DNA from: Exiguobacterium antarcticum DSM 14480
Lineage (GTDB): Bacteria; Bacillota; Bacilli; Exiguobacteriales; Exiguobacteriaceae
DNA: 64,000 nt
Direction: 5' to 3'
Assembly: GCF_000685865.1 (NCBI RefSeq)
Contig: NZ_JMKS01000003.1
Coordinates: 558,001-622,000 of the forward strand
Of this stretch, positions 1-64,000 are shown in pieces. Both the position numbers and the translations under genes were made by a program. The notes below the pieces were generated by a model, which saw nothing but the letters and a program-made list of their open reading frames with translations, ran no database searches and had not been told where the DNA came from. Each line of letters starts with the position of its first letter. Positions within the stretch are counted from its first letter, which is position 1.

Positions 1-170
1 ACGCAGAAGCCTACAACGGAAATGACTCTTCCGTCCACTGGGATCTAGTCAATATCCAACGTCCTGATTACGGTGGCGGTGAAATCTGGTTTGACGATGT
101 ATTGATTCGAAAAGATGGTCGGTTCGTGCTTCCGGAACTCGATGTCTTGAATCCTGAAAACTTGAAATAA
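1..170 (+). CDS. ampS: M29-family aminopeptidase (AmpS-like), C-terminal fragment
   Basis: Only the last 55 codons are in the window, read from base 3 to the TAA at 168-170. The visible tail contains [20 protein letters not shown] followed by [14 protein letters not shown] and ends in LNPENLK. This is the conserved C-terminal block of M29 thermophilic-type metallo-aminopeptidases, in which the H and D residues bind the two catalytic metals. In Bacilli ampS lies beside a dps gene, as it does here (convergent). The family assignment is confident; the N-terminal part lies outside the window. Confidence 0.85.
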
Positions 171-173
171 GTC

Positions 174-219
174 AAAAACGGATGGCACATTCCTTATAGG
201 ATGCAGCCATCCGTTTTTT
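174..219. terminator. Bidirectional intrinsic terminator between ampS and dps
   Basis: AAAACGGATGG pairs with CCATCCGTTTT around a loop of about 20 bases. It has a T-run on the plus side and an A-run on the other, so it can serve both convergent genes. Confidence 0.75.
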
Positions 220-221
220 CA

Positions 222-662
222 TTATTTTTTTAACGTCGCCCGCAACATCCAAATCTGTTTCTCGATTTCTTTAGCTTGCGCTAACAAATCGTCTTCGACC
301 GTTACATCCTGCGATTCAAGATGTTCGATTGCATCTAACATCTCTTTCCGGACCTGTTGGAAATCACTGATGACCGATTCAACCATCTCGTCCGCTGATA
401 AACCTGATTTTGCCTCTTCAAGCGTCGTTTGTTCCAGATATTCTTTTAGTGTCGCAGAAGGCATTCCGTTGTTCATTAACAGACGTTCTGCTACGACGTC
501 ATATTGTTCAGATACCCACGTATACAATTCTTCAAGTTTTACATGTAACGTCAAAAAGTCAGGACCTTTGATGTACCAGTGATAGTTATGGAGTTTTACG
601 AACAGGACACCATAGTTCGCCACCTGTTGGTTTAAAGCAGTTTTAGCATGATTACTAATCAT
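222..662 (-). CDS. dps: Dps-family DNA-protecting ferritin-like protein
   Basis: A 146-residue protein of normal Dps length. Residues 25-50 carry HNYHWYIKGPDFLTLH and KLEELY, the inter-subunit ferroxidase site of the Dps family (His, His, Asp and Glu ligands). The family forms 12-subunit shells that oxidise and store iron, usually with hydrogen peroxide, protecting DNA in stress and stationary phase. The start is supported by a GAGAGGAG Shine-Dalgarno sequence upstream. A sigma-B-like promoter lies about 50 bases upstream. Miniferritin identity is very likely; DNA binding itself cannot be seen from sequence. Confidence 0.93.
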   Translation of the reverse strand: MISNHAKTALNQQVANYGVLFVKLHNYHWYIKGPDFLTLHVKLEELYTWVSEQYDVVAERLLMNNGMPSATLKEYLEQTTLEEAKSGLSADEMVESVISDFQQVRKEMLDAIEHLESQDVTVEDDLLAQAKEIEKQIWMLRATLKK

Positions 663-709
663 CGTAGATTTCTCCTCTCGTAAAAACTATGTTTTGTTCT
701 ATATCATCT

Positions 710-735
710 TTATCCTTAAATAACAAAACTTAAAC
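710..735 (-). promoter_or_regulatory. Putative sigma-B promoter for dps
   Basis: On the minus strand GTTTAA is followed after 14 bases by GGATAA, one mismatch from the sigma-B consensus GTTTAW-N12-15-GGGWAW. It lies about 50 bases upstream of the dps start. B. subtilis dps belongs to the general stress regulon, which fits. Called by eye. Confidence 0.45.
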
Positions 736-792
736 ATGATTTCATGAGAGAATCTTCCGATGTCCGATTTAAGTGGAACCGACCTTCTAGAC

Positions 793-1308
793 TCACTGTG
801 GACGCTTCAATCCTTTGAGCATGTATCCACCTTTAAAATCGACCGAGTCAAATGCCACCAGAAAAGCCTTTGGTTCATATTCTTCGACCAGGTTGCGTAA
901 GAGCTTCATTCGTGTCCGAGCAGCCAGCACATCCAAGCGATAACGAATCCCGTCCCGCCCTTGTCCTTGGTAGTGGGTAACACCAAATCCATTGTCCCGG
1001 ATGACTTGAATCAACTCAGCCGGGAAATCCTGTGTATGGACTTGAATCATATTGTATCCGATGGCAAGCTTCCGCTCGACGAATCCTCCAATGAGAATGC
1101 CAAGTCCAAACCCAAGCGCATAGACAATCATTCCGACTGTCGTCAAATCGCGGAATACGATTCCAAGCGCAAAGATATAAATCAACGTTTCAACTGTCCC
1201 CAAGACACCTGCGATGACAGTTCTTCCTTTGACGAGCATGATGGTACGTAATGTCAAGACAGGTACATAAATCAGCTGTAATAATAAGATCAATAAGATT
1301 TGGCCCAT
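793..1308 (-). CDS. UPF0316/DUF2179 membrane protein
   Basis: About 171 residues. The N-terminal 80 residues form three hydrophobic segments containing LTLRTIMLVKGR and GFVERKLAIGYNMIQV. A cytosolic DUF2179-like domain follows (about residues 90-170, with LDVLAARTR). This is the UPF0316 (B. subtilis YebE-like) layout. The chosen ATG at 1308 has GAAAGGA eight bases upstream. A longer in-frame ORF reaches 1395, but its first 29 residues have no ribosome-binding site and are not family-like. Molecular function is unknown; DUF2179 domains are proposed to bind ligands. Confidence 0.8.
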   Translation of the reverse strand: MGQILLILLLQLIYVPVLTLRTIMLVKGRTVIAGVLGTVETLIYIFALGIVFRDLTTVGMIVYALGFGLGILIGGFVERKLAIGYNMIQVHTQDFPAELIQVIRDNGFGVTHYQGQGRDGIRYRLDVLAARTRMKLLRNLVEEYEPKAFLVAFDSVDFKGGYMLKGLKRPQ

Positions 1309-1430
1309 GACGTCGTTCCTTTCTAAATAACATATCCTCACTATTCCAAAAATCAATTCAAGATGCAATGAAAAGTTAACGACTTTCCGAGTCAATAACT
1401 CCTCCTTTTTTTACTGGTTCACGAAACAGA

Positions 1431-1464
1431 CAAAAAAAGACACCGACAAATTTCCGTCAGTGTC
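1431..1464 (-). terminator. Intrinsic terminator after murC
   Basis: GACACTGAC pairs imperfectly with GTCGGTGTC, and a run of seven T follows on the minus strand just downstream of the murC stop. Confidence 0.75.
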
Positions 1465-1482
1465 CGATTTGTATTTTTATAT

Positions 1483-2778
1483 TCACTTCGTATCTTCATA
1501 CTGCTGTTGATACGTTTGAATGTCCCCTGCTCCCATGAAGAGCAATACGGCATTTTCATGTTTACTTAACAGTGATACGTTGTCCCGTGTCAAAATTTCC
1601 GACCCCGGTACTTTTTCTTGCAGATCCTCTACACGAACTTGTCCTTCTTGTTCACGTGCTGATCCAAAGATCTCGCACAGATACGTCGCATCTGCTTCAC
1701 GTAACGATGTCGCAAAATCATCCATGAATGATTTCAAGCGAGTGTACGTGTGCGGTTGGAAAATTGCCACGACTTCACGATCCGGATATTTTTTCCGTGC
1801 CGATTCAATCGTTGCACTGATCTCTTTTGGATGGTGCGCATAATCATCAACTAGAATCTGTGAACCAAAACTTGATTCACTGAAACGGCGTTTAACGCCA
1901 CCAAACGAAGACAGACGTGTTGCAACGTCCTCTTTGCTTAATCCTTCATACTGGCAGATTGCAATGACAGACAATGCATTTAAGACATGATGCTGTCCAA
2001 AACCAGGAATCAAGAACGTACCGTAGAAATCATCGCGGAGATAAACGTCAAACGATGTCCCGTCCGGTGTTGATGTTGCGTTTTCCGCTCGGAAATCATT
2101 GTTTTCGCCAAAACCATAATACAAGACAGGAACATTCGCCTGGATGTTCTGAAGATGTTCGTCGTCTCCACACGCCACGATCGCTTGTTTGACTTGCATC
2201 GCCATCTCTTGGAAGGCGGATACGACGTCGTCGATGCCTGTAAAGTAGTCCGAATGATCAAAATCAATGTTCGTCATGATCGCATAATCCGGTTTGTAGT
2301 ATAAGAAATGCCGTTTGTACTCACATGCTTCGAATACGAACGCTTTAGCATCTTCTACCCCCGCACCTGTGCCATCACCGATTAAAAATGCCGTCGGCGT
2401 GATGCCACTTAATACGTGTGACAATAAACCAGTCGTCGATGTCTTACCGTGCGAACCTGTAATCGCAACCGACCGATACTCATCTGCTAAATACCCTAAG
2501 AAATCGTAATAATGATAAATCGTCAAATCCAGTTCCTTTGCCCGAGCAATTTCTGGATGATCATCACCAAAGGCATTCCCCTGGATGATGACTTGATTTT
2601 CTTTAATGTTGTCCGCACTAAACGGGAAAAACGGAATTCCTTTTGCCCGTAAGGCATCTTCCGTAAAAATATGCTTTTCAATATCAGAACCTTGCACTTG
2701 ATGATTCATTTCATGTAGTACTTGGGCAAGCGCACTCATCCCAGTCCCTTTAATCCCTACAAAATGATAGTTTGTCAT
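1483..2778 (-). CDS. murC: UDP-N-acetylmuramate--L-alanine ligase MurC
   Basis: 431 residues. MurC adds L-alanine to UDP-MurNAc with ATP, the first step in building the peptidoglycan stem peptide in the cytosol. The N-terminus has the nucleotide-binding [11 protein letters not shown], and residues 105-120 hold the Mur-ligase ATP loop [13 protein letters not shown]. Later come the central-domain [10 protein letters not shown] and the C-terminal [11 protein letters not shown] and QPHTYTR blocks. The ATG at 2778 is preceded by GGAGGG at 7 bases; an ATG five codons upstream would overlap that site. It is last in line after the ytpP-Q-R genes, as in B. subtilis. Confidence 0.96.
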
Positions 2779-2856
2779 ATATGAGCCCTCCAATTCACGT
2801 TCCGGTCCGTACCATCGGGCTTGGGTACAAAACCTGTACCATTATAGCAAACCGAT

Positions 2857-3681
2857 TTATTTTTTACCATGTAAATTATTTTGTTCCCGTCGTGCACGAT
2901 ACATTGCCATCAAGTCCTTCGTCGTCATCACGACATTGACCGGCGGACCCGCCGGTTTTTTTATCGGTGTCTGATTTCCTTCTACCGCAGTCTCAACAGC
3001 AACCGTCGTCTCGGCCTCCGCGACGACGTCAGTCGCTTCAGGCGTTGCGAAGCGGCGTCCTGTTTCTTCTTCCACCGTTTCAAGTGGAACTGCTGCTTGC
3101 GTATCCTCAACTACTCGAGAATGCGGTGGAGCCGCTTCAGTCAGTGGACTGATTAATCCGGATTCTGCCTCGACATCCACGTCCTTTTCATCGATGGTCC
3201 GACCGATTGCTGCCTGTTCAGGCAAAGCTACATCATCCGACTCTTGTTCTTCTGATGGCTCTTCGACCTCATCTTCTATCGGCAGTTCGATTGTCGGCTC
3301 AGGAACAAGGATGTCAGCATCAGTCATCGGGACTAGACCGGCATCTGCTTCAGTCAAATCTGTCTGTTCCATCGTCTCGATCCGTGACACTTCATTCGTT
3401 TCGTCTGTCTCATGTTCAAGCGTCTCTTCCATTCTTTCCTCTTTGAGCTCACTTGAAACCTCGACTTCTGATTCGTCTGAATGGATTTCTTCCTGGATCG
3501 ACCGTTGCTTTTTAGGTCGCTGGAATCCGTAAATAGGCGATGGAACATCCGTCAACACGAAGCGATCTTCACGTTCTTCTTTTTTTGGACGTTCGACGGG
3601 TTTCGTTTCTTTTTCACCTGCCAATTCCCGTCGAATCCGTGCTGCCTGTTCCTTTAACGACTGTTCATAACGATTGCTCAT
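2857..3681 (-). CDS. SftA-like linker protein lacking the translocase motor
   Basis: 274 residues, acidic and low in complexity. The N-terminus is charged (MSNRYEQSLKEQAARIRREL), then comes VPSPIYGFQRPKK at about residues 46-58. A Glu/Thr/Val-rich linker of about 170 residues follows, and the tail is GPPVNVVMTTKDLMAMYRAR. The PSPIYGF motif and the tail resemble the stretch that precedes the FtsK-type motor in SftA/YtpS translocases, and the gene occupies the sftA slot between ytpR and murC. No Walker A/B motor is present, and only 78 bases separate the gene from murC, so the motor is absent rather than frameshifted. Homology is inferred from motif and position; function is unknown. Confidence 0.55.
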   Translation of the reverse strand: MSNRYEQSLKEQAARIRRELAGEKETKPVERPKKEEREDRFVLTDVPSPIYGFQRPKKQRSIQEEIHSDESEVEVSSELKEERMEETLEHETDETNEVSRIETMEQTDLTEADAGLVPMTDADILVPEPTIELPIEDEVEEPSEEQESDDVALPEQAAIGRTIDEKDVDVEAESGLISPLTEAAPPHSRVVEDTQAAVPLETVEEETGRRFATPEATDVVAEAETTVAVETAVEGNQTPIKKPAGPPVNVVMTTKDLMAMYRARREQNNLHGKK

Positions 3682-3718
3682 TCCTTCACCCCTCCATCTT
3701 GTTAAAAAATCGGTCGAA

Positions 3719-4327
3719 TTATCGACCGATTAAAAATGTTTCTCCCGTTTTCGCTGATTCATCTAATACAAGAATTCCTTTTGCCTGCGGTGCATCCGCT
3801 AATGCCAATTCACGAGCAGAGCACAGCATGCCACTCGAAGCTACTCCGCGAAGCGAAGACGGACGAATGATTAATCCAGAAGGCATGACTGCTCCAGGCT
3901 TCGCCACTACTACTTTTTGTCCCGCTGCGACGTTCGGTGCGCCACAAACGATTTGCAACGTATGCCCATCCACTTCAACTTGACAGACCGATAACTTATC
4001 CGCATCTGGATGTTTTTCGGCAGACACGACGAATCCAACTACGAATTTAGGCGAATAGTCGATGTCGCGGGACTCGAAGTCCACTCCATTTTCTCCTAAT
4101 ACGTGTTGAATCGTTTCAACCAGTTCAGGTGTCACATCAACAGGTCCAACTGTGTCTAACGTAAACTGATTTGACGCTTCAAAGATATTATAACCGATGA
4201 CGTCTTCTCCATGAAAAATCGTTGCCACGTTTCCTTTTCGTTCAGCTGTGATTTCAGCACGCGGTGCATCTGCTAAGATAACCATCAAGACGTCCCCGAC
4301 ACCTTCTTTATTGTAAAAAACATTCAT
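3719..4327 (-). CDS. ytpR: YtpR-family tRNA-binding-domain protein
   Basis: 202 residues from the ATG at 4327. An upstream start at 4348 would sit too close to the GAAGGGAG ribosome-binding site. Residues 1-85 form the YtpR N-terminal domain (MNVFYNKEGVGDVLMV). The C-terminal half is an EMAP/Trbp111-type OB fold with VGFVVSAEKHPDADKLSVCQ, QIVCGAPNVAAGQ and the closing SSGMLCSAREL, also found in the beta subunit of phenylalanyl-tRNA synthetase. It probably binds tRNA or another structured RNA; the biological role is undefined. It lies within the ytpP-ytpQ-ytpR run. Confidence 0.9.
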   Translation of the reverse strand: MNVFYNKEGVGDVLMVILADAPRAEITAERKGNVATIFHGEDVIGYNIFEASNQFTLDTVGPVDVTPELVETIQHVLGENGVDFESRDIDYSPKFVVGFVVSAEKHPDADKLSVCQVEVDGHTLQIVCGAPNVAAGQKVVVAKPGAVMPSGLIIRPSSLRGVASSGMLCSARELALADAPQAKGILVLDESAKTGETFLIGR

Positions 4328-4380
4328 GCAATCCATGACTCCCTTCAAACTTTCTCACAATGCCTATTGTAGCAGATTAT

Positions 4381-5178
4381 TTAACTTTTCGGCTGCTTGT
4401 TTTTTGCAAGGACGAAGACCGGTTCTAGATTCCCTTCGTCGTAGATAAACGGGAGTGCCGTAACGGGAACTCGGCCATTCGTAAAGAAATCAAACATCAA
4501 TTGTTGCAAGACATCATATCCGGCATCGTTTCGAATATCGGCGAAGATTAAGACGTCTTGATGAGGGATGCCGACCGCAAACTCCCCTGTCATTTTTTCG
4601 GCATAGTCGCTTAACAATTGTTTATTTAAGACACGACTTGCCTCGTATCCGTCCCCCGTACTTAAAAAGTAAAAGACGTTCCCAACTACTTCATCGGTTT
4701 TAAAGGGGGCATCCAGTGTCTTTACGTTAAAGCGAGCCGCTTCCGACAGATGCTCAGCCGTCCACCCTGCTTGTGCTAACAATTCTTCATCAATCAACCG
4801 GTACGTTGCACCCAGGTCGAGCGCATACATGATTTTTGTTTCACCCGTATGAGGGGTACTGATGATTTTTTTACCTTCTTTTGTTTCATCCGCAAATGAT
4901 TTCGACCGGATGACAGGGAACACCTTTTGTTCATGCCCCGTCAACGAAACGGGTTCAGTCTGTTCCAGGACGGCTTTGATATATTCAATCGTTTCTTCTA
5001 CTGCTATGACACCACGACGCTTCGTTTTCGCAACAAGTGGGTTCAGACCAAGATCAACACCTGTCCGGTCCTGTTTTCGTTCGATCCGGAGAACTGATTT
5101 TTCCCGGTCAAAATACGTCGTATAACGTGATGTTTCAAAAGCCTCTGTCACCAGACGGCGAATTTGTTGTAGTTCCAT
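4381..5178 (-). CDS. ytpQ: YtpQ/DUF1444 family protein
   Basis: 265 residues matching the UPF0354/DUF1444 family in size and context. Recognisable stretches are LGLNPLVAKTKRRG near the N-terminus and MYALDLGATYRLIDEELL in the middle. It has no membrane segment or signal peptide, so it should be cytosolic. The function is unknown. It is placed between ytpP and ytpR as in B. subtilis. The ATG at 5178 follows AAAGGGTGA. Confidence 0.85.
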   Translation of the reverse strand: MELQQIRRLVTEAFETSRYTTYFDREKSVLRIERKQDRTGVDLGLNPLVAKTKRRGVIAVEETIEYIKAVLEQTEPVSLTGHEQKVFPVIRSKSFADETKEGKKIISTPHTGETKIMYALDLGATYRLIDEELLAQAGWTAEHLSEAARFNVKTLDAPFKTDEVVGNVFYFLSTGDGYEASRVLNKQLLSDYAEKMTGEFAVGIPHQDVLIFADIRNDAGYDVLQQLMFDFFTNGRVPVTALPFIYDEGNLEPVFVLAKNKQPKS

Positions 5179-5200
5179 GAATCTGTTTCACCCTTTCCTA

Positions 5201-5228
5201 TTAAAAAAAGCGAGTCAGCGCTCGCTTT
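5201..5228 (-). terminator. Intrinsic terminator after ytpP
   Basis: On the minus strand AAAGCGAG, a six-base loop and CTCGCTTT are followed by a T-run. It lies right after the ytpP stop and before ytpQ, so ytpQ may have its own promoter or depend on read-through. Confidence 0.75.
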
Positions 5229-5232
5229 GATC

Positions 5233-5541
5233 TCAAACTGTCTCTAAAAATGCTGTAACTTGTTCCGGTGTTTTTCGTTCTTTCCCGACATAACGACCTG
5301 TCTCTTCATTTTCACGGTAAGCGACAAAACTTGGAATGCCGAAGATATTCATTTCCTGGGCAATTTCAAGGTGCTCATCACGATCGACGTAATAAAAATT
5401 GAACTCACTAAACGTCTGTTCCATCTCCGGCATAAACGGGTCTAAAAACCGGCAATCCGGACACCAGTTGGCGGAAAAGAGAAATACAGAACTTTCTTGT
5501 TTGGCTTGATCAAATTGTGCTTTCGATTCTAATTTTTTCAT
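5233..5541 (-). CDS. ytpP: Thioredoxin-like protein YtpP
   Basis: 102 residues, the size of a single thioredoxin fold. The active site FSANWCPDCRFLDPFMPE lies at about residues 22-39, so the redox pair is CPDC rather than CGPC. The cis-proline loop is FGIPSFVAYR. It has no signal peptide and is cytosolic. It is probably a thiol-disulfide oxidoreductase of unknown partner. First of the ytpP-ytpQ-ytpR group. Confidence 0.9.
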   Translation of the reverse strand: MKKLESKAQFDQAKQESSVFLFSANWCPDCRFLDPFMPEMEQTFSEFNFYYVDRDEHLEIAQEMNIFGIPSFVAYRENEETGRYVGKERKTPEQVTAFLETV

Positions 5542-5666
5542 TCAGTCCACTCCTTCAATACATGCTTTTTTCATTGGCTTCATCATAGCATATTCGAATG
5601 TTTCTGTACGATTTCGTGTTCTGTTTGCTATACTGCAACTAGAAAATGTCTTGAAAGGAAATGACT

Positions 5667-5957
5667 ATGACTGACCAACCTATCAAACATCCCTTCGAAC
5701 GCTTTGTCGGTTTTGTCGGCATGACAAGTTGTCTGAGATACGGCTATTCGTTTATCGACTCTGAACGCAGCCTTCCCCAAATTCTCCTCTTGCTCGTCGT
5801 CGGATTTGCCATCATCATGTTGCTCGAACTATTCACAAAGCAACTTGCCCGAAAATTACCAATCGTTCGGATGCGTTATTTGCTTCCGCTTTATGTTTTG
5901 TATTTGTATGTCTTCTTTATCAGCTTCTACTCCAGTTCATTTGGTTTTTCGCTGTGA
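5667..5957 (+). CDS. Small membrane protein of unknown function
   Basis: 96 residues from the ATG at 5667, which has GAAAGGA seven bases upstream; the ATG at 5661 is too close to that site. It shows two strongly hydrophobic segments (around QILLLLVVGFAIIMLLEL and LLPLYVLYLYVFFISFY) separated by a basic loop. I do not recognise a family. It is monocistronic and faces the EIIC gene across a shared terminator. Confidence 0.6.
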   Translation: MTDQPIKHPFERFVGFVGMTSCLRYGYSFIDSERSLPQILLLLVVGFAIIMLLELFTKQLARKLPIVRMRYLLPLYVLYLYVFFISFYSSSFGFSL

Positions 5958-6030
5958 ACACAGAAATCGTTTTTACGCATGCTCTGCAAGAATCAAATCA
6001 AGCAATTCAAAAAAATCATTTCATCTCGAC

Positions 6031-6066
6031 AAAACAGGGAGCGGATTTCAAATCCGCTCCCTGTTT
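6031..6066. terminator. Bidirectional intrinsic terminator
   Basis: A perfect inverted repeat of about 17 bp per arm (AAAACAGGGAGCGGATTT and its complement) lies between two convergent genes. Confidence 0.85.
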
Positions 6067-6101
6067 TGTGTAAAGACCTCCGGTTATAGCCACCTCATCT
6101 T

Positions 6102-7124
6102 TTAGTATTCAATTTTCAAATCACCATCTTTAATTCGTCCGATACGCCGTAAGCCGCGATAAATCAAATAACTCAACAAGGCTGGAGCGATAAAACATAG
6201 GACGATCACCGCTAAATAATATTCCGCTTCAAAACCCATTGTCTTCAATAACATCAATGGACCAACAAGTCCACTCGTCCCCATACCTGACCCTTCCGGA
6301 TTACTTTCTAGCGTCAACAAAACTGTCGCAAACGGTGCTAATATGGCTCCCGCAAGCGTGGGTGGTACAATCGTCCATGGATTTCGGATGATATTGCCGA
6401 CCTGCAGCATAGATGTTCCTACGCTCTGGGCGATGAAACCACCAATCCCATTATCACGGTAACTGATGACACCAAAGCCGATCATTTGCGCCGCGCATCC
6501 GATCGTCGCCGCCCCTGCCGCTAGTCCATCCAGTCCCAGCATGATTCCAAGTGCGGCACTTGAAATCGGGGCTGTCAAGGCAAGTCCCATCACGGTCGCA
6601 ACGAAAATCCCCATAATCAAAGGTTCCCGTTCCGTTCCCCAACGAATGACTTCTCCTAAGTCAGTCATCAAGGTCCCAATCCAGGCGCCGATATATTTTC
6701 CGCTTACGAAACCGACCAACAATGTGATGAAAGGCGTTAAAATGATGTCAAGACGTGTTGTCTTCGAAACCAACTTCCCGATTTCAGTAGCGATGACCGT
6801 CGCCACATAACTTCCGGCAGGTCCTCCTGCTTCGTAACCAAATGCACCGACGGCAACGGCAGAAAACAGGACAAGCGGTGGTGCTTCAAGTGCAAACGCA
6901 ACGGCGACACCAATCGCTGGTCCGGTCAGTGCAATCGCTTGTTCACCAACCGTACTTAAAAACGAGGCATCGATCCCTCTTGTAACTAGTCCTTCGCCGA
7001 TCGTCTTTAAAATCAATCCCATGATCAAGGAGCTGAACAGTCCTAATGCCATATAACTCAAAACCGTGATGAAGTATATTTTCGGACTCAGTAAAATCCC
7101 TTTCTTTTTTAACACGTTTAACAA
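6102..7124 (-). CDS. PTS EIIC-like permease (PTS_EIIC_2 type)
   Basis: About 340 residues with roughly nine or ten membrane segments, rich in Gly and Ala. It resembles the PTS_EIIC_2 family (stand-alone EIIC-like integral membrane proteins), with EAGGPAGSYVA and LTAPISSAALG among the conserved loops. No EIIA or EIIB gene is adjacent, so transport coupled to phosphorylation is not shown. The start is taken as the TTG at 7124, because AGGAGG lies about ten bases upstream; an ORF running back to 7229 has a non-family N-terminus. Substrate unknown. Confidence 0.75.
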   Translation of the reverse strand: MLNVLKKKGILLSPKIYFITVLSYMALGLFSSLIMGLILKTIGEGLVTRGIDASFLSTVGEQAIALTGPAIGVAVAFALEAPPLVLFSAVAVGAFGYEAGGPAGSYVATVIATEIGKLVSKTTRLDIILTPFITLLVGFVSGKYIGAWIGTLMTDLGEVIRWGTEREPLIMGIFVATVMGLALTAPISSAALGIMLGLDGLAAGAATIGCAAQMIGFGVISYRDNGIGGFIAQSVGTSMLQVGNIIRNPWTIVPPTLAGAILAPFATVLLTLESNPEGSGMGTSGLVGPLMLLKTMGFEAEYYLAVIVLCFIAPALLSYLIYRGLRRIGRIKDGDLKIEY

Positions 7125-7225
7125 GATGCCACTTCCTCCTGAATTAAAATCAGATTCATTATAACAAAACATCAGAAAAAGGACATACACTTGTTTTATC
7201 ATCTGACAAGACAAAAAGAACATCC

Positions 7226-7268
7226 ACAAAAAAACTGAAGAGGATACGTGACGTATCTCCCTTCAGTC
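7226..7268 (-). terminator. Intrinsic terminator after the M42 peptidase gene
   Basis: ACTGAAGGGAGATACGT pairs with ACGTATCCTCTTCAGT (one mismatch), followed by a T-run on the minus strand. Confidence 0.8.
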
Positions 7269-7272
7269 AGAA

Positions 7273-8343
7273 TCATTTCACTTGTAACGTGGCAAGTGTC
7301 GTCGTATCGAGTTGTGTCACCAGTTTTTTGAGTAGCTCTTTTGCTGCATCGTAATCATCCGTATGCATGATCGATGCATGCGTATGAATGTAACGTGCTG
7401 GAAGACCCACGACAGTTGTCGGGATGCCGTTGTTCGAACGGTGGATGACACCACCATCCGTCCCGCCCGCTCCGACGTAGTATTGATATGGAATCTGATT
7501 CGACTCTGCCGTATCCAACACATAATCCGTCATCTCTTTTGATAAAATCATCACGCTGTCCTTGATCCGCAATAACGGACCTTGTCCCAATTGTCCAAAT
7601 TCTGTCTTGTCACCTGAAGCATCATTCGCTGGAGAAGCATCGACGACAAACGCGACGTCTGGATCAATCAGATTCGTTGCGGTTTGCGCCCCACGTAAGC
7701 CAACTTCTTCTTGGACCGTCGCCCCTGAGAAAAGCACGTTTGGATGATCGGATGCTGTCGTTTCCTCTAATAATTCAATCGCCATACCGACCCCATACCG
7801 ATTGTCCCATGCTTTTGCCATGATTTTCTTCGGATTCGCCATCGGGGTGAACGGGAAAAACGGAACAGCCGGAATGCCCGGACGAATCCCAAACGACTCG
7901 GCCTCTTCTTTTGTGTCTGCCCCGACATCAATGAACATATCTTTGATCGCCATCGGTTTATTCCGGACTTCATCTGTCAATAAGTGTGGTGGTATTGATG
8001 CGATGACTCCAGGAATGATTCCCTGATCCCCACAAATCGAGAACCGTTGTGCAAGCAAGACTTGACTCCACCATCCACCAAGCGGTTGAATCCGAAGCAT
8101 CCCGTTTTTGGTGATTTGTGTCACCATGAAGGCGACCTCATCCATGTGTCCTGCGACCATGACTCTTGGACCATCCGCTTGCCCTGTCCGTTTTCCAAAA
8201 ACCGACCCCAGACCATCCGTAATGATTTCATCGGCCACCGGTGTCATCCGTTCTTTGACGAACTGTCTGACATCATGTTCAAATCCAGGTGCACCATTCA
8301 ATTCCGTTAACGTTCGAAACAACTCTCTTGTTTTTTCATTCAT
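7273..8343 (-). CDS. ytoP: M42-family metallo-aminopeptidase (YtoP-like)
   Basis: 356 residues. The M42 glutamyl/deblocking aminopeptidase family uses two metal ions and forms tetrahedral 12-mers in the cytosol. Visible signatures are [12 protein letters not shown] (metal His/Asp), [12 protein letters not shown] (bridging Asp), [15 protein letters not shown] (catalytic Glu pair), VVDASPA, and the C-terminal [17 protein letters not shown] and [11 protein letters not shown]. The ATG at 8343 has GGAGG at 8 bases, so the ORF extension to 8391 is not used. Monocistronic. Confidence 0.93.
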
Positions 8344-8463
8344 ATGTATCGCCTCCTGTTCATTCATTATACAAAATTTTGCTTCAATCACTTAACCTTT
8401 TGTTTCTCACTGGGCGAATTATTTGGTACAGTAGGAATAGAACCTGTAAGGAGGGGAATTTTA

Positions 8464-8766
8464 ATGAAAAAACGCTATTGGATTATCGGTCTTGCAGCAG
8501 CTGTCGTCGCCGCTTTCGCAGTCAAGAAGGCTGTAGACAACAAACAATTATCTGCCGAGGAAGCGCTCGAAATCACGAAACGCACATTTTCAGCAAAAGG
8601 ACGTGTCCAAGGTGCATGGATCTCTGCAACACCAGAGGCGTACGCATATGAGTCACGTGACTACCAAAGCTACAAAGGTGGCATCTCGGTCCTTGAAGGT
8701 GACGACGAAAAGACGTATCAATTTACCGTTGATGCGGAAACAGGTGCTTTACTCGAATACGCATAA
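8464..8766 (+). CDS. Small exported or anchored PepSY-like protein
   Basis: 100 residues. The N-terminus MKKRYWIIGLAAAVVAAFAV is a signal peptide or signal anchor without a clear lipobox. The remainder reads ISATPEAYAYE ... YQFTVDAETGALLEYA, a layout seen in PepSY-type domains, with the DAETG turn typical of them. B. subtilis has a similar small gene (ytzB) next to ytoP, which agrees with the position here. The ribosome-binding site is GGAGGGG. Function unknown. Confidence 0.65.
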   Translation: MKKRYWIIGLAAAVVAAFAVKKAVDNKQLSAEEALEITKRTFSAKGRVQGAWISATPEAYAYESRDYQSYKGGISVLEGDDEKTYQFTVDAETGALLEYA

Positions 8767-8771
8767 TATGT

Positions 8772-8807
8772 AGACCATACTTCGATTGACGAAGTATGGT
8801 CTTTTTT
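8772..8807 (+). terminator. Intrinsic terminator
   Basis: AGACCATACTTCG, a five-base loop and its exact complement are followed by TTTTTT. It terminates the PepSY-like gene just before the next ribosome-binding site. Confidence 0.9.
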
Positions 8808-8824
8808 GAGGAGGAGAGTTCCCT

Positions 8825-9181
8825 ATGGGTCTACTCGCCACGATTTTTGTGCTCATCGTCGCGTTAGAACACTTTTATATTTTGGCGCTCGAGATGTTTT
8901 TCTTATCATCTCGTCCCGCGCTGCGTACATTTAATTTGACGAAAGAAGCCGCCGCAGATCCCCGCATCAAGACGCTGTTCGCAAATCAAGGGTTGTACAA
9001 CGGCTTTCTTGCCGCCGGTCTGATTTTTGGATTGATTCTCGGTTCGTCTGCTGTTCAACTGTTTTTCCTCGCCTGCGTCATCATTGCCGCTCTTTACGGA
9101 GCCGCGACGGCCAACCTTTCGATTTTTTGGAAACAAGGTTTACCTGCAATCCTTGCTTTTTTATTCGTTTTGTTCGTTTGA
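8825..9181 (+). CDS. DUF1304 family membrane protein
   Basis: 118 residues with four hydrophobic helices. DUF1304 hallmarks are the N-terminal VALEHFYILALEMFF and the loop LFANQGLYNGFLAAGL. Function unknown; predicted to be an inner-membrane protein. The gene has a strong GAGGAGGAG ribosome-binding site. Its downstream terminator region has been split by an insertion sequence. Confidence 0.85.
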   Translation: MGLLATIFVLIVALEHFYILALEMFFLSSRPALRTFNLTKEAAADPRIKTLFANQGLYNGFLAAGLIFGLILGSSAVQLFFLACVIIAALYGAATANLSIFWKQGLPAILAFLFVLFV

Positions 9182-9277
9182 ATGAAAAAAAGCCCGATGT
9201 GAGCGATTCTGATATGCTCCCACAAAAGTAGACAGTTGAAATAACAAAACTGTCTACTTTTGAAGGGAGCTTTTTCT

Positions 9278-9955
9278 ATGGCCACATCTAAATTTTTGCT
9301 TGATGAAAAAATACACATCATACAGATGTACGATAACGGAACATATACGTTAAAGGAGATTGCGTCGCTCTTCGAGCTTTCACTCGATACGTTGAATACT
9401 TGGCGAAGACGATACCGTCACGGTGGTGCCTCAGCTCTAAGTAATAGAACGGGATGGACACGCTATTCAGAAGAACTGAAAACACAGGCCGTACGCGCAG
9501 TGCTAGACCGTGAGGAATCACTCAGGAGTGCCACGCTAAGATTCGGCATCTCGAGTAAGAGCGTGCTTCAAAGATGGATTAGCCAGTATACTGGTCATAG
9601 TACTCAAGGGAAACCGTTGAAGGAGCGATTCACTATGACCAAAGCAAGAAAAACAACATTCGAAGAGCGCGTCGAGGCAGTTATGGACTGCATACAGAAC
9701 GGGAAAGACTATCAACACACCATGAAGACCCATCGGGTCTCGTATCAACAAATCTACAGCTGGGTAAGGAAGTTCGAGAAAGACGGGATAGACGCACTGT
9801 TGGACCGCCGGGGACGTCGGAAACCGAAGGAAGAATTGACCGCTGGAGAACGTTTCACTATTGAAATGAAACAACTCGAGAAAGAAAATGAGCGTCTGCG
9901 AATGGAGAACGCTTTCCTAAAAAAGTTAGAGGAGATCGAGAGGAGGTCACGTTAA
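9278..9955 (+). CDS. IS3-family transposase OrfA (two helix-turn-helix domains)
   Basis: 225 residues from the ATG at 9278, with GAAGGGAG upstream. There are two tandem helix-turn-helix units: residues about 8-55 (LKEIASLFELSLDTLNTWRR) and about 125-170 (HRVSYQQIYSWVRKFEKDG). A C-terminal coiled coil follows (KQLEKENERLRMENAFLKKL), which in IS3 elements mediates oligomerisation. It binds the terminal repeats. Near its end, CTA AAA AAG provides an A_AAA_AAG slippery site for -1 frameshifting into orfB. Confidence 0.9.
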   Translation: MATSKFLLDEKIHIIQMYDNGTYTLKEIASLFELSLDTLNTWRRRYRHGGASALSNRTGWTRYSEELKTQAVRAVLDREESLRSATLRFGISSKSVLQRWISQYTGHSTQGKPLKERFTMTKARKTTFEERVEAVMDCIQNGKDYQHTMKTHRVSYQQIYSWVRKFEKDGIDALLDRRGRRKPKEELTAGERFTIEMKQLEKENERLRMENAFLKKLEEIERRSR

Positions 9956-10833
9956 GCCAAGTTCGTAATCGAGATAAATACGAGGCGATCCAGTCATTCG
10001 CAGCGCAATTCGGTTATCCCATCGTAGCCTTATGTGACCTTGCGGGTATCTCGCGTGCAGCTTACTATAAATGGTTACATCGTGTACCGACGGTACGGGA
10101 GACCGAGAACACACGGATCATCGAAGAGATGTGCCAGATTCACTATTCGGTGAACGGAATTTACGGATACCGCCGAATGACACTGAACCTGAAACGTCGC
10201 TTTGGCAGAAACGTCAACTCGAAGCGAATCCGTCGCTTGATGGGCGTTGCCCGAATCTACTGTGTCATCCGTCGAAAGCGTCCCAAATATATGCGCCACC
10301 TTCCTCAACAGACGACAGAGAATATCCTGAATCGTGATTTCCATGCGGCGGGACCGAATCAGAAATGGGTAACGGATGTCACGGAACTGAAGTATGGCGC
10401 ATCCCAAAAGGCGTATCTAAGTGCCATTCTAGACCTGTACGACGGATCCATTCGTTCGTTTGTCATCGGTCATTCGAATAACAATCAACTCGTGTTCGAT
10501 ACGCTTGAACGCGCCCTTCAGGGCGCACCAGAAAGCCAACCACTTCTACATAGCGATCGTGGGTTTCAATATACGTCGCATGCTTTCCGTCGAATGACGA
10601 AAGCAGCAGGCATTACACAAAGTATGTCTCGTGTCGGTAAATGCATCGATAATGGTCCGATGGAATCGTTCTGGGGCGCATTGAAGTGTGAGAGTTATTA
10701 TCTACATAAGTTTGAGGAGTTCGACGAACTCTGTCATGCGATTCAGCAATACATTCGATTCTATAACGAAGAACGATACCAAGAACGACTAAACGGCTTG
10801 AGTCCGCTGGAATTCAGGGCTCAAGCCGTTTAA
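9925..10833 (+). CDS. IS3-family transposase OrfB (DDE integrase domain), made by -1 frameshift
   Basis: About 302 residues in the -1 frame relative to orfA. The frame has no ATG, GTG or TTG between the slippery site (9919-9925) and an internal ATG at 10129. That ATG falls after the conserved HTH_21-like part (SRAAYYKWL), so expression as an OrfAB fusion is expected. The DDE catalytic residues sit in WVTDVTELKY, LHSDRGFQYTS and MESFWGALKCE. It carries out the strand transfer steps of transposition. The reading frame is intact. Confidence 0.88.
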   Translation, partial: VRGDREEVTLSQVRNRDKYEAIQSFAAQFGYPIVALCDLAGISRAAYYKWLHRVPTVRETENTRIIEEMCQIHYSVNGIYGYRRMTLNLKRRFGRNVNSKRIRRLMGVARIYCVIRRKRPKYMRHLPQQTTENILNRDFHAAGPNQKWVTDVTELKYGASQKAYLSAILDLYDGSIRSFVIGHSNNNQLVFDTLERALQGAPESQPLLHSDRGFQYTSHAFRRMTKAAGITQSMSRVGKCIDNGPMESFWGALKCESYYLHKFEEFDELCHAIQQYIRFYNEERYQERLNGLSPLEFRAQAV

Positions 10834-10915
10834 AAGATTTTTATTATTTCGCCTGTCTACTTGACGGGGAGCAGTTCATTTGGCTCCCATCGGGTGTTTC
10901 GGTATTCCATCTTGA

Positions 10916-11431
10916 TCAACGTGGGTTGTCATTACGTTCGTAGATCGGGTTCATATATTCTGTAGTAGAATACAGGCGCGGTACGACGACATACAATATG
11001 ACAGCTGGTACAGCAATCAATAATAACATCAGTAACATCGGTAACCAGTAGACGACTTTTTGTTTCAAGTTATCTGAGTTGCTATCGATGTATTCTTTGA
11101 CACCATCGATTTTAGCAGCATCTGCACTCGTAAGTAATTTGCCACTGTCTGCGTTAAAGAAATGGATTTCACGTTTGATCGTAATAAAGATTCCGTCACG
11201 AACTGTTTCGATTACAGCGATACCGCCGATAACCTGTTCACCTTTTTCACCAGTGAACGTTTTTGGATCTTCAATCTCAACAGATCCTTTTTTATAATCG
11301 TAATGTGTACTCTTCAATTCCTCGTCAAGTGCTTTTTGCATAGATGACGTATCAATCGCAGCGAATACCGATTGCCCGATACTCAATGCGAGAAAGAGTG
11401 CCGTTACGAAGGCTAAGCTTTTTTGCCACAT
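10916..11431 (-). CDS. Exported, C-terminally membrane-anchored protein of unknown function
   Basis: 171 residues. The N-terminus MWQKSLAFVTALFLALSIG followed by QSVFA is a Sec signal peptide with probable cleavage after VFA. An extracytoplasmic domain of about 100 residues follows, and then a hydrophobic helix WLPMLLMLLLIAVPAVILYV with a short polar tail. I do not recognise the family. The ATG at 11431 is chosen because AAAGGGGG lies eight bases upstream; a TTG two codons earlier is too close. Its natural terminator appears to be disrupted by the adjacent IS3 element. Confidence 0.65.
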   Translation of the reverse strand: MWQKSLAFVTALFLALSIGQSVFAAIDTSSMQKALDEELKSTHYDYKKGSVEIEDPKTFTGEKGEQVIGGIAVIETVRDGIFITIKREIHFFNADSGKLLTSADAAKIDGVKEYIDSNSDNLKQKVVYWLPMLLMLLLIAVPAVILYVVVPRLYSTTEYMNPIYERNDNPR

Positions 11432-11547
11432 CCCCAATTTCCCCCTTTACCTGTAAATACAAGTTCTTCAGTCAACAACATTGTACCAATTAATAAGAAA
11501 AAAGTGTGAAAGAAATGCTAGGAAAATAAGAAAACTTTTTGTCCAAA

Positions 11548-12189
11548 TTAATTAGTGTACGTCGCTTCCATCCGATAAATCGGTTGTCCAAGCGCTGAGA
11601 AGCGTTCTTCGTATTCGGTTCTGACGTTATTTTCCGGCTCATTGGCGTGCAAATCAAGCGACATCCAATCGAACGTCATCCCGTAAGCAGACATCGTCAT
11701 CAGACTGGATTCAAATAATTTCCGGTTATCCGTCTTAAAGTGAATCTGCCCGTTCTTCGGTAAAATCTCTTCGTATGTCGCTAAAAAGGTCTTGTATGTC
11801 AATCGTCGTTTCGCATGACGTGACTTTGGCCAAGGATCAGAGAAGTTCAGATAAACACGTGCAACTTCTCCTTCTTTAAAGAAGTCACGCAAATCTTTGG
11901 CGTCCACAGTAAGGACACGGACATTTTCAAGTGGTTCTTCGACCATCTTCTGAACGATTGTGACCGCAACACTCTCGAATAACTCGATAGCGATGAAGTT
12001 GACATCCGGATACTGTTTTGCCATCCCGGTGATGAAGGCTCCTTTACCCGAACCGACTTCGATGAAGATCGGATTCGTATTCTTAAATTCGCTTGACCAG
12101 TTCCCTTTTAAAGTTGACGGGTCTGCTATATAGATGGAGGATTGCTCTTTCATATAATCCAGTGCCCATGGCTTGTGGCGTAAACGCAT
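11548..12189 (-). CDS. trmB: tRNA (guanine-N7-)-methyltransferase TrmB
   Basis: 213 residues, the normal length. It methylates G46 in the variable loop of tRNAs using S-adenosylmethionine. It starts with the diagnostic MRLRHKPWA. The SAM-binding loop is FIEVGSGKGAFI at about residue 42, and the catalytic/tRNA-binding block is LNFSDPWPKSRHAKRRL. Later TDNRKLFE and TEYEERF are TrmB motifs. The ATG at 12189 has GAAAGGA upstream; the longer ORF start is not family-like. In B. subtilis it neighbours ytmP and amyX, which here lie 4 kb away beyond inserted genes. Confidence 0.95.
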   Translation of the reverse strand: MRLRHKPWALDYMKEQSSIYIADPSTLKGNWSSEFKNTNPIFIEVGSGKGAFITGMAKQYPDVNFIAIELFESVAVTIVQKMVEEPLENVRVLTVDAKDLRDFFKEGEVARVYLNFSDPWPKSRHAKRRLTYKTFLATYEEILPKNGQIHFKTDNRKLFESSLMTMSAYGMTFDWMSLDLHANEPENNVRTEYEERFSALGQPIYRMEATYTN

Positions 12190-12301
12190 ACTGCTCATCC
12201 TTTCGATTCTTAAATTATCCGCAGATAAGTTTATCATGATTCGGGTAAATATATAAGATGTTCTTCCGACTCTCAAAAAAGAATGTTCAGCAGATCGTCA
12301 C

Positions 12302-12330
12302 TTGAGAATTAGTGAGCAATCTACTACACT
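12302..12330 (+). promoter_or_regulatory. Putative sigma-A promoter for the CydS-like microprotein
   Basis: TTGAGA, 17 bases, TACACT. It lies about 40 bases upstream of a strong AAAGGAGG ribosome-binding site. Confidence 0.5.
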
Positions 12331-12369
12331 GGCAGTACAAAGGTTTTTCACTAAAAGGAGGTTTTACTG

Positions 12370-12471
12370 TTGGATGACTTCTTAATTACTTGGGCTTCCC
12401 CGATCGTCCTCGTCATGGGTGTAACTGCCCTTTTCGTCTGGGCAACGTTTGGTAAAGTCAACGCGGAATAA
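12370..12471 (+). CDS. CydS-like microprotein (33 residues)
   Basis: An unlisted small ORF, TTG to TAA. It encodes MDDFLITWASPIVLVMGVTA followed by LFVWATFGKVNAE. AAAGGAGG sits eight bases before the TTG, a promoter lies upstream and a perfect terminator downstream, so this is a complete transcription unit. The single membrane helix, the FLI-x-x-A-x-PIV start and the acidic C-terminus resemble CydS, the 33-residue third subunit of Geobacillus cytochrome bd oxidase. No cydA or cydB is in the window, so membership in a bd oxidase complex is inferred. It could be another single-helix membrane peptide. Confidence 0.55.
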   Translation: MDDFLITWASPIVLVMGVTALFVWATFGKVNAE

Positions 12472-12481
12472 TCGTTAAGTC

Positions 12482-12516
12482 AAGACATCTTGTGTTCATC
12501 ACAAGGTGTCTTTTTT
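12482..12516 (+). terminator. Intrinsic terminator after the CydS-like gene
   Basis: AAGACATCTTGTG and CACAAGGTGTCTT (one G-T pair) are followed by TTTTT. Confidence 0.9.
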
Positions 12517-12534
12517 ACTTTCTGAACGATTCAC

Positions 12535-12563
12535 TTGGTTTATCACAAAAACAGATGTATACT
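12535..12563 (+). promoter_or_regulatory. Putative sigma-A promoter for alsSD
   Basis: TTGGTT, 17 bases, TATACT, giving a leader of about 60 bases before alsS. No alsR-type regulator gene is nearby. Confidence 0.5.
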
Positions 12564-12632
12564 TCTTACGAAACAGTTTTTTAATTACAGCTATCAAATA
12601 GCCCAAAACACTGGTATAAAAGGAGAATTGTA

Positions 12633-14327
12633 ATGGATAAAAAACAAAACAGAGAAAAAGATATTTTAGTACAGAAGAAAACAGGAGCCGATTTAGTCGT
12701 CGACACCCTGATTGAACAAGGGGTCGACTATATCTTTGGGATTCCGGGTGCGAAGATTGACTCCGTGTTCAACGTCCTTCAGGACCGTGGTCCAGAACTG
12801 ATTGTCGCACGCCACGAACAAAATGCCGCGTTCATGGCTCAAGCCATCGGTCGTTTAACGGATAAACCGGGTGTTGTGCTTGTCACATCCGGCCCCGGTG
12901 CTTCGAATCTCGCGACCGGTCTCGTCACAGCCAACTCGGAAGGTGACCCGGTCGTCGCCATCGCCGGTGCCGTGACACGTGCCGATCGTCTGAAACGGAC
13001 TCACCAATCGATGGACAATCAGGCCCTCTTCACACCAATCACGAACTTCAGCGCCGAAGTTCAAGATGCCGATAACATTCCAGAAGTCTTATCGAATGCT
13101 TTCCGGACTGCTGAAACGACGTCTGGTGCCGCTTTCGTCAGCATCCCGCAAGATGTGGGTCTAAGTGAATCGAACGTCACTTCCTTTAAAGCAGTCCCGA
13201 CACCAAAACTCGGGATCGCTCCAGAAGAGTGGGTCAACGAGACTGCGACGTTAATCGAACAGGCTAAGTTACCAGTGTTATTACTTGGTATGCGTTCCAG
13301 TCAACCACGTGTCGTCCAAGCGATCCGCGGGCTCTTACAACGGGTATCGATCCCTGTCGTCCAAACATTCCAGGCAGCCGGGACACTTTCGCGAGAACTC
13401 GAATCGAACTTCTATGGCCGCGTCGGTCTATTCCGCAACCAACCAGGGGATGCCTTGTTAGCAGAAGCTGATCTTGTCTTAGCGATCGGATATGATCCCA
13501 TCGGCTATGATCCGAAGTTCTGGAATCAACCTTCGCACGATCGGACTTTGATCCACCTCGATCAGATGCGTGCTGAAATCGATCACTTCTATCGTCCGGA
13601 CCGGGAACTTGTCGGTGATGTCGCCGCAACGATCAACGCCTTATCTGACCGTTTGAATCCACTGACCCTCCCGACGAGTTCAACGGAGTTCTTGCGTGGT
13701 CTTCAACAACGGCTAGAGGAACGGGATATTCCACCAATCGTCAAAGACTCTCCCTTGACACATCCACTCTATTTCATGAAAACGTTACGGGAACAAATCG
13801 CTGACGATGTGACCGTTACCGTCGATGTCGGGTCTCACTATATTTGGATGGCTCGCCATTTCCGTTCGTATGAGCCACGCCATCTTTTATTCAGTAACGG
13901 CATGCAGACGCTTGGCGTCGCCTTACCTTGGGCAATTGCCGCAACGCTCGTTCGTCCTGGTAAAAAAGCCGTCTCGATTTCTGGTGATGGCGGGTTCCTT
14001 TTCTCCGCGATGGAGCTCGAAACTGCCGTCCGCCTGAATGCACCACTCGTTCATTTCGTTTGGCGTGACAGTGGTTTTGATATGGTCGCTTTCCAACAGG
14101 AAATGAAATACAACCGGAAATCGGGCACATCGTTCGGTGAAGTCGATCTTGTGAAATACGCTGAAAGTTTTGGTGCCAAAGGACTCCGCGTCAACCATCC
14201 ATCGGAACTTGTCTCCGTCATGGAAGAAGCGTGGAAGACGGAAGGTCCCGTCATCGTCGACGTTCCGATTGACTACAGTGATAACATCACGCTCGGTAAA
14301 GAAGTACACTTAGATCAACTTAACTGA
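12633..14327 (+). CDS. alsS: Acetolactate synthase, catabolic (AlsS)
   Basis: 564 residues. A thiamine-diphosphate enzyme that joins two pyruvates to alpha-acetolactate with CO2 release. Visible features are the N-terminal [11 protein letters not shown] and [16 protein letters not shown] (the catalytic Glu that activates ThDP), then [13 protein letters not shown] and the [18 protein letters not shown] Mg-ThDP motif around residues 450-467. No FAD-dependent regulatory subunit follows. Instead alsD lies 15 bases downstream, which marks this as the catabolic acetoin pathway rather than branched-chain amino acid synthesis. Confidence 0.95.
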
Positions 14328-14342
14328 TAGGGGCTGGAAACG

Positions 14343-15056
14343 ATGCAACACGATGATACGTTACTTCAAATTTCAACGATGATGGCGTTACTCGATGGTG
14401 TCTTTGAAAGCGAAACGAGTTATGCCTCTATTCTCGCAGGACACGATTTCGGTATCGGAACGTTCGATCATCTAGACGGTGAAATGATTGGTTTTGACGG
14501 AGCGTTTTACCAACTCCGTTCTGACGGCAGCGCCCGACCACTCGACCCGGAAACGACAACGCCGTTCTGTTCCCTCACCCGCTTCACTCCAGAACACTCG
14601 TTCCAAATGGATCAGGTGATGACGAAACACGCATTTGAACAGTGGTTGAGTGAACAACTCCATACCGTCAACAGTTTTTATGCGGTGCGGATCGACGGAA
14701 AGTTTTCTGAAGTCAAAACACGGACGGTCGCCCGACAAGAAAAACCGTTCCGACCGATCACAGAAGCCGTCGCGACACAAAGTGCCCGGACGTTCGAACA
14801 GATTGAAGGAACGTTAGCGGGTTACTTCACACCACGGTTCGGTCACGGCATCGCCGTCGCTGGGTATCACCTTCATTTCATCGACAAGGAGCGCAGCGGT
14901 GGTGGTCACGTCTTCGACTATACGGTCCAACATGTGACCGTGACATTTGAAGAAAAACCCCGTCTGGATTTACGTCTTCCGACGACAGTCGATTACCGGA
15001 CAGCCGATCTCGAAAGCCACGATATCGAACAAGAAATCAAAATCGCAGAAGGCTAA
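14343..15056 (+). CDS. alsD: Alpha-acetolactate decarboxylase (AlsD)
   Basis: 237 residues, standard length. It converts alpha-acetolactate to acetoin, completing the overflow/acid-stress pathway started by AlsS. Residues 15-45 carry the family N-terminal block (LLDGVFESETSYASILAGHD, FGIGTFDHLDGEMIGFDG). The zinc-binding histidines and Glu occur in the C-terminal half, in GYHLHFIDKERSGGGHVFDY. It is translated from a GGGGCTGG-type site close to the alsS stop. Its downstream terminator is interrupted by an IS3-family element. Confidence 0.95.
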   Translation: MQHDDTLLQISTMMALLDGVFESETSYASILAGHDFGIGTFDHLDGEMIGFDGAFYQLRSDGSARPLDPETTTPFCSLTRFTPEHSFQMDQVMTKHAFEQWLSEQLHTVNSFYAVRIDGKFSEVKTRTVARQEKPFRPITEAVATQSARTFEQIEGTLAGYFTPRFGHGIAVAGYHLHFIDKERSGGGHVFDYTVQHVTVTFEEKPRLDLRLPTTVDYRTADLESHDIEQEIKIAEG

Positions 15057-15111
15057 AAAACGTGTGGACTAGACTGACCTAGCAATATGAGACACATATA
15101 AAACACCTTGA

Positions 15112-15963
15112 TTAGGCTGCCAGTACACCGTATTTTTTAGGTGTCAGGTAGCCTAATTTTTCTTGGATTCGTTCTTCGTTATAGTAATTTAAGTAATTCA
15201 TAACTCGTTCATAGACCTCGTGGTCTCTTAGCGAATTGAATTTGACGTACTGGAACTCCTCGGACTTCAAATTTGAGTGGAACGATTCGATGACTGCGTT
15301 GTCCCAACAGTTTCCTCTACGAGACATGCTGCTTGTTAGATGGTTCTTCTGGACGAAATCTTGAAAGGCATATGACGTATAGACACTTCCTTGGTCTGAA
15401 TGAATGATGACCCCCTCGGGGTGGTTTCGATTCTCAAGCGCTACCTTTAACGTATCGATAACGAGAGGCGTTTGTTGGTGCTCGTATAATTTGTAGGCAA
15501 TGATCTCGTTATTGAATAAGTCCATGATGGTTGAAAGATATTTCGTCGTGCTGCCGTATTGGATATAGGTGATATCCGTCAACCACTTCTGATTCGGTTT
15601 ACTTGCTGTGAAGTCACGCTTGAGAAGATCAGGTGCCGTTATGATGCGCTCACCTTGAGACTTCCATCTTCGCTTGGGCTTGATCCGACATTGAAGATGG
15701 TGTTTTTGCATGATTTTCTGTACGGTATTCCGATTGACTTTTAATCGATAGATTTGCTGTAATAATGCCTTTATTTTCCGATGGCCATTCCGATACTTCG
15801 TCTGTTTACTTAGTTCGATGATGGCATTTTCTAGCACCGAAGGTGCTTCCACAGATCCTTTAATCCAACGGTAATAGTTTGCTCTTGGTACATTCAAAGC
15901 GCTAAGAATGGCGGTGATTGTATACTTTCCCCGAAGAAACTCTACAATTTTTATGACTATTTC
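15112..15963 (-). CDS. IS3-family transposase OrfB (DDE integrase domain), by -1 frameshift
   Basis: In frame from the slippery site G_AAA_AAG (15963-15969), giving a fusion segment of about 283 residues; a TTG at 15897 is the first conventional start. HTH_21-like region at the N-terminus (LNVPRANYYRW). Catalytic DDE residues in WLTDITYIQYG, IIHSDQGSVYTS and VIESFHSNLKSEEF. The C-terminal NYYNEERIQEKLGYLTP is typical of the family. The reading frame is intact, so the element is potentially active. Confidence 0.88.
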   Translation of the reverse strand, partial: EIVIKIVEFLRGKYTITAILSALNVPRANYYRWIKGSVEAPSVLENAIIELSKQTKYRNGHRKIKALLQQIYRLKVNRNTVQKIMQKHHLQCRIKPKRRWKSQGERIITAPDLLKRDFTASKPNQKWLTDITYIQYGSTTKYLSTIMDLFNNEIIAYKLYEHQQTPLVIDTLKVALENRNHPEGVIIHSDQGSVYTSYAFQDFVQKNHLTSSMSRRGNCWDNAVIESFHSNLKSEEFQYVKFNSLRDHEVYERVMNYLNYYNEERIQEKLGYLTPKKYGVLAA

Positions 15964-16274
15964 TTTTTCAACTCTCTTTCGATTTCCATGTACTTTTTTA
16001 AGATTTCGTTTTCCATCTTCAGATGAGACAGTTGTCGCTCTCTCTTGTCATCCTCACTCACAGAATCAGGACCATGCCCATAGCTATATTGTTTTCCAAT
16101 CGGCTGATCAAATCGATAATGTTGGTTAGAACGATACCATTTCATCCATGTTTTGATTTGAGATTCATTTTTGATCCCGTACTTCTCCATGATCTCTTTC
16201 GTCGTTAACTCACCACTCAGCTTATCTTTGACTACTGCCCATTTCAGTTCACTTGAATATACGTTTTTGCCCAT
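15957..16274 (-). CDS. IS3-family transposase OrfA
   Basis: 105 residues with one helix-turn-helix (LTTKEIMEKYGIKNESQIKTWMKWYR, residues about 20-45) and a C-terminal coiled coil (LSHLKMENEILKKYMEIERE). It ends in TTG AAA AAG AAA TAG, where a -1 slip on G_AAA_AAG continues into orfB. The start ATG at 16274 has AGGTG upstream within the inverted-repeat region. Confidence 0.88.
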   Translation of the reverse strand: MGKNVYSSELKWAVVKDKLSGELTTKEIMEKYGIKNESQIKTWMKWYRSNQHYRFDQPIGKQYSYGHGPDSVSEDDKRERQLSHLKMENEILKKYMEIERELKKK

Positions 16275-16415
16275 GCAAAAACACCTCCGATGTTAGTACT
16301 TTTTAAAAGTGTACCACTCCGAAGGTGTTTTATATTGTCTCAAAATTTTAGGTTAGCCCAGACACTTATTTCTGTGTCCACACGTTTTTTGTCGTCATTC
16401 GGCATAGGTCCGGCC

Positions 16416-17219
16416 TTATTCCCCCTGCTCAGTCTCAAGCAGTTGTTCTAGAAAAAGGTAACTATCTGTCGCATCGGGATGAGCCGTATCTTCATACCAA
16501 TAAATCGACAAGACCGCTTGTGCGACGACATACCAGTACATCCGTTGTTTGAGTTCAGCCGTCAATGGATGACCGTAACTCGCAAACCACTCCGGCCAGA
16601 ATTCCTCATCCACATAACTGTACAGCATCATCCCTAGATCATAGGCACGATCCGCAATGATGGCATCATCCCAGTCATTCAGATACAGATGACCGTCTGT
16701 CCCGACTAACCAATTATTATGATTCAGATCGGAGTGACAGACAACCTGCTCATCCGTTCTGACATACGGTAAACGCTCGGATAAATAGTCAATCGCCTGT
16801 TCAATCAGTTCAGGTTGCTTAAGTTCAGTTGGTTGAAAATACAAACGGCATTGCCGTAACAGCTCATCTGGTTCGATCGGACGTTGGTCCAGCTGTTGCA
16901 ACATGAATAACAATTCTTTCGAATCGTGGATTTTCCCAAGCAGGCGTGCCACTTCCGGCCGTTCCATCATTTCCGGTTCTAATTCTTGACCTTCGATGAA
17001 CTGTTGCGCGCTGATGACATCCCCGCTATAAATCCGTTTTGTCCAAAGCAGTTTTGGTACGATCCCATCCGCAGATAAAATCGCCAGGAATGGCGATGAA
17101 TTTCGTTTTAAAAAAAGTTTCGACTGACCGGTCGAAGCAATGTACGCTTCTCCCGTAATTCCACCTGCTGGCGTAAGGGTCCAGCCTTCGCCAAGCGCAT
17201 CTAAAATATCTAATTCCAT
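16416..17219 (-). CDS. ytmP: Aminoglycoside-phosphotransferase-like kinase YtmP
   Basis: 267 residues, APH/choline-kinase fold. The catalytic loop is VVCHSDLNHNNWLV at about residues 155-168, and the metal-binding motif is LYLNDWDDAIIADRAYDLG. N-terminal SKLFLKRNSSPFLAIL supplies the ATP-binding lysine. The substrate is unknown; no resistance function is implied, and this is the conserved Bacilli ytmP locus next to amyX. The ribosome-binding site is weak (GAGCGGA). Its shared terminator with alsD has been opened by an IS3 element, so transcription may now run into the element. Confidence 0.85.
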   Translation of the reverse strand: MELDILDALGEGWTLTPAGGITGEAYIASTGQSKLFLKRNSSPFLAILSADGIVPKLLWTKRIYSGDVISAQQFIEGQELEPEMMERPEVARLLGKIHDSKELLFMLQQLDQRPIEPDELLRQCRLYFQPTELKQPELIEQAIDYLSERLPYVRTDEQVVCHSDLNHNNWLVGTDGHLYLNDWDDAIIADRAYDLGMMLYSYVDEEFWPEWFASYGHPLTAELKQRMYWYVVAQAVLSIYWYEDTAHPDATDSYLFLEQLLETEQGE

Positions 17220-17270
17220 TATAATCCGCTCAACTTTTTAGTAGATTTGCCTTAAGGCACAATGCTTATC

Positions 17271-19445
17271 TTAACATGTTGCAATCGTTGTTGACAACGG
17301 AAGGACCATGATCCGGGCAACACCCTTCTCAATCGGCGTAACGGATGCGCGCTCTCCCTGGGCATGGACGTTCCACCGGTTATGATCAAGCGCAATCTCA
17401 ACAGATTCCATCGTCACATTGTGGACGACCAATGTCCGTTGCCAGGCATCATACGAATGGACAGCTTCGACTTCATAGGCGATGACTCCCGCGCGCATCG
17501 GTAAGAAATGAAAGAGTTCTTGAATCTGATTCGCCCGGTGCAGCCGAAAACCACCGTGCATCCGACGAATTTGTAAGATGTTCTTGAGATAGTCGACCAT
17601 CCGAGCATGCCGATCCCGTAACGTCCAATCGATTCGGTTGATGACATCAGGTGCGTTGTAACTATTTTCGACTCCACCTTTAGTCCGTCCGAATTCTTGC
17701 CCGGCATGAAGAAACGGTATCCCCGCTGATAAAAAGACAATCGTTTGGGCAAGTCGACTCATCTGCAGCCGCGTCCTTTCATCCAAATCCGGTCGAGCCA
17801 GCACCAACTTATCGTATAACGTATGGTTATCATGCGCCTCGACATAATTGATGGAATACGTCGGCTCCGGAAAACGCCCCACTGTTTGACCCGCTAGTGT
17901 GATACTGCCCGCCATTCCGTTTCGAACCTCGCCTTCCGGCCAACCGTTTCCTGAAACAAAACCACGGTCGGTCTCACTGAACGTCGATCCTTTTAATGCA
18001 TCTCGGAAGACATCATTAAAATGACCGACCTTAGGCATCTGTGACGCGAATGAACTGGTTGCTTTTTGACGGTGCGGAAGTGGTGTCGCTAAATCCCAAC
18101 CTTCCCCATACACTAAAATCGTCGGATCAATTGCATCTAACGCAGCCCGAACAGCATTCATCGTTTCGATATCATGGATCCCCATCAAATCAAATCGAAA
18201 AGCATCAATCCGAAAGACATCAGCAAAATACGTCAGACAGTCGACGATCATCCGCCTCATCATGAAACGTTCGGATGCCGTATCATTGCCGACACCGGTC
18301 CCATTGGCAAGTGTACCGTCTAATTCATACCGGAAATAGTAACCCGGCACCAAATGTTCGAGTGCCGAGTGTTCCCAGATGTAGACATGGTTCATGACGA
18401 CATCAAACGTCACACGAATTCCCGCTGCATGTAGTCGTTCCACCATCTCGGCATACTCCAAAATCCGGACTTTCGGATCGGTCGGGTCACTGGCATAACT
18501 CCCTGCAAGTGAAAACCATTGAACAGGATCATACCCCCAATTATACGGACGGCGACTCACTTCTTCTGTCGTCGTAAAAAAATGAACGGGAAGCAACTGA
18601 AGATGTGTGACACCAAGCTCAAGTAAATAGTCGATGCCGGTCGTCCGCCCCTCTGGTGAGACTGTTCCGGACTCCACGACTCCTAAGTATTGTCCAGGAT
18701 ATGCAGAACCGGAAGACGGATCGACTGTAAAATCACGTATATGTGCCTCATAAAGAATGGCATCCGTTGGTTTGATTAAGATCGGGCGTTTCTCACGGTG
18801 CGGAAAATGTTGATGGATTTCATGCTCAATATCAAGCAACACACCAAACCGGCCGTTGGTGCTCACTGCTTTTGCATACGGATCAACGATTTCATGTGTT
18901 CCGAGATACGTCGTCACCCGGTACCGGTATAAGCTATGTTCCCATTGCCGCGGAACGATCAGGCGATGAGCACCTCGTTCCTGCCGAACCAGTTCTTTTG
19001 TTTCCACTTCCTGCTCTTCTTGGTCGTAACGCACACACTCGATCCGCTCTGCGATGGGTGACCACACATATAAAACAATCTTCTCCTCTTGAAAAAGAAG
19101 ACCTAATGGTCCTTCATAACTGTATTTACGGTCAAATAACATCGTCCGGACGATTTGACTCGGTAAAACACGAAGTCGCTCTTGGTCGGGTAGTACGATT
19201 TCATAACACCGTTCCAACTCAATTGCTCGATCGAGCAGAAGCGTCAATTTGAATGTACCGTCACTCTCTTCCTGATTACTGATCCGGTGGTCGATCACCT
19301 GTCCATCGGATACAAGCAAAAAGTCATCCTGCCCGAACGGCATCATCGTTTCCAACAAAATGGTTTGAAACGTCATGAATTCGACTGAAATCAGCCTGGT
19401 TCGTTGTGTTCCCGGTTCACTGTTCCTCATCTCTTCACGCGACAA
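17271..19445 (-). CDS. amyX: Type I pullulanase (glycoside hydrolase family 13)
   Basis: 724 residues without signal peptide, so an intracellular debranching enzyme hydrolysing alpha-1,6 bonds in pullulan or glycogen-like glucans. The N-terminal CBM48-like region (about residues 100-190) is followed by the barrel. Type I marker YNWGYDPVQWF; region I DVVMNHVY; region II DAFRFDLMGIHD with the catalytic Asp; region III VYGEGWDLATPLPH with the catalytic Glu; region IV EAHDNHTLYD. The start codon is uncertain: the TTG at 19445 has only a distant GGAGGG, and ATGs at residues 6 and 24 are alternatives. Confidence 0.93.
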   Translation of the reverse strand: MSREEMRNSEPGTQRTRLISVEFMTFQTILLETMMPFGQDDFLLVSDGQVIDHRISNQEESDGTFKLTLLLDRAIELERCYEIVLPDQERLRVLPSQIVRTMLFDRKYSYEGPLGLLFQEEKIVLYVWSPIAERIECVRYDQEEQEVETKELVRQERGAHRLIVPRQWEHSLYRYRVTTYLGTHEIVDPYAKAVSTNGRFGVLLDIEHEIHQHFPHREKRPILIKPTDAILYEAHIRDFTVDPSSGSAYPGQYLGVVESGTVSPEGRTTGIDYLLELGVTHLQLLPVHFFTTTEEVSRRPYNWGYDPVQWFSLAGSYASDPTDPKVRILEYAEMVERLHAAGIRVTFDVVMNHVYIWEHSALEHLVPGYYFRYELDGTLANGTGVGNDTASERFMMRRMIVDCLTYFADVFRIDAFRFDLMGIHDIETMNAVRAALDAIDPTILVYGEGWDLATPLPHRQKATSSFASQMPKVGHFNDVFRDALKGSTFSETDRGFVSGNGWPEGEVRNGMAGSITLAGQTVGRFPEPTYSINYVEAHDNHTLYDKLVLARPDLDERTRLQMSRLAQTIVFLSAGIPFLHAGQEFGRTKGGVENSYNAPDVINRIDWTLRDRHARMVDYLKNILQIRRMHGGFRLHRANQIQELFHFLPMRAGVIAYEVEAVHSYDAWQRTLVVHNVTMESVEIALDHNRWNVHAQGERASVTPIEKGVARIMVLPLSTTIATC

Positions 19446-19469
19446 TCGGATGTCTTGTCGCTTCCCTCC

Positions 19470-20336
19470 CTATTTACGAATCCGTTCGTTTTCCTGATTG
19501 TTCAATGCCATCTGAAATGTAACCGAAACCGTCTCCTTGAGGATTTGCTCACACACCCGCATCTGGGACGCTTTTGTATGTGGAGCAGACGCATTCATTT
19601 TCCGTAACCATTCACTAAAATCAATTTTACTGACATAGGTGGTCGTCGTCTCTTTTGGGATATGATCAAAATATCCTTGCGACGTGATGACGACGCGTTC
19701 GATTGGCAACATGAATTCCGAACCTAAAATCATCCGTAAGACATCTTCTGTCCGTTTCAGGCTAATCAACGGGTTGACGATATTTTTAGACGACGCCTTA
19801 AACGGTTGCTCCCGCCAGAGTTTATCGCGCTTAATATGATAGATACTCTCTTCTCCGTCAAGCCAATCGAGCAGATAAATCCTAGAAGGTCCGACGATGA
19901 ATGGACTGAGTTCGACCTCACCTTGTTGATACTGAATGACGGCCCGATAAAACATGCCGAATTGATCATTCAATAAATGAAGCATCTGATAAAAATCGAG
20001 ATGCCGTCTTAACGGCAGGCGCCAGATGTCTTCTTCCGTCGCTCCACCGGCTACATAAACTAATTTCTGTACTTCGACCCGTTTTTTATACCATTTATCA
20101 AAGGCCGTCTTCGAAATCTGCTTACCGGGTACTTGAACGACCTCCGCTTTCTTAAACGGTTGCCACCATTTCTTAGGACGTACAATCGTTTCACCCGGAA
20201 ACAATTCTCCCGCCTCCCATTTTTTTAACACATTTGCATAATCCACAAGTTGTTGTTCTTTAAATCGTTTCGAGACTTCTAACGGATTTCGTTCATATCG
20301 ACTTTCCAAATCATACAGTTTCATCAGCAATGCCAT
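19470..20336 (-). CDS. ytlQ: YtlQ-like conserved protein
   Basis: 288 residues, no signal peptide or membrane helix. Rich in charged and aromatic residues (WWQPFKKAEVVQVPGKQISK, DFYQMLHLLNDQFGMFYRAV, IYLLDWLDGEESIYHIKRDK). Size and position between the 2'-5' RNA ligase gene and amyX match B. subtilis ytlQ; a nuclease-related fold has been suggested for such proteins, but I see no decisive catalytic motif. GAGGTGATACG precedes the ATG. Function unknown. Confidence 0.7.
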   Translation of the reverse strand: MALLMKLYDLESRYERNPLEVSKRFKEQQLVDYANVLKKWEAGELFPGETIVRPKKWWQPFKKAEVVQVPGKQISKTAFDKWYKKRVEVQKLVYVAGGATEEDIWRLPLRRHLDFYQMLHLLNDQFGMFYRAVIQYQQGEVELSPFIVGPSRIYLLDWLDGEESIYHIKRDKLWREQPFKASSKNIVNPLISLKRTEDVLRMILGSEFMLPIERVVITSQGYFDHIPKETTTTYVSKIDFSEWLRKMNASAPHTKASQMRVCEQILKETVSVTFQMALNNQENERIRK

Positions 20337-20348
20337 CGTATCACCTCA

Positions 20349-20861
20349 TTATTTCTTCCCGAATTGAAACCGTGTATCGGCCTGATAGCGTGGTCGACTG
20401 GTAGGGCAAATTTTATATAAAATGATTTCGTTTACGTCCACATAACTAGCCGGTATTCCTTCGGGGGGAAGAAGCGTCACTTCCTGCCTCCATTTTTTCG
20501 CTAGAGTAACGTGCGGAAGGAACGGTCGTGATGGCGTCGGATCTATTTTTTGCGCCAGTTGAAGCAATTGATCGTTTAACGCCGGCCCGACCGCAAACAC
20601 ACGCGGACGTTCAGCCACACCAAACCGTTCGAGATGATCCAAATGGAGTGTCAATCCCGGCACCGTCTCAACGAGGTCCGACAAACGAGTTCGCCAGTCC
20701 GCTAACTCCGTTTCTGTCAAAGCACCTAAGAAACGAAGGGTCAGGTGATACTCGTCCGGCTCATAAACCGTTTTATAATACTGCTCCAATCGTAAGGGTG
20801 TCGCAAATTGTATCAGTTGCTCGTCTACTATCGGAAGGGCGATGAAATAATGTGCGTCCAT
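20349..20861 (-). CDS. thpR: RNA 2',3'-cyclic phosphodiesterase / 2'-5' RNA ligase family (ThpR, YtlP)
   Basis: 170 residues with the two catalytic tetrapeptides of the 2H phosphoesterase superfamily: HLTL (in DEYHLTLRFLGALTE) and HVTL (in RPFLPHVTLAKK), about 80 residues apart. The family cleaves 2',3'-cyclic phosphates and can ligate tRNA halves in vitro. The ATG at 20861 has AAGGAG at eight bases and starts five bases after the MFS gene stop, suggesting co-transcription. The longer frame to 20903 is discarded. Confidence 0.9.
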   Translation of the reverse strand: MDAHYFIALPIVDEQLIQFATPLRLEQYYKTVYEPDEYHLTLRFLGALTETELADWRTRLSDLVETVPGLTLHLDHLERFGVAERPRVFAVGPALNDQLLQLAQKIDPTPSRPFLPHVTLAKKWRQEVTLLPPEGIPASYVDVNEIILYKICPTSRPRYQADTRFQFGKK

Positions 20862-20866
20862 GCGAG

Positions 20867-22012
20867 TCACTCCTTGATTTTCCCACTGATGAGATAGAGA
20901 CATGCCCCGAAGAGGCTACTACCTGTATATACCCAAAATACCGTATAGATGGTTCCTTGATCAAAAACGAAACCACTCATTAAATTAAATAAAGCCGTCG
21001 CTAAACCCGTCGTCGTCGCCATGTATGTGCTGACCGCCGTCGCTACTGTCGACGCAGGTACCAGCGAACGGACGTAGTCAAGTGCGACCGGAATCAACAA
21101 GCCGACGATCAGTCCTTGTAATGCCGCAAGTATCCACAACGTCCAAACCGGTGGTTCAAGAGCTAACAGCCCTGTTCGCATTGCCGATAATAACGAGACG
21201 AAAACAAGGACCGGAATCGGACCAAATCGTAACATCACACGGGTTGCCACGCGCATAAATGGAATTTCACATAGAACAGCGACAAAAAATAAGGTGCCGA
21301 CGAGTGCCGTCGATTCTCCACGAATCGTCACGTAACTACCAAAATAATAGTTATTAGCAAAAATCGGTCCGAATACTAAACTTCCGCCTGCCAAAAACAG
21401 CAAAAAGCGTTTGTTGGAAAATAACGTCGCTAACGGAACATGTTCACGCTCCACCGATCCGACAGGGGTTTCTTCGATGCCGATCAGGACCAGGAACCCA
21501 AGCACAAGTGCTGCTCCACTTGCATAAAAAATCGCACCAAGTGACCCTTGCTCCGTCACTTGACCTAAAATAAACACAGCAAGCGCAAAGCCGGCAGAGC
21601 CAAATAATCGTAATGCTCCATAGTCAACCGACTTTCGTTTTGAAAATTCAATCGCTAACGTGTCGACAAGCGGAATATGTGCACACTGGAACAATGCCCA
21701 GAGAGAAGCAATCAATAATAACAACAGATAAACGGAAGTCAGCAAATAGCTGACCGTCAGGAGACCTGCTGCAAGTAACGCGATGAGCAACAACCGTTTC
21801 GGTCGTCCAAACCGGTCTGCCGCCATTCCCCAGACCGGTTGCAAGACAATCGATAATACCGGTCCAACTGCAACAATCGTCCCAATTTCGGATGCCGATA
21901 ACCGGAAGGCATCATTTGAAAAATAAAGTGTCAAATACGGAATGAGTGCACCTTGCCCAAAAAAGATGAAAAAATAGAGTGCTTGAAAATGATATTTTTG
22001 ACGATGGATCAC
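20867..22012 (-). CDS. MFS transporter (sugar/nucleoside-symporter-like)
   Basis: About 381 residues with 12 hydrophobic segments. MFS motif A-like loop GMAADRFGRPKRLLLIALLAAG follows the second helix. The N-terminus (YHFQALYFFIFFGQGALIPYLTLYF) resembles the LacY/HcaT-like MFS_1_like group, B. subtilis YwbF-type. The GTG at 22012 is chosen since AAGGAG lies eight bases before it. Substrate unknown. It leads the run MFS-thpR-ytlQ-amyX-ytmP. Confidence 0.75.
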   Translation of the reverse strand: MIHRQKYHFQALYFFIFFGQGALIPYLTLYFSNDAFRLSASEIGTIVAVGPVLSIVLQPVWGMAADRFGRPKRLLLIALLAAGLLTVSYLLTSVYLLLLLIASLWALFQCAHIPLVDTLAIEFSKRKSVDYGALRLFGSAGFALAVFILGQVTEQGSLGAIFYASGAALVLGFLVLIGIEETPVGSVEREHVPLATLFSNKRFLLFLAGGSLVFGPIFANNYYFGSYVTIRGESTALVGTLFFVAVLCEIPFMRVATRVMLRFGPIPVLVFVSLLSAMRTGLLALEPPVWTLWILAALQGLIVGLLIPVALDYVRSLVPASTVATAVSTYMATTTGLATALFNLMSGFVFDQGTIYTVFWVYTGSSLFGACLYLISGKIKE

Positions 22013-22119
22013 AACTGACGCTCCTTTAAGAATCAATCCCCCTATCACTATGGATTCGGGGGATCATTTCATTATGAAATTGACGATTGAACAGGCATGT
22101 CACGGTGTCGAAACGATGA

Positions 22120-23517
22120 TTATTTCGCTAACTCGTAAATTGCTTCTGCGTAAATCGCTACTGCCAACAACAACTCTTCAAAATCAACATACTCATCCAC
22201 TTGGTGTGCCACTTCCGGCCCACCTGGGAAAACAGGTCCAAATGCAACACCTGCCGTCAGAGAACGAGCATACGTCCCACCACCGATTGCAATCAAATCT
22301 GCTTTTTGATTCGTCTGTCGTTCATAAACTGCACTGAGTGTCCGAATCAATTCATGTTCCGGATCGACATGGTGCGGTGGCATATGGGTCCGTGTCTGCA
22401 ACTCAAAACCGTAAGCGATCGCTGCTTCTTTGATCAGTTGCAACCGCTCAGTGAAATCTGCACTGTATGGATAACGAATGTTGATCGAAGCCGTCCCTTG
22501 TTCCCCTTCGTAACGGAAGACACCCCCGTTGATCGTCAAGTCGCCTGTTTCGTCTGATGCTGCGACGCCAAGCGCCACCCCTCTTGAATCGCGGAACATA
22601 TGGACCGCCATCTCGATGTAACGGCGACCATTGTAATCCAAATGGAGGGTATTTAAGAAACGAGCCAAGTGGAGGGCAGCATTTTTACCGTTGTCCGGTT
22701 CCATGGCGTGTGCCGCCACACCCATCACTTCAAAGACAAGTCCTTCTGCCGTTTCCTTGACTGTTCCCGTCAGCCCTTGTTCTTCCAGATGCTGATGGAA
22801 CTTCTCTTCGATCGTCCCGCGTTCTGCCACATGAACGGTCGCTGTCGCATGCCCCGGAACCATGTTCGGGCGTTCTCCCCCTTCAAAACGGACGAGATGG
22901 TAACCGGTATCGGCCGTTTTCACGGGTTTCCCTTGTGTCAGTAAACCATCGTATAACCCTTTTTCCGCATTAATGATTGGAAAGTCCGCGTCAGGAGCAA
23001 ATCCAAGCGTCGGCATTTCTTCATGTTTAAAGTAATGGTTCACACAACGCCATTCACTTTCTTCATCTCCACCTGCAATCAAACGAATCCGTTTCGAAAG
23101 CGGCAACCCTAACTCCTTGACGATTTTTAACGCGTAATACGCCGCCATCGTCGGTCCTTTGTCATCGATTGCTCCCCGGGCGTACAACTTCCCATCCGCT
23201 AAAGTTGGATTAAAGGGTCCGTACGTCCAGTTGTCGCCTCCAGCAGGTACCACGTCGAGGTGGCACAGGATGCCGAGTAATTCCTGTCCTTGACCATATT
23301 CAAGATGCCCGGCATAACCGTCGACATTTTTCGTGACGAATCCATCTCGTTCGCCTAAGGCGAGCATCCAATCGAGTGCGCGTTTGACTTCTCCACCAAA
23401 CGGAGCACCTTCTTCGATCGTCGTTTCATCAAGGATGCTCGGAATCCGTAACAACTCTTTTAAATCAGCTAAAAGATCCTCGCGTCGAGCCAAGACTTCT
23501 TCTTTCCAGTTGACCAT
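22120..23517 (-). CDS. pepV: Dipeptidase PepV (M20 family)
   Basis: 465 residues. A dinuclear zinc dipeptidase releasing N-terminal residues from dipeptides in the cytosol. Signatures: [15 protein letters not shown] (metal His and catalytic Asp), [19 protein letters not shown] (bridging Asp), [16 protein letters not shown] (catalytic Glu), [14 protein letters not shown], and the C-terminal GGGTYARS with the last metal His in VAHQVDEYV. Matches PepV/YtjP in length and layout. Monocistronic; no clear terminator is visible downstream. Confidence 0.95.
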
Positions 23518-23824
23518 TACACTTCTCTCCCTTATCCGCTAATTCGTTCACCTCTAAGTATAGCGAAAATTTGACAATTACGAACATCCAAAATACGAAA
23601 TCTTTTGTTATTAGCCTTTAAACGAACATTAAGAGATTAAAAAAGACGATTCATTCGTCAATGAGTATGTATTGATTGTGTTATTTTTGAAAACGTTCGG
23701 TTAAATTACTTGCATTCTATACTAAAAGAGTTATACTAAAGGCGAAACAACTTAATTACTCATCGTCTTTTGTCACCCGAAGCTTTAGAACACTATTCTA
23801 TCCATTGGGGGAGTGGTTATACCA
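23518..23824 (+). promoter_or_regulatory. Intergenic region with putative sigma-A promoter (TTGCAT-16-TATACT at 23710-23737)
   Basis: This A/T-rich gap of about 300 bases between pepV and the DeoR-type gene contains TTGCAT, 16 bases, TATACT. It also holds a cre-like TTGAAAACGTTCGGT just upstream (one mismatch in the last half-site) and a small palindrome GACGATTCATTCGTC. No ORF with a ribosome-binding site was seen apart from the downstream gene. Confidence 0.45.
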
Positions 23825-24043
23825 ATGAAAGATTCTACAGACCGTATGTTGACCCGTATTAAATCGATTTATCTCTATATCAATGAGAACGGAGCTACTA
23901 CGACAGCAGACTTGGTTGAAGAGTTCGGGATTACATCAAGAACCGTTCAACGTGACTTGAATGTACTCGAATACAACAACCTCATTGTAAGCCCAAGACG
24001 CGGTACTTGGACATCAAGTAAAAAACAACGACAAGCCGGCTGA
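23825..24043 (+). CDS. ytzE: Small DeoR-type helix-turn-helix protein (YtzE-like)
   Basis: 72 residues comprising only the DNA-binding domain of DeoR regulators: TTTADLVEEFGITSRTVQRDLNVLEYNNLIVSPRRGTW is a winged helix-turn-helix with the family RDL signature. The usual sugar-phosphate-binding domain is absent, as in B. subtilis ytzE. It may bind DNA without a ligand or pair with another protein. The ATG at 23825 has GGGGGAG 11 bases upstream, a little long. Confidence 0.8.
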   Translation: MKDSTDRMLTRIKSIYLYINENGATTTADLVEEFGITSRTVQRDLNVLEYNNLIVSPRRGTWTSSKKQRQAG

Positions 24044-24075
24044 TTAAGATGTTTCATCAGACTATTTTCTGTTAC

Positions 24076-24101
24076 GACGCGAATCCTTCGCGTCTTTTTT
24101 T
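24076..24101 (+). terminator. Intrinsic terminator after ytzE
   Basis: GACGCGAA, TCC, TTCGCGTC then TTTTTTT. Confidence 0.9.
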
Positions 24102-24126
24102 GTTATTTTTTTTTCAAGCAGGGTAT
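24102..24126 (+). promoter_or_regulatory. Possible sigma-B promoter for the oxidoreductase gene
   Basis: GTTATT, 13 bases, GGGTAT. The -10 is a perfect sigma-B match, but the -35 is only half-matching. Located 27 bases before the start codon. Confidence 0.3.
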
Positions 24127-24152
24127 ATCTAGTTTGAGAAGGAGATGATGAG

Positions 24153-24785
24153 ATGAATATTTTAATTATTGGAGCAAACGGAACAACAGGTCGAAAAATG
24201 GTCGAATTGATTGGCAAACAAGGCCAACACCAAGCCATCGCCGTCGTCCGGGAAGAAAATCAGATCAATGATCTGATTGCACTTGGTGCTTCTGAAGTAC
24301 GCCTGGGCGACTTAACAAAAGAGGTCACAGATGTCGTCAAAGATGCCGACGTCGTCATTTTTGCAGCCGGTGCCGGTGGAGCTTCTGAAGAATTGACGCG
24401 CGCCGTCGACAAGGATGGTGCCATTAAGGTCATTGATGCTGCCAAAGCGAGTGGAATTAAACGTTTCTTGATGCTCAGTTCAGTCGGTGCCGATCATCCG
24501 CAAGGTGATTTAAAAGTGTATCTTGAGTCTAAAGGGGCTGCCGACCGTCATCTAAAAGACAGCGGTCTTGACTATACGATCGTCCGTCCCGGTCCACTCA
24601 GTTATGATGCGCCAACGGGGACGATTGAAACAAAAGAACATTTTGATTCGTATGAAGGGCGAGAAGTTCCACGTGATGACGTCGCCGCTCTGTTCGTCAC
24701 GTTGATTGATCATCCGACTCAGACACATCAATTCGAAGTATTAAGCGGTCCTTATCCGATTGCGGAAGCTCTTCGCAATCAATGA
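24153..24785 (+). CDS. NAD(P)-binding oxidoreductase of the atypical SDR type (YhfK-like)
   Basis: 210 residues. N-terminal Rossmann motif ILIIGANGTTGRKMVELI (TGxxGxxG-type) followed by VVIFAAGAGG, FLMLSSVGAD and YTIVRPGPLSYD. The pattern is that of the NAD(P)H-binding (NmrA/atypical SDR-a5) group such as B. subtilis YhfK. The usual YxxxK is replaced by VYLESKGAADRHL, where Tyr and Lys are retained at spacing four. Substrate unknown; members are often stress-induced quinone or flavin reductase-like proteins. Ribosome-binding site GAAGGAGATG. Confidence 0.85.
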   Translation: MNILIIGANGTTGRKMVELIGKQGQHQAIAVVREENQINDLIALGASEVRLGDLTKEVTDVVKDADVVIFAAGAGGASEELTRAVDKDGAIKVIDAAKASGIKRFLMLSSVGADHPQGDLKVYLESKGAADRHLKDSGLDYTIVRPGPLSYDAPTGTIETKEHFDSYEGREVPRDDVAALFVTLIDHPTQTHQFEVLSGPYPIAEALRNQ

Positions 24786-24790
24786 TCACC

Positions 24791-24897
24791 AAAAAGAGGC
24801 TGGGACATAACTCGGCTTTATAAAGCCAAAGGCCCTCGAAACATTTTCGTTTCGAGGGCCTTTTTCTATAGAGTCAGTTAGTTATGTCCTAGACTCT
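24791..24897. repeat. Nested hairpin element with GGGACATAAC arms, acting as bidirectional terminator
   Basis: Outer arms GGGACATAACT and AGTTATGTCCT flank two inner hairpins: GGCTTTATAAAGCC, and the strong AAAGGCCCTCGAAAC/GTTTCGAGGGCCTTT with a T-run. It lies between two convergent genes. The opening AGAGGCTGGGACATAAC resembles a motif I remember as common in intergenic regions of staphylococci, enterococci and relatives; the copy number here is not known. Confidence 0.7.
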
Positions 24898-24901
24898 TAA
24901 T

Positions 24902-25621
24902 TCATTCTGGTTTCCAATCAAATAATGCCAGTTCGCCCCGTGTCAGCTCACGGTATTCCCCTGCTTCGAGCGTCGGATCGAGTGGCAATTGACCAATCGA
25001 TAATCGTTTGAGATAGCTGACTTCCTTCCCAAGCGCGAGCATCATTCGTTTCACTTGATGGAACTTCCCTTCGGTGATGGTCAGCTCAAGCGTCGACGTC
25101 TCATCCGTCGCTTCTAAGATGACGAGTTTACCAGGTTTTGTTTTATATCCATCATCCAGCGTCACACCTTCTGCCACTTCCTCGACGTCCTCTTCCGTCA
25201 ACATCCCGATGACTTCTGCATAATAGACTTTTTCGACATGTTTTTTCGGTGACATCAACGCATGATTAAAGGAACCATCATTCGTTAACAACAATAATCC
25301 TTCCGTATCCTTATCCAAACGACCGACCGGGAATGGTTTAAAGTACGTGACATCTTCAAGCAACAAATCGATGACGGTTTGATCCCGTTTGTCTTCCGTC
25401 GCACTGATTACACCAGGTGGTTTGTTCATCATCAAGTAGACGAATTTTTGATACGTAACCGGTTCGCCATACAAAAGTACGTGTTGTTTTTCTGTATCGA
25501 CATGTTGTTTCGGGTCGAATACGATTTCTCCATCGACTTGAATCGCACCCGATTTGAGTAATTGTTTCACTTCTTTGCGTGATCCTGCTCCCATGTTTGA
25601 GAGTAATTTATCTAGACGCAT
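24902..25621 (-). CDS. Pseudouridine synthase of the RsuA/RluB family (YtzG-like)
   Basis: 239 residues. S4 RNA-binding domain at residues 1-50 (MRLDKLLSNMGAGSRKEVKQ, GAIQVDG), then the catalytic domain with MMNKPPGVIS and PVGRLDKDTEGLLLLTNDG, where the Asp in GRLDKDT is the nucleophile. The family modifies a uridine in 16S rRNA (RsuA type) or 23S rRNA (RluB type); the shorter C-terminus fits RsuA/YtzG. The start overlaps the end of the flippase gene by 14 bases, indicating translational coupling. Confidence 0.9.
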   Translation of the reverse strand: MRLDKLLSNMGAGSRKEVKQLLKSGAIQVDGEIVFDPKQHVDTEKQHVLLYGEPVTYQKFVYLMMNKPPGVISATEDKRDQTVIDLLLEDVTYFKPFPVGRLDKDTEGLLLLTNDGSFNHALMSPKKHVEKVYYAEVIGMLTEEDVEEVAEGVTLDDGYKTKPGKLVILEATDETSTLELTITEGKFHQVKRMMLALGKEVSYLKRLSIGQLPLDPTLEAGEYRELTRGELALFDWKPE

Positions 25622-27272
25622 TTCCTCGTCCTCGTTTCATTGAAAATTTTCGTCCAAGCACTGCTTCAGCTAATCCACTCCAGATCGAAAGACCTGCAAA
25701 CACCACAATCCCGACGCCTGCTCCGACAAGTAAGATGACGAGCGATCCGACTATCGTGTCCGGAAGCCACGTATCTAATCCCCATTTGACCAGGGCAACA
25801 CTCGCCCCCATGATCGCACTGATGATCATGATTAAAGAGGTCCGACGTAAAACCGTACTAAACGGGAACTGAACCGTTTGCGTAATCCGGAAGAACATCA
25901 ATCCGGTTGCAACAAGATATCCAAGAATCGTCGCATATCCCGCCCCTGTACCGTCTCCGACCCAATGGATCAATGGTGCATTGAGCAGATACTTCGTCAA
26001 TAAACCAGCAATCGTCGCAACAATCGTGAAATATTGCCGATTGATTCCTTGAAGGACAGCCGCCGTAACCGAATAAAGCGCGAGGAACAAGGCGCTTGGT
26101 GCGTAACTCAACAAGTAGACCCAAGCCGCTTGATCTTTCGGGAATAACACACGGAACGTTTCTTCGCTGAGTAAAATCATTCCGACGACAGCCGGAATCG
26201 TCACGAAAAAGGCGAGTTGATAAATTTGGGAAATCTGTTTCCGGACTTTCCGCATATCGCCTTGCGTAAAGGACGCCGTCAACAAGGGCGTCGCCGCCAA
26301 TGATAGCCCCGTTGCGACCGACACGGGAATCAAGACGATTTTATGGCTATCTGCAATCAGATAGGCCGTCGCATTCCCCGCTGCTTCTAACGTATAGCCG
26401 ATACTCTGCAAAGCCGCATTCATCGTATTTTGATCGATGACTTGATAGAGGGGCGTCGATAAACCGACCATGACAATCGGAATCGCATAGGTCAATAACT
26501 CTTTATAGAGACCGGACAGCGGTCGGTCGGGTGACACGACCGTCTGTCCCTCCCGTAACGCTTTCAGACCAGGCGCCCGTTTCCGGAAGTAATAGACAAG
26601 CACGACGACACTCCCGATCGCGCCGATAAAGGCACTGAATGTCGCAATCGTTGCTGCCCAAGCCGCATCTGAATCAAATAGATAAATCGCGATGCTGACT
26701 CCCGCTAGTAAAAAGATGATCCGGACGATTTGTTCCAAGATTTGCGAAATCGCCGTTGGCCCCATCGATTGATAGCCTTGAAAATAACCACGTGTCATAC
26801 TCATTGCCGGAATCAAGATCAAGGCAAAGCTGACACCACGAATCGTCATCGTGACGGCATCGATATACGATGCCGAGTTGACGTCTCCTCCGGGAATCGC
26901 ACGGTGGGCCAAATATGGTGCGAGTAAAAATAATGCCAGAAATGATAACACACCGGTAATCGACATGATCTTTAATCCGGACCGATACAACCGTTCACTC
27001 GTATCATATTCGCCCATCGCATTATATTTCGCGACAAACTTCGAAACCGCGACCGGAATTCCAGCCGTCGCGAGACCAATCATGATGGCATAATAATTGT
27101 AGGCATACGTATAAAACATGATACCCGTCGCTCCGACCATGAACTGGAACGGAAACAGATAAATCAAACCAAGGGCACGGGAAATGAGTGATGCGCCGGA
27201 CAATAACATCGTTCCACGAACGAATCCGGTATTGGTGGATGAAGTCTCTTGCTTTTTGCTGACAGTGGACAT
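25608..27272 (-). CDS. ytgP: Lipid II flippase-like MOP-family exporter (YtgP/MurJ-like)
   Basis: 554 residues with about 14 hydrophobic helices. Belongs to the polysaccharide-export/MurJ part of the MOP superfamily: FVRGTMLLSGASLISRALGL, TAGIPVAVSKFVAKYNA, MTRGYFQGYQSMGPTAISQI. YtgP-type proteins of Bacilli can move lipid-linked peptidoglycan precursor across the membrane, and this full-length copy matches them. Starts at an ATG with AGGAAGG upstream and overlaps the pseudouridine synthase gene. Divergent from ytfP. Confidence 0.88.
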   Translation of the reverse strand: MSTVSKKQETSSTNTGFVRGTMLLSGASLISRALGLIYLFPFQFMVGATGIMFYTYAYNYYAIMIGLATAGIPVAVSKFVAKYNAMGEYDTSERLYRSGLKIMSITGVLSFLALFLLAPYLAHRAIPGGDVNSASYIDAVTMTIRGVSFALILIPAMSMTRGYFQGYQSMGPTAISQILEQIVRIIFLLAGVSIAIYLFDSDAAWAATIATFSAFIGAIGSVVVLVYYFRKRAPGLKALREGQTVVSPDRPLSGLYKELLTYAIPIVMVGLSTPLYQVIDQNTMNAALQSIGYTLEAAGNATAYLIADSHKIVLIPVSVATGLSLAATPLLTASFTQGDMRKVRKQISQIYQLAFFVTIPAVVGMILLSEETFRVLFPKDQAAWVYLLSYAPSALFLALYSVTAAVLQGINRQYFTIVATIAGLLTKYLLNAPLIHWVGDGTGAGYATILGYLVATGLMFFRITQTVQFPFSTVLRRTSLIMIISAIMGASVALVKWGLDTWLPDTIVGSLVILLVGAGVGIVVFAGLSIWSGLAEAVLGRKFSMKRGRGNASR

Positions 27273-27457
27273 GATAACCTTCCTCGCGCTTTCTATTTTT
27301 TTCTTGAATCAACCGACGTCTTAATATACAAGTTCTCTCTTGCACAATTGCAAATCATTATACCCCTCAGTTTGCATAAAAGAAAGAGACGGTTTGTTTA
27401 CAGTACCAACTTCTGCTAAAGTGGAACAAGCAGAATCTAACTGAATGAGGTGACCAC

Positions 27458-28717
27458 ATGTATGATGTAATCGTAATCGGAGGCGGACCAAGCGGCTTAA
27501 TGGCAACGCTCGCCTCGTTACAAGCAGGCGCGAAGACGCTTTTGCTTGATAAAGGAAGTAAGCTCGGACGTAAACTCGCCATCTCGGGTGGCGGTCGTTG
27601 TAACGTCACGAATCGAAAACCACTCGAAGAACTCGTGCAATCGATTCCGGGAAACGGCCGTTTTCTTTATAGCGCCTTTTCGCAGTTCAATAATGAATCG
27701 ATCATCGAACTATTCGAAGGATTTGGCGTCGCATTAAAAGAAGAAGACAACGGACGGATGTTCCCGGTTTCGGATAAAGCAGCCGATGTCGTCCGCGTCT
27801 TGATCGATCAGATCCGTCAACACGGGGCAGAGATTCAAATCAATGCCGAAGTCGCGACACTGGATTTCCATCCGGACGGTTCATTTGCTGCCGTTCTCTT
27901 GGCGGACGGGACACGTCTAGAAGCACACAGCTGCGTCGTCGCTGTCGGTGGCCAATCGGTCCCCCATACGGGATCGACCGGTGACGGTTATCCGTGGGCA
28001 CGTAAAGCCGGACATACGATCACGGATCTGTTTCCGACAGAAGTTCCCATCTTATTAAACGATTTGTTCATCCAAGAAAAAACGCTTCAAGGACTGTCGT
28101 TACGTGATGTCGCGTTGACGGTTCATGGTAAAAAAGATAAACCCATCAAAACACATACGGGTGATCTCTTGTTTACGCATTTCGGACTGAGTGGTCCAAT
28201 CGCCTTACGGTGTAGCCAATATACGATCAAGGAAAGAAAACGGTCTGGTGAACGCATCGTCCATCTCTCAATCGACTTGTTCCCGGAAGAATCCATCGGC
28301 GCCTTGACGGAACGTTTTCAGGCAGCCCTTTCCGCCAATCCGAAAAAGACGGTCCGAAACGCCTTTAAAGGTTTTGTTCCGGAACGGTTGCTCGAACTTC
28401 TCTTCACCCAAATCGGATTTGGTGATGAAGTCTGCACACAAATTAAAAAACAGGATCTTTCGCAGTTTTTAGCGTTACTCAAACGTTTTCCGCTTCATGC
28501 AACCGGTACGCTCGACTTTGATAAAGCGTTTGTCACCGGAGGTGGTGTCTCAATCAAGGAGATTCACCCGAAAACGATGATGTCGAAAAAAGCAGATGGT
28601 CTGTTCTTTGCAGGCGAAATCCTAGATATTCACGGCTATACAGGGGGTTACAACATCACTGCCGCATTCGTGACCGGACATTGTGCCGGAACGAACGCGG
28701 CCATGACAGCGCAATGA
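27458..28717 (+). CDS. ytfP: HI0933-family FAD-dependent oxidoreductase (YtfP)
   Basis: 419 residues. N-terminal dinucleotide-binding VIVIGGGPSGLMATLASLQAG and AISGGGRCNVTNRKPLE, the HI0933 signature. Mid-protein VAVGGQSVPHTGSTGDGYPWA, and C-terminal FVTGGGVSIKEIHPKTMMSK plus GYTGGYNITAAFVTGH close the FAD site. The family binds FAD tightly; the reaction is not established. Ribosome-binding site TGAGGTGA. Monocistronic with its own terminator. Confidence 0.9.
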   Translation: MYDVIVIGGGPSGLMATLASLQAGAKTLLLDKGSKLGRKLAISGGGRCNVTNRKPLEELVQSIPGNGRFLYSAFSQFNNESIIELFEGFGVALKEEDNGRMFPVSDKAADVVRVLIDQIRQHGAEIQINAEVATLDFHPDGSFAAVLLADGTRLEAHSCVVAVGGQSVPHTGSTGDGYPWARKAGHTITDLFPTEVPILLNDLFIQEKTLQGLSLRDVALTVHGKKDKPIKTHTGDLLFTHFGLSGPIALRCSQYTIKERKRSGERIVHLSIDLFPEESIGALTERFQAALSANPKKTVRNAFKGFVPERLLELLFTQIGFGDEVCTQIKKQDLSQFLALLKRFPLHATGTLDFDKAFVTGGGVSIKEIHPKTMMSKKADGLFFAGEILDIHGYTGGYNITAAFVTGHCAGTNAAMTAQ

Positions 28718-28718
28718 C

Positions 28719-28755
28719 AAAAAGGCTAGTTCCATCATGGGAGCTAGCCTTTTTA
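28719..28755. terminator. Bidirectional intrinsic terminator
   Basis: AAAAAGGCTAGTTCC and GGGAGCTAGCCTTTTT (one bulge) with A- and T-runs, between convergent genes. The 3' T-run overlaps the stop of the minus-strand neighbour. Confidence 0.8.
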
Positions 28756-29733
28756 GTCGATTGGCGTGAAGGAACGGCTCGAAAATTTATCGGTTTCGAC
28801 AAGAGCAAACAGTTCGTTATCCTGGACGAATATCCCTTCCGCACCATATACTTTCGGACTGGCCGATTCTCCCGTAATCGTCACATCCTTCGTATCAATG
28901 GAATAGAGATACAGGGCTTCCGAATCCAGTGTATAGATCCGACCTTGTCGCTCGGCAAGACCAATCGGGCGGAAGTTTTCCGTGAAGGCTTTTTTCGCAT
29001 CACTTCGCATTGCACTGGCCGTATCGATTCGCTTTCGTGCGACGATCGTCAGATAAGGTGGTTTTTGTTTTTTCTTCAACGCACGTTTTTCTTTCGCCGT
29101 CGCATCGGGATCGATTTTGAGTTCGTCCTGTTTCGTCATGAAATACGCCAGCTCACTTCGTTCTAGAGAGCGAATGTGATTGATGGTATAGAATTGTTTT
29201 TCTTTCATATCATAACCAAGACCATGAAAACTATCTCGAATCGTCGTACCTGCTATTTTTTCACGTTTGTCTTCTTTCCAGACGCCGTCTTCCCGTTTGA
29301 CCGTGACGAGTATCTGGTTTGATGTCAACAAGGCAACGGTTTCACCATCGACGAGTGTCATGCCGTCAAGACCGGATAACATCAATTTGCCTTCATCCTC
29401 AATCTGGAACGAAGCATTGATCCGTTCTCCTGTTCCGCTGATCTCAAAGAAACGGTAATCTTCTGTAACGACGAGATACGAGCCGATCGAATCATCGTAT
29501 AACATCTGCTGGACATTCTTGATCAACGGCTCTTCCGGATTCGGAATCGATGAGGGCGTTTTAGGTGGGACTTGTTTCACTGCTGCCTGATGTTTGGATT
29601 GGGTCTCAATTTTCGCAAAGGTCTCTTGAATTTGTGCCAACGTCTCGGGTTTAGAAAAGACGAGTAACACACAAAGAATCAGCCCGGAGACAACGGCAAA
29701 AATCGTTGTATAGACTATATAAGTTCGTTTCAT
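28753..29733 (-). CDS. Membrane-anchored extracytoplasmic protein, possibly beta-propeller
   Basis: 326 residues. A single N-terminal anchor (YIVYTTIFAVVSGLILCVLL) is followed by a Pro/Lys-rich linker (VPPKTPSSIPNPEEP) and an outward-facing domain of about 250 residues. Repeated short units such as YLVVTEDYRFFEISG, MTLVDGETVALLTSNQILV and GRIYTLDSEALYLYSID suggest a propeller-like fold, somewhat reminiscent of SdiA-regulated or phytase-like proteins. I do not recognise the family with confidence. Sits convergent to ytfP and downstream of leuS. Confidence 0.6.
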   Translation of the reverse strand: MKRTYIVYTTIFAVVSGLILCVLLVFSKPETLAQIQETFAKIETQSKHQAAVKQVPPKTPSSIPNPEEPLIKNVQQMLYDDSIGSYLVVTEDYRFFEISGTGERINASFQIEDEGKLMLSGLDGMTLVDGETVALLTSNQILVTVKREDGVWKEDKREKIAGTTIRDSFHGLGYDMKEKQFYTINHIRSLERSELAYFMTKQDELKIDPDATAKEKRALKKKQKPPYLTIVARKRIDTASAMRSDAKKAFTENFRPIGLAERQGRIYTLDSEALYLYSIDTKDVTITGESASPKVYGAEGIFVQDNELFALVETDKFSSRSFTPID

Positions 29734-29820
29734 TTACACAAATCGCCTTTCTGTCTCGGTTTCTGATTCAGTTTAGCAGAAGGTGACCTAAAAAAAAAGC
29801 GGACTTGCGACGGAGATAAT

Positions 29821-29858
29821 GAAAACCTCCTCGTTCTGATGACACCAGACGAGGAGGT
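29821..29858 (-). terminator. Intrinsic terminator after leuS
   Basis: ACCTCCTCGT and ACGAGGAGGT around a 14-base loop, followed by TTTTC on the minus strand; short T-run. Confidence 0.65.
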
Positions 29859-29863
29859 CCCTA

Positions 29864-32269
29864 TTAATTCGCGACGATATTAATCAATTTTTTCGGAACG
29901 ACAATAACTTTCCGAACCGTCTTTTCACCAATCCACTCTTGTGTTTTTTCATCTGCAAATGCAAGAGCTTCAATTTCTTCTTTTGTAGCTTCCGTACTGA
30001 TGACAAGTTTCGAACGGACTTTTCCGTTCACCTGAATGACAAATTCCATCGTGTCACTGACGAGTTTTGTTTCATCAAACGTCGGCCACGATGCATACGT
30101 CAACGTCTCTTCAAAACCAAGTTGTTCCCAAAGTTCTTCACCGAGATGCGGTGCGACAGGTGTCAACAATTGGATGAATCCACGAAGGAAATGCCGGGGA
30201 AGTACAGGCTGTTTGTTGGCTTCGTTGACGAAGACCATCAATTGTGAAATCCCTGTATTAAATTGGATATTCGTAAAGTCCTCTGTGACTTTTTTAACGG
30301 TCTGATGGTAAACCCGTTCGAAATCCGCATCGACGGATGTGACGTCCTGAATATCAGCCGTCCGTTCAAACAGACGCCAGACACGGTCAAGGAAACGACG
30401 CGCTCCATCAAGTCCATTTTCCGACCAGGAGACGGACGCATCGAGCGGTCCCATGAACATCTCATACAAACGAAGTGTATCCGCACCGTGTGATTTGACG
30501 ATTTCATCCGGATTGATGACATTACCACGTGACTTCGACATCTTTTCGTTGTTTTCCCCAAGGATCATCCCTTGGTTGTATAATTTTTGGAACGGTTCCT
30601 TTGTTGGAACGACGCCGATATCATACAAGACCTTATGCCAAAAACGGGCATACAACAAGTGAAGGACAGCATGTTCTGCACCGCCGATATAAATATCGAC
30701 CGGGAGCCAGTATTTTAATTTTTCGGGATCCGCAAACATTTCTTCATTATGTGGATCGATGAAGCGGAGGTAATACCAGCAGCTTCCTCCCCATTGTGGC
30801 ATCGTGTTCGTCTCGCGACGTCCTTTTTGTCCAGTGACCGGATCCGTGTAGTCGAGCCAGTCTTCCGCAAGCGCGAGTGGTGATTCGCCTGTTCCAGACG
30901 GTTTGATCTCAGGAATGATCGGTAACTCAAGCGGTAATTCGGATTTATCCAGTGTCTTCATCGTTCCTTCTTCCATATGGACGACCGGAATCGGTTCCCC
31001 CCAGTAACGTTGACGGCTAAATAACCAATCCCGTAGACGGAATGTGATTTTCTTCCGTCCGACTTGATTCGTTTCAAGTTCAGCGATGATCGTCTCGATG
31101 GCTTCGTCTTTCGACAAACCGTCTAACATTTGTGAGTTGACGTGTGCGCCTTCGCCTGTATAGGCAGCTTCTTCGACGTTACCACCTTGGACGACTTCAA
31201 TGATCGGAAGGTCAAATTGTTTCGCAAATTCATGGTCACGCTCATCATGCGCCGGTACGGCCATGATGGCACCTGTACCATACGTCGACAAAACATAATC
31301 CGCAATCCAGATCGGAAGACGTTCTCCGGAAATCGGATTCACGGCAAAAGCCCCTGTGAAGACGCCCGTTTTTTCTTTCGCAAGATCCGTCCGTTCTAAA
31401 TCCGACTTTGTTTGGACAGAAGCAATATAGCTTTGAACGGCTTCCGTGTGGTCTGCCGTCGTGATGTCCGAGACAAACGGATGCTCCGGTGCAAGAACGA
31501 GGTATGTCGCACCAAAGACGGTATCCGGACGTGTCGTAAAGACCGTTACTTGTTTTTTGTGACCATCAATCGTAAAGTCGATTTCCGCGCCTTCCGATTT
31601 TCCGATCCAGTTCCGTTGCATTTCCTTGACGGACTCCGGCCAATCGAGTTCATCTAAATCTTCTAACAACCGATCGGCGTAGTCTGTGATTTTTAAGACC
31701 CATTGACGCATCGGGACACGAACGACCGGATGATTCCCACGTTCGGATAAACCGTCGATGACTTCTTCATTCGCAAGAACGGTCCCAAGCGCCGGACACC
31801 AGTTGACGGCTACTTCATCCACAAAGGCCAATCCTTTTTCATACAGTTGCGTGAAAATCCACTGCGTCCACTTGTAGTATTTTGGATCCGTCGTATTGAT
31901 TTCACGATCCCAATCGTATGAGAAACCGAGATCTTTTAACTGACGTTTAAACGTTTCGATATTTTGGGCTGTGAATTCACGTGGATCATTCCCTGTATCG
32001 AGGGCATATTGTTCCGCCGGAAGTCCAAACGCATCCCATCCCATCGGATGAAGAACGTTGTATCCTTGCATCCGTTTCATCCGTGCGAGGATATCCGTTG
32101 CCGTGTAACCTTCCGGGTGTCCGACATGAAGTCCCGCTCCCGATGGATACGGAAACATGTCTAATGCATAAAAACCTTCTTTTTCTGGATCTTCTGTTGT
32201 CACGAACGCATTGTCCTGTTCCCAACGCGCTTGCCATTTTGGTTCGATGTCACGATGATTGTACGGCAT
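29864..32269 (-). CDS. leuS: Leucyl-tRNA synthetase
   Basis: 801 residues from [18 protein letters not shown]; the longer ORF to 32359 would enter the T-box leader and is rejected. ATP-binding HIGH variant in [19 protein letters not shown], and KMSKSRGN near residue 577. The CP1 editing domain is present ([21 protein letters not shown]) as expected for post-transfer editing of mischarged tRNA-Leu. The ribosome-binding site GAGGGGGAAT is nine-base complementary to the putative sRNA at 48.55 kb. Expression should depend on uncharged tRNA-Leu through the upstream T-box. Confidence 0.97.
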
Positions 32270-32293
32270 TTTTCCATTCCCCCTCTGAATATA

Positions 32294-32549
32294 CAAAAAA
32301 AACCGGTCTCCGCCCCTAGGAATAGGGACGAAAGACCGGTTTGTCTTCCGCGGTACCACCCACGTTGTCTACTACAGCAGACCACTTGATTCACAGATAA
32401 CGGTGTGAAGGACCGGATGCACTACTTGTTTTTCACGCATCATGCTCCCTGACGAGTTCACGGACGATTCCGACTGGTTTGCACCGACCACCAGCTCTCT
32501 AAACGGAATGACTCCCTTACTACTTCAGTTCGTCGCAATGGACTATCTA
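32294..32549 (-). promoter_or_regulatory. T-box riboswitch controlling leuS (probable CUC specifier)
   Basis: On the minus strand, stem I contains AGAGAGCTGGTGGTCGGTGC and ACCAGTC, the usual 5' landmarks. The invariant T-box GGGTGGTACCGCGG lies at 32348-32361. Just downstream is the terminator AAACCGGTCT ... AGACCGGTTTTTTTT. The likely specifier is CTC (32454-32456) in GTGAACTCGTC, a leucine codon matching the gene. Uncharged tRNA-Leu should stabilise the antiterminator. Confidence 0.93.
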
Positions 32550-32555
32550 TGTTTT

Positions 32556-32585
32556 AGTGTAAGCTGAATCTTCCCTTACCGTCAA
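32556..32585 (-). promoter_or_regulatory. Putative sigma-A promoter for the leuS leader
   Basis: TTGACG, 18 bases, TACACT on the minus strand. The -35 overlaps the stop codon of the upstream HAD gene. Confidence 0.6.
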
Positions 32586-33226
32586 CGGTTCCGTAAAATT
32601 TCCCCGATCGCTTCGTGTGAAGAGACGACATGATCTGCATGATGCAGGGCTTGTGCCGGCATTCGTTCATCCAGTAAGGCAATGACCTCCATACCGGCTT
32701 CTTTTGCTCCGATCATCCCGTTTGCTGAATCTTCAATCACGATGCAGGCTTCCGGCGTTTGACCGATCCGCTTTGCGGCCAATTGAAAAATAGCAGGATC
32801 CGGCTTCGACCGTGGCACTTCAAACCCACTGGTATAAGCATCGACCGTTAACCCATAATGCGTGATGACGCGTTTGATTTTTTCAAGTGAACTCGACGAC
32901 GCAATGGCCACCTTGTATCCTTCCGTCCGCGCAAGCGCCATCAACTCGTGGACACCGTCTTTTAACCCACACTCTTCCGGCTTGGCATGCTGTTGAAATA
33001 ATTCATGTTCAAGCGCAAGCAACGATTCCGTCGAATGCGGCAAATCATGTTGGGTGATCAGTTCCTGCCACATTTCGTCCCCTGTTTTCCCCATGAACGT
33101 CGCGTATTGGACACGATCAAGCGGAATCGATAACGTCTCGAACATCTGCTGATGTACTTTAAAATATTGGATCTCACTATCTAAGATGACACCATCCATA
33201 TCAAAAATCAGACCGTTTTTTTTCAT
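32582..33226 (-). CDS. HAD-superfamily phosphatase (beta-phosphoglucomutase-like subfamily)
   Basis: 214 residues. HAD motif I FDMDGVILDSE at residues 8-18 (nucleophile first Asp), motif II VAIASSSSLEKI, lysine in SKPDPAIFQLAAKRIG, and motif IV CIVIEDSANGMIGAKEAGM. The alpha-helical cap between motifs I and II is of the PgmB/YhcW type. Likely hydrolyses a sugar phosphate or similar; the substrate is not predictable. The ATG at 33226 follows GGAGGGGGAA. Its stop codon overlaps the leuS promoter. Confidence 0.88.
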   Translation of the reverse strand: MKKNGLIFDMDGVILDSEIQYFKVHQQMFETLSIPLDRVQYATFMGKTGDEMWQELITQHDLPHSTESLLALEHELFQQHAKPEECGLKDGVHELMALARTEGYKVAIASSSSLEKIKRVITHYGLTVDAYTSGFEVPRSKPDPAIFQLAAKRIGQTPEACIVIEDSANGMIGAKEAGMEVIALLDERMPAQALHHADHVVSSHEAIGEILRNR

Positions 33227-33253
33227 TGTTTCCCCCTCCTGTATGTAGCGTAC

Positions 33254-33285
33254 CAAAAAAACCTGACCGTTCGTAGACGGTCAGG
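33254..33285 (-). terminator. Intrinsic terminator after the acetyltransferase gene
   Basis: CCTGACCGT, six-base loop, ACGGTCAGG then TTTTTTT on the minus strand. Confidence 0.9.
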
Positions 33286-33290
33286 CGGAT

Positions 33291-34322
33291 TCATCTGGAT
33301 AAAACAGTTTCTTGATACCGATATTCCGGGAAATAATCGGCTTCTTTGTCGCTGCCATGGCGCTCACACAATTGTTCGTAAATATGCGGTAAAAGAATTG
33401 TTTTTCCTTGGTGGTACTCAAACATCCGGTATCCTGTGTATCGACACTTACTTTCAAACAGACTATCCCGTTCTTTATAGCCACCACCTAGATGTTGTTC
33501 CACCATCCCGGCAGCTTTCGAATATAAAATCGCTTCATATTCTAGACGTTGATTCGGATAGAGTTTATGTTCATCCCGCTCGCATCCGATGAGATGGCCG
33601 TGCGCATACTTTTGACCAAGCAAGACAAAGTAAGCGCCAACCGCCTCTCCCTGCCATTCAGCAATTAACAACAACGGTCGACAAAGCGGTGTCGGTTTAA
33701 ATAATTGTTCGAAGTAGTCAGATGTAAAATAATAGTTCAACGAAGCATCTTTTCGGTCCATCGTCTGATAATAGAGGCGGATGAACGTCTGTAAATCATC
33801 GTTTGTACCTATACGGACACTCAGATCAGACGCTAATGACTTCCGAATCATGCTTCGATTTTTCTTGTGAAATGTCTGCATGATTTCTTCTACAGATGGT
33901 CGAAGATCAATGCTAGTCGTATGTCGAACGAACTCCCTTTCCGTCCAATCCGGTACCTGTTTTTCATTTTCCGTCAACGGGTTAAAACGAATCAATTCTG
34001 AGACGATTTGATTACGCATCGCCCATTGGCGAAACGACCGTTTCGCATCCGCCAATTCCTGTTTCGTCAATTCACCGACGATTTCTGGTCCGCCGTAACC
34101 GTAGGGCGTGATGATGTCAAAATAACGGGTCTCAAAAATCCGCCGTTTCAAAAATGGATAAAACAGTTCGCCCGACTGACCCTGAAAATAAATCAGGCCG
34201 GGAGATTCTTCAGGACGTGCATTCAAATGAACATATTCGTAACTGTAAAAAATATCGAGTAGTTTGTCTTGCATAAGCGTCGTCCAAATCGACTGGTTTT
34301 CAATAAAAACACATTGCCTCAT
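33291..34322 (-). CDS. GNAT/FemAB-like acyltransferase (BioF2-like acetyltransferase domain)
   Basis: 343 residues. The middle and C-terminal part (about 150-330) carries FHKKNRSMIRKSLASDL, a DxxxFIRLYYQTMDRK stretch and LLLIAEWQGEAVGAYFVLLGQKYAHGHLIG, the pattern of the FemAB/CelD acetyltransferase_6 group. Members attach amino acids or acyl groups to cell-wall or polysaccharide precursors. The start ATG at 34322 has GGAGGTG seven bases upstream. An ISL3 element is inserted about 45 bases upstream of the start, probably within or next to the promoter, so expression may be altered. Substrate unknown. Confidence 0.75.
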   Translation of the reverse strand: MRQCVFIENQSIWTTLMQDKLLDIFYSYEYVHLNARPEESPGLIYFQGQSGELFYPFLKRRIFETRYFDIITPYGYGGPEIVGELTKQELADAKRSFRQWAMRNQIVSELIRFNPLTENEKQVPDWTEREFVRHTTSIDLRPSVEEIMQTFHKKNRSMIRKSLASDLSVRIGTNDDLQTFIRLYYQTMDRKDASLNYYFTSDYFEQLFKPTPLCRPLLLIAEWQGEAVGAYFVLLGQKYAHGHLIGCERDEHKLYPNQRLEYEAILYSKAAGMVEQHLGGGYKERDSLFESKCRYTGYRMFEYHQGKTILLPHIYEQLCERHGSDKEADYFPEYRYQETVLSR

Positions 34323-34375
34323 CTTGTCCACCTCCGGCATGCGACACGTCTGACAAACCAAATTTCCTTTAATTT

Positions 34376-35685
34376 GGCTCATCACCATAAGGTGTGGTTG
34401 ACACATAAAATCCATCGGATTTTAAATCGAACATAGAAAAAAAGCGAAAACCCCGGTATCGTAATTGTTGTCTAGACAAACCACGATTGGAGTTTTCGCC
34501 TTGTCCCAACAGTTTATCAAATTAATTCTTCCGCTTCCAGCCCTTTTTCAAATCCAGATGTCGTCCGATGAAGAACCGCACGTATTTCCTGTCATTCCTG
34601 ATACACATGAAATCCCTTGTCCGCTATGCGAAAAAAAGACCATCCTGCATTCGAAAAAACGTCGTCGTTTTCGACACGGTCATGCGTGGGGAGTCGGTGC
34701 CTTGTGGATCGAACTGGATGTCCCACGTCAAAGATGCCTCTCTTGTGATTTGACGTTCGTATATGACTACGGTCTCGGACTCGTCCGTACTTCTACCGAA
34801 GTGTTCCGAAAAGGCATCACAGAACGGTGCCATGGCCGGACAATTTCAGATGTTGCGCATGAATATGAACTTCCTTATACGACTGTGGAACGGTGGTTTT
34901 ATCAGTACGCTTCAGTGGATACAGTGGGACAGGCGACACACATCCTCGTCGATGAGTTCGCCACGAGAAAAGGACACCACTATGCGACGATCGTTCTTGA
35001 TGCCAAGACTGGACGTCTTCTGTCTATCGTCCCGGGCCGGGACGTATCGGCGATTACGGCTGCGCTTCAAGGTGTACTGGGAGATGTTCGTTCTGTCGTC
35101 AGTGATTTTGCACCTGCGATGGCGAAGGCAACTACTCGTGTCTTCCCGAATGCAGCGCATGTGCTGGATCGTTTTCATCTCATCCAGTTCTTTACGGATG
35201 CTCTTCGCCGCCGGCGTCGTTTTTTGAACGAGGCAAGACGCCATCATCATGTTCGTGTGATTGATCGTGCTCTCGCTTGTCGTCCGGAAGCATTGGCTCT
35301 TGAAGATCGAGAGGTCGCCCATTCTTGTATTCTAGAAGACTCGTTTACCCGGGATCTTTATCAAGGACTCCAACATATTCGATATGTGTTGAAAGCAACG
35401 TGCGACGGGCAGGCATGCCGAAGACTGAAAGACTGGCTGGAACGTTATCAATTTCATCCATGCGGACCTCTTGCGAAAATCGCGAAAGCGATTCGTGGCC
35501 GTGAAGAAGCGATGCGTCAAACCATTGTATCGACACTATCGAATGGGAAAATGGAAGGGACGAACAATAAGATTAAGCTCATTAAACGTCGTGGTTATGG
35601 CTACCGAAACCTCGAACGATTCTTTTTGAGATTGCGCCTTGAGCTTGGTCGTTAAAATAGCAACCACGTGTTATGGTGATGAGCC
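34376..35685 (+). mobile_element. ISL3-family insertion sequence (1,310 bp) with 8-bp target duplication
   Basis: Terminal inverted repeats begin GGCTCATCACCATAA with TGTGGTTG (left) versus ACGTGGTTG (right, reverse complement). The exact octamer TTTAATTT flanks the element on both sides (34368-34375 and 35686-35693), the 8-bp duplication typical of ISL3. One intact transposase gene is inside, so the insertion looks recent and potentially active. Confidence 0.95.
34501..35655 (+). CDS. ISL3-family transposase
   Basis: About 384 residues from the TTG at 34501, which has GGAG eight bases upstream; the frame stays open further up to a TTG at 34465. N-terminal zinc-binding domain IPCPLCEKK ... 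RQRCLSCDLTF (four cysteines), then a helix-turn-helix (TISDVAHEYELPYTTVERWF), then the DDE_Tnp_ISL3 catalytic core with VDEFATRKGHHYATIVLD, VVSDFAPAMA, HVLDRFHLIQ and the C-terminal GKMEGTNNKIKLIKRRGYGY. Reading frame intact. Confidence 0.92.
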   Translation: MSQQFIKLILPLPALFQIQMSSDEEPHVFPVIPDTHEIPCPLCEKKTILHSKKRRRFRHGHAWGVGALWIELDVPRQRCLSCDLTFVYDYGLGLVRTSTEVFRKGITERCHGRTISDVAHEYELPYTTVERWFYQYASVDTVGQATHILVDEFATRKGHHYATIVLDAKTGRLLSIVPGRDVSAITAALQGVLGDVRSVVSDFAPAMAKATTRVFPNAAHVLDRFHLIQFFTDALRRRRRFLNEARRHHHVRVIDRALACRPEALALEDREVAHSCILEDSFTRDLYQGLQHIRYVLKATCDGQACRRLKDWLERYQFHPCGPLAKIAKAIRGREEAMRQTIVSTLSNGKMEGTNNKIKLIKRRGYGYRNLERFFLRLRLELGR

Positions 35686-35757
35686 TTTAATTTGGTTAAT
35701 TAAACAATATTCCCCTGTTAATAAGATACCCAATCTCCCTTTTTTTATGCTTTTTCT

Positions 35758-35808
35758 TAAAAAAGACGTGAGAAGCGGATCAATTTCCCGCTTCTCACGT
35801 CTTTTTTC
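35758..35808. terminator. Intrinsic terminator
   Basis: AAAAGACGTGAGAAGCGG and its exact complement around a nine-base loop, with A/T runs on both sides. It serves the minus-strand MFS gene and could also stop transcripts leaving the ISL3 element. The stretch 35694-35757 to its left has no gene. Confidence 0.85.
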
Positions 35809-36994
35809 ACTGCCCTATTTTTTTAGGTTTTGGTACCGCTCGAACGAAGGTGAATCCTGCCAGAATGATCAAACCAATCAATGTGAGGAAAACGGCATCC
35901 ATTCCGGATACATCATAAATCAATCCTCCAACCGTCGGACTGATCATCCGTCCTGCAGAGGCTGCGATATTGACATACCCCTGAAACTCTCCTTCTTTCC
36001 CAATCGGGGCTAAGCGTGCCGCCATCGCAGGGACCGCAGGCCAGATGAACATCTCTCCGATCGTCAAAATCACCATGGCGACTAAAAACATCTTGAATCC
36101 TCCGGCAAATGGAACAATTGCATAGGAGAGCAAGAAAATACCGGTTCCGGTTAGCAATTGACGTTTCAAGTCGTCCCCAAACCAGCGTAAGACAGGCGTC
36201 AGCAAGGGTTGTGCAAACACAATCAAAGCTCCGTTGATCGTCCATAAGATCGAGTACTCGGAAATCGTCACACCGAGTGACTTCGTATGGACAGCAAATG
36301 TCCCTTGCCATTGTACGTAGACGAACCACAACAGGGCATATCCGATCGATACGTAGAGCATCGTCCGGACCGATGTCCGCGATAGGGGCTCACGTGTCTC
36401 TTCATCCGCCGATATCGTATGGCGTTTCACTGGATTCACATGGATCCAGTTCAAACCAACTAACAAGACGACGGCAAACAACAGATAAAGCACAAGATTA
36501 GCGATAAAGATGAATTGAATGTCAATCGCGGCAATCTGACCGCTAATGGCTGTTCCTAACGCGACACCAACATTTTGTGCTACATAAATTGCATTAAAGG
36601 CCCGTCTGCCACCTTCCGGCCAAATGACACCAGTCAAGGCATAGATGGTCGGGAAAACCATTCCTCCGACAAATCCGATCAATCCAAGCATCACCACGTA
36701 CCCGGTAAACGTCTGGTGGAACATCCATAAGCCGATTGACGCGAGGACAAGTCCGACGACACTGATGACGAGTGTCCGTTTGCCACCTAACCGGTCAAAC
36801 GATTTTCCACCGATATAGTTTCCGACGATGGCAAGAGCAGAGTTGACGAATAAAGCCATTCCGGCTTTCGTCATCGATTCTCCCAGATATTCATGAATAT
36901 ATAACGTATTAAACGGCCATAAAAAAGAAGATCCTGTCGTATTGATCGCCATCGCCAATACCAGAATCCAGACCGCACGAGGTAATTTCGGCAT
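35807..36994 (-). CDS. yttB: MFS transporter (YttB-like)
   Basis: 395 residues, 12 hydrophobic helices. MFS motif A GGKSFDRLGGKRTLVISVVGL after helix 2 and a GALIVFAQPLLTPVLRWFGDD loop in the second half. Start ATG at 36994 has GGAGGAT upstream; the ORF extension to 37099 is hydrophilic and not family-like. Placement next to mnmM agrees with B. subtilis yttB-ytqB. Probable drug or metabolite exporter; substrate unknown. Confidence 0.8.
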   Translation of the reverse strand: MPKLPRAVWILVLAMAINTTGSSFLWPFNTLYIHEYLGESMTKAGMALFVNSALAIVGNYIGGKSFDRLGGKRTLVISVVGLVLASIGLWMFHQTFTGYVVMLGLIGFVGGMVFPTIYALTGVIWPEGGRRAFNAIYVAQNVGVALGTAISGQIAAIDIQFIFIANLVLYLLFAVVLLVGLNWIHVNPVKRHTISADEETREPLSRTSVRTMLYVSIGYALLWFVYVQWQGTFAVHTKSLGVTISEYSILWTINGALIVFAQPLLTPVLRWFGDDLKRQLLTGTGIFLLSYAIVPFAGGFKMFLVAMVILTIGEMFIWPAVPAMAARLAPIGKEGEFQGYVNIAASAGRMISPTVGGLIYDVSGMDAVFLTLIGLIILAGFTFVRAVPKPKKIGQ

Positions 36995-37169
36995 GGTAAG
37001 TATCCTCCAATATAGTTTCCAACCTTGCCACTTTACGAAATTGTATTGTACTCTGTCAAGGAACTTCGATTTAAACGAACAATCGGAAAAATGATACAAT
37101 TGACTAAATGATCGGTTTTGCGGGTACTTAGAAAAAACAGAACAGCTATCAGGAAGAGGAGTTTATGCC

Positions 37170-37760
37170 ATGTCACTTGCACGTGTGTTACCTTACGCCA
37201 AAGAATTACTGGAGTCTGTCATCCATGAAGGGGATTGTGTCGTCGATATGACTGCCGGGAACGGTCACGATACCCATTTCCTTGCTGAACGAGTCGGACC
37301 GAGCGGACGTGTCATCGCCTTTGATGTCCAGGAACAAGCCATCGAAGAAACGAAACGCCGTCTGCACGCGGCACATGTCTCCGAATGGGTCGACTTGTAT
37401 CACGAAAGTCATATTCATGTCGGTGCTCGTTTATTTGACGAACAGCGTCCGATTCGTGCCGGGGTCTTTAATCTCGGTTATTTACCAGGGAGCGATAAGT
37501 CGGTCACGACGACGGGAGAAGAAACGTTAGAAGCGCTTCGGGCATTACTTCCGGTCCTCGTGCCCGGTGGGTTGATTGTCCTCGTGATTTATCATGGACA
37601 CCTCGAAGGACGTAAAGAACGCGACGCCGTTTTGGAACATGTCTCCCTGCTGCCTCAGCAAGATTATGCGGTCTTGCAGTATCGGTTCTTGAACCAACAA
37701 AATAATCCACCCTTCATCGTCGCCATCGAAAAAAAACTTAAAAAACAAGCCATCGACTAA
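37170..37760 (+). CDS. mnmM: tRNA wobble-uridine methyltransferase MnmM (YtqB)
   Basis: 196 residues. Class I SAM methyltransferase of the rRNA_methylase-like YtqB family: DCVVDMTAGNGHDTHFLA forms the SAM-binding loop, VIAFDVQEQAIEETKRRL follows, and VFNLGYLPGSDKSVTT contains the family NLGYLPG catalytic motif. In B. subtilis and S. aureus this family has been reported to perform the last methylation of mnm5s2U34 in tRNA. Ribosome-binding site AGAGGAG. Divergent from yttB. Confidence 0.9.
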   Translation: MSLARVLPYAKELLESVIHEGDCVVDMTAGNGHDTHFLAERVGPSGRVIAFDVQEQAIEETKRRLHAAHVSEWVDLYHESHIHVGARLFDEQRPIRAGVFNLGYLPGSDKSVTTTGEETLEALRALLPVLVPGGLIVLVIYHGHLEGRKERDAVLEHVSLLPQQDYAVLQYRFLNQQNNPPFIVAIEKKLKKQAID

Positions 37761-37803
37761 AAAAAGGAGGATGCTGTCACAAATGACGGCATCCTCCTTT
37801 TAG
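37761..37803. terminator. Bidirectional intrinsic terminator
   Basis: AAAAGGAGGATGC and GCATCCTCCTTTT with an inner TGTCA/TGAC extension, between convergent mnmM and hydrolase genes. Confidence 0.88.
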
Positions 37804-37814
37804 ATGACTTTTAC

Positions 37815-38519
37815 TTAGTCCTCGACCAGTTTGAGGAACAATAAAAGTTTTTCAGCAAAACGTGTATTTAGTCGTTCAAAACTAAAGTGCGGGAAACCAT
37901 GCAGACGTTGCAGATAAATCTGGTCGCCCCCCATTTTCCGGCACACTTCGAGCGTCAATTTAACATCAGCAAACTGATCGTCCGGTGCATAAAAACACGC
38001 CAAATGGACACGAGGTAATTTTTTACGTTCCTCATCATGTAGTACGATCTCTTCTTCGATTTCACGATATTGCGCATAGGTCAACTCACCTAGACGGACA
38101 GCGTCTTCATTATTTTGCCCAAACGGTAACGTCCCAAGTGGGGCATCGGGACGAAACCGGTCGAAGGCACTTGCAAACACTTGCTTGACGCCACCGAGTT
38201 GCTTCGAATTGTGCCAATCAAACAGTGGAGAGATGAAAATCAGACTGGCAATCGGTAACTCGTATTCTTGCAGCAATCGATTGACGACGAGTGCTCCCAT
38301 GCTGCAGGCAATGATATGAATGGGTAGCTTCCGCTTACCCGCTTCCCGTAACGCTTCTTTTAATAACTGTTGGTGTTCTTCAAACGATACACGACGCGGT
38401 GCGTCGACTAAGAGTACTTCATATTCTTGTTCCAAGACACGAATTAACGCTTCACTTGGTCGGGCACGTAATTGAAGTGGATACACAAGAACGATTACTC
38501 CGGTTGGTTGTTCTACCAC
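37815..38519 (-). CDS. Alpha/beta hydrolase
   Basis: 234 residues. Nucleophile elbow IIACSMGALVVNRLL near residue 90 (A-C-S-M-G, Ser nucleophile), preceded by VLLVDAPRR and followed by SLIFISPLFDW. An acid residue is offered by FYAPDDQF and the catalytic His by GFPHFSFE. No signal peptide; cytosolic. GTG start with GAGGTGAGTG upstream. Likely an esterase or lipase-like enzyme; substrate unknown. Confidence 0.78.
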   Translation of the reverse strand: MVEQPTGVIVLVYPLQLRARPSEALIRVLEQEYEVLLVDAPRRVSFEEHQQLLKEALREAGKRKLPIHIIACSMGALVVNRLLQEYELPIASLIFISPLFDWHNSKQLGGVKQVFASAFDRFRPDAPLGTLPFGQNNEDAVRLGELTYAQYREIEEEIVLHDEERKKLPRVHLACFYAPDDQFADVKLTLEVCRKMGGDQIYLQRLHGFPHFSFERLNTRFAEKLLLFLKLVED

Positions 38520-38559
38520 ACACTCACCTCTTCATCCGATATCTGTTTAGTATGCAACA

Positions 38560-38594
38560 AATCCGACTTCAGCCATACCGCCTTAAGTCGGATT
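38560..38594 (-). terminator. Hairpin after the GNAT gene, possible terminator
   Basis: AATCCGACTT and AAGTCGGATT around a 15-base loop; the T-run on the minus strand is short, so termination may be weak. Confidence 0.5.
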
Positions 38595-38605
38595 CCGTCT
38601 TCTTA

Positions 38606-39091
38606 TTAGTATATACGTTGCAGCCTTGTTACAGGTTCCACCTGTCCGAAGACTTCTTCCGTCGTCTCACTGACTTCCTTAAAACCATATGAGGTCAAGA
38701 AGTGACGTGCCTTATAATTCCGGGATTCGATATATACTTCAATCGGAGAAGCACCTTGCAACTCCAACTCTCGAATCAACCGTCGTCCAATTCCGTTCTG
38801 TTGGTATTTCGGTAAGACGTAAAGCCGGACGATTTCCCACGTCCCGTCCACATCAATCGCATGAATGAATCCGACGATTTCCTCATCAATCAACCCGACG
38901 TTAAAGTATTCCCCACGTGCTTCCTCAGCCGTCCGGATTGCCCGAACCACTTCTTCCTGCGGGTAAGCTTCTTGAACGAAATGGGCTTTCGAGCGCTCTG
39001 AATAGATTTCCTCGTACGTATCCATCCAAGACGTGAGCGCAATATCATGAATGCGTGCTGCATCAGCAGGAACTGCTTCGCGTATCTCCAT
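38606..39091 (-). CDS. GNAT-family N-acetyltransferase
   Basis: 161 residues. MEIREAVPADAARIHDIALTSW is a typical GNAT N-terminus. The acetyl-CoA-binding motif is VLPKYQQNGIGRRLIRELEL at about residues 92-111 (Q-x-x-G-I-G), and the closing motif is FLTSYGFKEV. Acetyl acceptor unknown. A GGGGGA ribosome-binding site lies eight bases upstream. Confidence 0.88.
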   Translation of the reverse strand: MEIREAVPADAARIHDIALTSWMDTYEEIYSERSKAHFVQEAYPQEEVVRAIRTAEEARGEYFNVGLIDEEIVGFIHAIDVDGTWEIVRLYVLPKYQQNGIGRRLIRELELQGASPIEVYIESRNYKARHFLTSYGFKEVSETTEEVFGQVEPVTRLQRIY

Positions 39092-39181
39092 ACCGAAATC
39101 CCCCTTTTCCTTTTACAGACTCATGTTCTTTTACCCTTTTCTAGAACTTTCAGTCGTTTCCCTGCAAAGTTCAGAAGAAAC

Positions 39182-39223
39182 AAAAAAAGTTCAGAAACAA
39201 CCTGTGAAAGGTTATTTCTGAAC
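39182..39223 (-). terminator. Intrinsic terminator after metK
   Basis: GTTCAGAAA ... TTTCTGAAC with an inner AACCT/AGGTT stem, followed by TTTTTTT on the minus strand. Confidence 0.9.
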
Positions 39224-39229
39224 AAAGGA

Positions 39230-40438
39230 TTAGACGAAACGTTTTGCTTGTTCTTCAAGTGTCGCTGCTTTATCTGTTTGCTCCCATGGCAATTCGATGT
39301 CTGTACGACCGAAATGACCATATGCTGCTGTCTGACGATAAATCGGACGGCGGAGATCAAGCATCTTGATGATTCCGGCAGGACGAAGATCAAAGTTTTC
39401 CGCAATCAATTCAACGAGTTGCGCTTCTGGAAGTTTTCCTGTTCCAAATGTGTCAACTGCGATTGAAACCGGATGTGCCACACCGATTGCATAAGCCAGC
39501 TGAACTTCAGCTTTTTCTGCAAGACCAGATGCAACCAAGTTTTTCGCGACATAACGTGCTGCATAGGCAGCTGAACGGTCAACTTTCGTTGGATCTTTAC
39601 CAGAGAAAGCACCACCACCGTGACGCGCATATCCGCCATACGTATCGACGATGATCTTACGACCTGTCAATCCTGCATCTCCTTGTGGTCCACCGATAAC
39701 GAAGCGGCCAGTCGGGTTGATGAAGTATTTTGTTTCGGCATCGATGTATTCCGTCGGGATGACCGGTGCGATGACGTGTTCTTTGAGATCTGCTTGAATT
39801 TGCTCAAGCGTCACTTCTTCCGCATGTTGTGTCGAGATGACGATCGTATCGACACGAACAGGCTCGTTGTGTTCGTTGTATTCGACCGTGACTTGCGTCT
39901 TACCATCCGGACGGAGGTAATCGAGTTGTCCCGTCTTGCGGACTTCGGCAAGGCGACGGGCGAGACGGTGTGAAAGTGAGATTGGGAGCGGCATCAGTTC
40001 AGGTGTTTCTTTTGTTGCATAACCGAACATCAGACCTTGGTCTCCTGCTCCGATTGCATCGATTTCTTCATCTGACATGTTTCCTTCGCGTGCTTCAAGC
40101 GCTTGGTCGACACCAAGTGCGATGTCTGCCGATTGCTCATCGATTGCAGTCAATACAGCACATGTGTCTGCATCGAATCCGTATTTCGCGCGTGTATAAC
40201 CAATTTCACGAATCGTTTCGCGTACGACTTTCGGGATATCCACGTAAGTCGTTGTCGTAATTTCTCCTGCCACAAGGACAAGTCCTGTCGTGACAGACGT
40301 TTCTGCAGCAACACGTGCATTAGGATCTGCCGCAAGAATAGCATCTAAGATTGAATCCGAAATCTGGTCACAGATTTTATCCGGGTGACCTTCAGTTACT
40401 GACTCCGACGTAAATAGTCGGCGATTAAGGTTTGTCAT
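39230..40438 (-). CDS. metK: S-adenosylmethionine synthetase
   Basis: 402 residues. Forms SAM from methionine and ATP. Motifs in order: [20 protein letters not shown] (ATP and methionine site), [51 protein letters not shown], and [23 protein letters not shown] at 40438 has GGGAGGG upstream; the longer ORF runs into the riboswitch terminator and is rejected. Controlled by the upstream SAM-I riboswitch. Divergent from pckA as in B. subtilis. Confidence 0.97.
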
Positions 40439-40504
40439 GTTTGACCCTCCCAAAAAAGAATTTGACGGTGTACTCATTTCCCCTAGTTGAGTGGGACGGT
40501 AAAA

Positions 40505-40692
40505 TGAAAAAAACCTTTCCATGTCCAAAAATGGTCAGGGAAAGGTTGTGCGTTCTTCCTTTACCCTCTTATCGTTCGAAGTGTTTACTTCGCTTCAGGA
40601 GAGCACCTTTTCCTACATTAATGATGAAATTAACATAAGACGGTTGCCGGGTTTCTTCGGGCCTTGTTCCCTCCACCTGCTCAGAATAAGAG
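40505..40692 (-). promoter_or_regulatory. SAM-I (S-box) riboswitch with terminator, controlling metK
   Basis: On the minus strand the aptamer starts CTCTTATTCTGAGCAGGTGG, then AGGGAACAAGGCCCGAAGAA and ACCCGGCAACC, the S-box core. P1 closes with CGATAAGAG near 40565. It is followed by a terminator AACCTTTCC ... GGAAAGGTTTTTTT at about 40505-40550. SAM binding should switch metK off. Confidence 0.96.
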
Positions 40693-40709
40693 TATCCGTT
40701 ACGAATTAC

Positions 40710-40738
40710 ATGATATAAACTTGTGTCCACTCTGTCAA
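40710..40738 (-). promoter_or_regulatory. Sigma-A promoter for the metK leader
   Basis: Minus strand TTGACA, 17 bases, TATCAT, about 18 bases before the aptamer. Confidence 0.75.
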
Positions 40739-40794
40739 GCAACGTTTTAATTTTTTGTCGAAAAATTTCGGAAGAGGTGTTAAACTGTTAATGC

Positions 40795-40808
40795 TGAAAG
40801 CGTTTCCA
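40795..40808 (+). promoter_or_regulatory. cre-like catabolite-responsive element upstream of pckA
   Basis: TGAAAGCGTTTCCA fits the CcpA operator consensus TGNAANCGNWNNCW at every position. It is centred about 35 bases upstream of the pckA -35 element. Confidence 0.6.
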
Positions 40809-40837
40809 GATAAATAGAAATCAGCGCAGGAAAATGA

Positions 40838-40867
40838 TTGCCCTATCATTAGTATGTCATATATAAT
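40838..40867 (+). promoter_or_regulatory. Putative sigma-A promoter for pckA
   Basis: TTGCCC, 18 bases, TATAAT, about 55 bases before the pckA start. Confidence 0.6.
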
Positions 40868-40881
40868 AAATGTGTCATACT
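40853..40881 (+). promoter_or_regulatory. Pair of CcpN-type operator boxes over the pckA promoter
   Basis: TATGTCATATA (40853-40863) and TGTGTCATACT (40871-40881) each fit TRTGHYATAYW, the B. subtilis CcpN box, at all positions. They also sit inside an inverted repeat ATTAGTATG ... CATACTAAT. They overlap the -10 region and transcription start. CcpN represses gluconeogenic pckA and gapB in B. subtilis, which matches this gene. Confidence 0.7.
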
Positions 40882-40924
40882 AATGATGGAGCCAAAACCA
40901 ACGTAGGGGAAAGGTGGGGTCAGG

Positions 40925-42493
40925 ATGCCGATGACGGTCCTGAATATCGAAGAACTACTCATGAAGGAGCATGTGTTCAAACAACTATCCGTTGCCGAAC
41001 TAGTCGAACATGCGATTCGAAACAAAGAAGGAGTTCTTGCAGAGAATGGTGCTTTATCTGTAGAAACGGGGAAATTTACAGGTCGTTCACCAAAAGACAA
41101 GTTCATCGTCCGCGATCAGTCATGCGAGACACACATCGATTGGGGTCATGTCAACCAACCGATGGAGTCGGACAAATTCGAACAACTGTTACAAAAAGTT
41201 CTTCGTTATATGAACGAAACAGATCAGCTCTACTACACAGAGGCTGCTGCTGGTGCCGATACGCATTTCACCCTTCCAGTACGCGTCGTGACAGAATATG
41301 CTTGGCATAATCTGTTCGCAAAACAACTGTTCTTACGGGAATATCCTACGGTTGCGGCCTTTGAACCCTTTACGGTCGTCTATGCACCACACTTCAAAGC
41401 TGATCCAGCAGTCGATGGCACGAACTCAGAGACGTTCATCGCGATGTCGTTTGAACACCGGATCGTCTTGATCGGTGGTACCGAGTACGCAGGAGAAATC
41501 AAAAAATCGATTTTCTCAGTCATGAATTATCTGTTACCACAACAGGATGTCTTATCGATGCACTGTTCAGCAAACGTCGGACACGAAGGTGACGTCGCTC
41601 TGTTCTTCGGACTATCGGGGACTGGTAAGACCACCCTGTCAGCAGACGACAGTCGTCAATTGATCGGTGACGATGAACACGGTTGGTCGCATGATGGTGT
41701 GTTCAATATCGAAGGCGGCTGTTATGCCAAAACCGTTAATCTCTCTCGCGAAAAGGAACCACAAATCTTTGATGCGATCCGATTTGGTACGGTGCTTGAA
41801 AACGTCGTTCTTGATGCACAACGCACGCCAGACTATGATGATACGTCATTGACGGAAAACACACGTGCTGCCTATCCGATCACATCAATCGATAACATCG
41901 CCATCCCGTCACGTGCTGGCCATCCGAAAACGATTGTATTCTTGACGGCTGATGCGTATGGCGTGTTACCACCAATCAGCAAGTTGACGAAGGAACAGGC
42001 GATGTATCATTTCTTATCGGGTTACACGTCTAAACTCGCCGGGACAGAACGTGGTGTCACTGAACCAGAAGCGACATTCTCGACGTGCTTCGGTTCTCCG
42101 TTCTTACCATTGATTCCGGAAAAATATGCGACGATGCTGGGTGAACTGATTGATCGCCATGGTGTCACGGTTTATCTTGTCAACACAGGTTGGACCGGTG
42201 GTGCTTACGGTACCGGTAGTCGGATGAAGCTCGCGTACACGCGGACGATGGTCAACGCCGCGGTCAACGGTCTACTCGTCGACATCCCGACAGAAGAACA
42301 TTCAATCTTCGGACTGCACATGCCAGTCGAAGTACCTGGTGTGCCGACTGATCTGCTGAATCCCGTCAAAGTGTGGGCAGATACAGCCGCTTACGAGCAA
42401 CAAGCGACGGCACTTGCTCATAAGTTCGTCGAAAACTTTAACCGATTCGAAAGTGCGACCGATGCCATCAAATCGGCTGGACCTCGTATTTAA
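40925..42493 (+). CDS. pckA: Phosphoenolpyruvate carboxykinase (ATP)
   Basis: 522 residues. Converts oxaloacetate and ATP to PEP, CO2 and ADP, the entry to gluconeogenesis. P-loop [20 protein letters not shown], metal-binding [23 protein letters not shown], oxaloacetate-binding [11 protein letters not shown] near the N-terminus, and [21 protein letters not shown]. Start ATG at 40925 has AAGGTGG upstream; an in-frame ATG two codons later is an alternative. Expected to be repressed on glucose through the CcpN-type and cre-type sites upstream. Confidence 0.97.
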
Positions 42494-42508
42494 TGTTTCG
42501 TCTATACC

Positions 42509-42546
42509 AAAAAGGTTGAGCCTCCGAGGAGCGCTCAACCTTTTTT
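42509..42546. terminator. Bidirectional intrinsic terminator
   Basis: AAAAAGGTTGAGC and GCTCAACCTTTTTT around an 11-base loop, between convergent pckA and the EAL-HDOD gene. Confidence 0.9.
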
Positions 42547-42551
42547 GCCAT

Positions 42552-43805
42552 TTAGACAATCAAATCTGTTTCATCTTGCAGATGTAGTTCCTTTTGAGCC
42601 AACCAAACCTGACTTTCCTTCAGTAACTCATAAGCACGTTGCTTCGAGATCCCAAACCGGTTGCTGAGCAGCTCAAAATGTTCGAATTCACCACGATCCG
42701 CACTGATTGCCAGTAAGAGACAGTCCCGAAACGGATGATCGTCTCCTTGCAAGACTGTTTTTAAGGTCGGTTCAATCGGTAATTGATCGATGATCTCATC
42801 GATATCGACTGACAGCAAGGCATCGATGTGCGAAAGTAGTCCGATCATATAAGCACTCTCTGCTTTCAATGTCTTTGTTTCGTTCGCAAACAATTCGCAT
42901 AACTTCGCACAATGTAATGAGGAACGTAATAATTCATCCGACCATTTATAAGGACTCGCGAGTTTCATCTCGCGTAAGACGATCAGTGAAATCCAACTTT
43001 TCAACTGCGAAAAACCAAGTAATGAAATGGCTTGTCGGACAGAACTAACCGTATTCCGCAACCCGATCCCCGGTGAATTGATGAGTTGCAAGACTTGAAC
43101 ACTGATATACGGATTTCCTTCGATTTCATCGACGACCTCGTCGTAATGGTCATCTGTATCCAACCATTTCAGCATCTTCAGCAAAACAGGGACTTGAGGC
43201 GGAACCGCTTTCCCTTTCATCAGCATCGGTTTCGCATAAAAATATCCTTGAAACCAGTCATAACCCATTTCAAGGCTCCGTGTATGGTCTTCATGCGTTT
43301 CGACGCGCTCCGCCAAAAAGCGCATATGCGGATAATTGCGTTTTAAGATATGTAAAATCGCACTTTGTTCCCGTGGATTAATCGCTTCGATGTCAATTTT
43401 GATGAGATCAATTAAATCAAACAGTTCAGCACCATGATGACGCAACAAGTCCGTCACGAAATCATCGAGTGCCAACATGAACCCTGCCTCTTTCCACTTC
43501 TTGAGCGTCAACAACATGACATTATCAATCTGAACGGTCTCCAATACTTCAATCACAAATCGTGTTGGATCTAGGTGATCAATCAACTCGGACTGCAATA
43601 AGTCCCCTGTGAAGTTGATGAATAGTCGTTTCCCTTCCGCCACACGATCTACTCCGAGATGAATCAGTGTATTGGTCAAAACATCCATCGTCGCGAGATC
43701 CCCATCAAACACAGCAGGTGCTTCAACGGAACGATAGAGTAATTCAAAAGCATCAATCGAACCATACCGGTCAACGATCGGTTGTCGCGCGAGTAAGATT
43801 TCCAT
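42552..43805 (-). CDS. yuxH: EAL-HDOD signalling protein (YuxH-like)
   Basis: 417 residues. N-terminal EAL domain (1-195): ARQPIVDRYGSIDAFELLYR, FVIEVLETVQ, FMLALDDFV, LIKIDIEAI, FLAERVETHED and WFQGYFYAKP keep most cyclic-di-GMP-binding residues. But the DDFGTGYSS loop is DDFVTDLLRHHG, so phosphodiesterase activity is doubtful. C-terminal HDOD domain (205-390): PYISVQVLQLINSPGIGLRNTVSSVRQAISLLG, a metal-free HD relative found in signalling proteins. Probably a cytosolic c-di-GMP-related adaptor. Ribosome-binding site AAGGGGAA. Confidence 0.88.
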   Translation of the reverse strand: MEILLARQPIVDRYGSIDAFELLYRSVEAPAVFDGDLATMDVLTNTLIHLGVDRVAEGKRLFINFTGDLLQSELIDHLDPTRFVIEVLETVQIDNVMLLTLKKWKEAGFMLALDDFVTDLLRHHGAELFDLIDLIKIDIEAINPREQSAILHILKRNYPHMRFLAERVETHEDHTRSLEMGYDWFQGYFYAKPMLMKGKAVPPQVPVLLKMLKWLDTDDHYDEVVDEIEGNPYISVQVLQLINSPGIGLRNTVSSVRQAISLLGFSQLKSWISLIVLREMKLASPYKWSDELLRSSLHCAKLCELFANETKTLKAESAYMIGLLSHIDALLSVDIDEIIDQLPIEPTLKTVLQGDDHPFRDCLLLAISADRGEFEHFELLSNRFGISKQRAYELLKESQVWLAQKELHLQDETDLIV

Positions 43806-43926
43806 CTCATGTTCCCCTTCTAAATCCGTTAATCAAGCTTATTTTATATCTTCTAGTATATCAAATATTGATTTCTCTTAAAAAATCAGTTTTTCAAAAG
43901 ATATCAATGTTCCTTACATTTTTAGT

Positions 43927-43962
43927 AAAAATCACCTCAAGACAAGTCGTTGAGGTGATTTC
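43927..43962 (-). terminator. Intrinsic terminator after the S9-like hydrolase gene
   Basis: AAATCACCTCAA, nine-base loop, TTGAGGTGATTT then TTTAC on the minus strand. Confidence 0.82.
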
Positions 43963-43972
43963 TACATTCCGT

Positions 43973-44716
43973 TCATTCCGACAGCATCCATTCGATGACT
44001 TGACCGGTCACAGCAATTTTTTGATGAATCGGGAATTGATGGGCATATTGATAGACTTTTAAGTGCGTCTGTTCCGAATAACGGGCTGCATAATTCGTTG
44101 CATGACGCAGACGGACATTTTCATCGTACAGTCCGTGAATCAACAAGACGTCTCCTTGCGGCGGAAAATAAAGCGGTGAACGGACTTGATAAGCCTGTTT
44201 CTGTTGATCCGGCACCCCACCTGTAAACCGCCTTAGCATCTTTTGCATCGTCCGCTGTTCCTCATACGTCCAGACCAGATTCGTCACACCCGCCCAGGAG
44301 ACAGTCCGAGCGACAGGCCGATAGTGGGCCAGTAACAGTGCCATCTGGCCTCCCCTTGAAAAACCGAAGACGGATGTCCGCTTTACCCGCTCATTCAGCC
44401 AATCAAATGCGGCAACCGCATCCAGGATGTCGTGATGACCAAAATCTTCTTTCCCCGTCCCCCCTAAATTCCCCCGGTAAAAAGGAGCCATGACCAGGTA
44501 ACCCGCTTGGGCGAACTGCATCAAGCGGGTCGGGCGGACCATCCCGATATTTCGTGTCCCACCACGTAAGTACAACAATCCTTGACCGTTCGCATGAACG
44601 GGAAGGACGATGTAAGCACCGACCTGTTCGCCGTCAGATGTTTCATAAAACATCCGAAACGTCCGGAACGGTCCTTGTCGCGGCAGTTCAAACCAATCGG
44701 CGTTCGGCGAGTACAC
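43973..44716 (-). CDS. ytmA: S9-family (prolyl oligopeptidase-like) alpha/beta hydrolase, YtmA-like
   Basis: About 247 residues. Catalytic Ser in [17 protein letters not shown], oxyanion region [10 protein letters not shown], Asp in [16 protein letters not shown], and His in [10 protein letters not shown]. No signal peptide. The GTG at 44716 is preferred because GGAG lies seven bases before it; the ORF opens at 44737. The 5' end overlaps the ytkD gene by about 29 bases, so the two are probably translated in coupling. Substrate unknown. Confidence 0.82.
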
Positions 44717-45161
44717 GAAGAGTCTCCGGAAGGACACGGTCCTTCATCATGAAGCTATATTGGCGGTTCGTATCCAGACGAGGTGGGATCTCGTCTAACA
44801 AGTAGGCTCCGTCTGTCTCATCGACAGCCAGATGCGGGACAAGGGACTCGATTTCGGCGAAATAGATGTTTTTGATGATCGTATCGCCTCGCCCTTCGAC
44901 CCGGTATTGTCCAATGTATTGCAGACGTTCAATCCGTCCACCGGTTTCTTCCATCACTTCTCGATACGCCGCTTGCTCGGCCGTCTCTCCTGGTTCGACT
45001 TTTCCACCCGGAAACTCGTACCCCCGTTGTTTGTGATGTGTCAGTAACCATTTTCCCTCGTACACGGCAATGACCCAGACATGAAGGGGTTGAATCGAGA
45101 ATGGATGGTCTTCAAAACTCAGTTCAACCCGATTTTGGTAATAATCTAAAAACGTAATCAC
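44688..45161 (-). CDS. ytkD: NUDIX nucleoside triphosphatase (YtkD-like, 8-oxo-dGTPase type)
   Basis: About 157 residues. The Nudix box [24 protein letters not shown] spans residues about 57-80 (GX5EX7REVXEEXGG). The N-terminus [22 protein letters not shown] aligns with B. subtilis YtkD when the GTG at 45161 is used, and GAGGTG lies seven bases before it. YtkD sanitises 8-oxo-dGTP and hydrolyses other nucleoside triphosphates. Upstream partner of the S9-like hydrolase gene. Confidence 0.88.
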
Positions 45162-45252
45162 GTGCGTGCACCTCATTTCTTCTTCTCTCTTCACTTTACC
45201 TGTTTCGAAAGCATTCTAAAAGTGAAAGTGCGTAGGAATTCGTCAGAATGAC

Positions 45253-45288
45253 AAAAAAAGGCATCTCCGAATGCGGAGATGCCTTTTT
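45253..45288 (-). terminator. Intrinsic terminator after pgi
   Basis: AAAAAGGCATCTCCG, AATG, CGGAGATGCCTTTTT with a T-run on the minus strand. Confidence 0.92.
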
Positions 45289-45290
45289 GC

Positions 45291-46640
45291 TTAGTTCAAG
45301 CGGGCTTCAAGTTCTGCTTTTTCTGCTTCAAATCCTGGTTTACCGAGTAGCGCGAACATGTTTTTCTTGTACGCTTCAACACCCGGCTGATCAAACGGGT
45401 TCACGCCGAGCAAATAGCCGCTCATCGCACATGCTTTTTCGAAGAAGTAGAACAAGAATCCAAGATGATACGGTGTCATCTCTGGTAATTCAACCGTCAA
45501 GTTTGGTACTTGTCCATCCGTATGGGCAAGTAACGTCCCTTCAGCCGCCTTATCATTGACGAACTGAATCGATTTTCCTTCGAGGAAGTTCAAGCCATCT
45601 AAATCTTGTGCGTCTTTTTCAATCGTCAAGGCATGGCGCGCTTGTCCGACTTTAATGACAGTTTCAAACAAATCACGGCGTCCTTCTTGGACGTACTGAC
45701 CCATCGAGTGAAGATCCGTCGAGAAATCGACCGCTGCCGGGAAAATCCCTTTGAAGTCTTTTCCTTCCGACTCGCCGTATAACTGTTTCCACCATTCCGA
45801 GACATAGTGTAATGCCGGTTCATAGTTGACGAGCAGTTCAATTGTTTTTCCTTTTGCATACAAGGCGTTCCGAACGACTGCATATTGATAAGCTTCGTTT
45901 TCAGCCAAGTTTTCGTTTGAGAACTGAACTTGTGCGTCACGTGCGCCTGCCATCAAGTCTTCGATTGAAATCCCTGCTGCTGCAATCGGTAACAGACCAA
46001 CCGGTGTCAAGACCGAGAAACGTCCACCAACATCATCTGGAATGACAAACGTCTGATAGCCTTCTGAATCCGCAAGCGTCTTCAAGGCACCACGTGCTTT
46101 ATCCGTCGTTGCGTAAATGCGGTCTTTCGCACCCGCTTTCCCATACTTATCTTCCATGAACGTTTTCAAGAGGCGGAATGAAATCGCTGGCTCTGTCGTC
46201 GTGCCTGATTTCGAGATGATGTTGACCGACACATCTTTTCCTTCCAGTACTTCAAACAAATCATGTAAGTACGTCGAAGAGATATTATGTCCCGCATAAA
46301 TGATTTGTGGTGCTTTCCGTTCTTCTTTTGATAACAGGTTATGGAACGAATGACCCAGCATCTCGATTGCAGCGCGTGCCCCAAGATACGATCCACCGAT
46401 TCCGACGACTAACAAGACATCCGAATCCGACTTGATCTTTTCTGCTGCTGCTTGAATGTTAGCAAACTCCGTTTTGTCGTAGTTCGTCGGTAAGTCCACC
46501 CAACCGAGGAAATCACTACCGGCACCTGTCCCGTTATGGATGGCTCCGTGTAATGTCTTCACCGTATCTGCCATATAGTCTACTTCATGTTGTCCTACGA
46601 ATTGTAGGGCCTTCGAATAATCAAAACGTACCGTTGTCAT
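45291..46640 (-). CDS. pgi: Glucose-6-phosphate isomerase
   Basis: 449 residues, the shorter bacterial form. Interconverts glucose-6-phosphate and fructose-6-phosphate. Motifs: [57 protein letters not shown], the catalytic Glu/His region [16 protein letters not shown], and the C-terminal [20 protein letters not shown]. Neighbours yugJ and yugI are as in B. subtilis. Confidence 0.97.
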
Positions 46641-46674
46641 TCACTCGTCCTCCTTATTCATTCGCAAACAAATG

Positions 46675-46712
46675 CGACCTTCCTTTTCATTAAAACGCAA
46701 GAAGGAAGGTCG
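46675..46712 (-). terminator. Hairpin after the alcohol dehydrogenase gene
   Basis: CGACCTTCCTT and AAGGAAGGTCG, a perfect 11-bp inverted repeat with a 16-base loop. The T-run is poor, so it may be a weak terminator or RNA-stability element between yugJ and pgi. Confidence 0.55.
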
Positions 46713-46752
46713 TTCAAGTCTTTTGTGAAAAGATTAGCAAATGTTGTAGTGC

Positions 46753-47919
46753 TTATAAAGCAGCTGTTACGATTTGACGGACATCGTCATTACCAAGTGA
46801 TTTGAAGTTTCCGAAGTCTCCACGTGTCATCGCTGACTTCACGATTGAATCGACAGTCTCTTCTTTGATGTCATAATCCGCGAGGCGGTTCGGTGCACCC
46901 AGTGACGTCCAGAACGCGCTGATTGCATCGATTGTCGCGTGAGCCGCTTCCATCTCTGATTTACCTGTCGTATCCACGTTGAAGACATTTTCACCGAGCG
47001 TAACGAAACGGTGCGCATTCGACTCGTCGAGGACGTGACGCATCCAGTTCGGGAAGAGAATCGCCAGTCCACCTGCGTGCGGGATATCATGAACGGCTGA
47101 AACAGCGTGCTCAATGTTGTGTGACGCCCAGTCTCCACGTGCGCCCATTTGAAGGACACCGTTCAAAGCCATAGTGCCGGCAAAGAGGATTGTGGCACGG
47201 AGTTCGACGTTTTCGAGATCATTGACGAGTTTTGGTGCAGCTTCGATGACAGCTTTCATGACGCCTTCTGTCATTCGTTCTTGAACAGGTGCATGCGCCG
47301 TATGGAAATACTGTTCGAGGCAATGGCTCATCATGTCGACGATCCCGTAGATCGTTTGATCTTTTGGTACGCTGACCGTGTATTTTGGATCAAGAACTGA
47401 GAACGTCGGGAACGTCAATGGGCTTCCCCAACCGTATTTCTCTTGTGTTTTCCAGTTTGTGATGACAGAACCTGAGTTCATCTCTGAACCCGTTGCTGCA
47501 AGCGTCAAAACTGTTCCGAACGGGATGACGGTTTTTGGAGTGGCTTTCCCGATGACGAGATCCCATGCTGGACCTTCGTATGGAATACCGGCAGCAATCA
47601 ATTTCGTACAGTCGATGACAGAACCGCCACCAAGTGCCAGCAATGCATCTACGCCAGCTTCACGCGCGATTTTAATACCGCGTTCTGCTGTTTCAATCCG
47701 CGGGTTTGGTTCGACACCGTCGCATTCGACGTATTCGATTCCTGCCGCCTTGAGTTCACGTGTAACATCGTCATAGACACCATTGCGTTTAATACTTCCG
47801 CCACCGAATACAAGCATGACTTTTTTAGCGTTTAATGTGTTGAGCTCATCTTTAATCTTGCTGACTTGACCGTCACCAAAAATAAGTTTCGTTGGATTGC
47901 GATATTCAAAGTTTTCCAT
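46753..47919 (-). CDS. yugJ: Iron-containing alcohol dehydrogenase (YugJ/BDH-type)
   Basis: 388 residues. NAD(P)H-dependent butanol-dehydrogenase-like enzyme. [18 protein letters not shown] begins the dinucleotide-binding domain, and [17 protein letters not shown] completes it. Metal ligands are offered by [15 protein letters not shown] (Asp and His) and by [21 protein letters not shown] (two His). Likely reduces aldehydes in the cytosol. Ribosome-binding site AAGGGGG. Confidence 0.92.
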
Positions 47920-48001
47920 TGTGTGTTGCCCCCTTGATAAGTAATGAACACCTTACATTATCCACACATTCCCCTTTTGCATCTATTTTAATGCTTATAA
48001 C

Positions 48002-48037
48002 ACAAAAAAAGAGAACCGACCGATGTCGATTCTCTTT
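48002..48037 (-). terminator. Intrinsic terminator after yugI
   Basis: AAAGAGAATCGACATCGG ... CGGTTCTCTTT followed by a long T-run on the minus strand. Confidence 0.82.
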
Positions 48038-48044
48038 CACATTC

Positions 48045-48437
48045 TTATTTTTGGAAGTTTGATTTTTCAATCCATTCTTCCAATTTGCCTTTTAACACGT
48101 TGAAGCCAGGAGCTTCTTCTTGTTTGAAAGCAGGACCTGCATCGCGACGGCCAGTGTTTTTGCGTGGGCCTTTAGCGCGTGCTTCGCGTTTTGGAGCTTC
48201 CTGTGTAGCTTTGATCGAAAGCTTCATTTTTTTGTTAGCTTCGTCGATGTCGAGAACTTTAACAGTTACTTCATCGCCAACTTTTACGTAATCGTTGATG
48301 TCTTTTACGTAATCGTGTGAGATTTCTGAGATGTGGACGAGACCTTGTGTTTGCTCGTCAAGTGCTACGAAAGCACCAAAGTTTTGAATACCAGTTACTT
48401 TACCAGTAACAACTTGGTCTTTTTCAAAGTTTGCCAT
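48045..48437 (-). CDS. yugI: S1 RNA-binding domain protein YugI (GSP13-like)
   Basis: 130 residues. A single S1 domain at residues 6-75 (VVTGKVTGIQNFGAFVALDE, GLVHISEISHDYVKDINDYV, VKVLDIDEANKKMKLSIK) followed by a basic tail (KREARAKGPRKNTGRRD). In B. subtilis the homologue is general stress protein 13 and associates with ribosomes. AGGGAG ribosome-binding site. Divergent from the putative stress sRNA. Confidence 0.93.
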   Translation of the reverse strand: MANFEKDQVVTGKVTGIQNFGAFVALDEQTQGLVHISEISHDYVKDINDYVKVGDEVTVKVLDIDEANKKMKLSIKATQEAPKREARAKGPRKNTGRRDAGPAFKQEEAPGFNVLKGKLEEWIEKSNFQK

Positions 48438-48471
48438 AGTTTATACACTCCCTAACTAAATTCATCAACTT

Positions 48472-48500
48472 ATAATAACATACTTTTTACGGATGGTAAA
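48472..48500 (-). promoter_or_regulatory. Putative sigma-A promoter for yugI
   Basis: Minus strand TTTACC, 17 bases, TATTAT. Confidence 0.5.
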
Positions 48501-48516
48501 AAATATTTTTCAAATT

Positions 48517-48542
48517 GTTTATTTTTTATTTTACAAGGGAAC
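48517..48542 (+). promoter_or_regulatory. Putative sigma-B promoter for a small RNA
   Basis: GTTTAT, 14 bases, GGGAAC; ten or eleven of twelve positions agree with GTTTAW-N12-15-GGGWAW. It faces away from yugI and has no ORF with a start signal downstream, but a strong terminator follows 40 bases later. Confidence 0.45.
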
Positions 48543-48547
48543 AAATT

Positions 48548-48610
48548 AGTAGCAAGACTTCAAGTATTCCCCCTGATTCTGCCGGACTTTTCGAGTCCGG
48601 CCCTTTTTTT
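48548..48610 (+). ncRNA. Putative small regulatory RNA (about 63 nt) with C-rich anti-SD segment
   Basis: It starts about six bases after the sigma-B-like -10 and ends in a classic terminator: GCCGGACT, TTTCG, AGTCCGGC, then CC and seven T. The unstructured 5' part holds TATTCCCCCTG (48565-48575), complementary to ribosome-binding sites of the AGGGGGAAT type. That is the design of Gram-positive sRNAs such as RsaA or RsaE/RoxS. No coding potential was seen. Existence and regulation are inferred from sequence only. Confidence 0.45.
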
Positions 48611-48680
48611 GTCCTGTTGCTGTTTTTATTGAGGAAACAAGAGAAAAAAAGGGTCGAAAAACAAGTTCGTACATGCATTA

Positions 48681-48804
48681 AGGACAGGTCCGGCCTGCTC
48701 GCTTTCCGCGGACAAGCCACCATGCCGCTTCAGATGCGTTGCATCTTCCAGGGTCATGATGGACTTGTTTTTCCGCAGGAGTCAAGCATGACCTCACCTG
48801 TCCT
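48681..48804. repeat. Intergenic structured repeat, copy A
   Basis: Outer arms AGGACAGGT and ACCTGTCCT are perfect complements. Inside are CTGCTCGCTTTCCGCGG and CCGCAGGAGTCAAGCA, then an imperfect ACAAGCCACCATG/CATGATGGACTTGT hairpin. The core CTCGCTTTCC ... AGGAGTC is shared with the element at 62.7 kb, although the flanking arms differ. No T-run, so it is not a simple terminator. The rest of the gap 48611-48859 holds nothing else recognisable. Confidence 0.65.
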
Positions 48805-48859
48805 AGCGTAAAGGAAATCGCATCATGAAGCAATCAAAAAATTAAGAGCATTCGCCGGT

Positions 48860-49903
48860 TTATAAATCGTCAAATCCGTTTGCATCCGTCACCTTCGCAT
48901 ACGAACGTGATTTTTGCTCGAAGAAATCCGATTTCGTCGCATTCATCGAGTCGTCGGAATACGCCCGGATCCATGGCATGACGTCTTCGTCATGCCCCTC
49001 ATACAGATCGTCGAGTCCGATGACACGGAGACGTTTGTTCGCTAGATATTTCACGTAGTCACGCATCTCACTGACGTCAAGTCCGTCCAGATCACGCAGG
49101 ACGTATTCACTCCACTCGATCTCAAGATCCACTGCGCGCTCGAATGTCGTATAGACGAACTTCGTGAATGAACCGTCGGCGTCGATTTCCGGATGTTCCG
49201 TCAAGACGGCACGTAACAGCTGGCTGATGAAGTACGCGTGTTGTAATTCATCACGCTGGATGTAGCTGATCATCGTCGATGTCCCCACCATCTTTTGGTG
49301 ACGCGCTAAGTTATAGAAGAAAGCAAACCCGGAATAGAAATTGATTCCTTCGAGAACGATCGAGGCGACCAGTGACTTCGCAAAGTTTTCCGGCGTCCGG
49401 TCGTTTTGGAAATCTTCGTATAAATCAAGAATAAAGGCATTCCGTTTCATTACCATCTCATCGTCTTTAGCAATGTCAAAGATCCGGTTTTGTTCGGACA
49501 ACGGGACGAGACTTGAGAGTACGTAACTGTAAGATTGGTTATGCACGACTTCTTGCTGGGCGATGATGGCGAGAATCGCATGAATCGAGGCGTCTGACGT
49601 AAACATCGCCGATTCCAAAATGTAACGGGTTTGGACGGAATCGAGAATCGATAACAGACCGATGATCCGCTTAAAGGCATCCTGTTCCCGTTCGCTCAAT
49701 TGATTCCACTGTTGCATGTCTTTTGACATCGAGATCTCGTCCGGAATCCAGAAGTTCGATAATAACTGTTTATAGATGGAATAAAACTGAGGATAGGCAA
49801 GATCGTTCCAGTTGACGATCGAACTCGTTTCGCCGCCAATGATCGCGGTCGCCCGATTTGGATGACGGGCATCAAGCAGTTTGATTTTTTGTAGTTGTTC
49901 CAT
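48860..49903 (-). CDS. nrdB: Ribonucleotide reductase class I, radical-bearing beta subunit
   Basis: 347 residues from the ATG at 49903 (GGGAG nine bases upstream); the long ORF extension is discarded. The beta subunit houses the dinuclear metal centre and tyrosyl radical. Ligands are seen in LSILDSVQ (Asp), QQEVVHNQSYSY (Glu, His, and the Tyr four residues after His), VLEGINFYSGF (Glu) and RDELQHAYF (Glu, His). All canonical residues are present, so a standard Tyr-radical type. The C-terminus should dock on NrdA. Overlaps the flavodoxin gene by 32 bases. Confidence 0.93.
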   Translation of the reverse strand: MEQLQKIKLLDARHPNRATAIIGGETSSIVNWNDLAYPQFYSIYKQLLSNFWIPDEISMSKDMQQWNQLSEREQDAFKRIIGLLSILDSVQTRYILESAMFTSDASIHAILAIIAQQEVVHNQSYSYVLSSLVPLSEQNRIFDIAKDDEMVMKRNAFILDLYEDFQNDRTPENFAKSLVASIVLEGINFYSGFAFFYNLARHQKMVGTSTMISYIQRDELQHAYFISQLLRAVLTEHPEIDADGSFTKFVYTTFERAVDLEIEWSEYVLRDLDGLDVSEMRDYVKYLANKRLRVIGLDDLYEGHDEDVMPWIRAYSDDSMNATKSDFFEQKSRSYAKVTDANGFDDL

Positions 49904-50360
49904 GTTGTTCGGCTCCCTCTTGCTGTAATTGCAATAACGTTCGACGTGTCCACTCCTTGACCAGATGCGGCCGGTTTCGTGGGGATTGTTCGATTTTGAG
50001 TAGTTCACCTGCGAGTGGGACACCAAACTTCGAGAGATGATAGGCCATCTCATCGACGGCACGGCAATATTTGACGAACATCTTGTCGCCCGTCCCAAAA
50101 ACGGCAGCCTGTGGAATCTTGTGCGGACTTTCTTTTAGAACCAGCTTCAGACAGTCCCGCATCTCATCCGGCAATTGACCGTCCCCCCAGGTGTAAGAAC
50201 CAAAATAGACGATATCATAAGGGACCAGCTGATACGTCGTTACGTCATCGGCAAAGATCATCGTCGGTTCAACCTGCATGTCGGAACACGCTTTCGCGAT
50301 GAGTTCCGCAACCTCCTCTGTATTTCCGCTCATTGACGCATATACGATTGCTGCCTTCAT
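49872..50360 (-). CDS. Flavodoxin within the ribonucleotide reductase operon
   Basis: 162 residues. FMN phosphate-binding loop ASMSGNTEEVAELIAKAC at residues 8-25 and VYFGSYTWGDGQLPDEMRDC are classic flavodoxin. It is longer than the 120-135-residue NrdI and not an NrdI by motif. Its place between nrdA and nrdB suggests it supplies electrons for metal-cofactor assembly or radical maintenance, as NrdI does in class Ib systems; this is inference. GAGAAGGAGGA ribosome-binding site. Confidence 0.85.
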   Translation of the reverse strand: MKAAIVYASMSGNTEEVAELIAKACSDMQVEPTMIFADDVTTYQLVPYDIVYFGSYTWGDGQLPDEMRDCLKLVLKESPHKIPQAAVFGTGDKMFVKYCRAVDEMAYHLSKFGVPLAGELLKIEQSPRNRPHLVKEWTRRTLLQLQQEGAEQHGTTTKNQTA

Positions 50361-50378
50361 GATATCGTCCTCCTTCTC

Positions 50379-52646
50379 TTATGATGAACACGACTCACAT
50401 TCATCGATTTCAACAGTCGTCGAACGTGTATAGTAAATCGTCTTCATCCCAAGCTGCCATGCTTCCATGTGCATCTCGAGTAACTCTTTTGCTTTGATAC
50501 TGTTCTTGACATAGAGGTTAAAACTGATCGCCTGGTCAATGTGGCGTTGACGTGACGCATTTTGACGGATGCTCCACAGTTGATCAATCTCAAACGCTGA
50601 TTTATAGAACCAGTTCGTCTCCGGCGTAAGGTCGGGAACGGTTACTGGAATCTTATAGTTTTTCTTTTCTTCCGCATAAACTTTTTTGTAGATCGGATCA
50701 ATCGAAGCCGTGCTGCCGGCGATGATTGCCGTCGACGAGTTCGGTGCGACTGCCATTAAGTAGGCATTTCGCATTCCGTGTGCCGTGATGTCGGCTTGCA
50801 GGCGATCCCAATCGAGTTCAGCAGTCGTTTTGTAGTGACGGCGGGCGATGTACTCCCCTGTTTGCCACTCCGATCCTTCAAAAAGACGATACGCCCCTTT
50901 TTCTTTCGCCAGTTGCATCGATGCATCAATCGTCAAGTATGCGATTTTTTCGTAGAGACGATCGGCGTACTGAACAGCCTCGATTGATTCCCAGCGAATG
51001 CCTTCGAGTGCGAGCAGGTGATGCCAGCCGAATGTTCCGAGTCCAACTGCCCGGTATTTCTGATTCGTAATCTGTGCTTGCGGCACATCAATCGTGTTCA
51101 GATCGATGACGTTATCGAGCATCCGCATCTGAATCGGAATCAACCGTTCCAAGACATCCGAACGAACGGCACGTGCGAGTGCGATCGAGGACAGGTTACA
51201 GACGACGAAATCGCCCGGTGTTTTCGTGATGATGATTTTACCGTCTTGTGTATATTCTTCCGTGACCGTCGTCGGGCTCATGTTCTGCATGATTTCTGAG
51301 CAGAGGTTCGACGAATAGATCATACCCGCGTGTTTGTTCGGGTTGGCCCGGTTCACCGCGTCGCGGAAGAACATGTACGGTGTTCCCGTTTCGAGCTGTG
51401 AACGCATGTATCGTTTGACGAGATCAATCGCCGGTACTTTCGTCCGGCTGAGACGTGGTTCATTGACACAGGCTTCATACTTCTCCGTGAAGCTGCCCCC
51501 CTGCTCCGTTTCATCAAATGAGTCTTCCAGACTAAAGCCCATCACTGTCCGGATTTCGTGTGGATCGAACAGGTACCAGTCGCCTCGCGCCTCGACGGTC
51601 CGCATGAAATGGTCGGGCAAGCTGACACCGGTGAACAAGTCATGTGTCCGCAACCGTTCGTCCCCGTTGTTTAACTTCGCGTCGAGAAACTCAAGGATAT
51701 CCTTGTGCCAGATATCGAGATAAACGGCAATCGATCCTTGACGCATACCAAGCTGATCAACGCTGACGGCTGTATTGTTCAGCTGTTTCATCCACGGAAT
51801 GACACCACTTGATACACCTTTGAATCCTTTGATGTCCGATCCGCGGGAACGGATTTTCCCCATGTAGACCCCGATTCCGCCGCCACCTTTTGACAACGTC
51901 GCGACATCCGTATTCGAGTCATAGATGCCACGCAGTGAATCGTCGACCGTATCGATGAAACAAGATGAGAGTTGACCGTACGATTTACCGGCGTTCGACA
52001 AGGTTGGTGTCGCAACCGTCATGTAGAGGTTCGATAAGGCCCAGTAAGATTCTTTGACGAGATCGAGACGACGGTCTTTCGGTTCCGTCTGCATGAGCGT
52101 CATCGCGATGATCATAAAACGTTCCTGCGGCAATTCGTATAATTTTTTGACATGATCGCGCGCCAAGTAACGGTCTGCTAATGTCCGGAGTCCGATATAC
52201 GTAAACAGATGGTCGCGTGACGGGTCGATCGATTCTGCAAGCTCCTCGACTTCTCCTTTTGTATACGTTTCTAACAAATGTGGTGTGAAGATTCCGATCT
52301 CTGTCAACTTTTCAATCAACGTGTAAAGCGAACCATATCGTTCGTCCGCTCCATAACTACGATTTTCACTGGCTTCCAGATACAAACGATTGAGGTACGT
52401 TGCCGTCGCAACAAACGTCCAGTTTGGTTCTTCTGCCTTTAACATATCAAGTGCATGCATCGTCAACAGTTCATAGACTTGATCCGCCTGTAACGTCTTT
52501 CCTTCAAGTGCTCGAATTGCCCGTTCTGTGTAACGTTCGACGTCGAGCTCTGAATATGATGCCGTAATCTGACGAATCACTGTATATACATCTTCTATTG
52601 TCATTGCACCTTGATAGATGCGTGCTGTATTTAGTGGAGATGCCAC
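50379..52646 (-). CDS. nrdA: Ribonucleotide reductase class I, catalytic alpha subunit
   Basis: 755 residues from the GTG at 52646, with GGGAG upstream; an ATG 14 codons later is an alternative. Reduces ribonucleotides to deoxyribonucleotides. Active-site cysteines lie in QLSSCFIDTVDDS, YSSNLCSEI, and the C-terminal DECESCSS pair; loop residues in KGGGGIGVYMGKIRSRGS and APNSSTAII. There is no recognisable N-terminal ATP-cone (no KRDG-type motif), so overall dATP inhibition of the usual kind may be lacking. First gene of the nrdA-flavodoxin-nrdB operon with NrdR-type boxes upstream. Confidence 0.94.
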   Translation of the reverse strand: MASPLNTARIYQGAMTIEDVYTVIRQITASYSELDVERYTERAIRALEGKTLQADQVYELLTMHALDMLKAEEPNWTFVATATYLNRLYLEASENRSYGADERYGSLYTLIEKLTEIGIFTPHLLETYTKGEVEELAESIDPSRDHLFTYIGLRTLADRYLARDHVKKLYELPQERFMIIAMTLMQTEPKDRRLDLVKESYWALSNLYMTVATPTLSNAGKSYGQLSSCFIDTVDDSLRGIYDSNTDVATLSKGGGGIGVYMGKIRSRGSDIKGFKGVSSGVIPWMKQLNNTAVSVDQLGMRQGSIAVYLDIWHKDILEFLDAKLNNGDERLRTHDLFTGVSLPDHFMRTVEARGDWYLFDPHEIRTVMGFSLEDSFDETEQGGSFTEKYEACVNEPRLSRTKVPAIDLVKRYMRSQLETGTPYMFFRDAVNRANPNKHAGMIYSSNLCSEIMQNMSPTTVTEEYTQDGKIIITKTPGDFVVCNLSSIALARAVRSDVLERLIPIQMRMLDNVIDLNTIDVPQAQITNQKYRAVGLGTFGWHHLLALEGIRWESIEAVQYADRLYEKIAYLTIDASMQLAKEKGAYRLFEGSEWQTGEYIARRHYKTTAELDWDRLQADITAHGMRNAYLMAVAPNSSTAIIAGSTASIDPIYKKVYAEEKKNYKIPVTVPDLTPETNWFYKSAFEIDQLWSIRQNASRQRHIDQAISFNLYVKNSIKAKELLEMHMEAWQLGMKTIYYTRSTTVEIDECESCSS

Positions 52647-52723
52647 TATGAACCACTCCCATTCTCTAACTTTCAAAATAGGTTTCGTTGTCTCAAAAAA
52701 TGCGCTAAACTAAAAAAAGACGC

Positions 52724-52766
52724 CCTACATATAGGAAGAGTAATTGTACTATCACTCTATATATAG
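52724..52766 (-). promoter_or_regulatory. Paired NrdR-type boxes upstream of nrdA
   Basis: CCTACATATAGG (52724-52735) and CTATATATAG (52757-52766) are palindromes like the NrdR box core, with centres 32 bases apart, about three helical turns, the usual spacing of paired NrdR sites. A further inverted repeat AACCTA ... TAGGTT lies at about 52785-52810. Confidence 0.55.
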
Positions 52767-52868
52767 ACGTTTCAGGCATTTTTAAACCTATTTATCTACA
52801 AGATATAGGTTATCACTGAATGACCAAAAAATAACCCCTTGCATTGAAAATCAGGTCAAACAAATTTA

Positions 52869-52890
52869 AAAAGGCGGACCACCGCCTTTT
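52869..52890. terminator. Short GC-rich hairpin between divergent nrdA and the DUF1871 gene
   Basis: AAAAGGCGG, ACCA, CCGCCTTTT. On the minus strand it is followed by TTTTTAAATTTG, so it would stop transcription coming toward nrdA from the right. On the plus strand it lies in the leader of the downstream gene. Confidence 0.5.
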
Positions 52891-52922
52891 GAGATATATT
52901 GAGATAAGGAGTTTAGTCGATT

Positions 52923-53156
52923 ATGAGGTCAGAAGAACTTTTAAAAAAATATGATCCATTTCACCTAGGACAAGGAAATTATCCGACGGAAATGTCTGCT
53001 ATACTAAGCTTACTGACGGTCCATGATCAAATAAGCCCATTTGCAGAAGCAATCGGTTCTGTATTTGAAGAATCGTTTGGTGAACAACCGGATCGGCAGG
53101 AATTAACTTTACTCGCAACGAACTTACTTCTATGTGAAGACTCGTGTGAACTTTGA
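52923..53156 (+). CDS. DUF1871-like small protein
   Basis: 77 residues, acidic, no membrane segment. LLKKYDPFHLGQGNYPTEMSAIL and FAEAIGSVFEESFGEQP follow the pattern of DUF1871 proteins (WDPxxxGxxxYxTEI ... I..IF..SF), a family of unknown function with solved helical folds. The ribosome-binding site AAGGAG is 11 bases from the ATG. Followed 13 bases later by the NifU_N-like gene, probably one operon. Confidence 0.6.
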   Translation: MRSEELLKKYDPFHLGQGNYPTEMSAILSLLTVHDQISPFAEAIGSVFEESFGEQPDRQELTLLATNLLLCEDSCEL

Positions 53157-53169
53157 AAGGAGACTTATT

Positions 53170-53409
53170 ATGCAAGTTGACTACACACCTAATCCAAACT
53201 CAGTAAAAATCACACTCGATGGTGATCGTTTTGGGGCAAAAAGCACGAGCGTCAAACAAGGGGACACACCAGATGATGCTTTGCTCGCGTCACTCATCAC
53301 AGTCGACGGCATCGATAACCTGTTTGCTTACGGTGATTTTGTTACCGTCACAAAAGAACCGACTGCTGAATGGAATACGTTACTTCCATTAATCGAAGAA
53401 AAAATGTAA
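53170..53409 (+). CDS. Stand-alone NifU/Nfu N-terminal domain protein
   Basis: 79 residues. MQVDYTPNPNSVKITLDGDR and ASLITVDGIDNLFAYGDFVTVTKEP match the Nfu/NifU_N fold (usual signature TPNPxxxKF ... V.VFxxxDFITV.K). The C-terminal CxxC iron-sulfur scaffold domain is absent, so it cannot carry a cluster alone. It may help target or modulate cluster assembly. AAAGGAG ribosome-binding site. Confidence 0.8.
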   Translation: MQVDYTPNPNSVKITLDGDRFGAKSTSVKQGDTPDDALLASLITVDGIDNLFAYGDFVTVTKEPTAEWNTLLPLIEEKM

Positions 53410-53467
53410 ATATCCCACACAGACACCTGTAGTTCAAGGGTGTCTTTGTTCTAAGGAGACGACTTTC

Positions 53468-54262
53468 ATGCCGATGGTCTCAGTCATCATTCCAACATAT
53501 AATCGCCCACGCGAATTGCGTGAAGCACTGACCGCCCTGACTAAACAGCTGTATCAGGATTTTGAAGTCATCATTCTCAATAACAATGGTGATTCATTGA
53601 CTTCCGTCATCACCGAATTCGAGGACCAATTGACGATTACTTCTGTTGATCTCCCGGAAAACCATCATGTCCGGGCACGGAATCATGGTGTGTCCTTGGC
53701 AAAAGGACAGTATATCCTTCTTCACGACGATGATGATTTGTTGTTACCTTCACACATCGAAGAAGTTGTCGGTGATCTGGAAGCGGGAGCCGACTTATCT
53801 TACGCTGACGCCGAACTGTTCACCTATGACTGGCAACAGGACCATCGTATCGTCAAGACGACGGAGCCGTTCGCTTATCCGTACGACCGTAAAGCGATGA
53901 AAGAAGACTCGACGTATATCCCGTCCGGTTCCCTCTATCGTAAATCGTTGCATGAAGAACTGGGTCTCTTTGATGAAGAGGTCTTTAACTACTGGGATTG
54001 GGACTGGATCTTACGTGTCGGTCAAAATCATCTTATCTTGCACCCTGCACGCGCGACGGTTCTGTATGCTTTCAACCCAACCGGTAACCATCAATCGGCA
54101 CAACAAGATGCCTCACGCCGCGTCTATTTTGACCGCCTCGTCGAAAAGCATCAATTACCGACGACCGACATGAAAAATTTCCATATCGTTCAAGAAGAAC
54201 GACGGTCGCGTCTACGTGAGACACGTCGCACGTTTAGTGGCCATTTGACAGAAAGTGAGTGA
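53468..54262 (+). CDS. Family 2 glycosyltransferase
   Basis: 264 residues. GT-A fold: VSVIIPTYNRPRELREALTAL at the N-terminus (nucleotide-sugar binding), ARNHGVSLAKGQYILLHDDDDLL with the DDD metal motif at about residue 96, and a C-terminal WDWDWILRVGQ. No membrane helix, so a soluble or peripheral transferase; donor and acceptor unknown. Overlaps the tail of the transcription unit leading into the Lrp gene. Confidence 0.88.
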   Translation: MPMVSVIIPTYNRPRELREALTALTKQLYQDFEVIILNNNGDSLTSVITEFEDQLTITSVDLPENHHVRARNHGVSLAKGQYILLHDDDDLLLPSHIEEVVGDLEAGADLSYADAELFTYDWQQDHRIVKTTEPFAYPYDRKAMKEDSTYIPSGSLYRKSLHEELGLFDEEVFNYWDWDWILRVGQNHLILHPARATVLYAFNPTGNHQSAQQDASRRVYFDRLVEKHQLPTTDMKNFHIVQEERRSRLRETRRTFSGHLTESE

Positions 54263-54267
54263 TCTTC

Positions 54268-54765
54268 ATGTATACAGATAAACAATTGGAATTACTTGAA
54301 CTGCTAACCCAAAGCGGACCGGTCGACCATGTTCTGGCGGCTCAAATGCTTGACTTAACAGAAGACGAGGTCCTCTCATCGCTTGCGACATTTAAGCAAG
54401 ATGGCGTCCTGCTTGGCTATACTGCCGTCATCGATTGGCAGAAGATTCATGCCCATCACGGTGTGACTGCGTTTATCGATGTCAAAGTGACACCAAAACG
54501 CGGGCGAGGGTTCGACGAAGTCGCAGAACGCATTCATCGTTTTCCGGAAGTGACGTCGCTCTACCTGATGTCCGGTGCGTATGACTTACAAGTCGTTCTC
54601 GATGGCAAGTCACTCCAGGAAGTGTCACAATTCGTCTCGGAAAAACTGTCGACGCTCGACTCCGTCATCTCGACGACGACGCATTTCCGCCTGAAGACTT
54701 ATAAACATGACGGTGTCTTGTTTAGTCAGGATGATGGTGACAAACGATTGAAGGTGTCCCCATGA
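54268..54765 (+). CDS. yugG: Lrp/AsnC-family regulator (YugG-like)
   Basis: 165 residues. Winged helix-turn-helix in residues 3-55 (LELLELLTQSGPVDHVLAAQMLDLTEDEVLSSL), then the RAM effector-binding domain (VTAFIDVKVTPKRGRGFDEVAERI, EVTSLYLMSGAYDLQVVL). The usual Lrp helix-turn-helix sequence is divergent. Stop and start overlap (ATGA) with the aminotransferase gene, so it likely controls that enzyme or a linked pathway. Confidence 0.88.
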   Translation: MYTDKQLELLELLTQSGPVDHVLAAQMLDLTEDEVLSSLATFKQDGVLLGYTAVIDWQKIHAHHGVTAFIDVKVTPKRGRGFDEVAERIHRFPEVTSLYLMSGAYDLQVVLDGKSLQEVSQFVSEKLSTLDSVISTTTHFRLKTYKHDGVLFSQDDGDKRLKVSP

Positions 54766-55952
54766 AGTCGTTATCTGAACGGGTCGAACGGTTAGCCCCT
54801 TCCGGCATCCGACGTTTTTTTGATTTAGCGGGTTCGATGGACGATGTCATCTCCCTTGGTGTCGGGGAACCGGATTTCGTCACCCCCTGGAATGTCCGCG
54901 AAGCCAGTTTCGCAGCGCTCGAGCAAGGTTATACGGCATATAGTGCGAACGCCGGTCTCGTCGAGTTACGTCAGGAAATCCGGCTCTACATGCAGGAAAA
55001 GTTTTCGATTGATTACGAAGTCGCAGATGAAATCATCGTCACGACCGGTGCCTCGGAAGGACTCGACTTAGCCTTTCGGACGTTGATCAACCCCGGGGAT
55101 GAGGTCATCGTCGTCGAGCCGGCGTTCGTTTCCTATGCACCGTTGATCGAACTCGCAGGCGGGATTCCCGTCGCAGCTGCCTGTCAGGCAGAAAACGGCT
55201 TTACGATTCAGCCTGACACGATTGAAGCCGTCGTGACCAATCGGACAAAGGCCATCATCTTTTGTTTCCCGTCCAATCCGACCGGCTCTGTCATGTCACG
55301 GGACCAGTTGGCCGATCTTGCCTTGATTGCCAAAAAACATGATCTATACGTCATCAGTGACGAAATCTATGCCGAGTTGTCGTACGAAGACGAACCGACC
55401 TGCTTTGCGACGTTACCCGACATGCGGGACCGGACGATCGTCATCAACGGTTTCTCAAAAGCGTTTGCCATGACCGGTTGGCGGCTTGGGTTTACGTGTG
55501 CCCCACCTGCCATCAGTCAAGCGATGCTCAAGGTCCATCAGTACGGCATGATGTGTGCACCGACACTCGTCCAGTTCGCCGGAATCGAAGCGTTACGTTC
55601 CCGTCACAAGACGGTACCTGATATGGTCCGGAGTTACCGCCAGCGTCGTAACTATTTCGTCAAGGCACTGAATGATGCCGGTCTGCCGACCCATTCGCCG
55701 GGTGGCGCCTTTTATGCCTTCCCCTATATCGGGGGAACCGGTTTGACGAGTGAAGAATTTGCCGAGCAACTGTTGCTTGCGGAACGGGTTGCCGTCGTGC
55801 CCGGTTCAGTCTTCGGTGCGAGTGGCGAAGGGTATGTCCGTGCGAGCTATGCCAGTTCGATTGAACAGCTGCAACAGGCCATCCACCGGATCAACCGGTT
55901 CATGCAACAATTGAAACACCAACCAACGGAACTCTCGAACCATTCGAGCTGA
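54762..55952 (+). CDS. yugH: PLP-dependent aminotransferase, class I/II (YugH/AlaT-like)
   Basis: 396 residues. PLP lysine in NGFSKAFAMTGWRLGF (about residue 235). Other landmarks are LGVGEPDFVTP, TTGASEGLDLAFRTL, FPSNPTGSVMS, VISDEIYAELSYE and the C-terminal VRASYASSIEQL. Close to the PatA/AlaT group; B. subtilis YugH functions in alanine metabolism, so an alanine or aromatic aminotransferase is likely. Co-translated with the upstream Lrp regulator. Confidence 0.92.
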   Translation: MKSLSERVERLAPSGIRRFFDLAGSMDDVISLGVGEPDFVTPWNVREASFAALEQGYTAYSANAGLVELRQEIRLYMQEKFSIDYEVADEIIVTTGASEGLDLAFRTLINPGDEVIVVEPAFVSYAPLIELAGGIPVAAACQAENGFTIQPDTIEAVVTNRTKAIIFCFPSNPTGSVMSRDQLADLALIAKKHDLYVISDEIYAELSYEDEPTCFATLPDMRDRTIVINGFSKAFAMTGWRLGFTCAPPAISQAMLKVHQYGMMCAPTLVQFAGIEALRSRHKTVPDMVRSYRQRRNYFVKALNDAGLPTHSPGGAFYAFPYIGGTGLTSEEFAEQLLLAERVAVVPGSVFGASGEGYVRASYASSIEQLQQAIHRINRFMQQLKHQPTELSNHSS

Positions 55953-55966
55953 TGCCGGCATGCCAA

Positions 55967-56000
55967 AGAAGCGTCGACTCCGGAATCGACGCTTCTTTGT
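55967..56000. terminator. Bidirectional intrinsic terminator
   Basis: AAAGAAGCGTCGA and TCGACGCTTCTTTG around an eight-base loop, between convergent genes. Confidence 0.85.
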
Positions 56001-56004
56001 TGTT

Positions 56005-56895
56005 TCATTCATCGACGTGCAGTACTAAAAACATACGATGGTCATCCTCGGCATGATACGGCGAAACTGGACCGAGTTGTGGCGCGTAGACATCAATCCG
56101 GTACGGTGCCTCTTTGAAGGATAACGGTGTCTGTTCTTTAATGATTCGTCCAATCTGATCCGCCTGTTCCTTGACATGCAGCAAGCTGTCACTTCGTTCG
56201 ATCGGTGCCTCGATGATGAATCCATCGATCCCTTCGATCCGGGCACAGCGAAGAAATCGTCGTAACGATGGCAAGGCGGCTTGGATATGCGCTTCGAGCG
56301 ACATGCCGGCTTCATGGACAGGAGCACCCCATAAACGTTCCGTGTTTCCCGTTGCACTTCGGAAGTGATCAATCGTTTCTTCCGTAACCGGATCCCGTGT
56401 CAAGGCAAAACGCGTCCGGTCACGGCGTAAGTTCTTTTCATTCGTTTGATCGATTTCCTTGAGCAGGTCAAGTTCTAGAGGACGCGCTAAGCGAAACAGT
56501 TCCCGTTGCAAGCGAGCCAACGATCGGCCAATCGGGACCACATCTTCAGTTTTTTTCGGTGGTTTATCCCCTTCATAACCATTCATCACACGGGCGACTT
56601 GTCCCGCTTCATGAACGAGCCGGTAATAAGAACCTGTTTCCTGATCGTGTTCGGTATCAAGCTTCCGGTGCTGTCCTGCCAAATCGGTCACGTATTGATT
56701 CGCAAGACAGGTGGAGATCATCAAGACATCCACGAGTTCCGCTTTTAGCAACAAATCATCGTTCTCTTCAAGCGCTTCGCCGACTTCCCCCACTTCCTCG
56801 ATCAACCGCGCCAACCCGGATAACGGACGAAAGTAACCACCGAGTGCCCGAATCGTCGCATCAACCTTTTGTTGAAGATGTCTCATCTCCTGCAT
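56005..56895 (-). CDS. MazG-like nucleotide pyrophosphohydrolase fused to an unknown C-terminal domain
   Basis: 296 residues. Residues 1-80 hold a complete all-alpha NTP-PPase signature, LIEEVGEVGEAL ... KAELVDVLMISTCLANQ (EExxE and ExxD metal motifs). Residues 85-165 look like a second, weaker copy (LVHEAGQVARVMNGYEG ... ARLQRELFRLA ... TNEKNLRRDRTRF). Residues 170-296 form a domain I do not recognise (FRSATGNTERLWGAPVHEAG, GIDGFIIEAPIE, FLVLHVDE). Probably hydrolyses a nucleotide; substrate unknown. ATG has GGAGGTG upstream; the gene overlaps the small gene before it by 35 bases. Confidence 0.7.
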   Translation of the reverse strand: MQEMRHLQQKVDATIRALGGYFRPLSGLARLIEEVGEVGEALEENDDLLLKAELVDVLMISTCLANQYVTDLAGQHRKLDTEHDQETGSYYRLVHEAGQVARVMNGYEGDKPPKKTEDVVPIGRSLARLQRELFRLARPLELDLLKEIDQTNEKNLRRDRTRFALTRDPVTEETIDHFRSATGNTERLWGAPVHEAGMSLEAHIQAALPSLRRFLRCARIEGIDGFIIEAPIERSDSLLHVKEQADQIGRIIKEQTPLSFKEAPYRIDVYAPQLGPVSPYHAEDDHRMFLVLHVDE

Positions 56896-57046
56896 CGTCT
56901 TGCACCTCCGTCAATCCGTTCACTAATCGGTCTTCTGTTTGCTTTTTAAACTGATCGTTAAAGCGTTGATTTTTCCGCCATTCTCGAACTGCCATCCCGC
57001 TGGCTACGGCAAGTGAGACAAGCAATCCAACTTCTTTCCGTTTCAT
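56861..57046 (-). CDS. Small single-helix membrane protein
   Basis: 61 residues. A hydrophobic N-terminal segment (EVGLLVSLAVASGMAVREW) and then a polar, charged tail (QFKKQTEDRLVNGLTEVQDD). No known family. ATG at 57046 has GAGGGGG seven bases upstream; that site is complementary to the putative sRNA. Its end overlaps the MazG-like gene, so the pair is probably coupled. Confidence 0.6.
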   Translation of the reverse strand: MKRKEVGLLVSLAVASGMAVREWRKNQRFNDQFKKQTEDRLVNGLTEVQDDAGDETSSTKG

Positions 57047-57132
57047 CTGAATTCCCCCTCTTTTGAGTGATACGTTTTTTTCATAAACATGATATGATGA
57101 TGACATTCCATACATAGTAAGAGGTGTTGCTT

Positions 57133-58257
57133 GTGTCGACTGAACGTCTTTGGCAATTAGCTCGTTTTTTGGGTGTCATCGTTGCCGTCTTTTTGATTGG
57201 CTGGCTGATCATTCGCCTGTCTTCTTTCATGTATCCGTTCGTTTTTGCGTTTTTACTCGCTCTCTTCAGTCGCCCACTCGTCGACTTTTTCCAAAAAAGA
57301 CTTCGCATCAATCGAGGTTGGGGCGCTTTCTTATCGATTATTCTCATGAGCGGTCTATTGATTGGCTCACTTGTTTTAATCATCATGCAGTTGATCCGGG
57401 GACTTGTGTTTGTCGCCAACCAGTTGCCGGCACAAATTCAAGAACTTAGTCTCTACTTCCAAAAGCTCTACAATGAAAAATTGGCACCCATTTGGAACGA
57501 CGCGTCTGAAGCACTTCGGTCACTCGAACCCTCTCAGCAAAACACCGTGCAAAATAGTATTCAATCACTCGGAAGTTCTCTTGCCAGTGCCATCGGTGAA
57601 GGTTCCAAAAATATCGCCGGCATGTTGCAGACGATCTTAGCGACCTTGCCATCCATCGCGTTGATTTTGGTCATCGTCTTGCTTGCCTGGTTCTTCATCT
57701 CGAAGGATTGGCACAAATACGAAATCCGCCTGAAGCAGTATGAGATGTTACCATGGTTTGCCCGTGCCGAGTCCGTCGTCGCGAGTCTCCGATCTGCCTT
57801 GTTCGGCTATATCAAAGCTCAATTGACGTTGATTACGATTACGTTTTTCATCGTTCTTGTTGGACTATTGATCATCGGGGTCGAACATCCTTTTGCGATC
57901 GCCTTCATTGCCGCATTTTTTGATATCTTGCCTTATCTTGGGACCGGTTCCGTATTTTTACCTTGGATTGCCTACTCCATGATCACCGGAGATACCGGTC
58001 TTGCGATTGGTCTAGCCATTCTCTACGGTCTCGTCATCTTGCAACGGAACATCATGGAACCAAAAATCGTCGGTGACAATATCGGTATCCAGCCGATCAC
58101 CGCCTTGATCGCCTTGTTCGTCGGCATTCAGTTTTTCGGTGTGTTCGGATTGATTCTCGGACCACTCGTCGCCGTCATCCTTAAAGCCTTGCATAATGCA
58201 CGGATTTTCCATTATCTTTGGGCATTTATTAAAGGATCACCTACACCGTTTCGGTGA
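57133..58257 (+). CDS. ytvI: AI-2E/YtvI-family membrane protein
   Basis: 374 residues, about eight hydrophobic helices with an exposed loop after helix 3 (about residues 95-180). RLSSFMYPFVFAFLLALFSRPLVDFF, FFDILPYLGTGSVFLPWIAYS and ILGPLVAVILKALHNA are the family landmarks. B. subtilis YtvI is annotated as a sporulation-related integral membrane protein; the wider family includes transporters and Na+/H+ antiporters. GTG start at 57133 with AGAGGTG upstream. Its 3' end overlaps the end of the DUF429 gene. Confidence 0.85.
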   Translation: MSTERLWQLARFLGVIVAVFLIGWLIIRLSSFMYPFVFAFLLALFSRPLVDFFQKRLRINRGWGAFLSIILMSGLLIGSLVLIIMQLIRGLVFVANQLPAQIQELSLYFQKLYNEKLAPIWNDASEALRSLEPSQQNTVQNSIQSLGSSLASAIGEGSKNIAGMLQTILATLPSIALILVIVLLAWFFISKDWHKYEIRLKQYEMLPWFARAESVVASLRSALFGYIKAQLTLITITFFIVLVGLLIIGVEHPFAIAFIAAFFDILPYLGTGSVFLPWIAYSMITGDTGLAIGLAILYGLVILQRNIMEPKIVGDNIGIQPITALIALFVGIQFFGVFGLILGPLVAVILKALHNARIFHYLWAFIKGSPTPFR

Positions 58258-58270
58258 AGGTGATTTTTTT
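58239..58270 (+). terminator. Intrinsic terminator of ytvI located inside the DUF429 coding sequence
   Basis: TCACCTACACCG, TTT, CGGTGAAGGTGA then TTTTTTT. It overlaps the ytvI stop and the last codons of the convergent DUF429 gene. Confidence 0.75.
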
Positions 58271-58909
58271 TGGTAGTGCCGCATATAAGGGAAAGCCGTC
58301 GGCATCGTACGGACAACTTTTGGGCAAGTACGTAGCCGGCAATGTCGCTGCGACGGCTAACAAACAAGCATCGATCCAGTCATCGGTTGCGACGCCCGGC
58401 ACCTTGAGCTCCCAGTAAGGCGGACAATCGTACCGGCGTAATAGCTCCGTCCGCTCTGCTACGCCTTCGATTGTCCGTTTATTAAATCGCGCCGGGTGAC
58501 CCGTCAGACGGGCAAAACAGACTTCCGGATGGGATTCCATCATACCCGGTTGATAGTGTGCACGGACTTGACGGATTTTCGGTAACAAGTACCAGGCTTG
58601 TTTCGATAAACCGAGACCTGCTTGCTGTTTCGAATAATCGTTGGCCGCTTGATAATCAGATTGTTCCAATGCCGCGAGTAGCGGGGCATTAAAGATACTA
58701 CTCGTTCGACCCGGTTTTAATTCTTCGCGCAACAATTGATCAACGACTCGCCGCTGTTGTCGTTCGAGACCAATCGGCATATCGATATACGTGACGGATC
58801 CGCATCTGATGTCAGCCAGCGACGAAGCAACCGTCCAGGAGAACTGACCGTCCCGAATCGAGACCGCCACCCAACCGGCTTTCGCCGCGTCAATCCCGGT
58901 GACGTCCAC
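58241..58909 (-). CDS. DUF429 protein (predicted RNase H-like nuclease)
   Basis: 222 residues. Begins MDVTGIDAAKAGWVAVSI (first acidic residue of an RNase H-like fold), then YIDMPIGLE, SIFNAPLLAALEQSDY, MMESHPEVCFARLTGHP, and TDDWIDACLLAVAA near the C-terminus. This is the DUF429 pattern; activity is predicted only. GTG start at 58909 with GGGAGA upstream. It overlaps by 20 bases with the small membrane gene before it and is the last of the leucyl-aminopeptidase operon. Confidence 0.82.
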   Translation of the reverse strand: MDVTGIDAAKAGWVAVSIRDGQFSWTVASSLADIRCGSVTYIDMPIGLERQQRRVVDQLLREELKPGRTSSIFNAPLLAALEQSDYQAANDYSKQQAGLGLSKQAWYLLPKIRQVRAHYQPGMMESHPEVCFARLTGHPARFNKRTIEGVAERTELLRRYDCPPYWELKVPGVATDDWIDACLLAVAATLPATYLPKSCPYDADGFPLYAALPKKITFTETV

Positions 58910-59060
58910 TAGACTTCTCCCGTATTCCCTTCATCAGTGACAAGACGGTGAACACCCCTAAAAACGTCGCAACTGCTAACGGAATCTGTTCGTGCGAATC
59001 GAGATACCAGACGATACTGATGATGGTCAATAAAACGAGAACACTGTTCAATCGGATCAT
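58890..59060 (-). CDS. Small two-helix membrane protein (56 residues)
   Basis: A short gene: MIRLNSVLVLLTIISIVWYL, an acidic turn DSHEQIP, LAVATFLGVFTVLSLMKG, then a basic tail IREKSSGRHRD. Two hydrophobic segments predict a membrane hairpin. Its ATG overlaps the stop of the leucyl aminopeptidase gene (ATGA), and its end overlaps the DUF429 start. This tight packing supports it as a real gene. No known family. Confidence 0.6.
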   Translation of the reverse strand: MIRLNSVLVLLTIISIVWYLDSHEQIPLAVATFLGVFTVLSLMKGIREKSSGRHRD

Positions 59061-60490
59061 CCTTCACGTTCAACAAAACGATACAGACTCCGGACCATGA
59101 CACCAGTCGCGCCTTTTGGACCGAGTTCGGTCGCTGCTTTTTGTTCCGATGTTCCGGCGATATCGAGATGAAGCCATGGTGTTTCGCCAACGAATTCCCC
59201 GACAAAAGCACCACCAAAGATCATATGCCCCATCCGTCCCGGTGAATTGTTTAAATCCGCAACGTCGGAGCGGCGAACTTGTTTGATGAATTGATCGACG
59301 TACGGCATCTGCCAGACCATCTCGTTTGTCTCTTGCGTCACGGCTTCGAATCGACTGTAAAGAGCCGCATCATTCGTCAACGCACCCGTGATTTCCGTTC
59401 CAAGCGCAACCAGGACCCCGCCCGTCAACGTCGCTAGATCGATGATCATCTTCGGTTTGTATTCTTTGGCATAAGTGACGGCGTCTGCTAACACAAGTCG
59501 CCCTTCCGCATCCGTGTTTAAGATCTCGATCGTTTTTCCCGCCATCGACGTGATGACATCATCCGGCTTAAACGCGTCTCCGGAAATCATGTTGTCCGTT
59601 GCCGGGATGACACCTAATACGTTGACGTTTGGTTTGAGTTTACCGAGGGCTTCAAACAATCCGAGGACGGCTGCTGCGCCACCCATATCCCCCTTCATCC
59701 CAACGATTCCGTCTTTTGGTTTGATCGAGTACCCACCCGTATCAAATGTGACTCCTTTGCCGACGACGGCGATCGGCGCCTCGTCACCTGCCCCTCTATA
59801 TTCGAGGACAATCAGTTTGGGTGGAATCGTTGACCCTTGGTTGACGGCCAGCAACGCACCCATTCCGAGTGCTTCCATCTCTTCTTTTTCCAAAACCTTC
59901 AGGTCGTGCCCGTACCGCTCGGCGATAAAACGCGCTTCGTCTGCTAAAGCAGGTGCAGTCAGCAGGTTCCCTGGCATCGTCACGAGGCGTCGTGCGAGGT
60001 TCGTCGCTTCAGCAAGCGCTTCTCCGCGTTCTACATCCCGTTCTCCCGCATCCGACCAAATCGTTAAGTCCAGCTCATACGTCGCATGTGTCGTCGTCTT
60101 ATAATGTTTGACTTCGTATGTAGCTAAACCAAACGTCTCGGCAATCAATTCGACCGGTTGATCCGGAAATGTCGTCGCGTCGACAGTTGCTTTTGAGAGG
60201 TTGCGTGTTTTTAAGAACTGAGCGGCCTTCCCAAACAAACGACGAAGTGTATCCGGGGTGAGCCCTTCCGTTTTCCCAAGACCTACAAATAAGACACGTT
60301 CGACTGTTCCGGTCAACGTTGGCAATAAACGGAGTTCTCCTTGTTTCGTCGAGATATCCCCCCGACGTACCCACTCATCCAATCGGTCCGGATAAAGTGA
60401 ACGAATCCGTTCCTCGACCGGTTGGTTACCTGAAATACCGACAACGAGTACTTCGACATGTGCCTGTGGATCTACTTGGTTCCATCGCAT
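59057..60490 (-). CDS. pepA: Leucyl aminopeptidase (M17, PepA-like)
   Basis: 477 residues. Two-zinc hexameric exopeptidase. C-terminal catalytic domain: VVGKGVTFDTGGYSIKPKDG (Lys, Asp), GMKGDMGGAAAVLGLFEAL (Lys, Asp), the NTDAEGRLVLADAVTYA signature (Asp, Glu, Arg), and IIDLATLTGGVLVALG. The ATG at 60490 is chosen over a TTG two codons upstream because AAGGGGG is eight bases away. First gene of an overlapping three-gene operon with the 56-residue membrane protein and DUF429 gene. Confidence 0.95.
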   Translation of the reverse strand: MRWNQVDPQAHVEVLVVGISGNQPVEERIRSLYPDRLDEWVRRGDISTKQGELRLLPTLTGTVERVLFVGLGKTEGLTPDTLRRLFGKAAQFLKTRNLSKATVDATTFPDQPVELIAETFGLATYEVKHYKTTTHATYELDLTIWSDAGERDVERGEALAEATNLARRLVTMPGNLLTAPALADEARFIAERYGHDLKVLEKEEMEALGMGALLAVNQGSTIPPKLIVLEYRGAGDEAPIAVVGKGVTFDTGGYSIKPKDGIVGMKGDMGGAAAVLGLFEALGKLKPNVNVLGVIPATDNMISGDAFKPDDVITSMAGKTIEILNTDAEGRLVLADAVTYAKEYKPKMIIDLATLTGGVLVALGTEITGALTNDAALYSRFEAVTQETNEMVWQMPYVDQFIKQVRRSDVADLNNSPGRMGHMIFGGAFVGEFVGETPWLHLDIAGTSEQKAATELGPKGATGVMVRSLYRFVEREG

Positions 60491-60519
60491 ATTCAATTCC
60501 CCCTTTAGTAATACTTATA

Positions 60520-60548
60520 AGTATGAAGCGTTTGACCTGATTTTCCAA
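60520..60548 (-). promoter_or_regulatory. Putative sigma-A promoter for the aminopeptidase operon
   Basis: Minus strand TTGGAA, 17 bases, CATACT. The region also carries the palindrome TACTTATAAGTA. Confidence 0.5.
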
Positions 60549-60587
60549 CTGATAGCACCCAAGACAAATGAAACCGTTCTCATTTTT

Positions 60588-60611
60588 GACGTTCGTTAAG
60601 ACGTTCGTTAA
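60588..60611. repeat. Tandem 12-bp direct repeat
   Basis: GACGTTCGTTAA occurs twice head to tail between the divergent aminopeptidase and ptsI promoters. Possibly a regulator binding site. Confidence 0.6.
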
Positions 60612-60638
60612 TTTGTCGATTTGGACCGTTTCAAACAA

Positions 60639-60667
60639 TTGTTGCTTGTTTCACAATGTGATAGGAT
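60639..60667 (+). promoter_or_regulatory. Putative sigma-A promoter for ptsI
   Basis: TTGTTG, 17 bases, TAGGAT, leaving a leader of about 180 bases before ptsI in which I see no ptsH and no clear riboswitch. Confidence 0.4.
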
Positions 60668-60856
60668 TAAACAGGTGAAAAGGACAGGCACTTCTACTAA
60701 ACGGTCATTTTGGCAAAAACAGAAATGTCTACGTTTTCATTTAAAGGGAGAGTCCGCAATCGACCCGTTAAGAGAGATGCGTTTATGGGTATCTATAGAT
60801 AGCAAAGAAACGACGTCCTTGCGGCAAAAAAACTTACTGAAAAGAGGGTAATGCAC

Positions 60857-62581
60857 ATGGCACAGCATATCAAAGGAATTGGCGCTTCTGCAGGGATTGC
60901 GATTGCGAAAGCATTCGTGATGGAAACACCTGTCTTTGACATTCCAACTAATAAAATCGAGGATTCGGCAGCTGAAAAAGAACGTTTCCAAGCAGCTATC
61001 GTTAAATCAAAAGGTGAACTCGAAATCATTCGTGAGAACACATTAAAAGAACTCGGCGCAGATAAAGCAGAAATCTTTTCAGCCCACCTCTTAATTTTAG
61101 AAGACCCGGAAATCGTTAGCCAAGTTAATGCGAAAATCGATGAAGAGAAAACAAATGCAGCACAAGCACTTGATGAAGTCTCACAGATGATGGTCATGAT
61201 CTTTGAATCGATGGACAATGAATACATGCGCGAGCGTGCGGCAGATGTCCGTGACGTCACGAAACGGACGATGGCCCACTTGCTCGGCATCACGTTCGTC
61301 ACACCGGCTCAGATCAATGAAGAAGTCATCATCATTGCAGAAGACTTAACACCTTCAGATACAGCACAACTCAACCGGAAGTATGCAAAAGGATTTGCTA
61401 CGAACATCGGTGGACGGACTTCGCACTCGGCGATCATGTCCCGTTCTCTTGAAATTCCAGCAGTCGTCGGAACGAAAGTTGTCTTGGCGGAAGTCAAACA
61501 CGGTGATTTCTTGATTCTTGACGGTGCGGAAGGTGATGTCATCGTCAACCCTTCAAGCGACCAAATCGCAGAATACGAAGAAAAACGTTCTGCGTACATC
61601 GCTCAAAAAGAAGAGTGGAAAAAACTCAAAAACGAAAAAACAGTCACAGCAGACGGTCATCACGTCGAGCTCGCAGCGAACATCGGAACACCAAACGATG
61701 TCAAAGGTGTGCTTGAGAATGGTGCCGAGGCAGTCGGATTATACCGGACAGAGTTCCTCTACATGGATGCTGAAACGTTCCCGACGGAAGACGAGCAGTT
61801 CACAGCATACAAAACGGTACTCGAATCAATGGGCGATAAAAAAGTCGTCATCCGGACACTTGATATCGGTGGCGACAAAGAGTTGTCTTACCTCGATCTT
61901 CCGCATGAGATGAATCCGTTCCTTGGTTACCGGGCGATTCGTCTTTGCCTGGACCAAACGGATCTGTTCCGGACACAACTCCGTGCCCTTCTCCGGGCAA
62001 GTGCTTACGGTAAGCTTGCTGTCATGTTCCCAATGATCGCGACACTTGAAGAATTCCGTGCCGCTAAAGCACTTCTCTTGGAAGAAAAAGCAAACCTTCA
62101 AGCAGAAGGCGTGACAGTTTCAGAAGACATCGAAGTCGGAATGATGGTCGAGATTCCATCAACAGCTGTTATGGCGAAACAATTCGCAAAAGAAGTCGAC
62201 TTCTTCTCTGTCGGAACAAACGACTTGATCCAATACACGATGGCTGCTGACCGGATGAACGAAAAAGTGTCATATCTCTACCAACCGTTCAACCCAGCTA
62301 TCTTAAGCTTATTGAACAACGTCATCACAGAAGCACACAAAGCGGGCAAATGGGTCGGTATGTGTGGGGAGATGGCTGGAGAAGAACTCGCTCTTCCGAT
62401 CCTCCTTGGACTCGGACTTGATGAATTCTCAATGTCTGCTTCATCTGTCCTTCGCGCACGCAGCTTGATGACGCGTTTGAACAAAGCAGAGTGTGAAGCG
62501 ATTGTCGAACAAGTACTCGATATGGATACAGCGGAAGATGTCGTCAACTTCCTCAGCACGACATTCGATATCAAAAAATAA
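60857..62581 (+). CDS. ptsI: PTS enzyme I (phosphoenolpyruvate-protein phosphotransferase)
   Basis: 574 residues. Takes phosphate from PEP to its active His and passes it to HPr. The phospho-His is in [20 protein letters not shown] (about residue 190). PEP-binding regions follow: [42 protein letters not shown], and the C-terminal [19 protein letters not shown] and GMCGEMAGE (Cys). The ATG at 60857 has GAGGG eight bases upstream. The usual upstream ptsH is not here, so HPr must be encoded elsewhere. Confidence 0.97.
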
Positions 62582-62591
62582 GGTTTTTCGG

Positions 62592-62620
62592 ACACGTCCC
62601 ATCTCGGGGCGTGTTTTTTT
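62592..62620 (+). terminator. Intrinsic terminator after ptsI
   Basis: ACACGTCCC, five bases, GGGGCGTGT then TTTTTT. Confidence 0.9.
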
Positions 62621-62684
62621 GTCTCGTTAACAAAGCATCTTCTTTTTCCTTATACTTTGTGCGGGAAAGCAGATTAGCCTACGT

Positions 62685-62744
62685 CGAAATCATTCCTCTC
62701 TGCACTCGCTTTCCTGTAGGAGTCTAGTGCATCGAATGATTTCG
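62685..62744. repeat. Intergenic structured repeat, copy B
   Basis: Outer arms CGAAATCATTC and GAATGATTTCG are perfect complements. The inside, CTGCACTCGCTTTCCTG then TAGGAGTCTAGTGCA, shares the CTCGCTTTCC ... AGGAGTC core with copy A at 48.7 kb. The helices on each side differ in sequence but keep pairing. Nothing else is recognised in the 200-base gap. Confidence 0.65.
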
Positions 62745-62830
62745 AACAACAGAAAAGGAAAGCGGATTTGACATCCACTTCCCCCTCTTCTGTCAATTTT
62801 GATGTTTATCTAAATATCTTTACCCACATA

Positions 62831-64000
62831 TTATGCTTGTTTTGCTTTTGGTCGTTCTCCTTGACCTTCTTGTAACGTCGGCCGTTCATTTCCCATCAGG
62901 AACACAAAGACGACACCTAACACTGCTGGAATCAGCGCCCATAAATAGACCGACGAAATCGATTCTGCAAGTGATGACTTGATGGCATTCGCTACTTCCG
63001 GTGGCATATTCGCAAGGGCCGAAGCCGTCGGGAATTGTCCGCCATCCGGTGCATTACCGCCCGGCAATTGTTCGCTGATCGTCGATGAGAACGTCCGGGA
63101 TTGAATGATACCAAGCACCGTCACCCCAAGCGTCATCCCAATCGTCCGGAATGTCGAGCCCATCGAGGTTGCTGCCCCACGTCGTTGCATCTCAATCCCA
63201 TTGATACTGGCAAGATTGAGTAACGAGAAACTAAACCCAACACCAAATCCTAAGATGATCATATACATCGTAATCGCCGTTCGTGTCGTCTCAAGAGACA
63301 TCGTGCTTAACAGATAAACCCCTAACAAGAAGAAAACTGCCGAGACGAACATGACGTTTCGGAACCCGTATTTATTCGGCAGGCGTCCCCCGAGTTGTGC
63401 CGAGATGACCGATGCAATCAACATCGGCATCAAAATCAGACCGGAGTTTGTCGCACTGCCACCAAACACACCTTGGACAAAGATTGGAATAAAGACACTT
63501 GCAGAGATAAAGACAAATCCGTAAAAAAAGGCTACACCTTGCGTCGCTGCAAACAATTGCCGTTTAAATAGACTGAACGTGATGACAGGATCGGCTGCCC
63601 GGCGTTCGATAAAGCCGAAGATGATGAAAGCAACGAGTGCCGCCCCAAACAAACCGATGATTTGCGGCGAGTTCCAAGCATAATCTTTTCCGCCCATTTC
63701 AAGCGCCAGTAAGAATAAGACAAGTCCTGCAACTAACGTCACCGCTCCGGCATAATCGATTTTTTGCGTCCGGTGAACCGGTGACTCCTTGTAAAACAGT
63801 GAAACAAGTGTGAGTGCCAAAATCCCGAGTGGAATATTGATATAAAACACCCAACGCCAGTTGATGGCATCTGTTAACACAGCGCCAAGCAACGGACCGA
63901 AGATACTTGAAATTCCGAAGACGGCTCCAAATAAACCACTGACCTTCCCGCGTTTTTCAGGCGGGAAAATATCAAAGATGATCGTAAAGGCGATTGGCAT
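62831..64000 (-). CDS. MFS drug exporter of the DHA2 (14-helix) family, N-terminus outside window
   Basis: 389 residues are visible; the gene runs off the window. It begins within the MFS_1 domain at IFDIFPPEKRGKVSGLFGAVFGI (DHA2 motif C region), followed by INWRWVFYINIPLGILAL, a signature of the EmrB/QacA group. About ten further helices follow and a basic tail (ERPKAKQA). Likely a proton-coupled multidrug exporter; the substrate is unknown. Roughly 100 N-terminal residues should lie beyond position 64000. Confidence 0.88.
   Translation of the reverse strand: MPIAFTIIFDIFPPEKRGKVSGLFGAVFGISSIFGPLLGAVLTDAINWRWVFYINIPLGILALTLVSLFYKESPVHRTQKIDYAGAVTLVAGLVLFLLALEMGGKDYAWNSPQIIGLFGAALVAFIIFGFIERRAADPVITFSLFKRQLFAATQGVAFFYGFVFISASVFIPIFVQGVFGGSATNSGLILMPMLIASVISAQLGGRLPNKYGFRNVMFVSAVFFLLGVYLLSTMSLETTRTAITMYMIILGFGVGFSFSLLNLASINGIEMQRRGAATSMGSTFRTIGMTLGVTVLGIIQSRTFSSTISEQLPGGNAPDGGQFPTASALANMPPEVANAIKSSLAESISSVYLWALIPAVLGVVFVFLMGNERPTLQEGQGERPKAKQA

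Follow-up and report, generated by a model that had tools for sequence, protein, structure and literature searches.

Divergently from yugI, Exiguobacterium antarcticum DSM 14480 carries a short intergenic stretch with the outline of a stress promoter and of an intrinsic terminator. Does this stretch encode a regulatory RNA, which sigma factor would transcribe it, and on what would the RNA act? The locus lies in a 64,000-nucleotide stretch of DNA, here called the window, for which a first-pass annotation had proposed a sigma-B-dependent sRNA carrying an anti-Shine-Dalgarno C-tract. Based on the comparisons presented here, we conclude that the stretch is very probably a real and old gene for a tiny regulatory RNA, and we consider it likely that the product is a stand-alone, sigma-B-dependent, C-rich and trans-acting sRNA with a predicted length of about 63 nt.

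The elements that had been described are all in place by direct reading: GTTTAT and GGGAAC are separated by 14 nt, a short 5' stretch with CCCCC follows, and the perfect 8-bp terminator stem is completed by a run of seven T at 48604-48610 (Table 1). The statement that no open reading frame with a start signal lies between promoter and terminator holds as well, as the overlapping reading frames extend through one or the other. Moreover, the C-tract has five C in one genus and six in the other, and any reading frame would thus be broken. Since yugI and the ribonucleotide reductase gene are both encoded on the minus strand, the terminator is not theirs. The promoter word alone is within chance: The SigB-like motif GTTT[ACT][AT]-N12..15-GGG[AT]A occurs three times in the window, and 60 dinucleotide shuffles contain it 1.9 times on average and at most 6 times. 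The combination of a SigB-like word with a perfect GC-rich terminator no more than 110 nt downstream is found once in the window and in none of the 60 shuffles.

Table 1. Features of the sRNA locus and its neighbours (positions refer to the window).
Feature	Position	Strand	Basis
sigma-B-type -35, GTTTAT	48517..48522	+	sequence; GTTT in 19/19 first-genus genomes; second genus GTTTTA/GTTTCA/GTTTGA
sigma-B-type -10, GGGAAC	48537..48542	+	GGGAA in 19/19 first-genus genomes; second genus GGGTAA
predicted sRNA, ~63 nt	48548..48610	+	start deduced from the -10 box, 3' end from the terminator
conserved core AAGACTTCAAGTATTCCCCCTGATTC	48554..48579	+	invariant in 19/19 first-genus sequences; second genus differs by one extra C
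CCCCC tract	48569-48573	+	loop of a weak predicted hairpin
intrinsic terminator, perfect 8-bp stem and T7	48581..48610	+	sequence; compensatory changes between genera
stem arms GCCGGACT / AGTCCGGC	48581-48588 / 48594-48601	+	100% match
yugI / GSP13, S1-domain RNA-binding post-transcriptional regulator, divergent	48045..48437	-	NF005973 171 bits (cut-off 148), NF040579 145 bits (cut-off 117)
sigma-A-like yugI promoter, TTTACC-N17-TATTAT with TG	48472..48500	-	pattern scan; faces away from the sRNA promoter
nrdF-like gene for a ribonucleotide reductase beta subunit, convergent, on the 3' side of the sRNA	48860..49903	-	NF007184 462 bits

Strong evidence for a gene comes from its conservation in a family of two genera, which is Exiguobacterium in the broad sense. 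A 181-base query matched all 19 genomes of the first genus with 82-100% identity. In each of the 19 alignments, the left part is the start of yugI, and the GTTT box, the GGGAA box and 31 bases, AAGACTTCAAGTATTCCCCCTGATTCTGCCG, are identical; past about position 48615, soon after the T-run, the sequence is not conserved. The -10 region of the yugI promoter is kept in these alignments, the -35 region is variable. In the second genus, 20 places were taken, 18 of which are the RNA and two (L022 and L026) other matches. The 18 copies are preceded by one of the three -35 variants, a spacer of 13 nt and GGGTAA, they read AAATCAAGCAAGACTTCAAGTATTCCCCCCTGATTCC followed by a terminator of other sequence (GCTAGGC/GCCTAGC), and yugI adjoins them in every case. 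The 19th genome of this genus carries the same RNA core in L080. AGTATTCCCCC is present in all 38 family genomes. Between the genera, the core AAGACTTCAAGTATTCCCCC(C)TGATTC is constant and the terminator stem differs by compensation. All 77 cells of the seven outer pairs in 11 distinct sequences are paired; four of the seven pairs are changed on both sides, with 13 such cells as compared to 4.6 in shuffles, and these reflect few events, i.e. the genus split and one clade. Slid stem structures used for comparison fall apart. RNAalifold gave no structure for a MAFFT alignment of 30 sequences, probably owing to the misalignment of terminators that differ in length. Conservation of the C-tract and the terminator in related genomes had been set as one test of the proposal, and both are kept in 38 of 38; together with the compensatory changes in the terminator, this provides strong support for an sRNA gene. 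Our alignments show that the predicted unit of promoter, core and terminator is kept across the Exiguobacterium family.

The conserved promoter form GTTT-N13/14-GGG(A/T)A agrees with what we take to be the SigB consensus, and sigB was found above the cut-off in all 38 family genomes. In the genome of E. antarcticum itself, GTTTAG-N14-GGGAAT is present about 900 bp upstream of sigB, where rsbV would start (rsbV and rsbW were assigned by position only). Similar boxes are located 850-900 bp upstream of sigB in two relatives; two of the three upstream stretches contain one further match to the motif elsewhere. The conserved promoter, the matching motif upstream of the species' own sigB and the presence of sigB throughout the family all favour the proposed sigma-B dependence, which is very likely as judged from these sequences. 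The accessible part of the review PMC7522486 prints no SigB consensus letters. We also considered that GGGGGAATAC might serve as the -10 region of a sigma-B promoter on the other strand; inspection by eye revealed no GTTT at the right spacing in either genus or in the loci outside the family.

Does the RNA have relatives beyond Exiguobacterium? At permissive settings, the best Rfam match of a 261-base search is RF02451, ncr1241, with 29.4 bits (E 0.0031). As the gathering score of 60 bits is not reached, we do not file the locus as a member of RF02451. None of the 38 family genomes has a match over the cut-off, and 13 have any match at E<=0.01. In a sample of 398 Bacilli genomes drawn evenly, 37 matched at this threshold (13 of them in the family) and five exceeded the cut-off; in a control set of 14, B. 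subtilis alone was positive. Two matches in the second genus (L044 and L046), equally weak as the match at our locus, are plain terminators. The Exiguobacterium RNA and ncr1241 resemble each other in length, in a 5' stretch containing (A)GUAUUCCCCC before a 3' terminator, with UUC-AGUAUUCCCC aligned, in the position next to yugI, shared with Bacillus-type genomes, and in the sigma-B-type boxes found upstream there (GTTTAA-N14-GGGTAT in L056). They differ in that the Exiguobacterium RNA has one base fewer between AAGACUU and GUAUU, UGAUUC where ncr1241 has a U-rich linker, and another terminator sequence. Bridging forms of the core, AAGACTTTCTCGTATTCCCCCTG, occur elsewhere, as do AAGACTTTCTCG forms. 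For the 24 RF02451 loci outside the family, yugI is encoded inside the 3-kb locus in 13; not all of the 24 have the core, as it is missing from L077, one of the loci inspected (all but L066, L074 and L078). In G188 and G256, the RNA is placed between yugI and an aminotransferase-type gene; in the second Exiguobacterium genus, a gene of this type stands one gene farther along (genes named by eye). The Exiguobacterium RNA is thus probably a distant homologue of B. subtilis ncr1241, its closest relative, which the first-pass annotation had not named. This assignment rests on a chain from the own genus via the second genus to the Bacillaceae, combined with synteny and the promoter, rather than on one strong score.

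This chain was extended by scanning named records for the reverse complement of AAGRCTTN{3,4}GTATTCCCCC. At least 118 stretches were obtained, which have the core in common by construction, but not the promoter, the terminator or the neighbours. In at least 94 of them, a terminator folds with -8 kcal/mol or better or yugI is present in the stretch; one (L112), from a metagenome-assembled genome (MAG) of another phylum, looks like chance and was set aside, leaving at least 93, of which at least nine are Exiguobacterium by their core and at least 84 are outside the family. Among the matches listed, the other 24 stretches have by definition neither terminator nor yugI, and the 12 of these with known titles are all non-Bacillales; one of the 24, L198, combines promoter with core and is a possible true member. 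Among the matches listed, a terminator of -8 kcal/mol or better is present at 83 of the 84 outside loci, the strict promoter GTTT-N14..18-GGG[AT]A at only 41; further loci have GTATA or GTTTA with GG[ACT][AT]A. In the same set, yugI is found in the stretch at 69 of the 84 loci and within 800 bp at 47, in 46 of these 47 on the opposite strand. The named records overlap with the sample of 398 genomes (e.g. B. methanolicus PB1). Our comparison shows that the putative unit of promoter, core and terminator recurs in the Bacillaceae, often in the same gene neighbourhood. Three records titled Chryseobacterium sp. ISL-80, Paenibacillus sp. FSL R5-0490 and Roseburia sp. 1XD42-34 (L104, L119 and L158) contain Bacillaceae-type copies with a terminator, the first two also with yugI; thus, these titles may be wrong.

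A sequence profile of promoter and core, built from 52 loci including eight of Exiguobacterium, detected 71 of the 398 genomes at E<=0.01, among them all 38 of the family. Outside the family, 19 of 360 genomes were found at E<=1.6e-6, and 14 weak matches from 2.8e-4 upward were discounted; counted by handle, 12 of the 19 genomes had contributed training rows. As the profile misses places in G303 and G045 that have both the core and yugI, 19 is a lower bound. When Exiguobacterium was held out of the training set, a profile from 44 loci ranked the right place first in 19 of 19 genomes of the second genus (E 2.5e-5 to 1.2e-3). In the first genus, it found the right place in 14 of 19, weakly (E 0.002-0.18) and in G016 behind a better wrong match; it misses the genome of E. 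antarcticum and four others. Taken together, our findings suggest that ncr1241, a little-studied sRNA of Bacillus, is part of a sigma-B-linked family that is older and wider than its Rfam entry indicates and in which a core of about 20 nt is nearly fixed. ncr1241 reportedly stems from a paper of 2010. Our literature search found no paper naming ncr1241, and a search for yugI together with an sRNA in B. subtilis returned nothing related as judged by the listing; the part of PMC3574147 that was available does not list ncr1241. For Exiguobacterium, PMC10837837 gives numbers of predicted sRNAs in the portion at hand.

The outside loci also raise the possibility that a part of this wider family is transcribed by a forespore sigma factor rather than by sigma-B. 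In several loci (L101, L114, L119, L141, L142, L202 and similar), the promoters read GTATA-N14/15-GG(T/C)(T/A)A, which presumably resembles the sites of forespore sigma factors rather than of sigma-B. Such forms, i.e. GTATA-N14/15-GG(N)(A/T)A, belong to Cytobacillus- and Mesobacillus-type loci. Among 50 carriers outside the family (50 of 82 handles, among the matches listed), 46 have sigB; the four that lack it are all found among the 28 with a non-GGG -10 region and none among the other 22. However, 24 of these 28 do have sigB, one of the four sigB-less carriers is a MAG, and genome completeness is given for none of the four. The idea that the promoter type follows the loss of sigB was mostly not borne out in the 50 genomes. 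Moreover, the sigma-F consensus used here is the one we assume, and these promoters have no bearing on Exiguobacterium itself. We therefore regard forespore control of part of the wider family as possible but rather doubtful. As a separate observation, the RNA core (AGTATTCCCC) in L062, L063 and L064 (~1465-1575) is a perfect inverted copy of the -10 region of the sRNA promoter (GGGGAATACT).

Among known sRNAs, SbrA of Listeria and RsaA of Staphylococcus are under sigma-B control, and RsaA also has a C-rich motif. The locus matches sbrA at only 14.5 bits (cut-off 45), and the Rfam search gave no match to RsaA at E<=10 at the locus. The resemblance to RsaE/RoxS that had been noted is confined to the C-rich mode of action: RF01820 has no match over the gathering score and none at E<=10 at the locus, and none of the 38 family genomes has RsaE over the cut-off. 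As far as the consulted parts of the literature describe them, RsaE/RoxS (RF01820), FsrA and CsfG have C-rich regions for which pairing with Shine-Dalgarno sites has been proposed or shown (PMC4409812, PMC8464778); in contrast to the Exiguobacterium RNA with its one CCCCC tract before the terminator, they have several such regions and they respond to other regulators (ResDE, Fur, sigma-F/G). The RNAs under sigma-B control that are named for B. subtilis in the accessible part of PMC8464778, S1326, S1290 and SR7, are antisense RNAs. RnaC/S1022 is a trans-acting sRNA in Bacillus as well, but it is sigD-linked, encoded next to cypB and regulates abrB according to the portion of PMC4366234 available to us; on this basis, it was rejected as the identity of ncr1241. 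Weak matches to the RsaE family with 35.6-39 bits (cut-off 79) exist away from the locus in L293 (G005), L294 (G022), G027 and G035, and these are possible distant RsaE relatives in Exiguobacterium.

How would such an RNA act? RNA polymerase with sigma-B would start near 48548 under general stress and stop at 48610. The GUAUUCCCCC stretch could then pair with the G-rich Shine-Dalgarno regions of several mRNAs and block ribosome loading, with the specificity provided by the invariant flanking bases as in other C-rich sRNAs of the Bacillota. By analogy, an anti-Shine-Dalgarno action of the C-tract is plausible. The first 33 nt are predicted to be only weakly structured: In folds of three divergent copies, a weak 5' hairpin of six pairs precedes the terminator and carries the C-tract in its loop, and an RNA begun nine bases earlier adopts another fold with four of the five C unpaired. 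If real, a conserved trans-acting sRNA of the sigma-B regulon would open up a post-transcriptional level of control within the general stress response.

The five target matches that had been proposed in the window all exist, with a complementarity of 9 nt to leuS, the aminopeptidase gene and a 61-residue gene and of 8 nt to the HAD phosphatase and an exported-protein gene, but the exact matches are not conserved except for the last one. In relatives, the leuS site reads GAGGAGG (3/3) and the 9-nt match is lost, only the G-run is kept at the aminopeptidase site (2/2), the site of the 61-residue gene reads GAGGAGGAATT (1/1), and that of the HAD phosphatase varies (three relatives). The leader of the exported-protein gene, AAAGGGGGAA(A/T)TTGGGG, is kept in all four genomes compared (three of three relatives); 18 of 100 controls in which CCCCC was kept and the flanks were shuffled pair as well. 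Its 171-aa product (10916-11431, minus strand) has no NCBIfam match. For the whole-start duplex, the real core was better than 96 of 100 controls for leuS, 78 for the 61-residue gene, 71 for the aminopeptidase and 53 for the HAD phosphatase. The value for leuS is about what is expected for the fourth best of 51 genes, i.e. those of the 64 called window genes that had starts from at least three genomes. Taken over these 51 genes, the real core is not preferred (mean z -0.17). Three genes (at 5233, 37170 and 58241) have z below -2 with leuS fourth at -2.0, so that the number near or below -2 is at most little above the approximately one expected. The targets in the window are thus not convincing. 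Across the family, the 10-nt pattern GGGGGAATACN{1,9}ATG occurs at 27 places in 22 of 38 genomes as compared to 17 for the backwards control; the genes differ and none is conserved family-wide, the most recurrent start being that of an acetyltransferase-like gene (named by eye) in four first-genus genomes. Neither the window genes nor this pattern yielded a conserved target. In the second genus, L219, L224 and L242 share a GntP-like permease start (by eye) with TTTAGGGGGAATACTCAATG, which has an 11-nt complementarity to the core.

What we find most interesting is that an sRNA with a stress promoter is encoded divergently from a GSP13-type gene across families. The NCBIfam matches of yugI describe an S1-domain post-transcriptional regulator, GSP13, and the CvfD/Ygs/GSP13 family of RNA-binding proteins. 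According to the consulted parts of the literature, heat, salt, ethanol, starvation and oxidative stress all increase the level of the GSP13 protein, which is located on ribosomes when cells grow (PMC6832287), and PMC9334652 describes it as unknown whether CvfD, a relative of GSP13, has a direct effect or mediates sRNA pairing. The RNA might accordingly be real and sigma-B-dependent but act mainly via a protein, with the core as a putative binding site, e.g. for GSP13, making it a partner or decoy of that protein rather than a Shine-Dalgarno antisense RNA. The divergent linkage to an RNA-binding regulator points in this direction, as do the core, which exceeds the anti-Shine-Dalgarno tract in length, and the fact that no Shine-Dalgarno target is conserved beyond the controls. 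However, the linkage could be explained by plain inherited gene order, and among the matches listed, yugI is found within 800 bp at 39, farther away at 18 and not at all at nine of the 66 outside loci that are flanked by 900 bp or more on each side. We consider action mainly via a protein unlikely. It is similarly only a tentative idea that a post-transcriptional stress module of two parts, the RNA and GSP13/YugI encoded divergently from it, exists in Exiguobacterium and the Bacillaceae: Sigma-B would make the RNA, GSP13 would hold or present it, and together they would damp the translation of mRNAs with strong Shine-Dalgarno sequences in general stress. If true, this would give the GSP13/CvfD proteins a cognate sRNA, and the link makes an sRNA-mediated action of these proteins directly testable.

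The RNA is very unlikely to act in cis on yugI by leader pairing or via the divergent promoter. The promoters are back to back in the window and closely spaced in many relatives, but the predicted RNA has no overlap with the leader of yugI, elsewhere the RNA is up to 6 kb away from yugI and sometimes on the same strand, and the real core forms no better duplex with the start region of yugI than controls that retain CCCCC do (mean z -0.08 over 62 loci), so that the yugI mRNA was rejected as a target. That a promoter-like word, no rarer than chance by itself, merely happens to precede a stray terminator without any RNA product is hardly credible given the conservation with compensatory stem changes, the recurrence of the whole unit in the Bacillaceae and the orientation of both neighbours on the other strand. 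A trans-acting sRNA under sigma-B control thus is the reading that we prefer.

Two further observations concern the surroundings. Between the sRNA terminator and the stop of the ribonucleotide reductase gene, an imperfect palindrome-like element with the arms AGGACAGGT ... ACCTGTCCT occupies 48675-48812; it is present in 18 of the 19 first-genus alignments (absent from L020) although the preceding sequence varies, and it is a single copy in its own genome at E<=1e-6. Finally, leuS is preceded by a T-box leader at 32321-32542, and a SAM riboswitch is located at 40566-40692 of the window; both are on the minus strand and exceed the Rfam gathering score.
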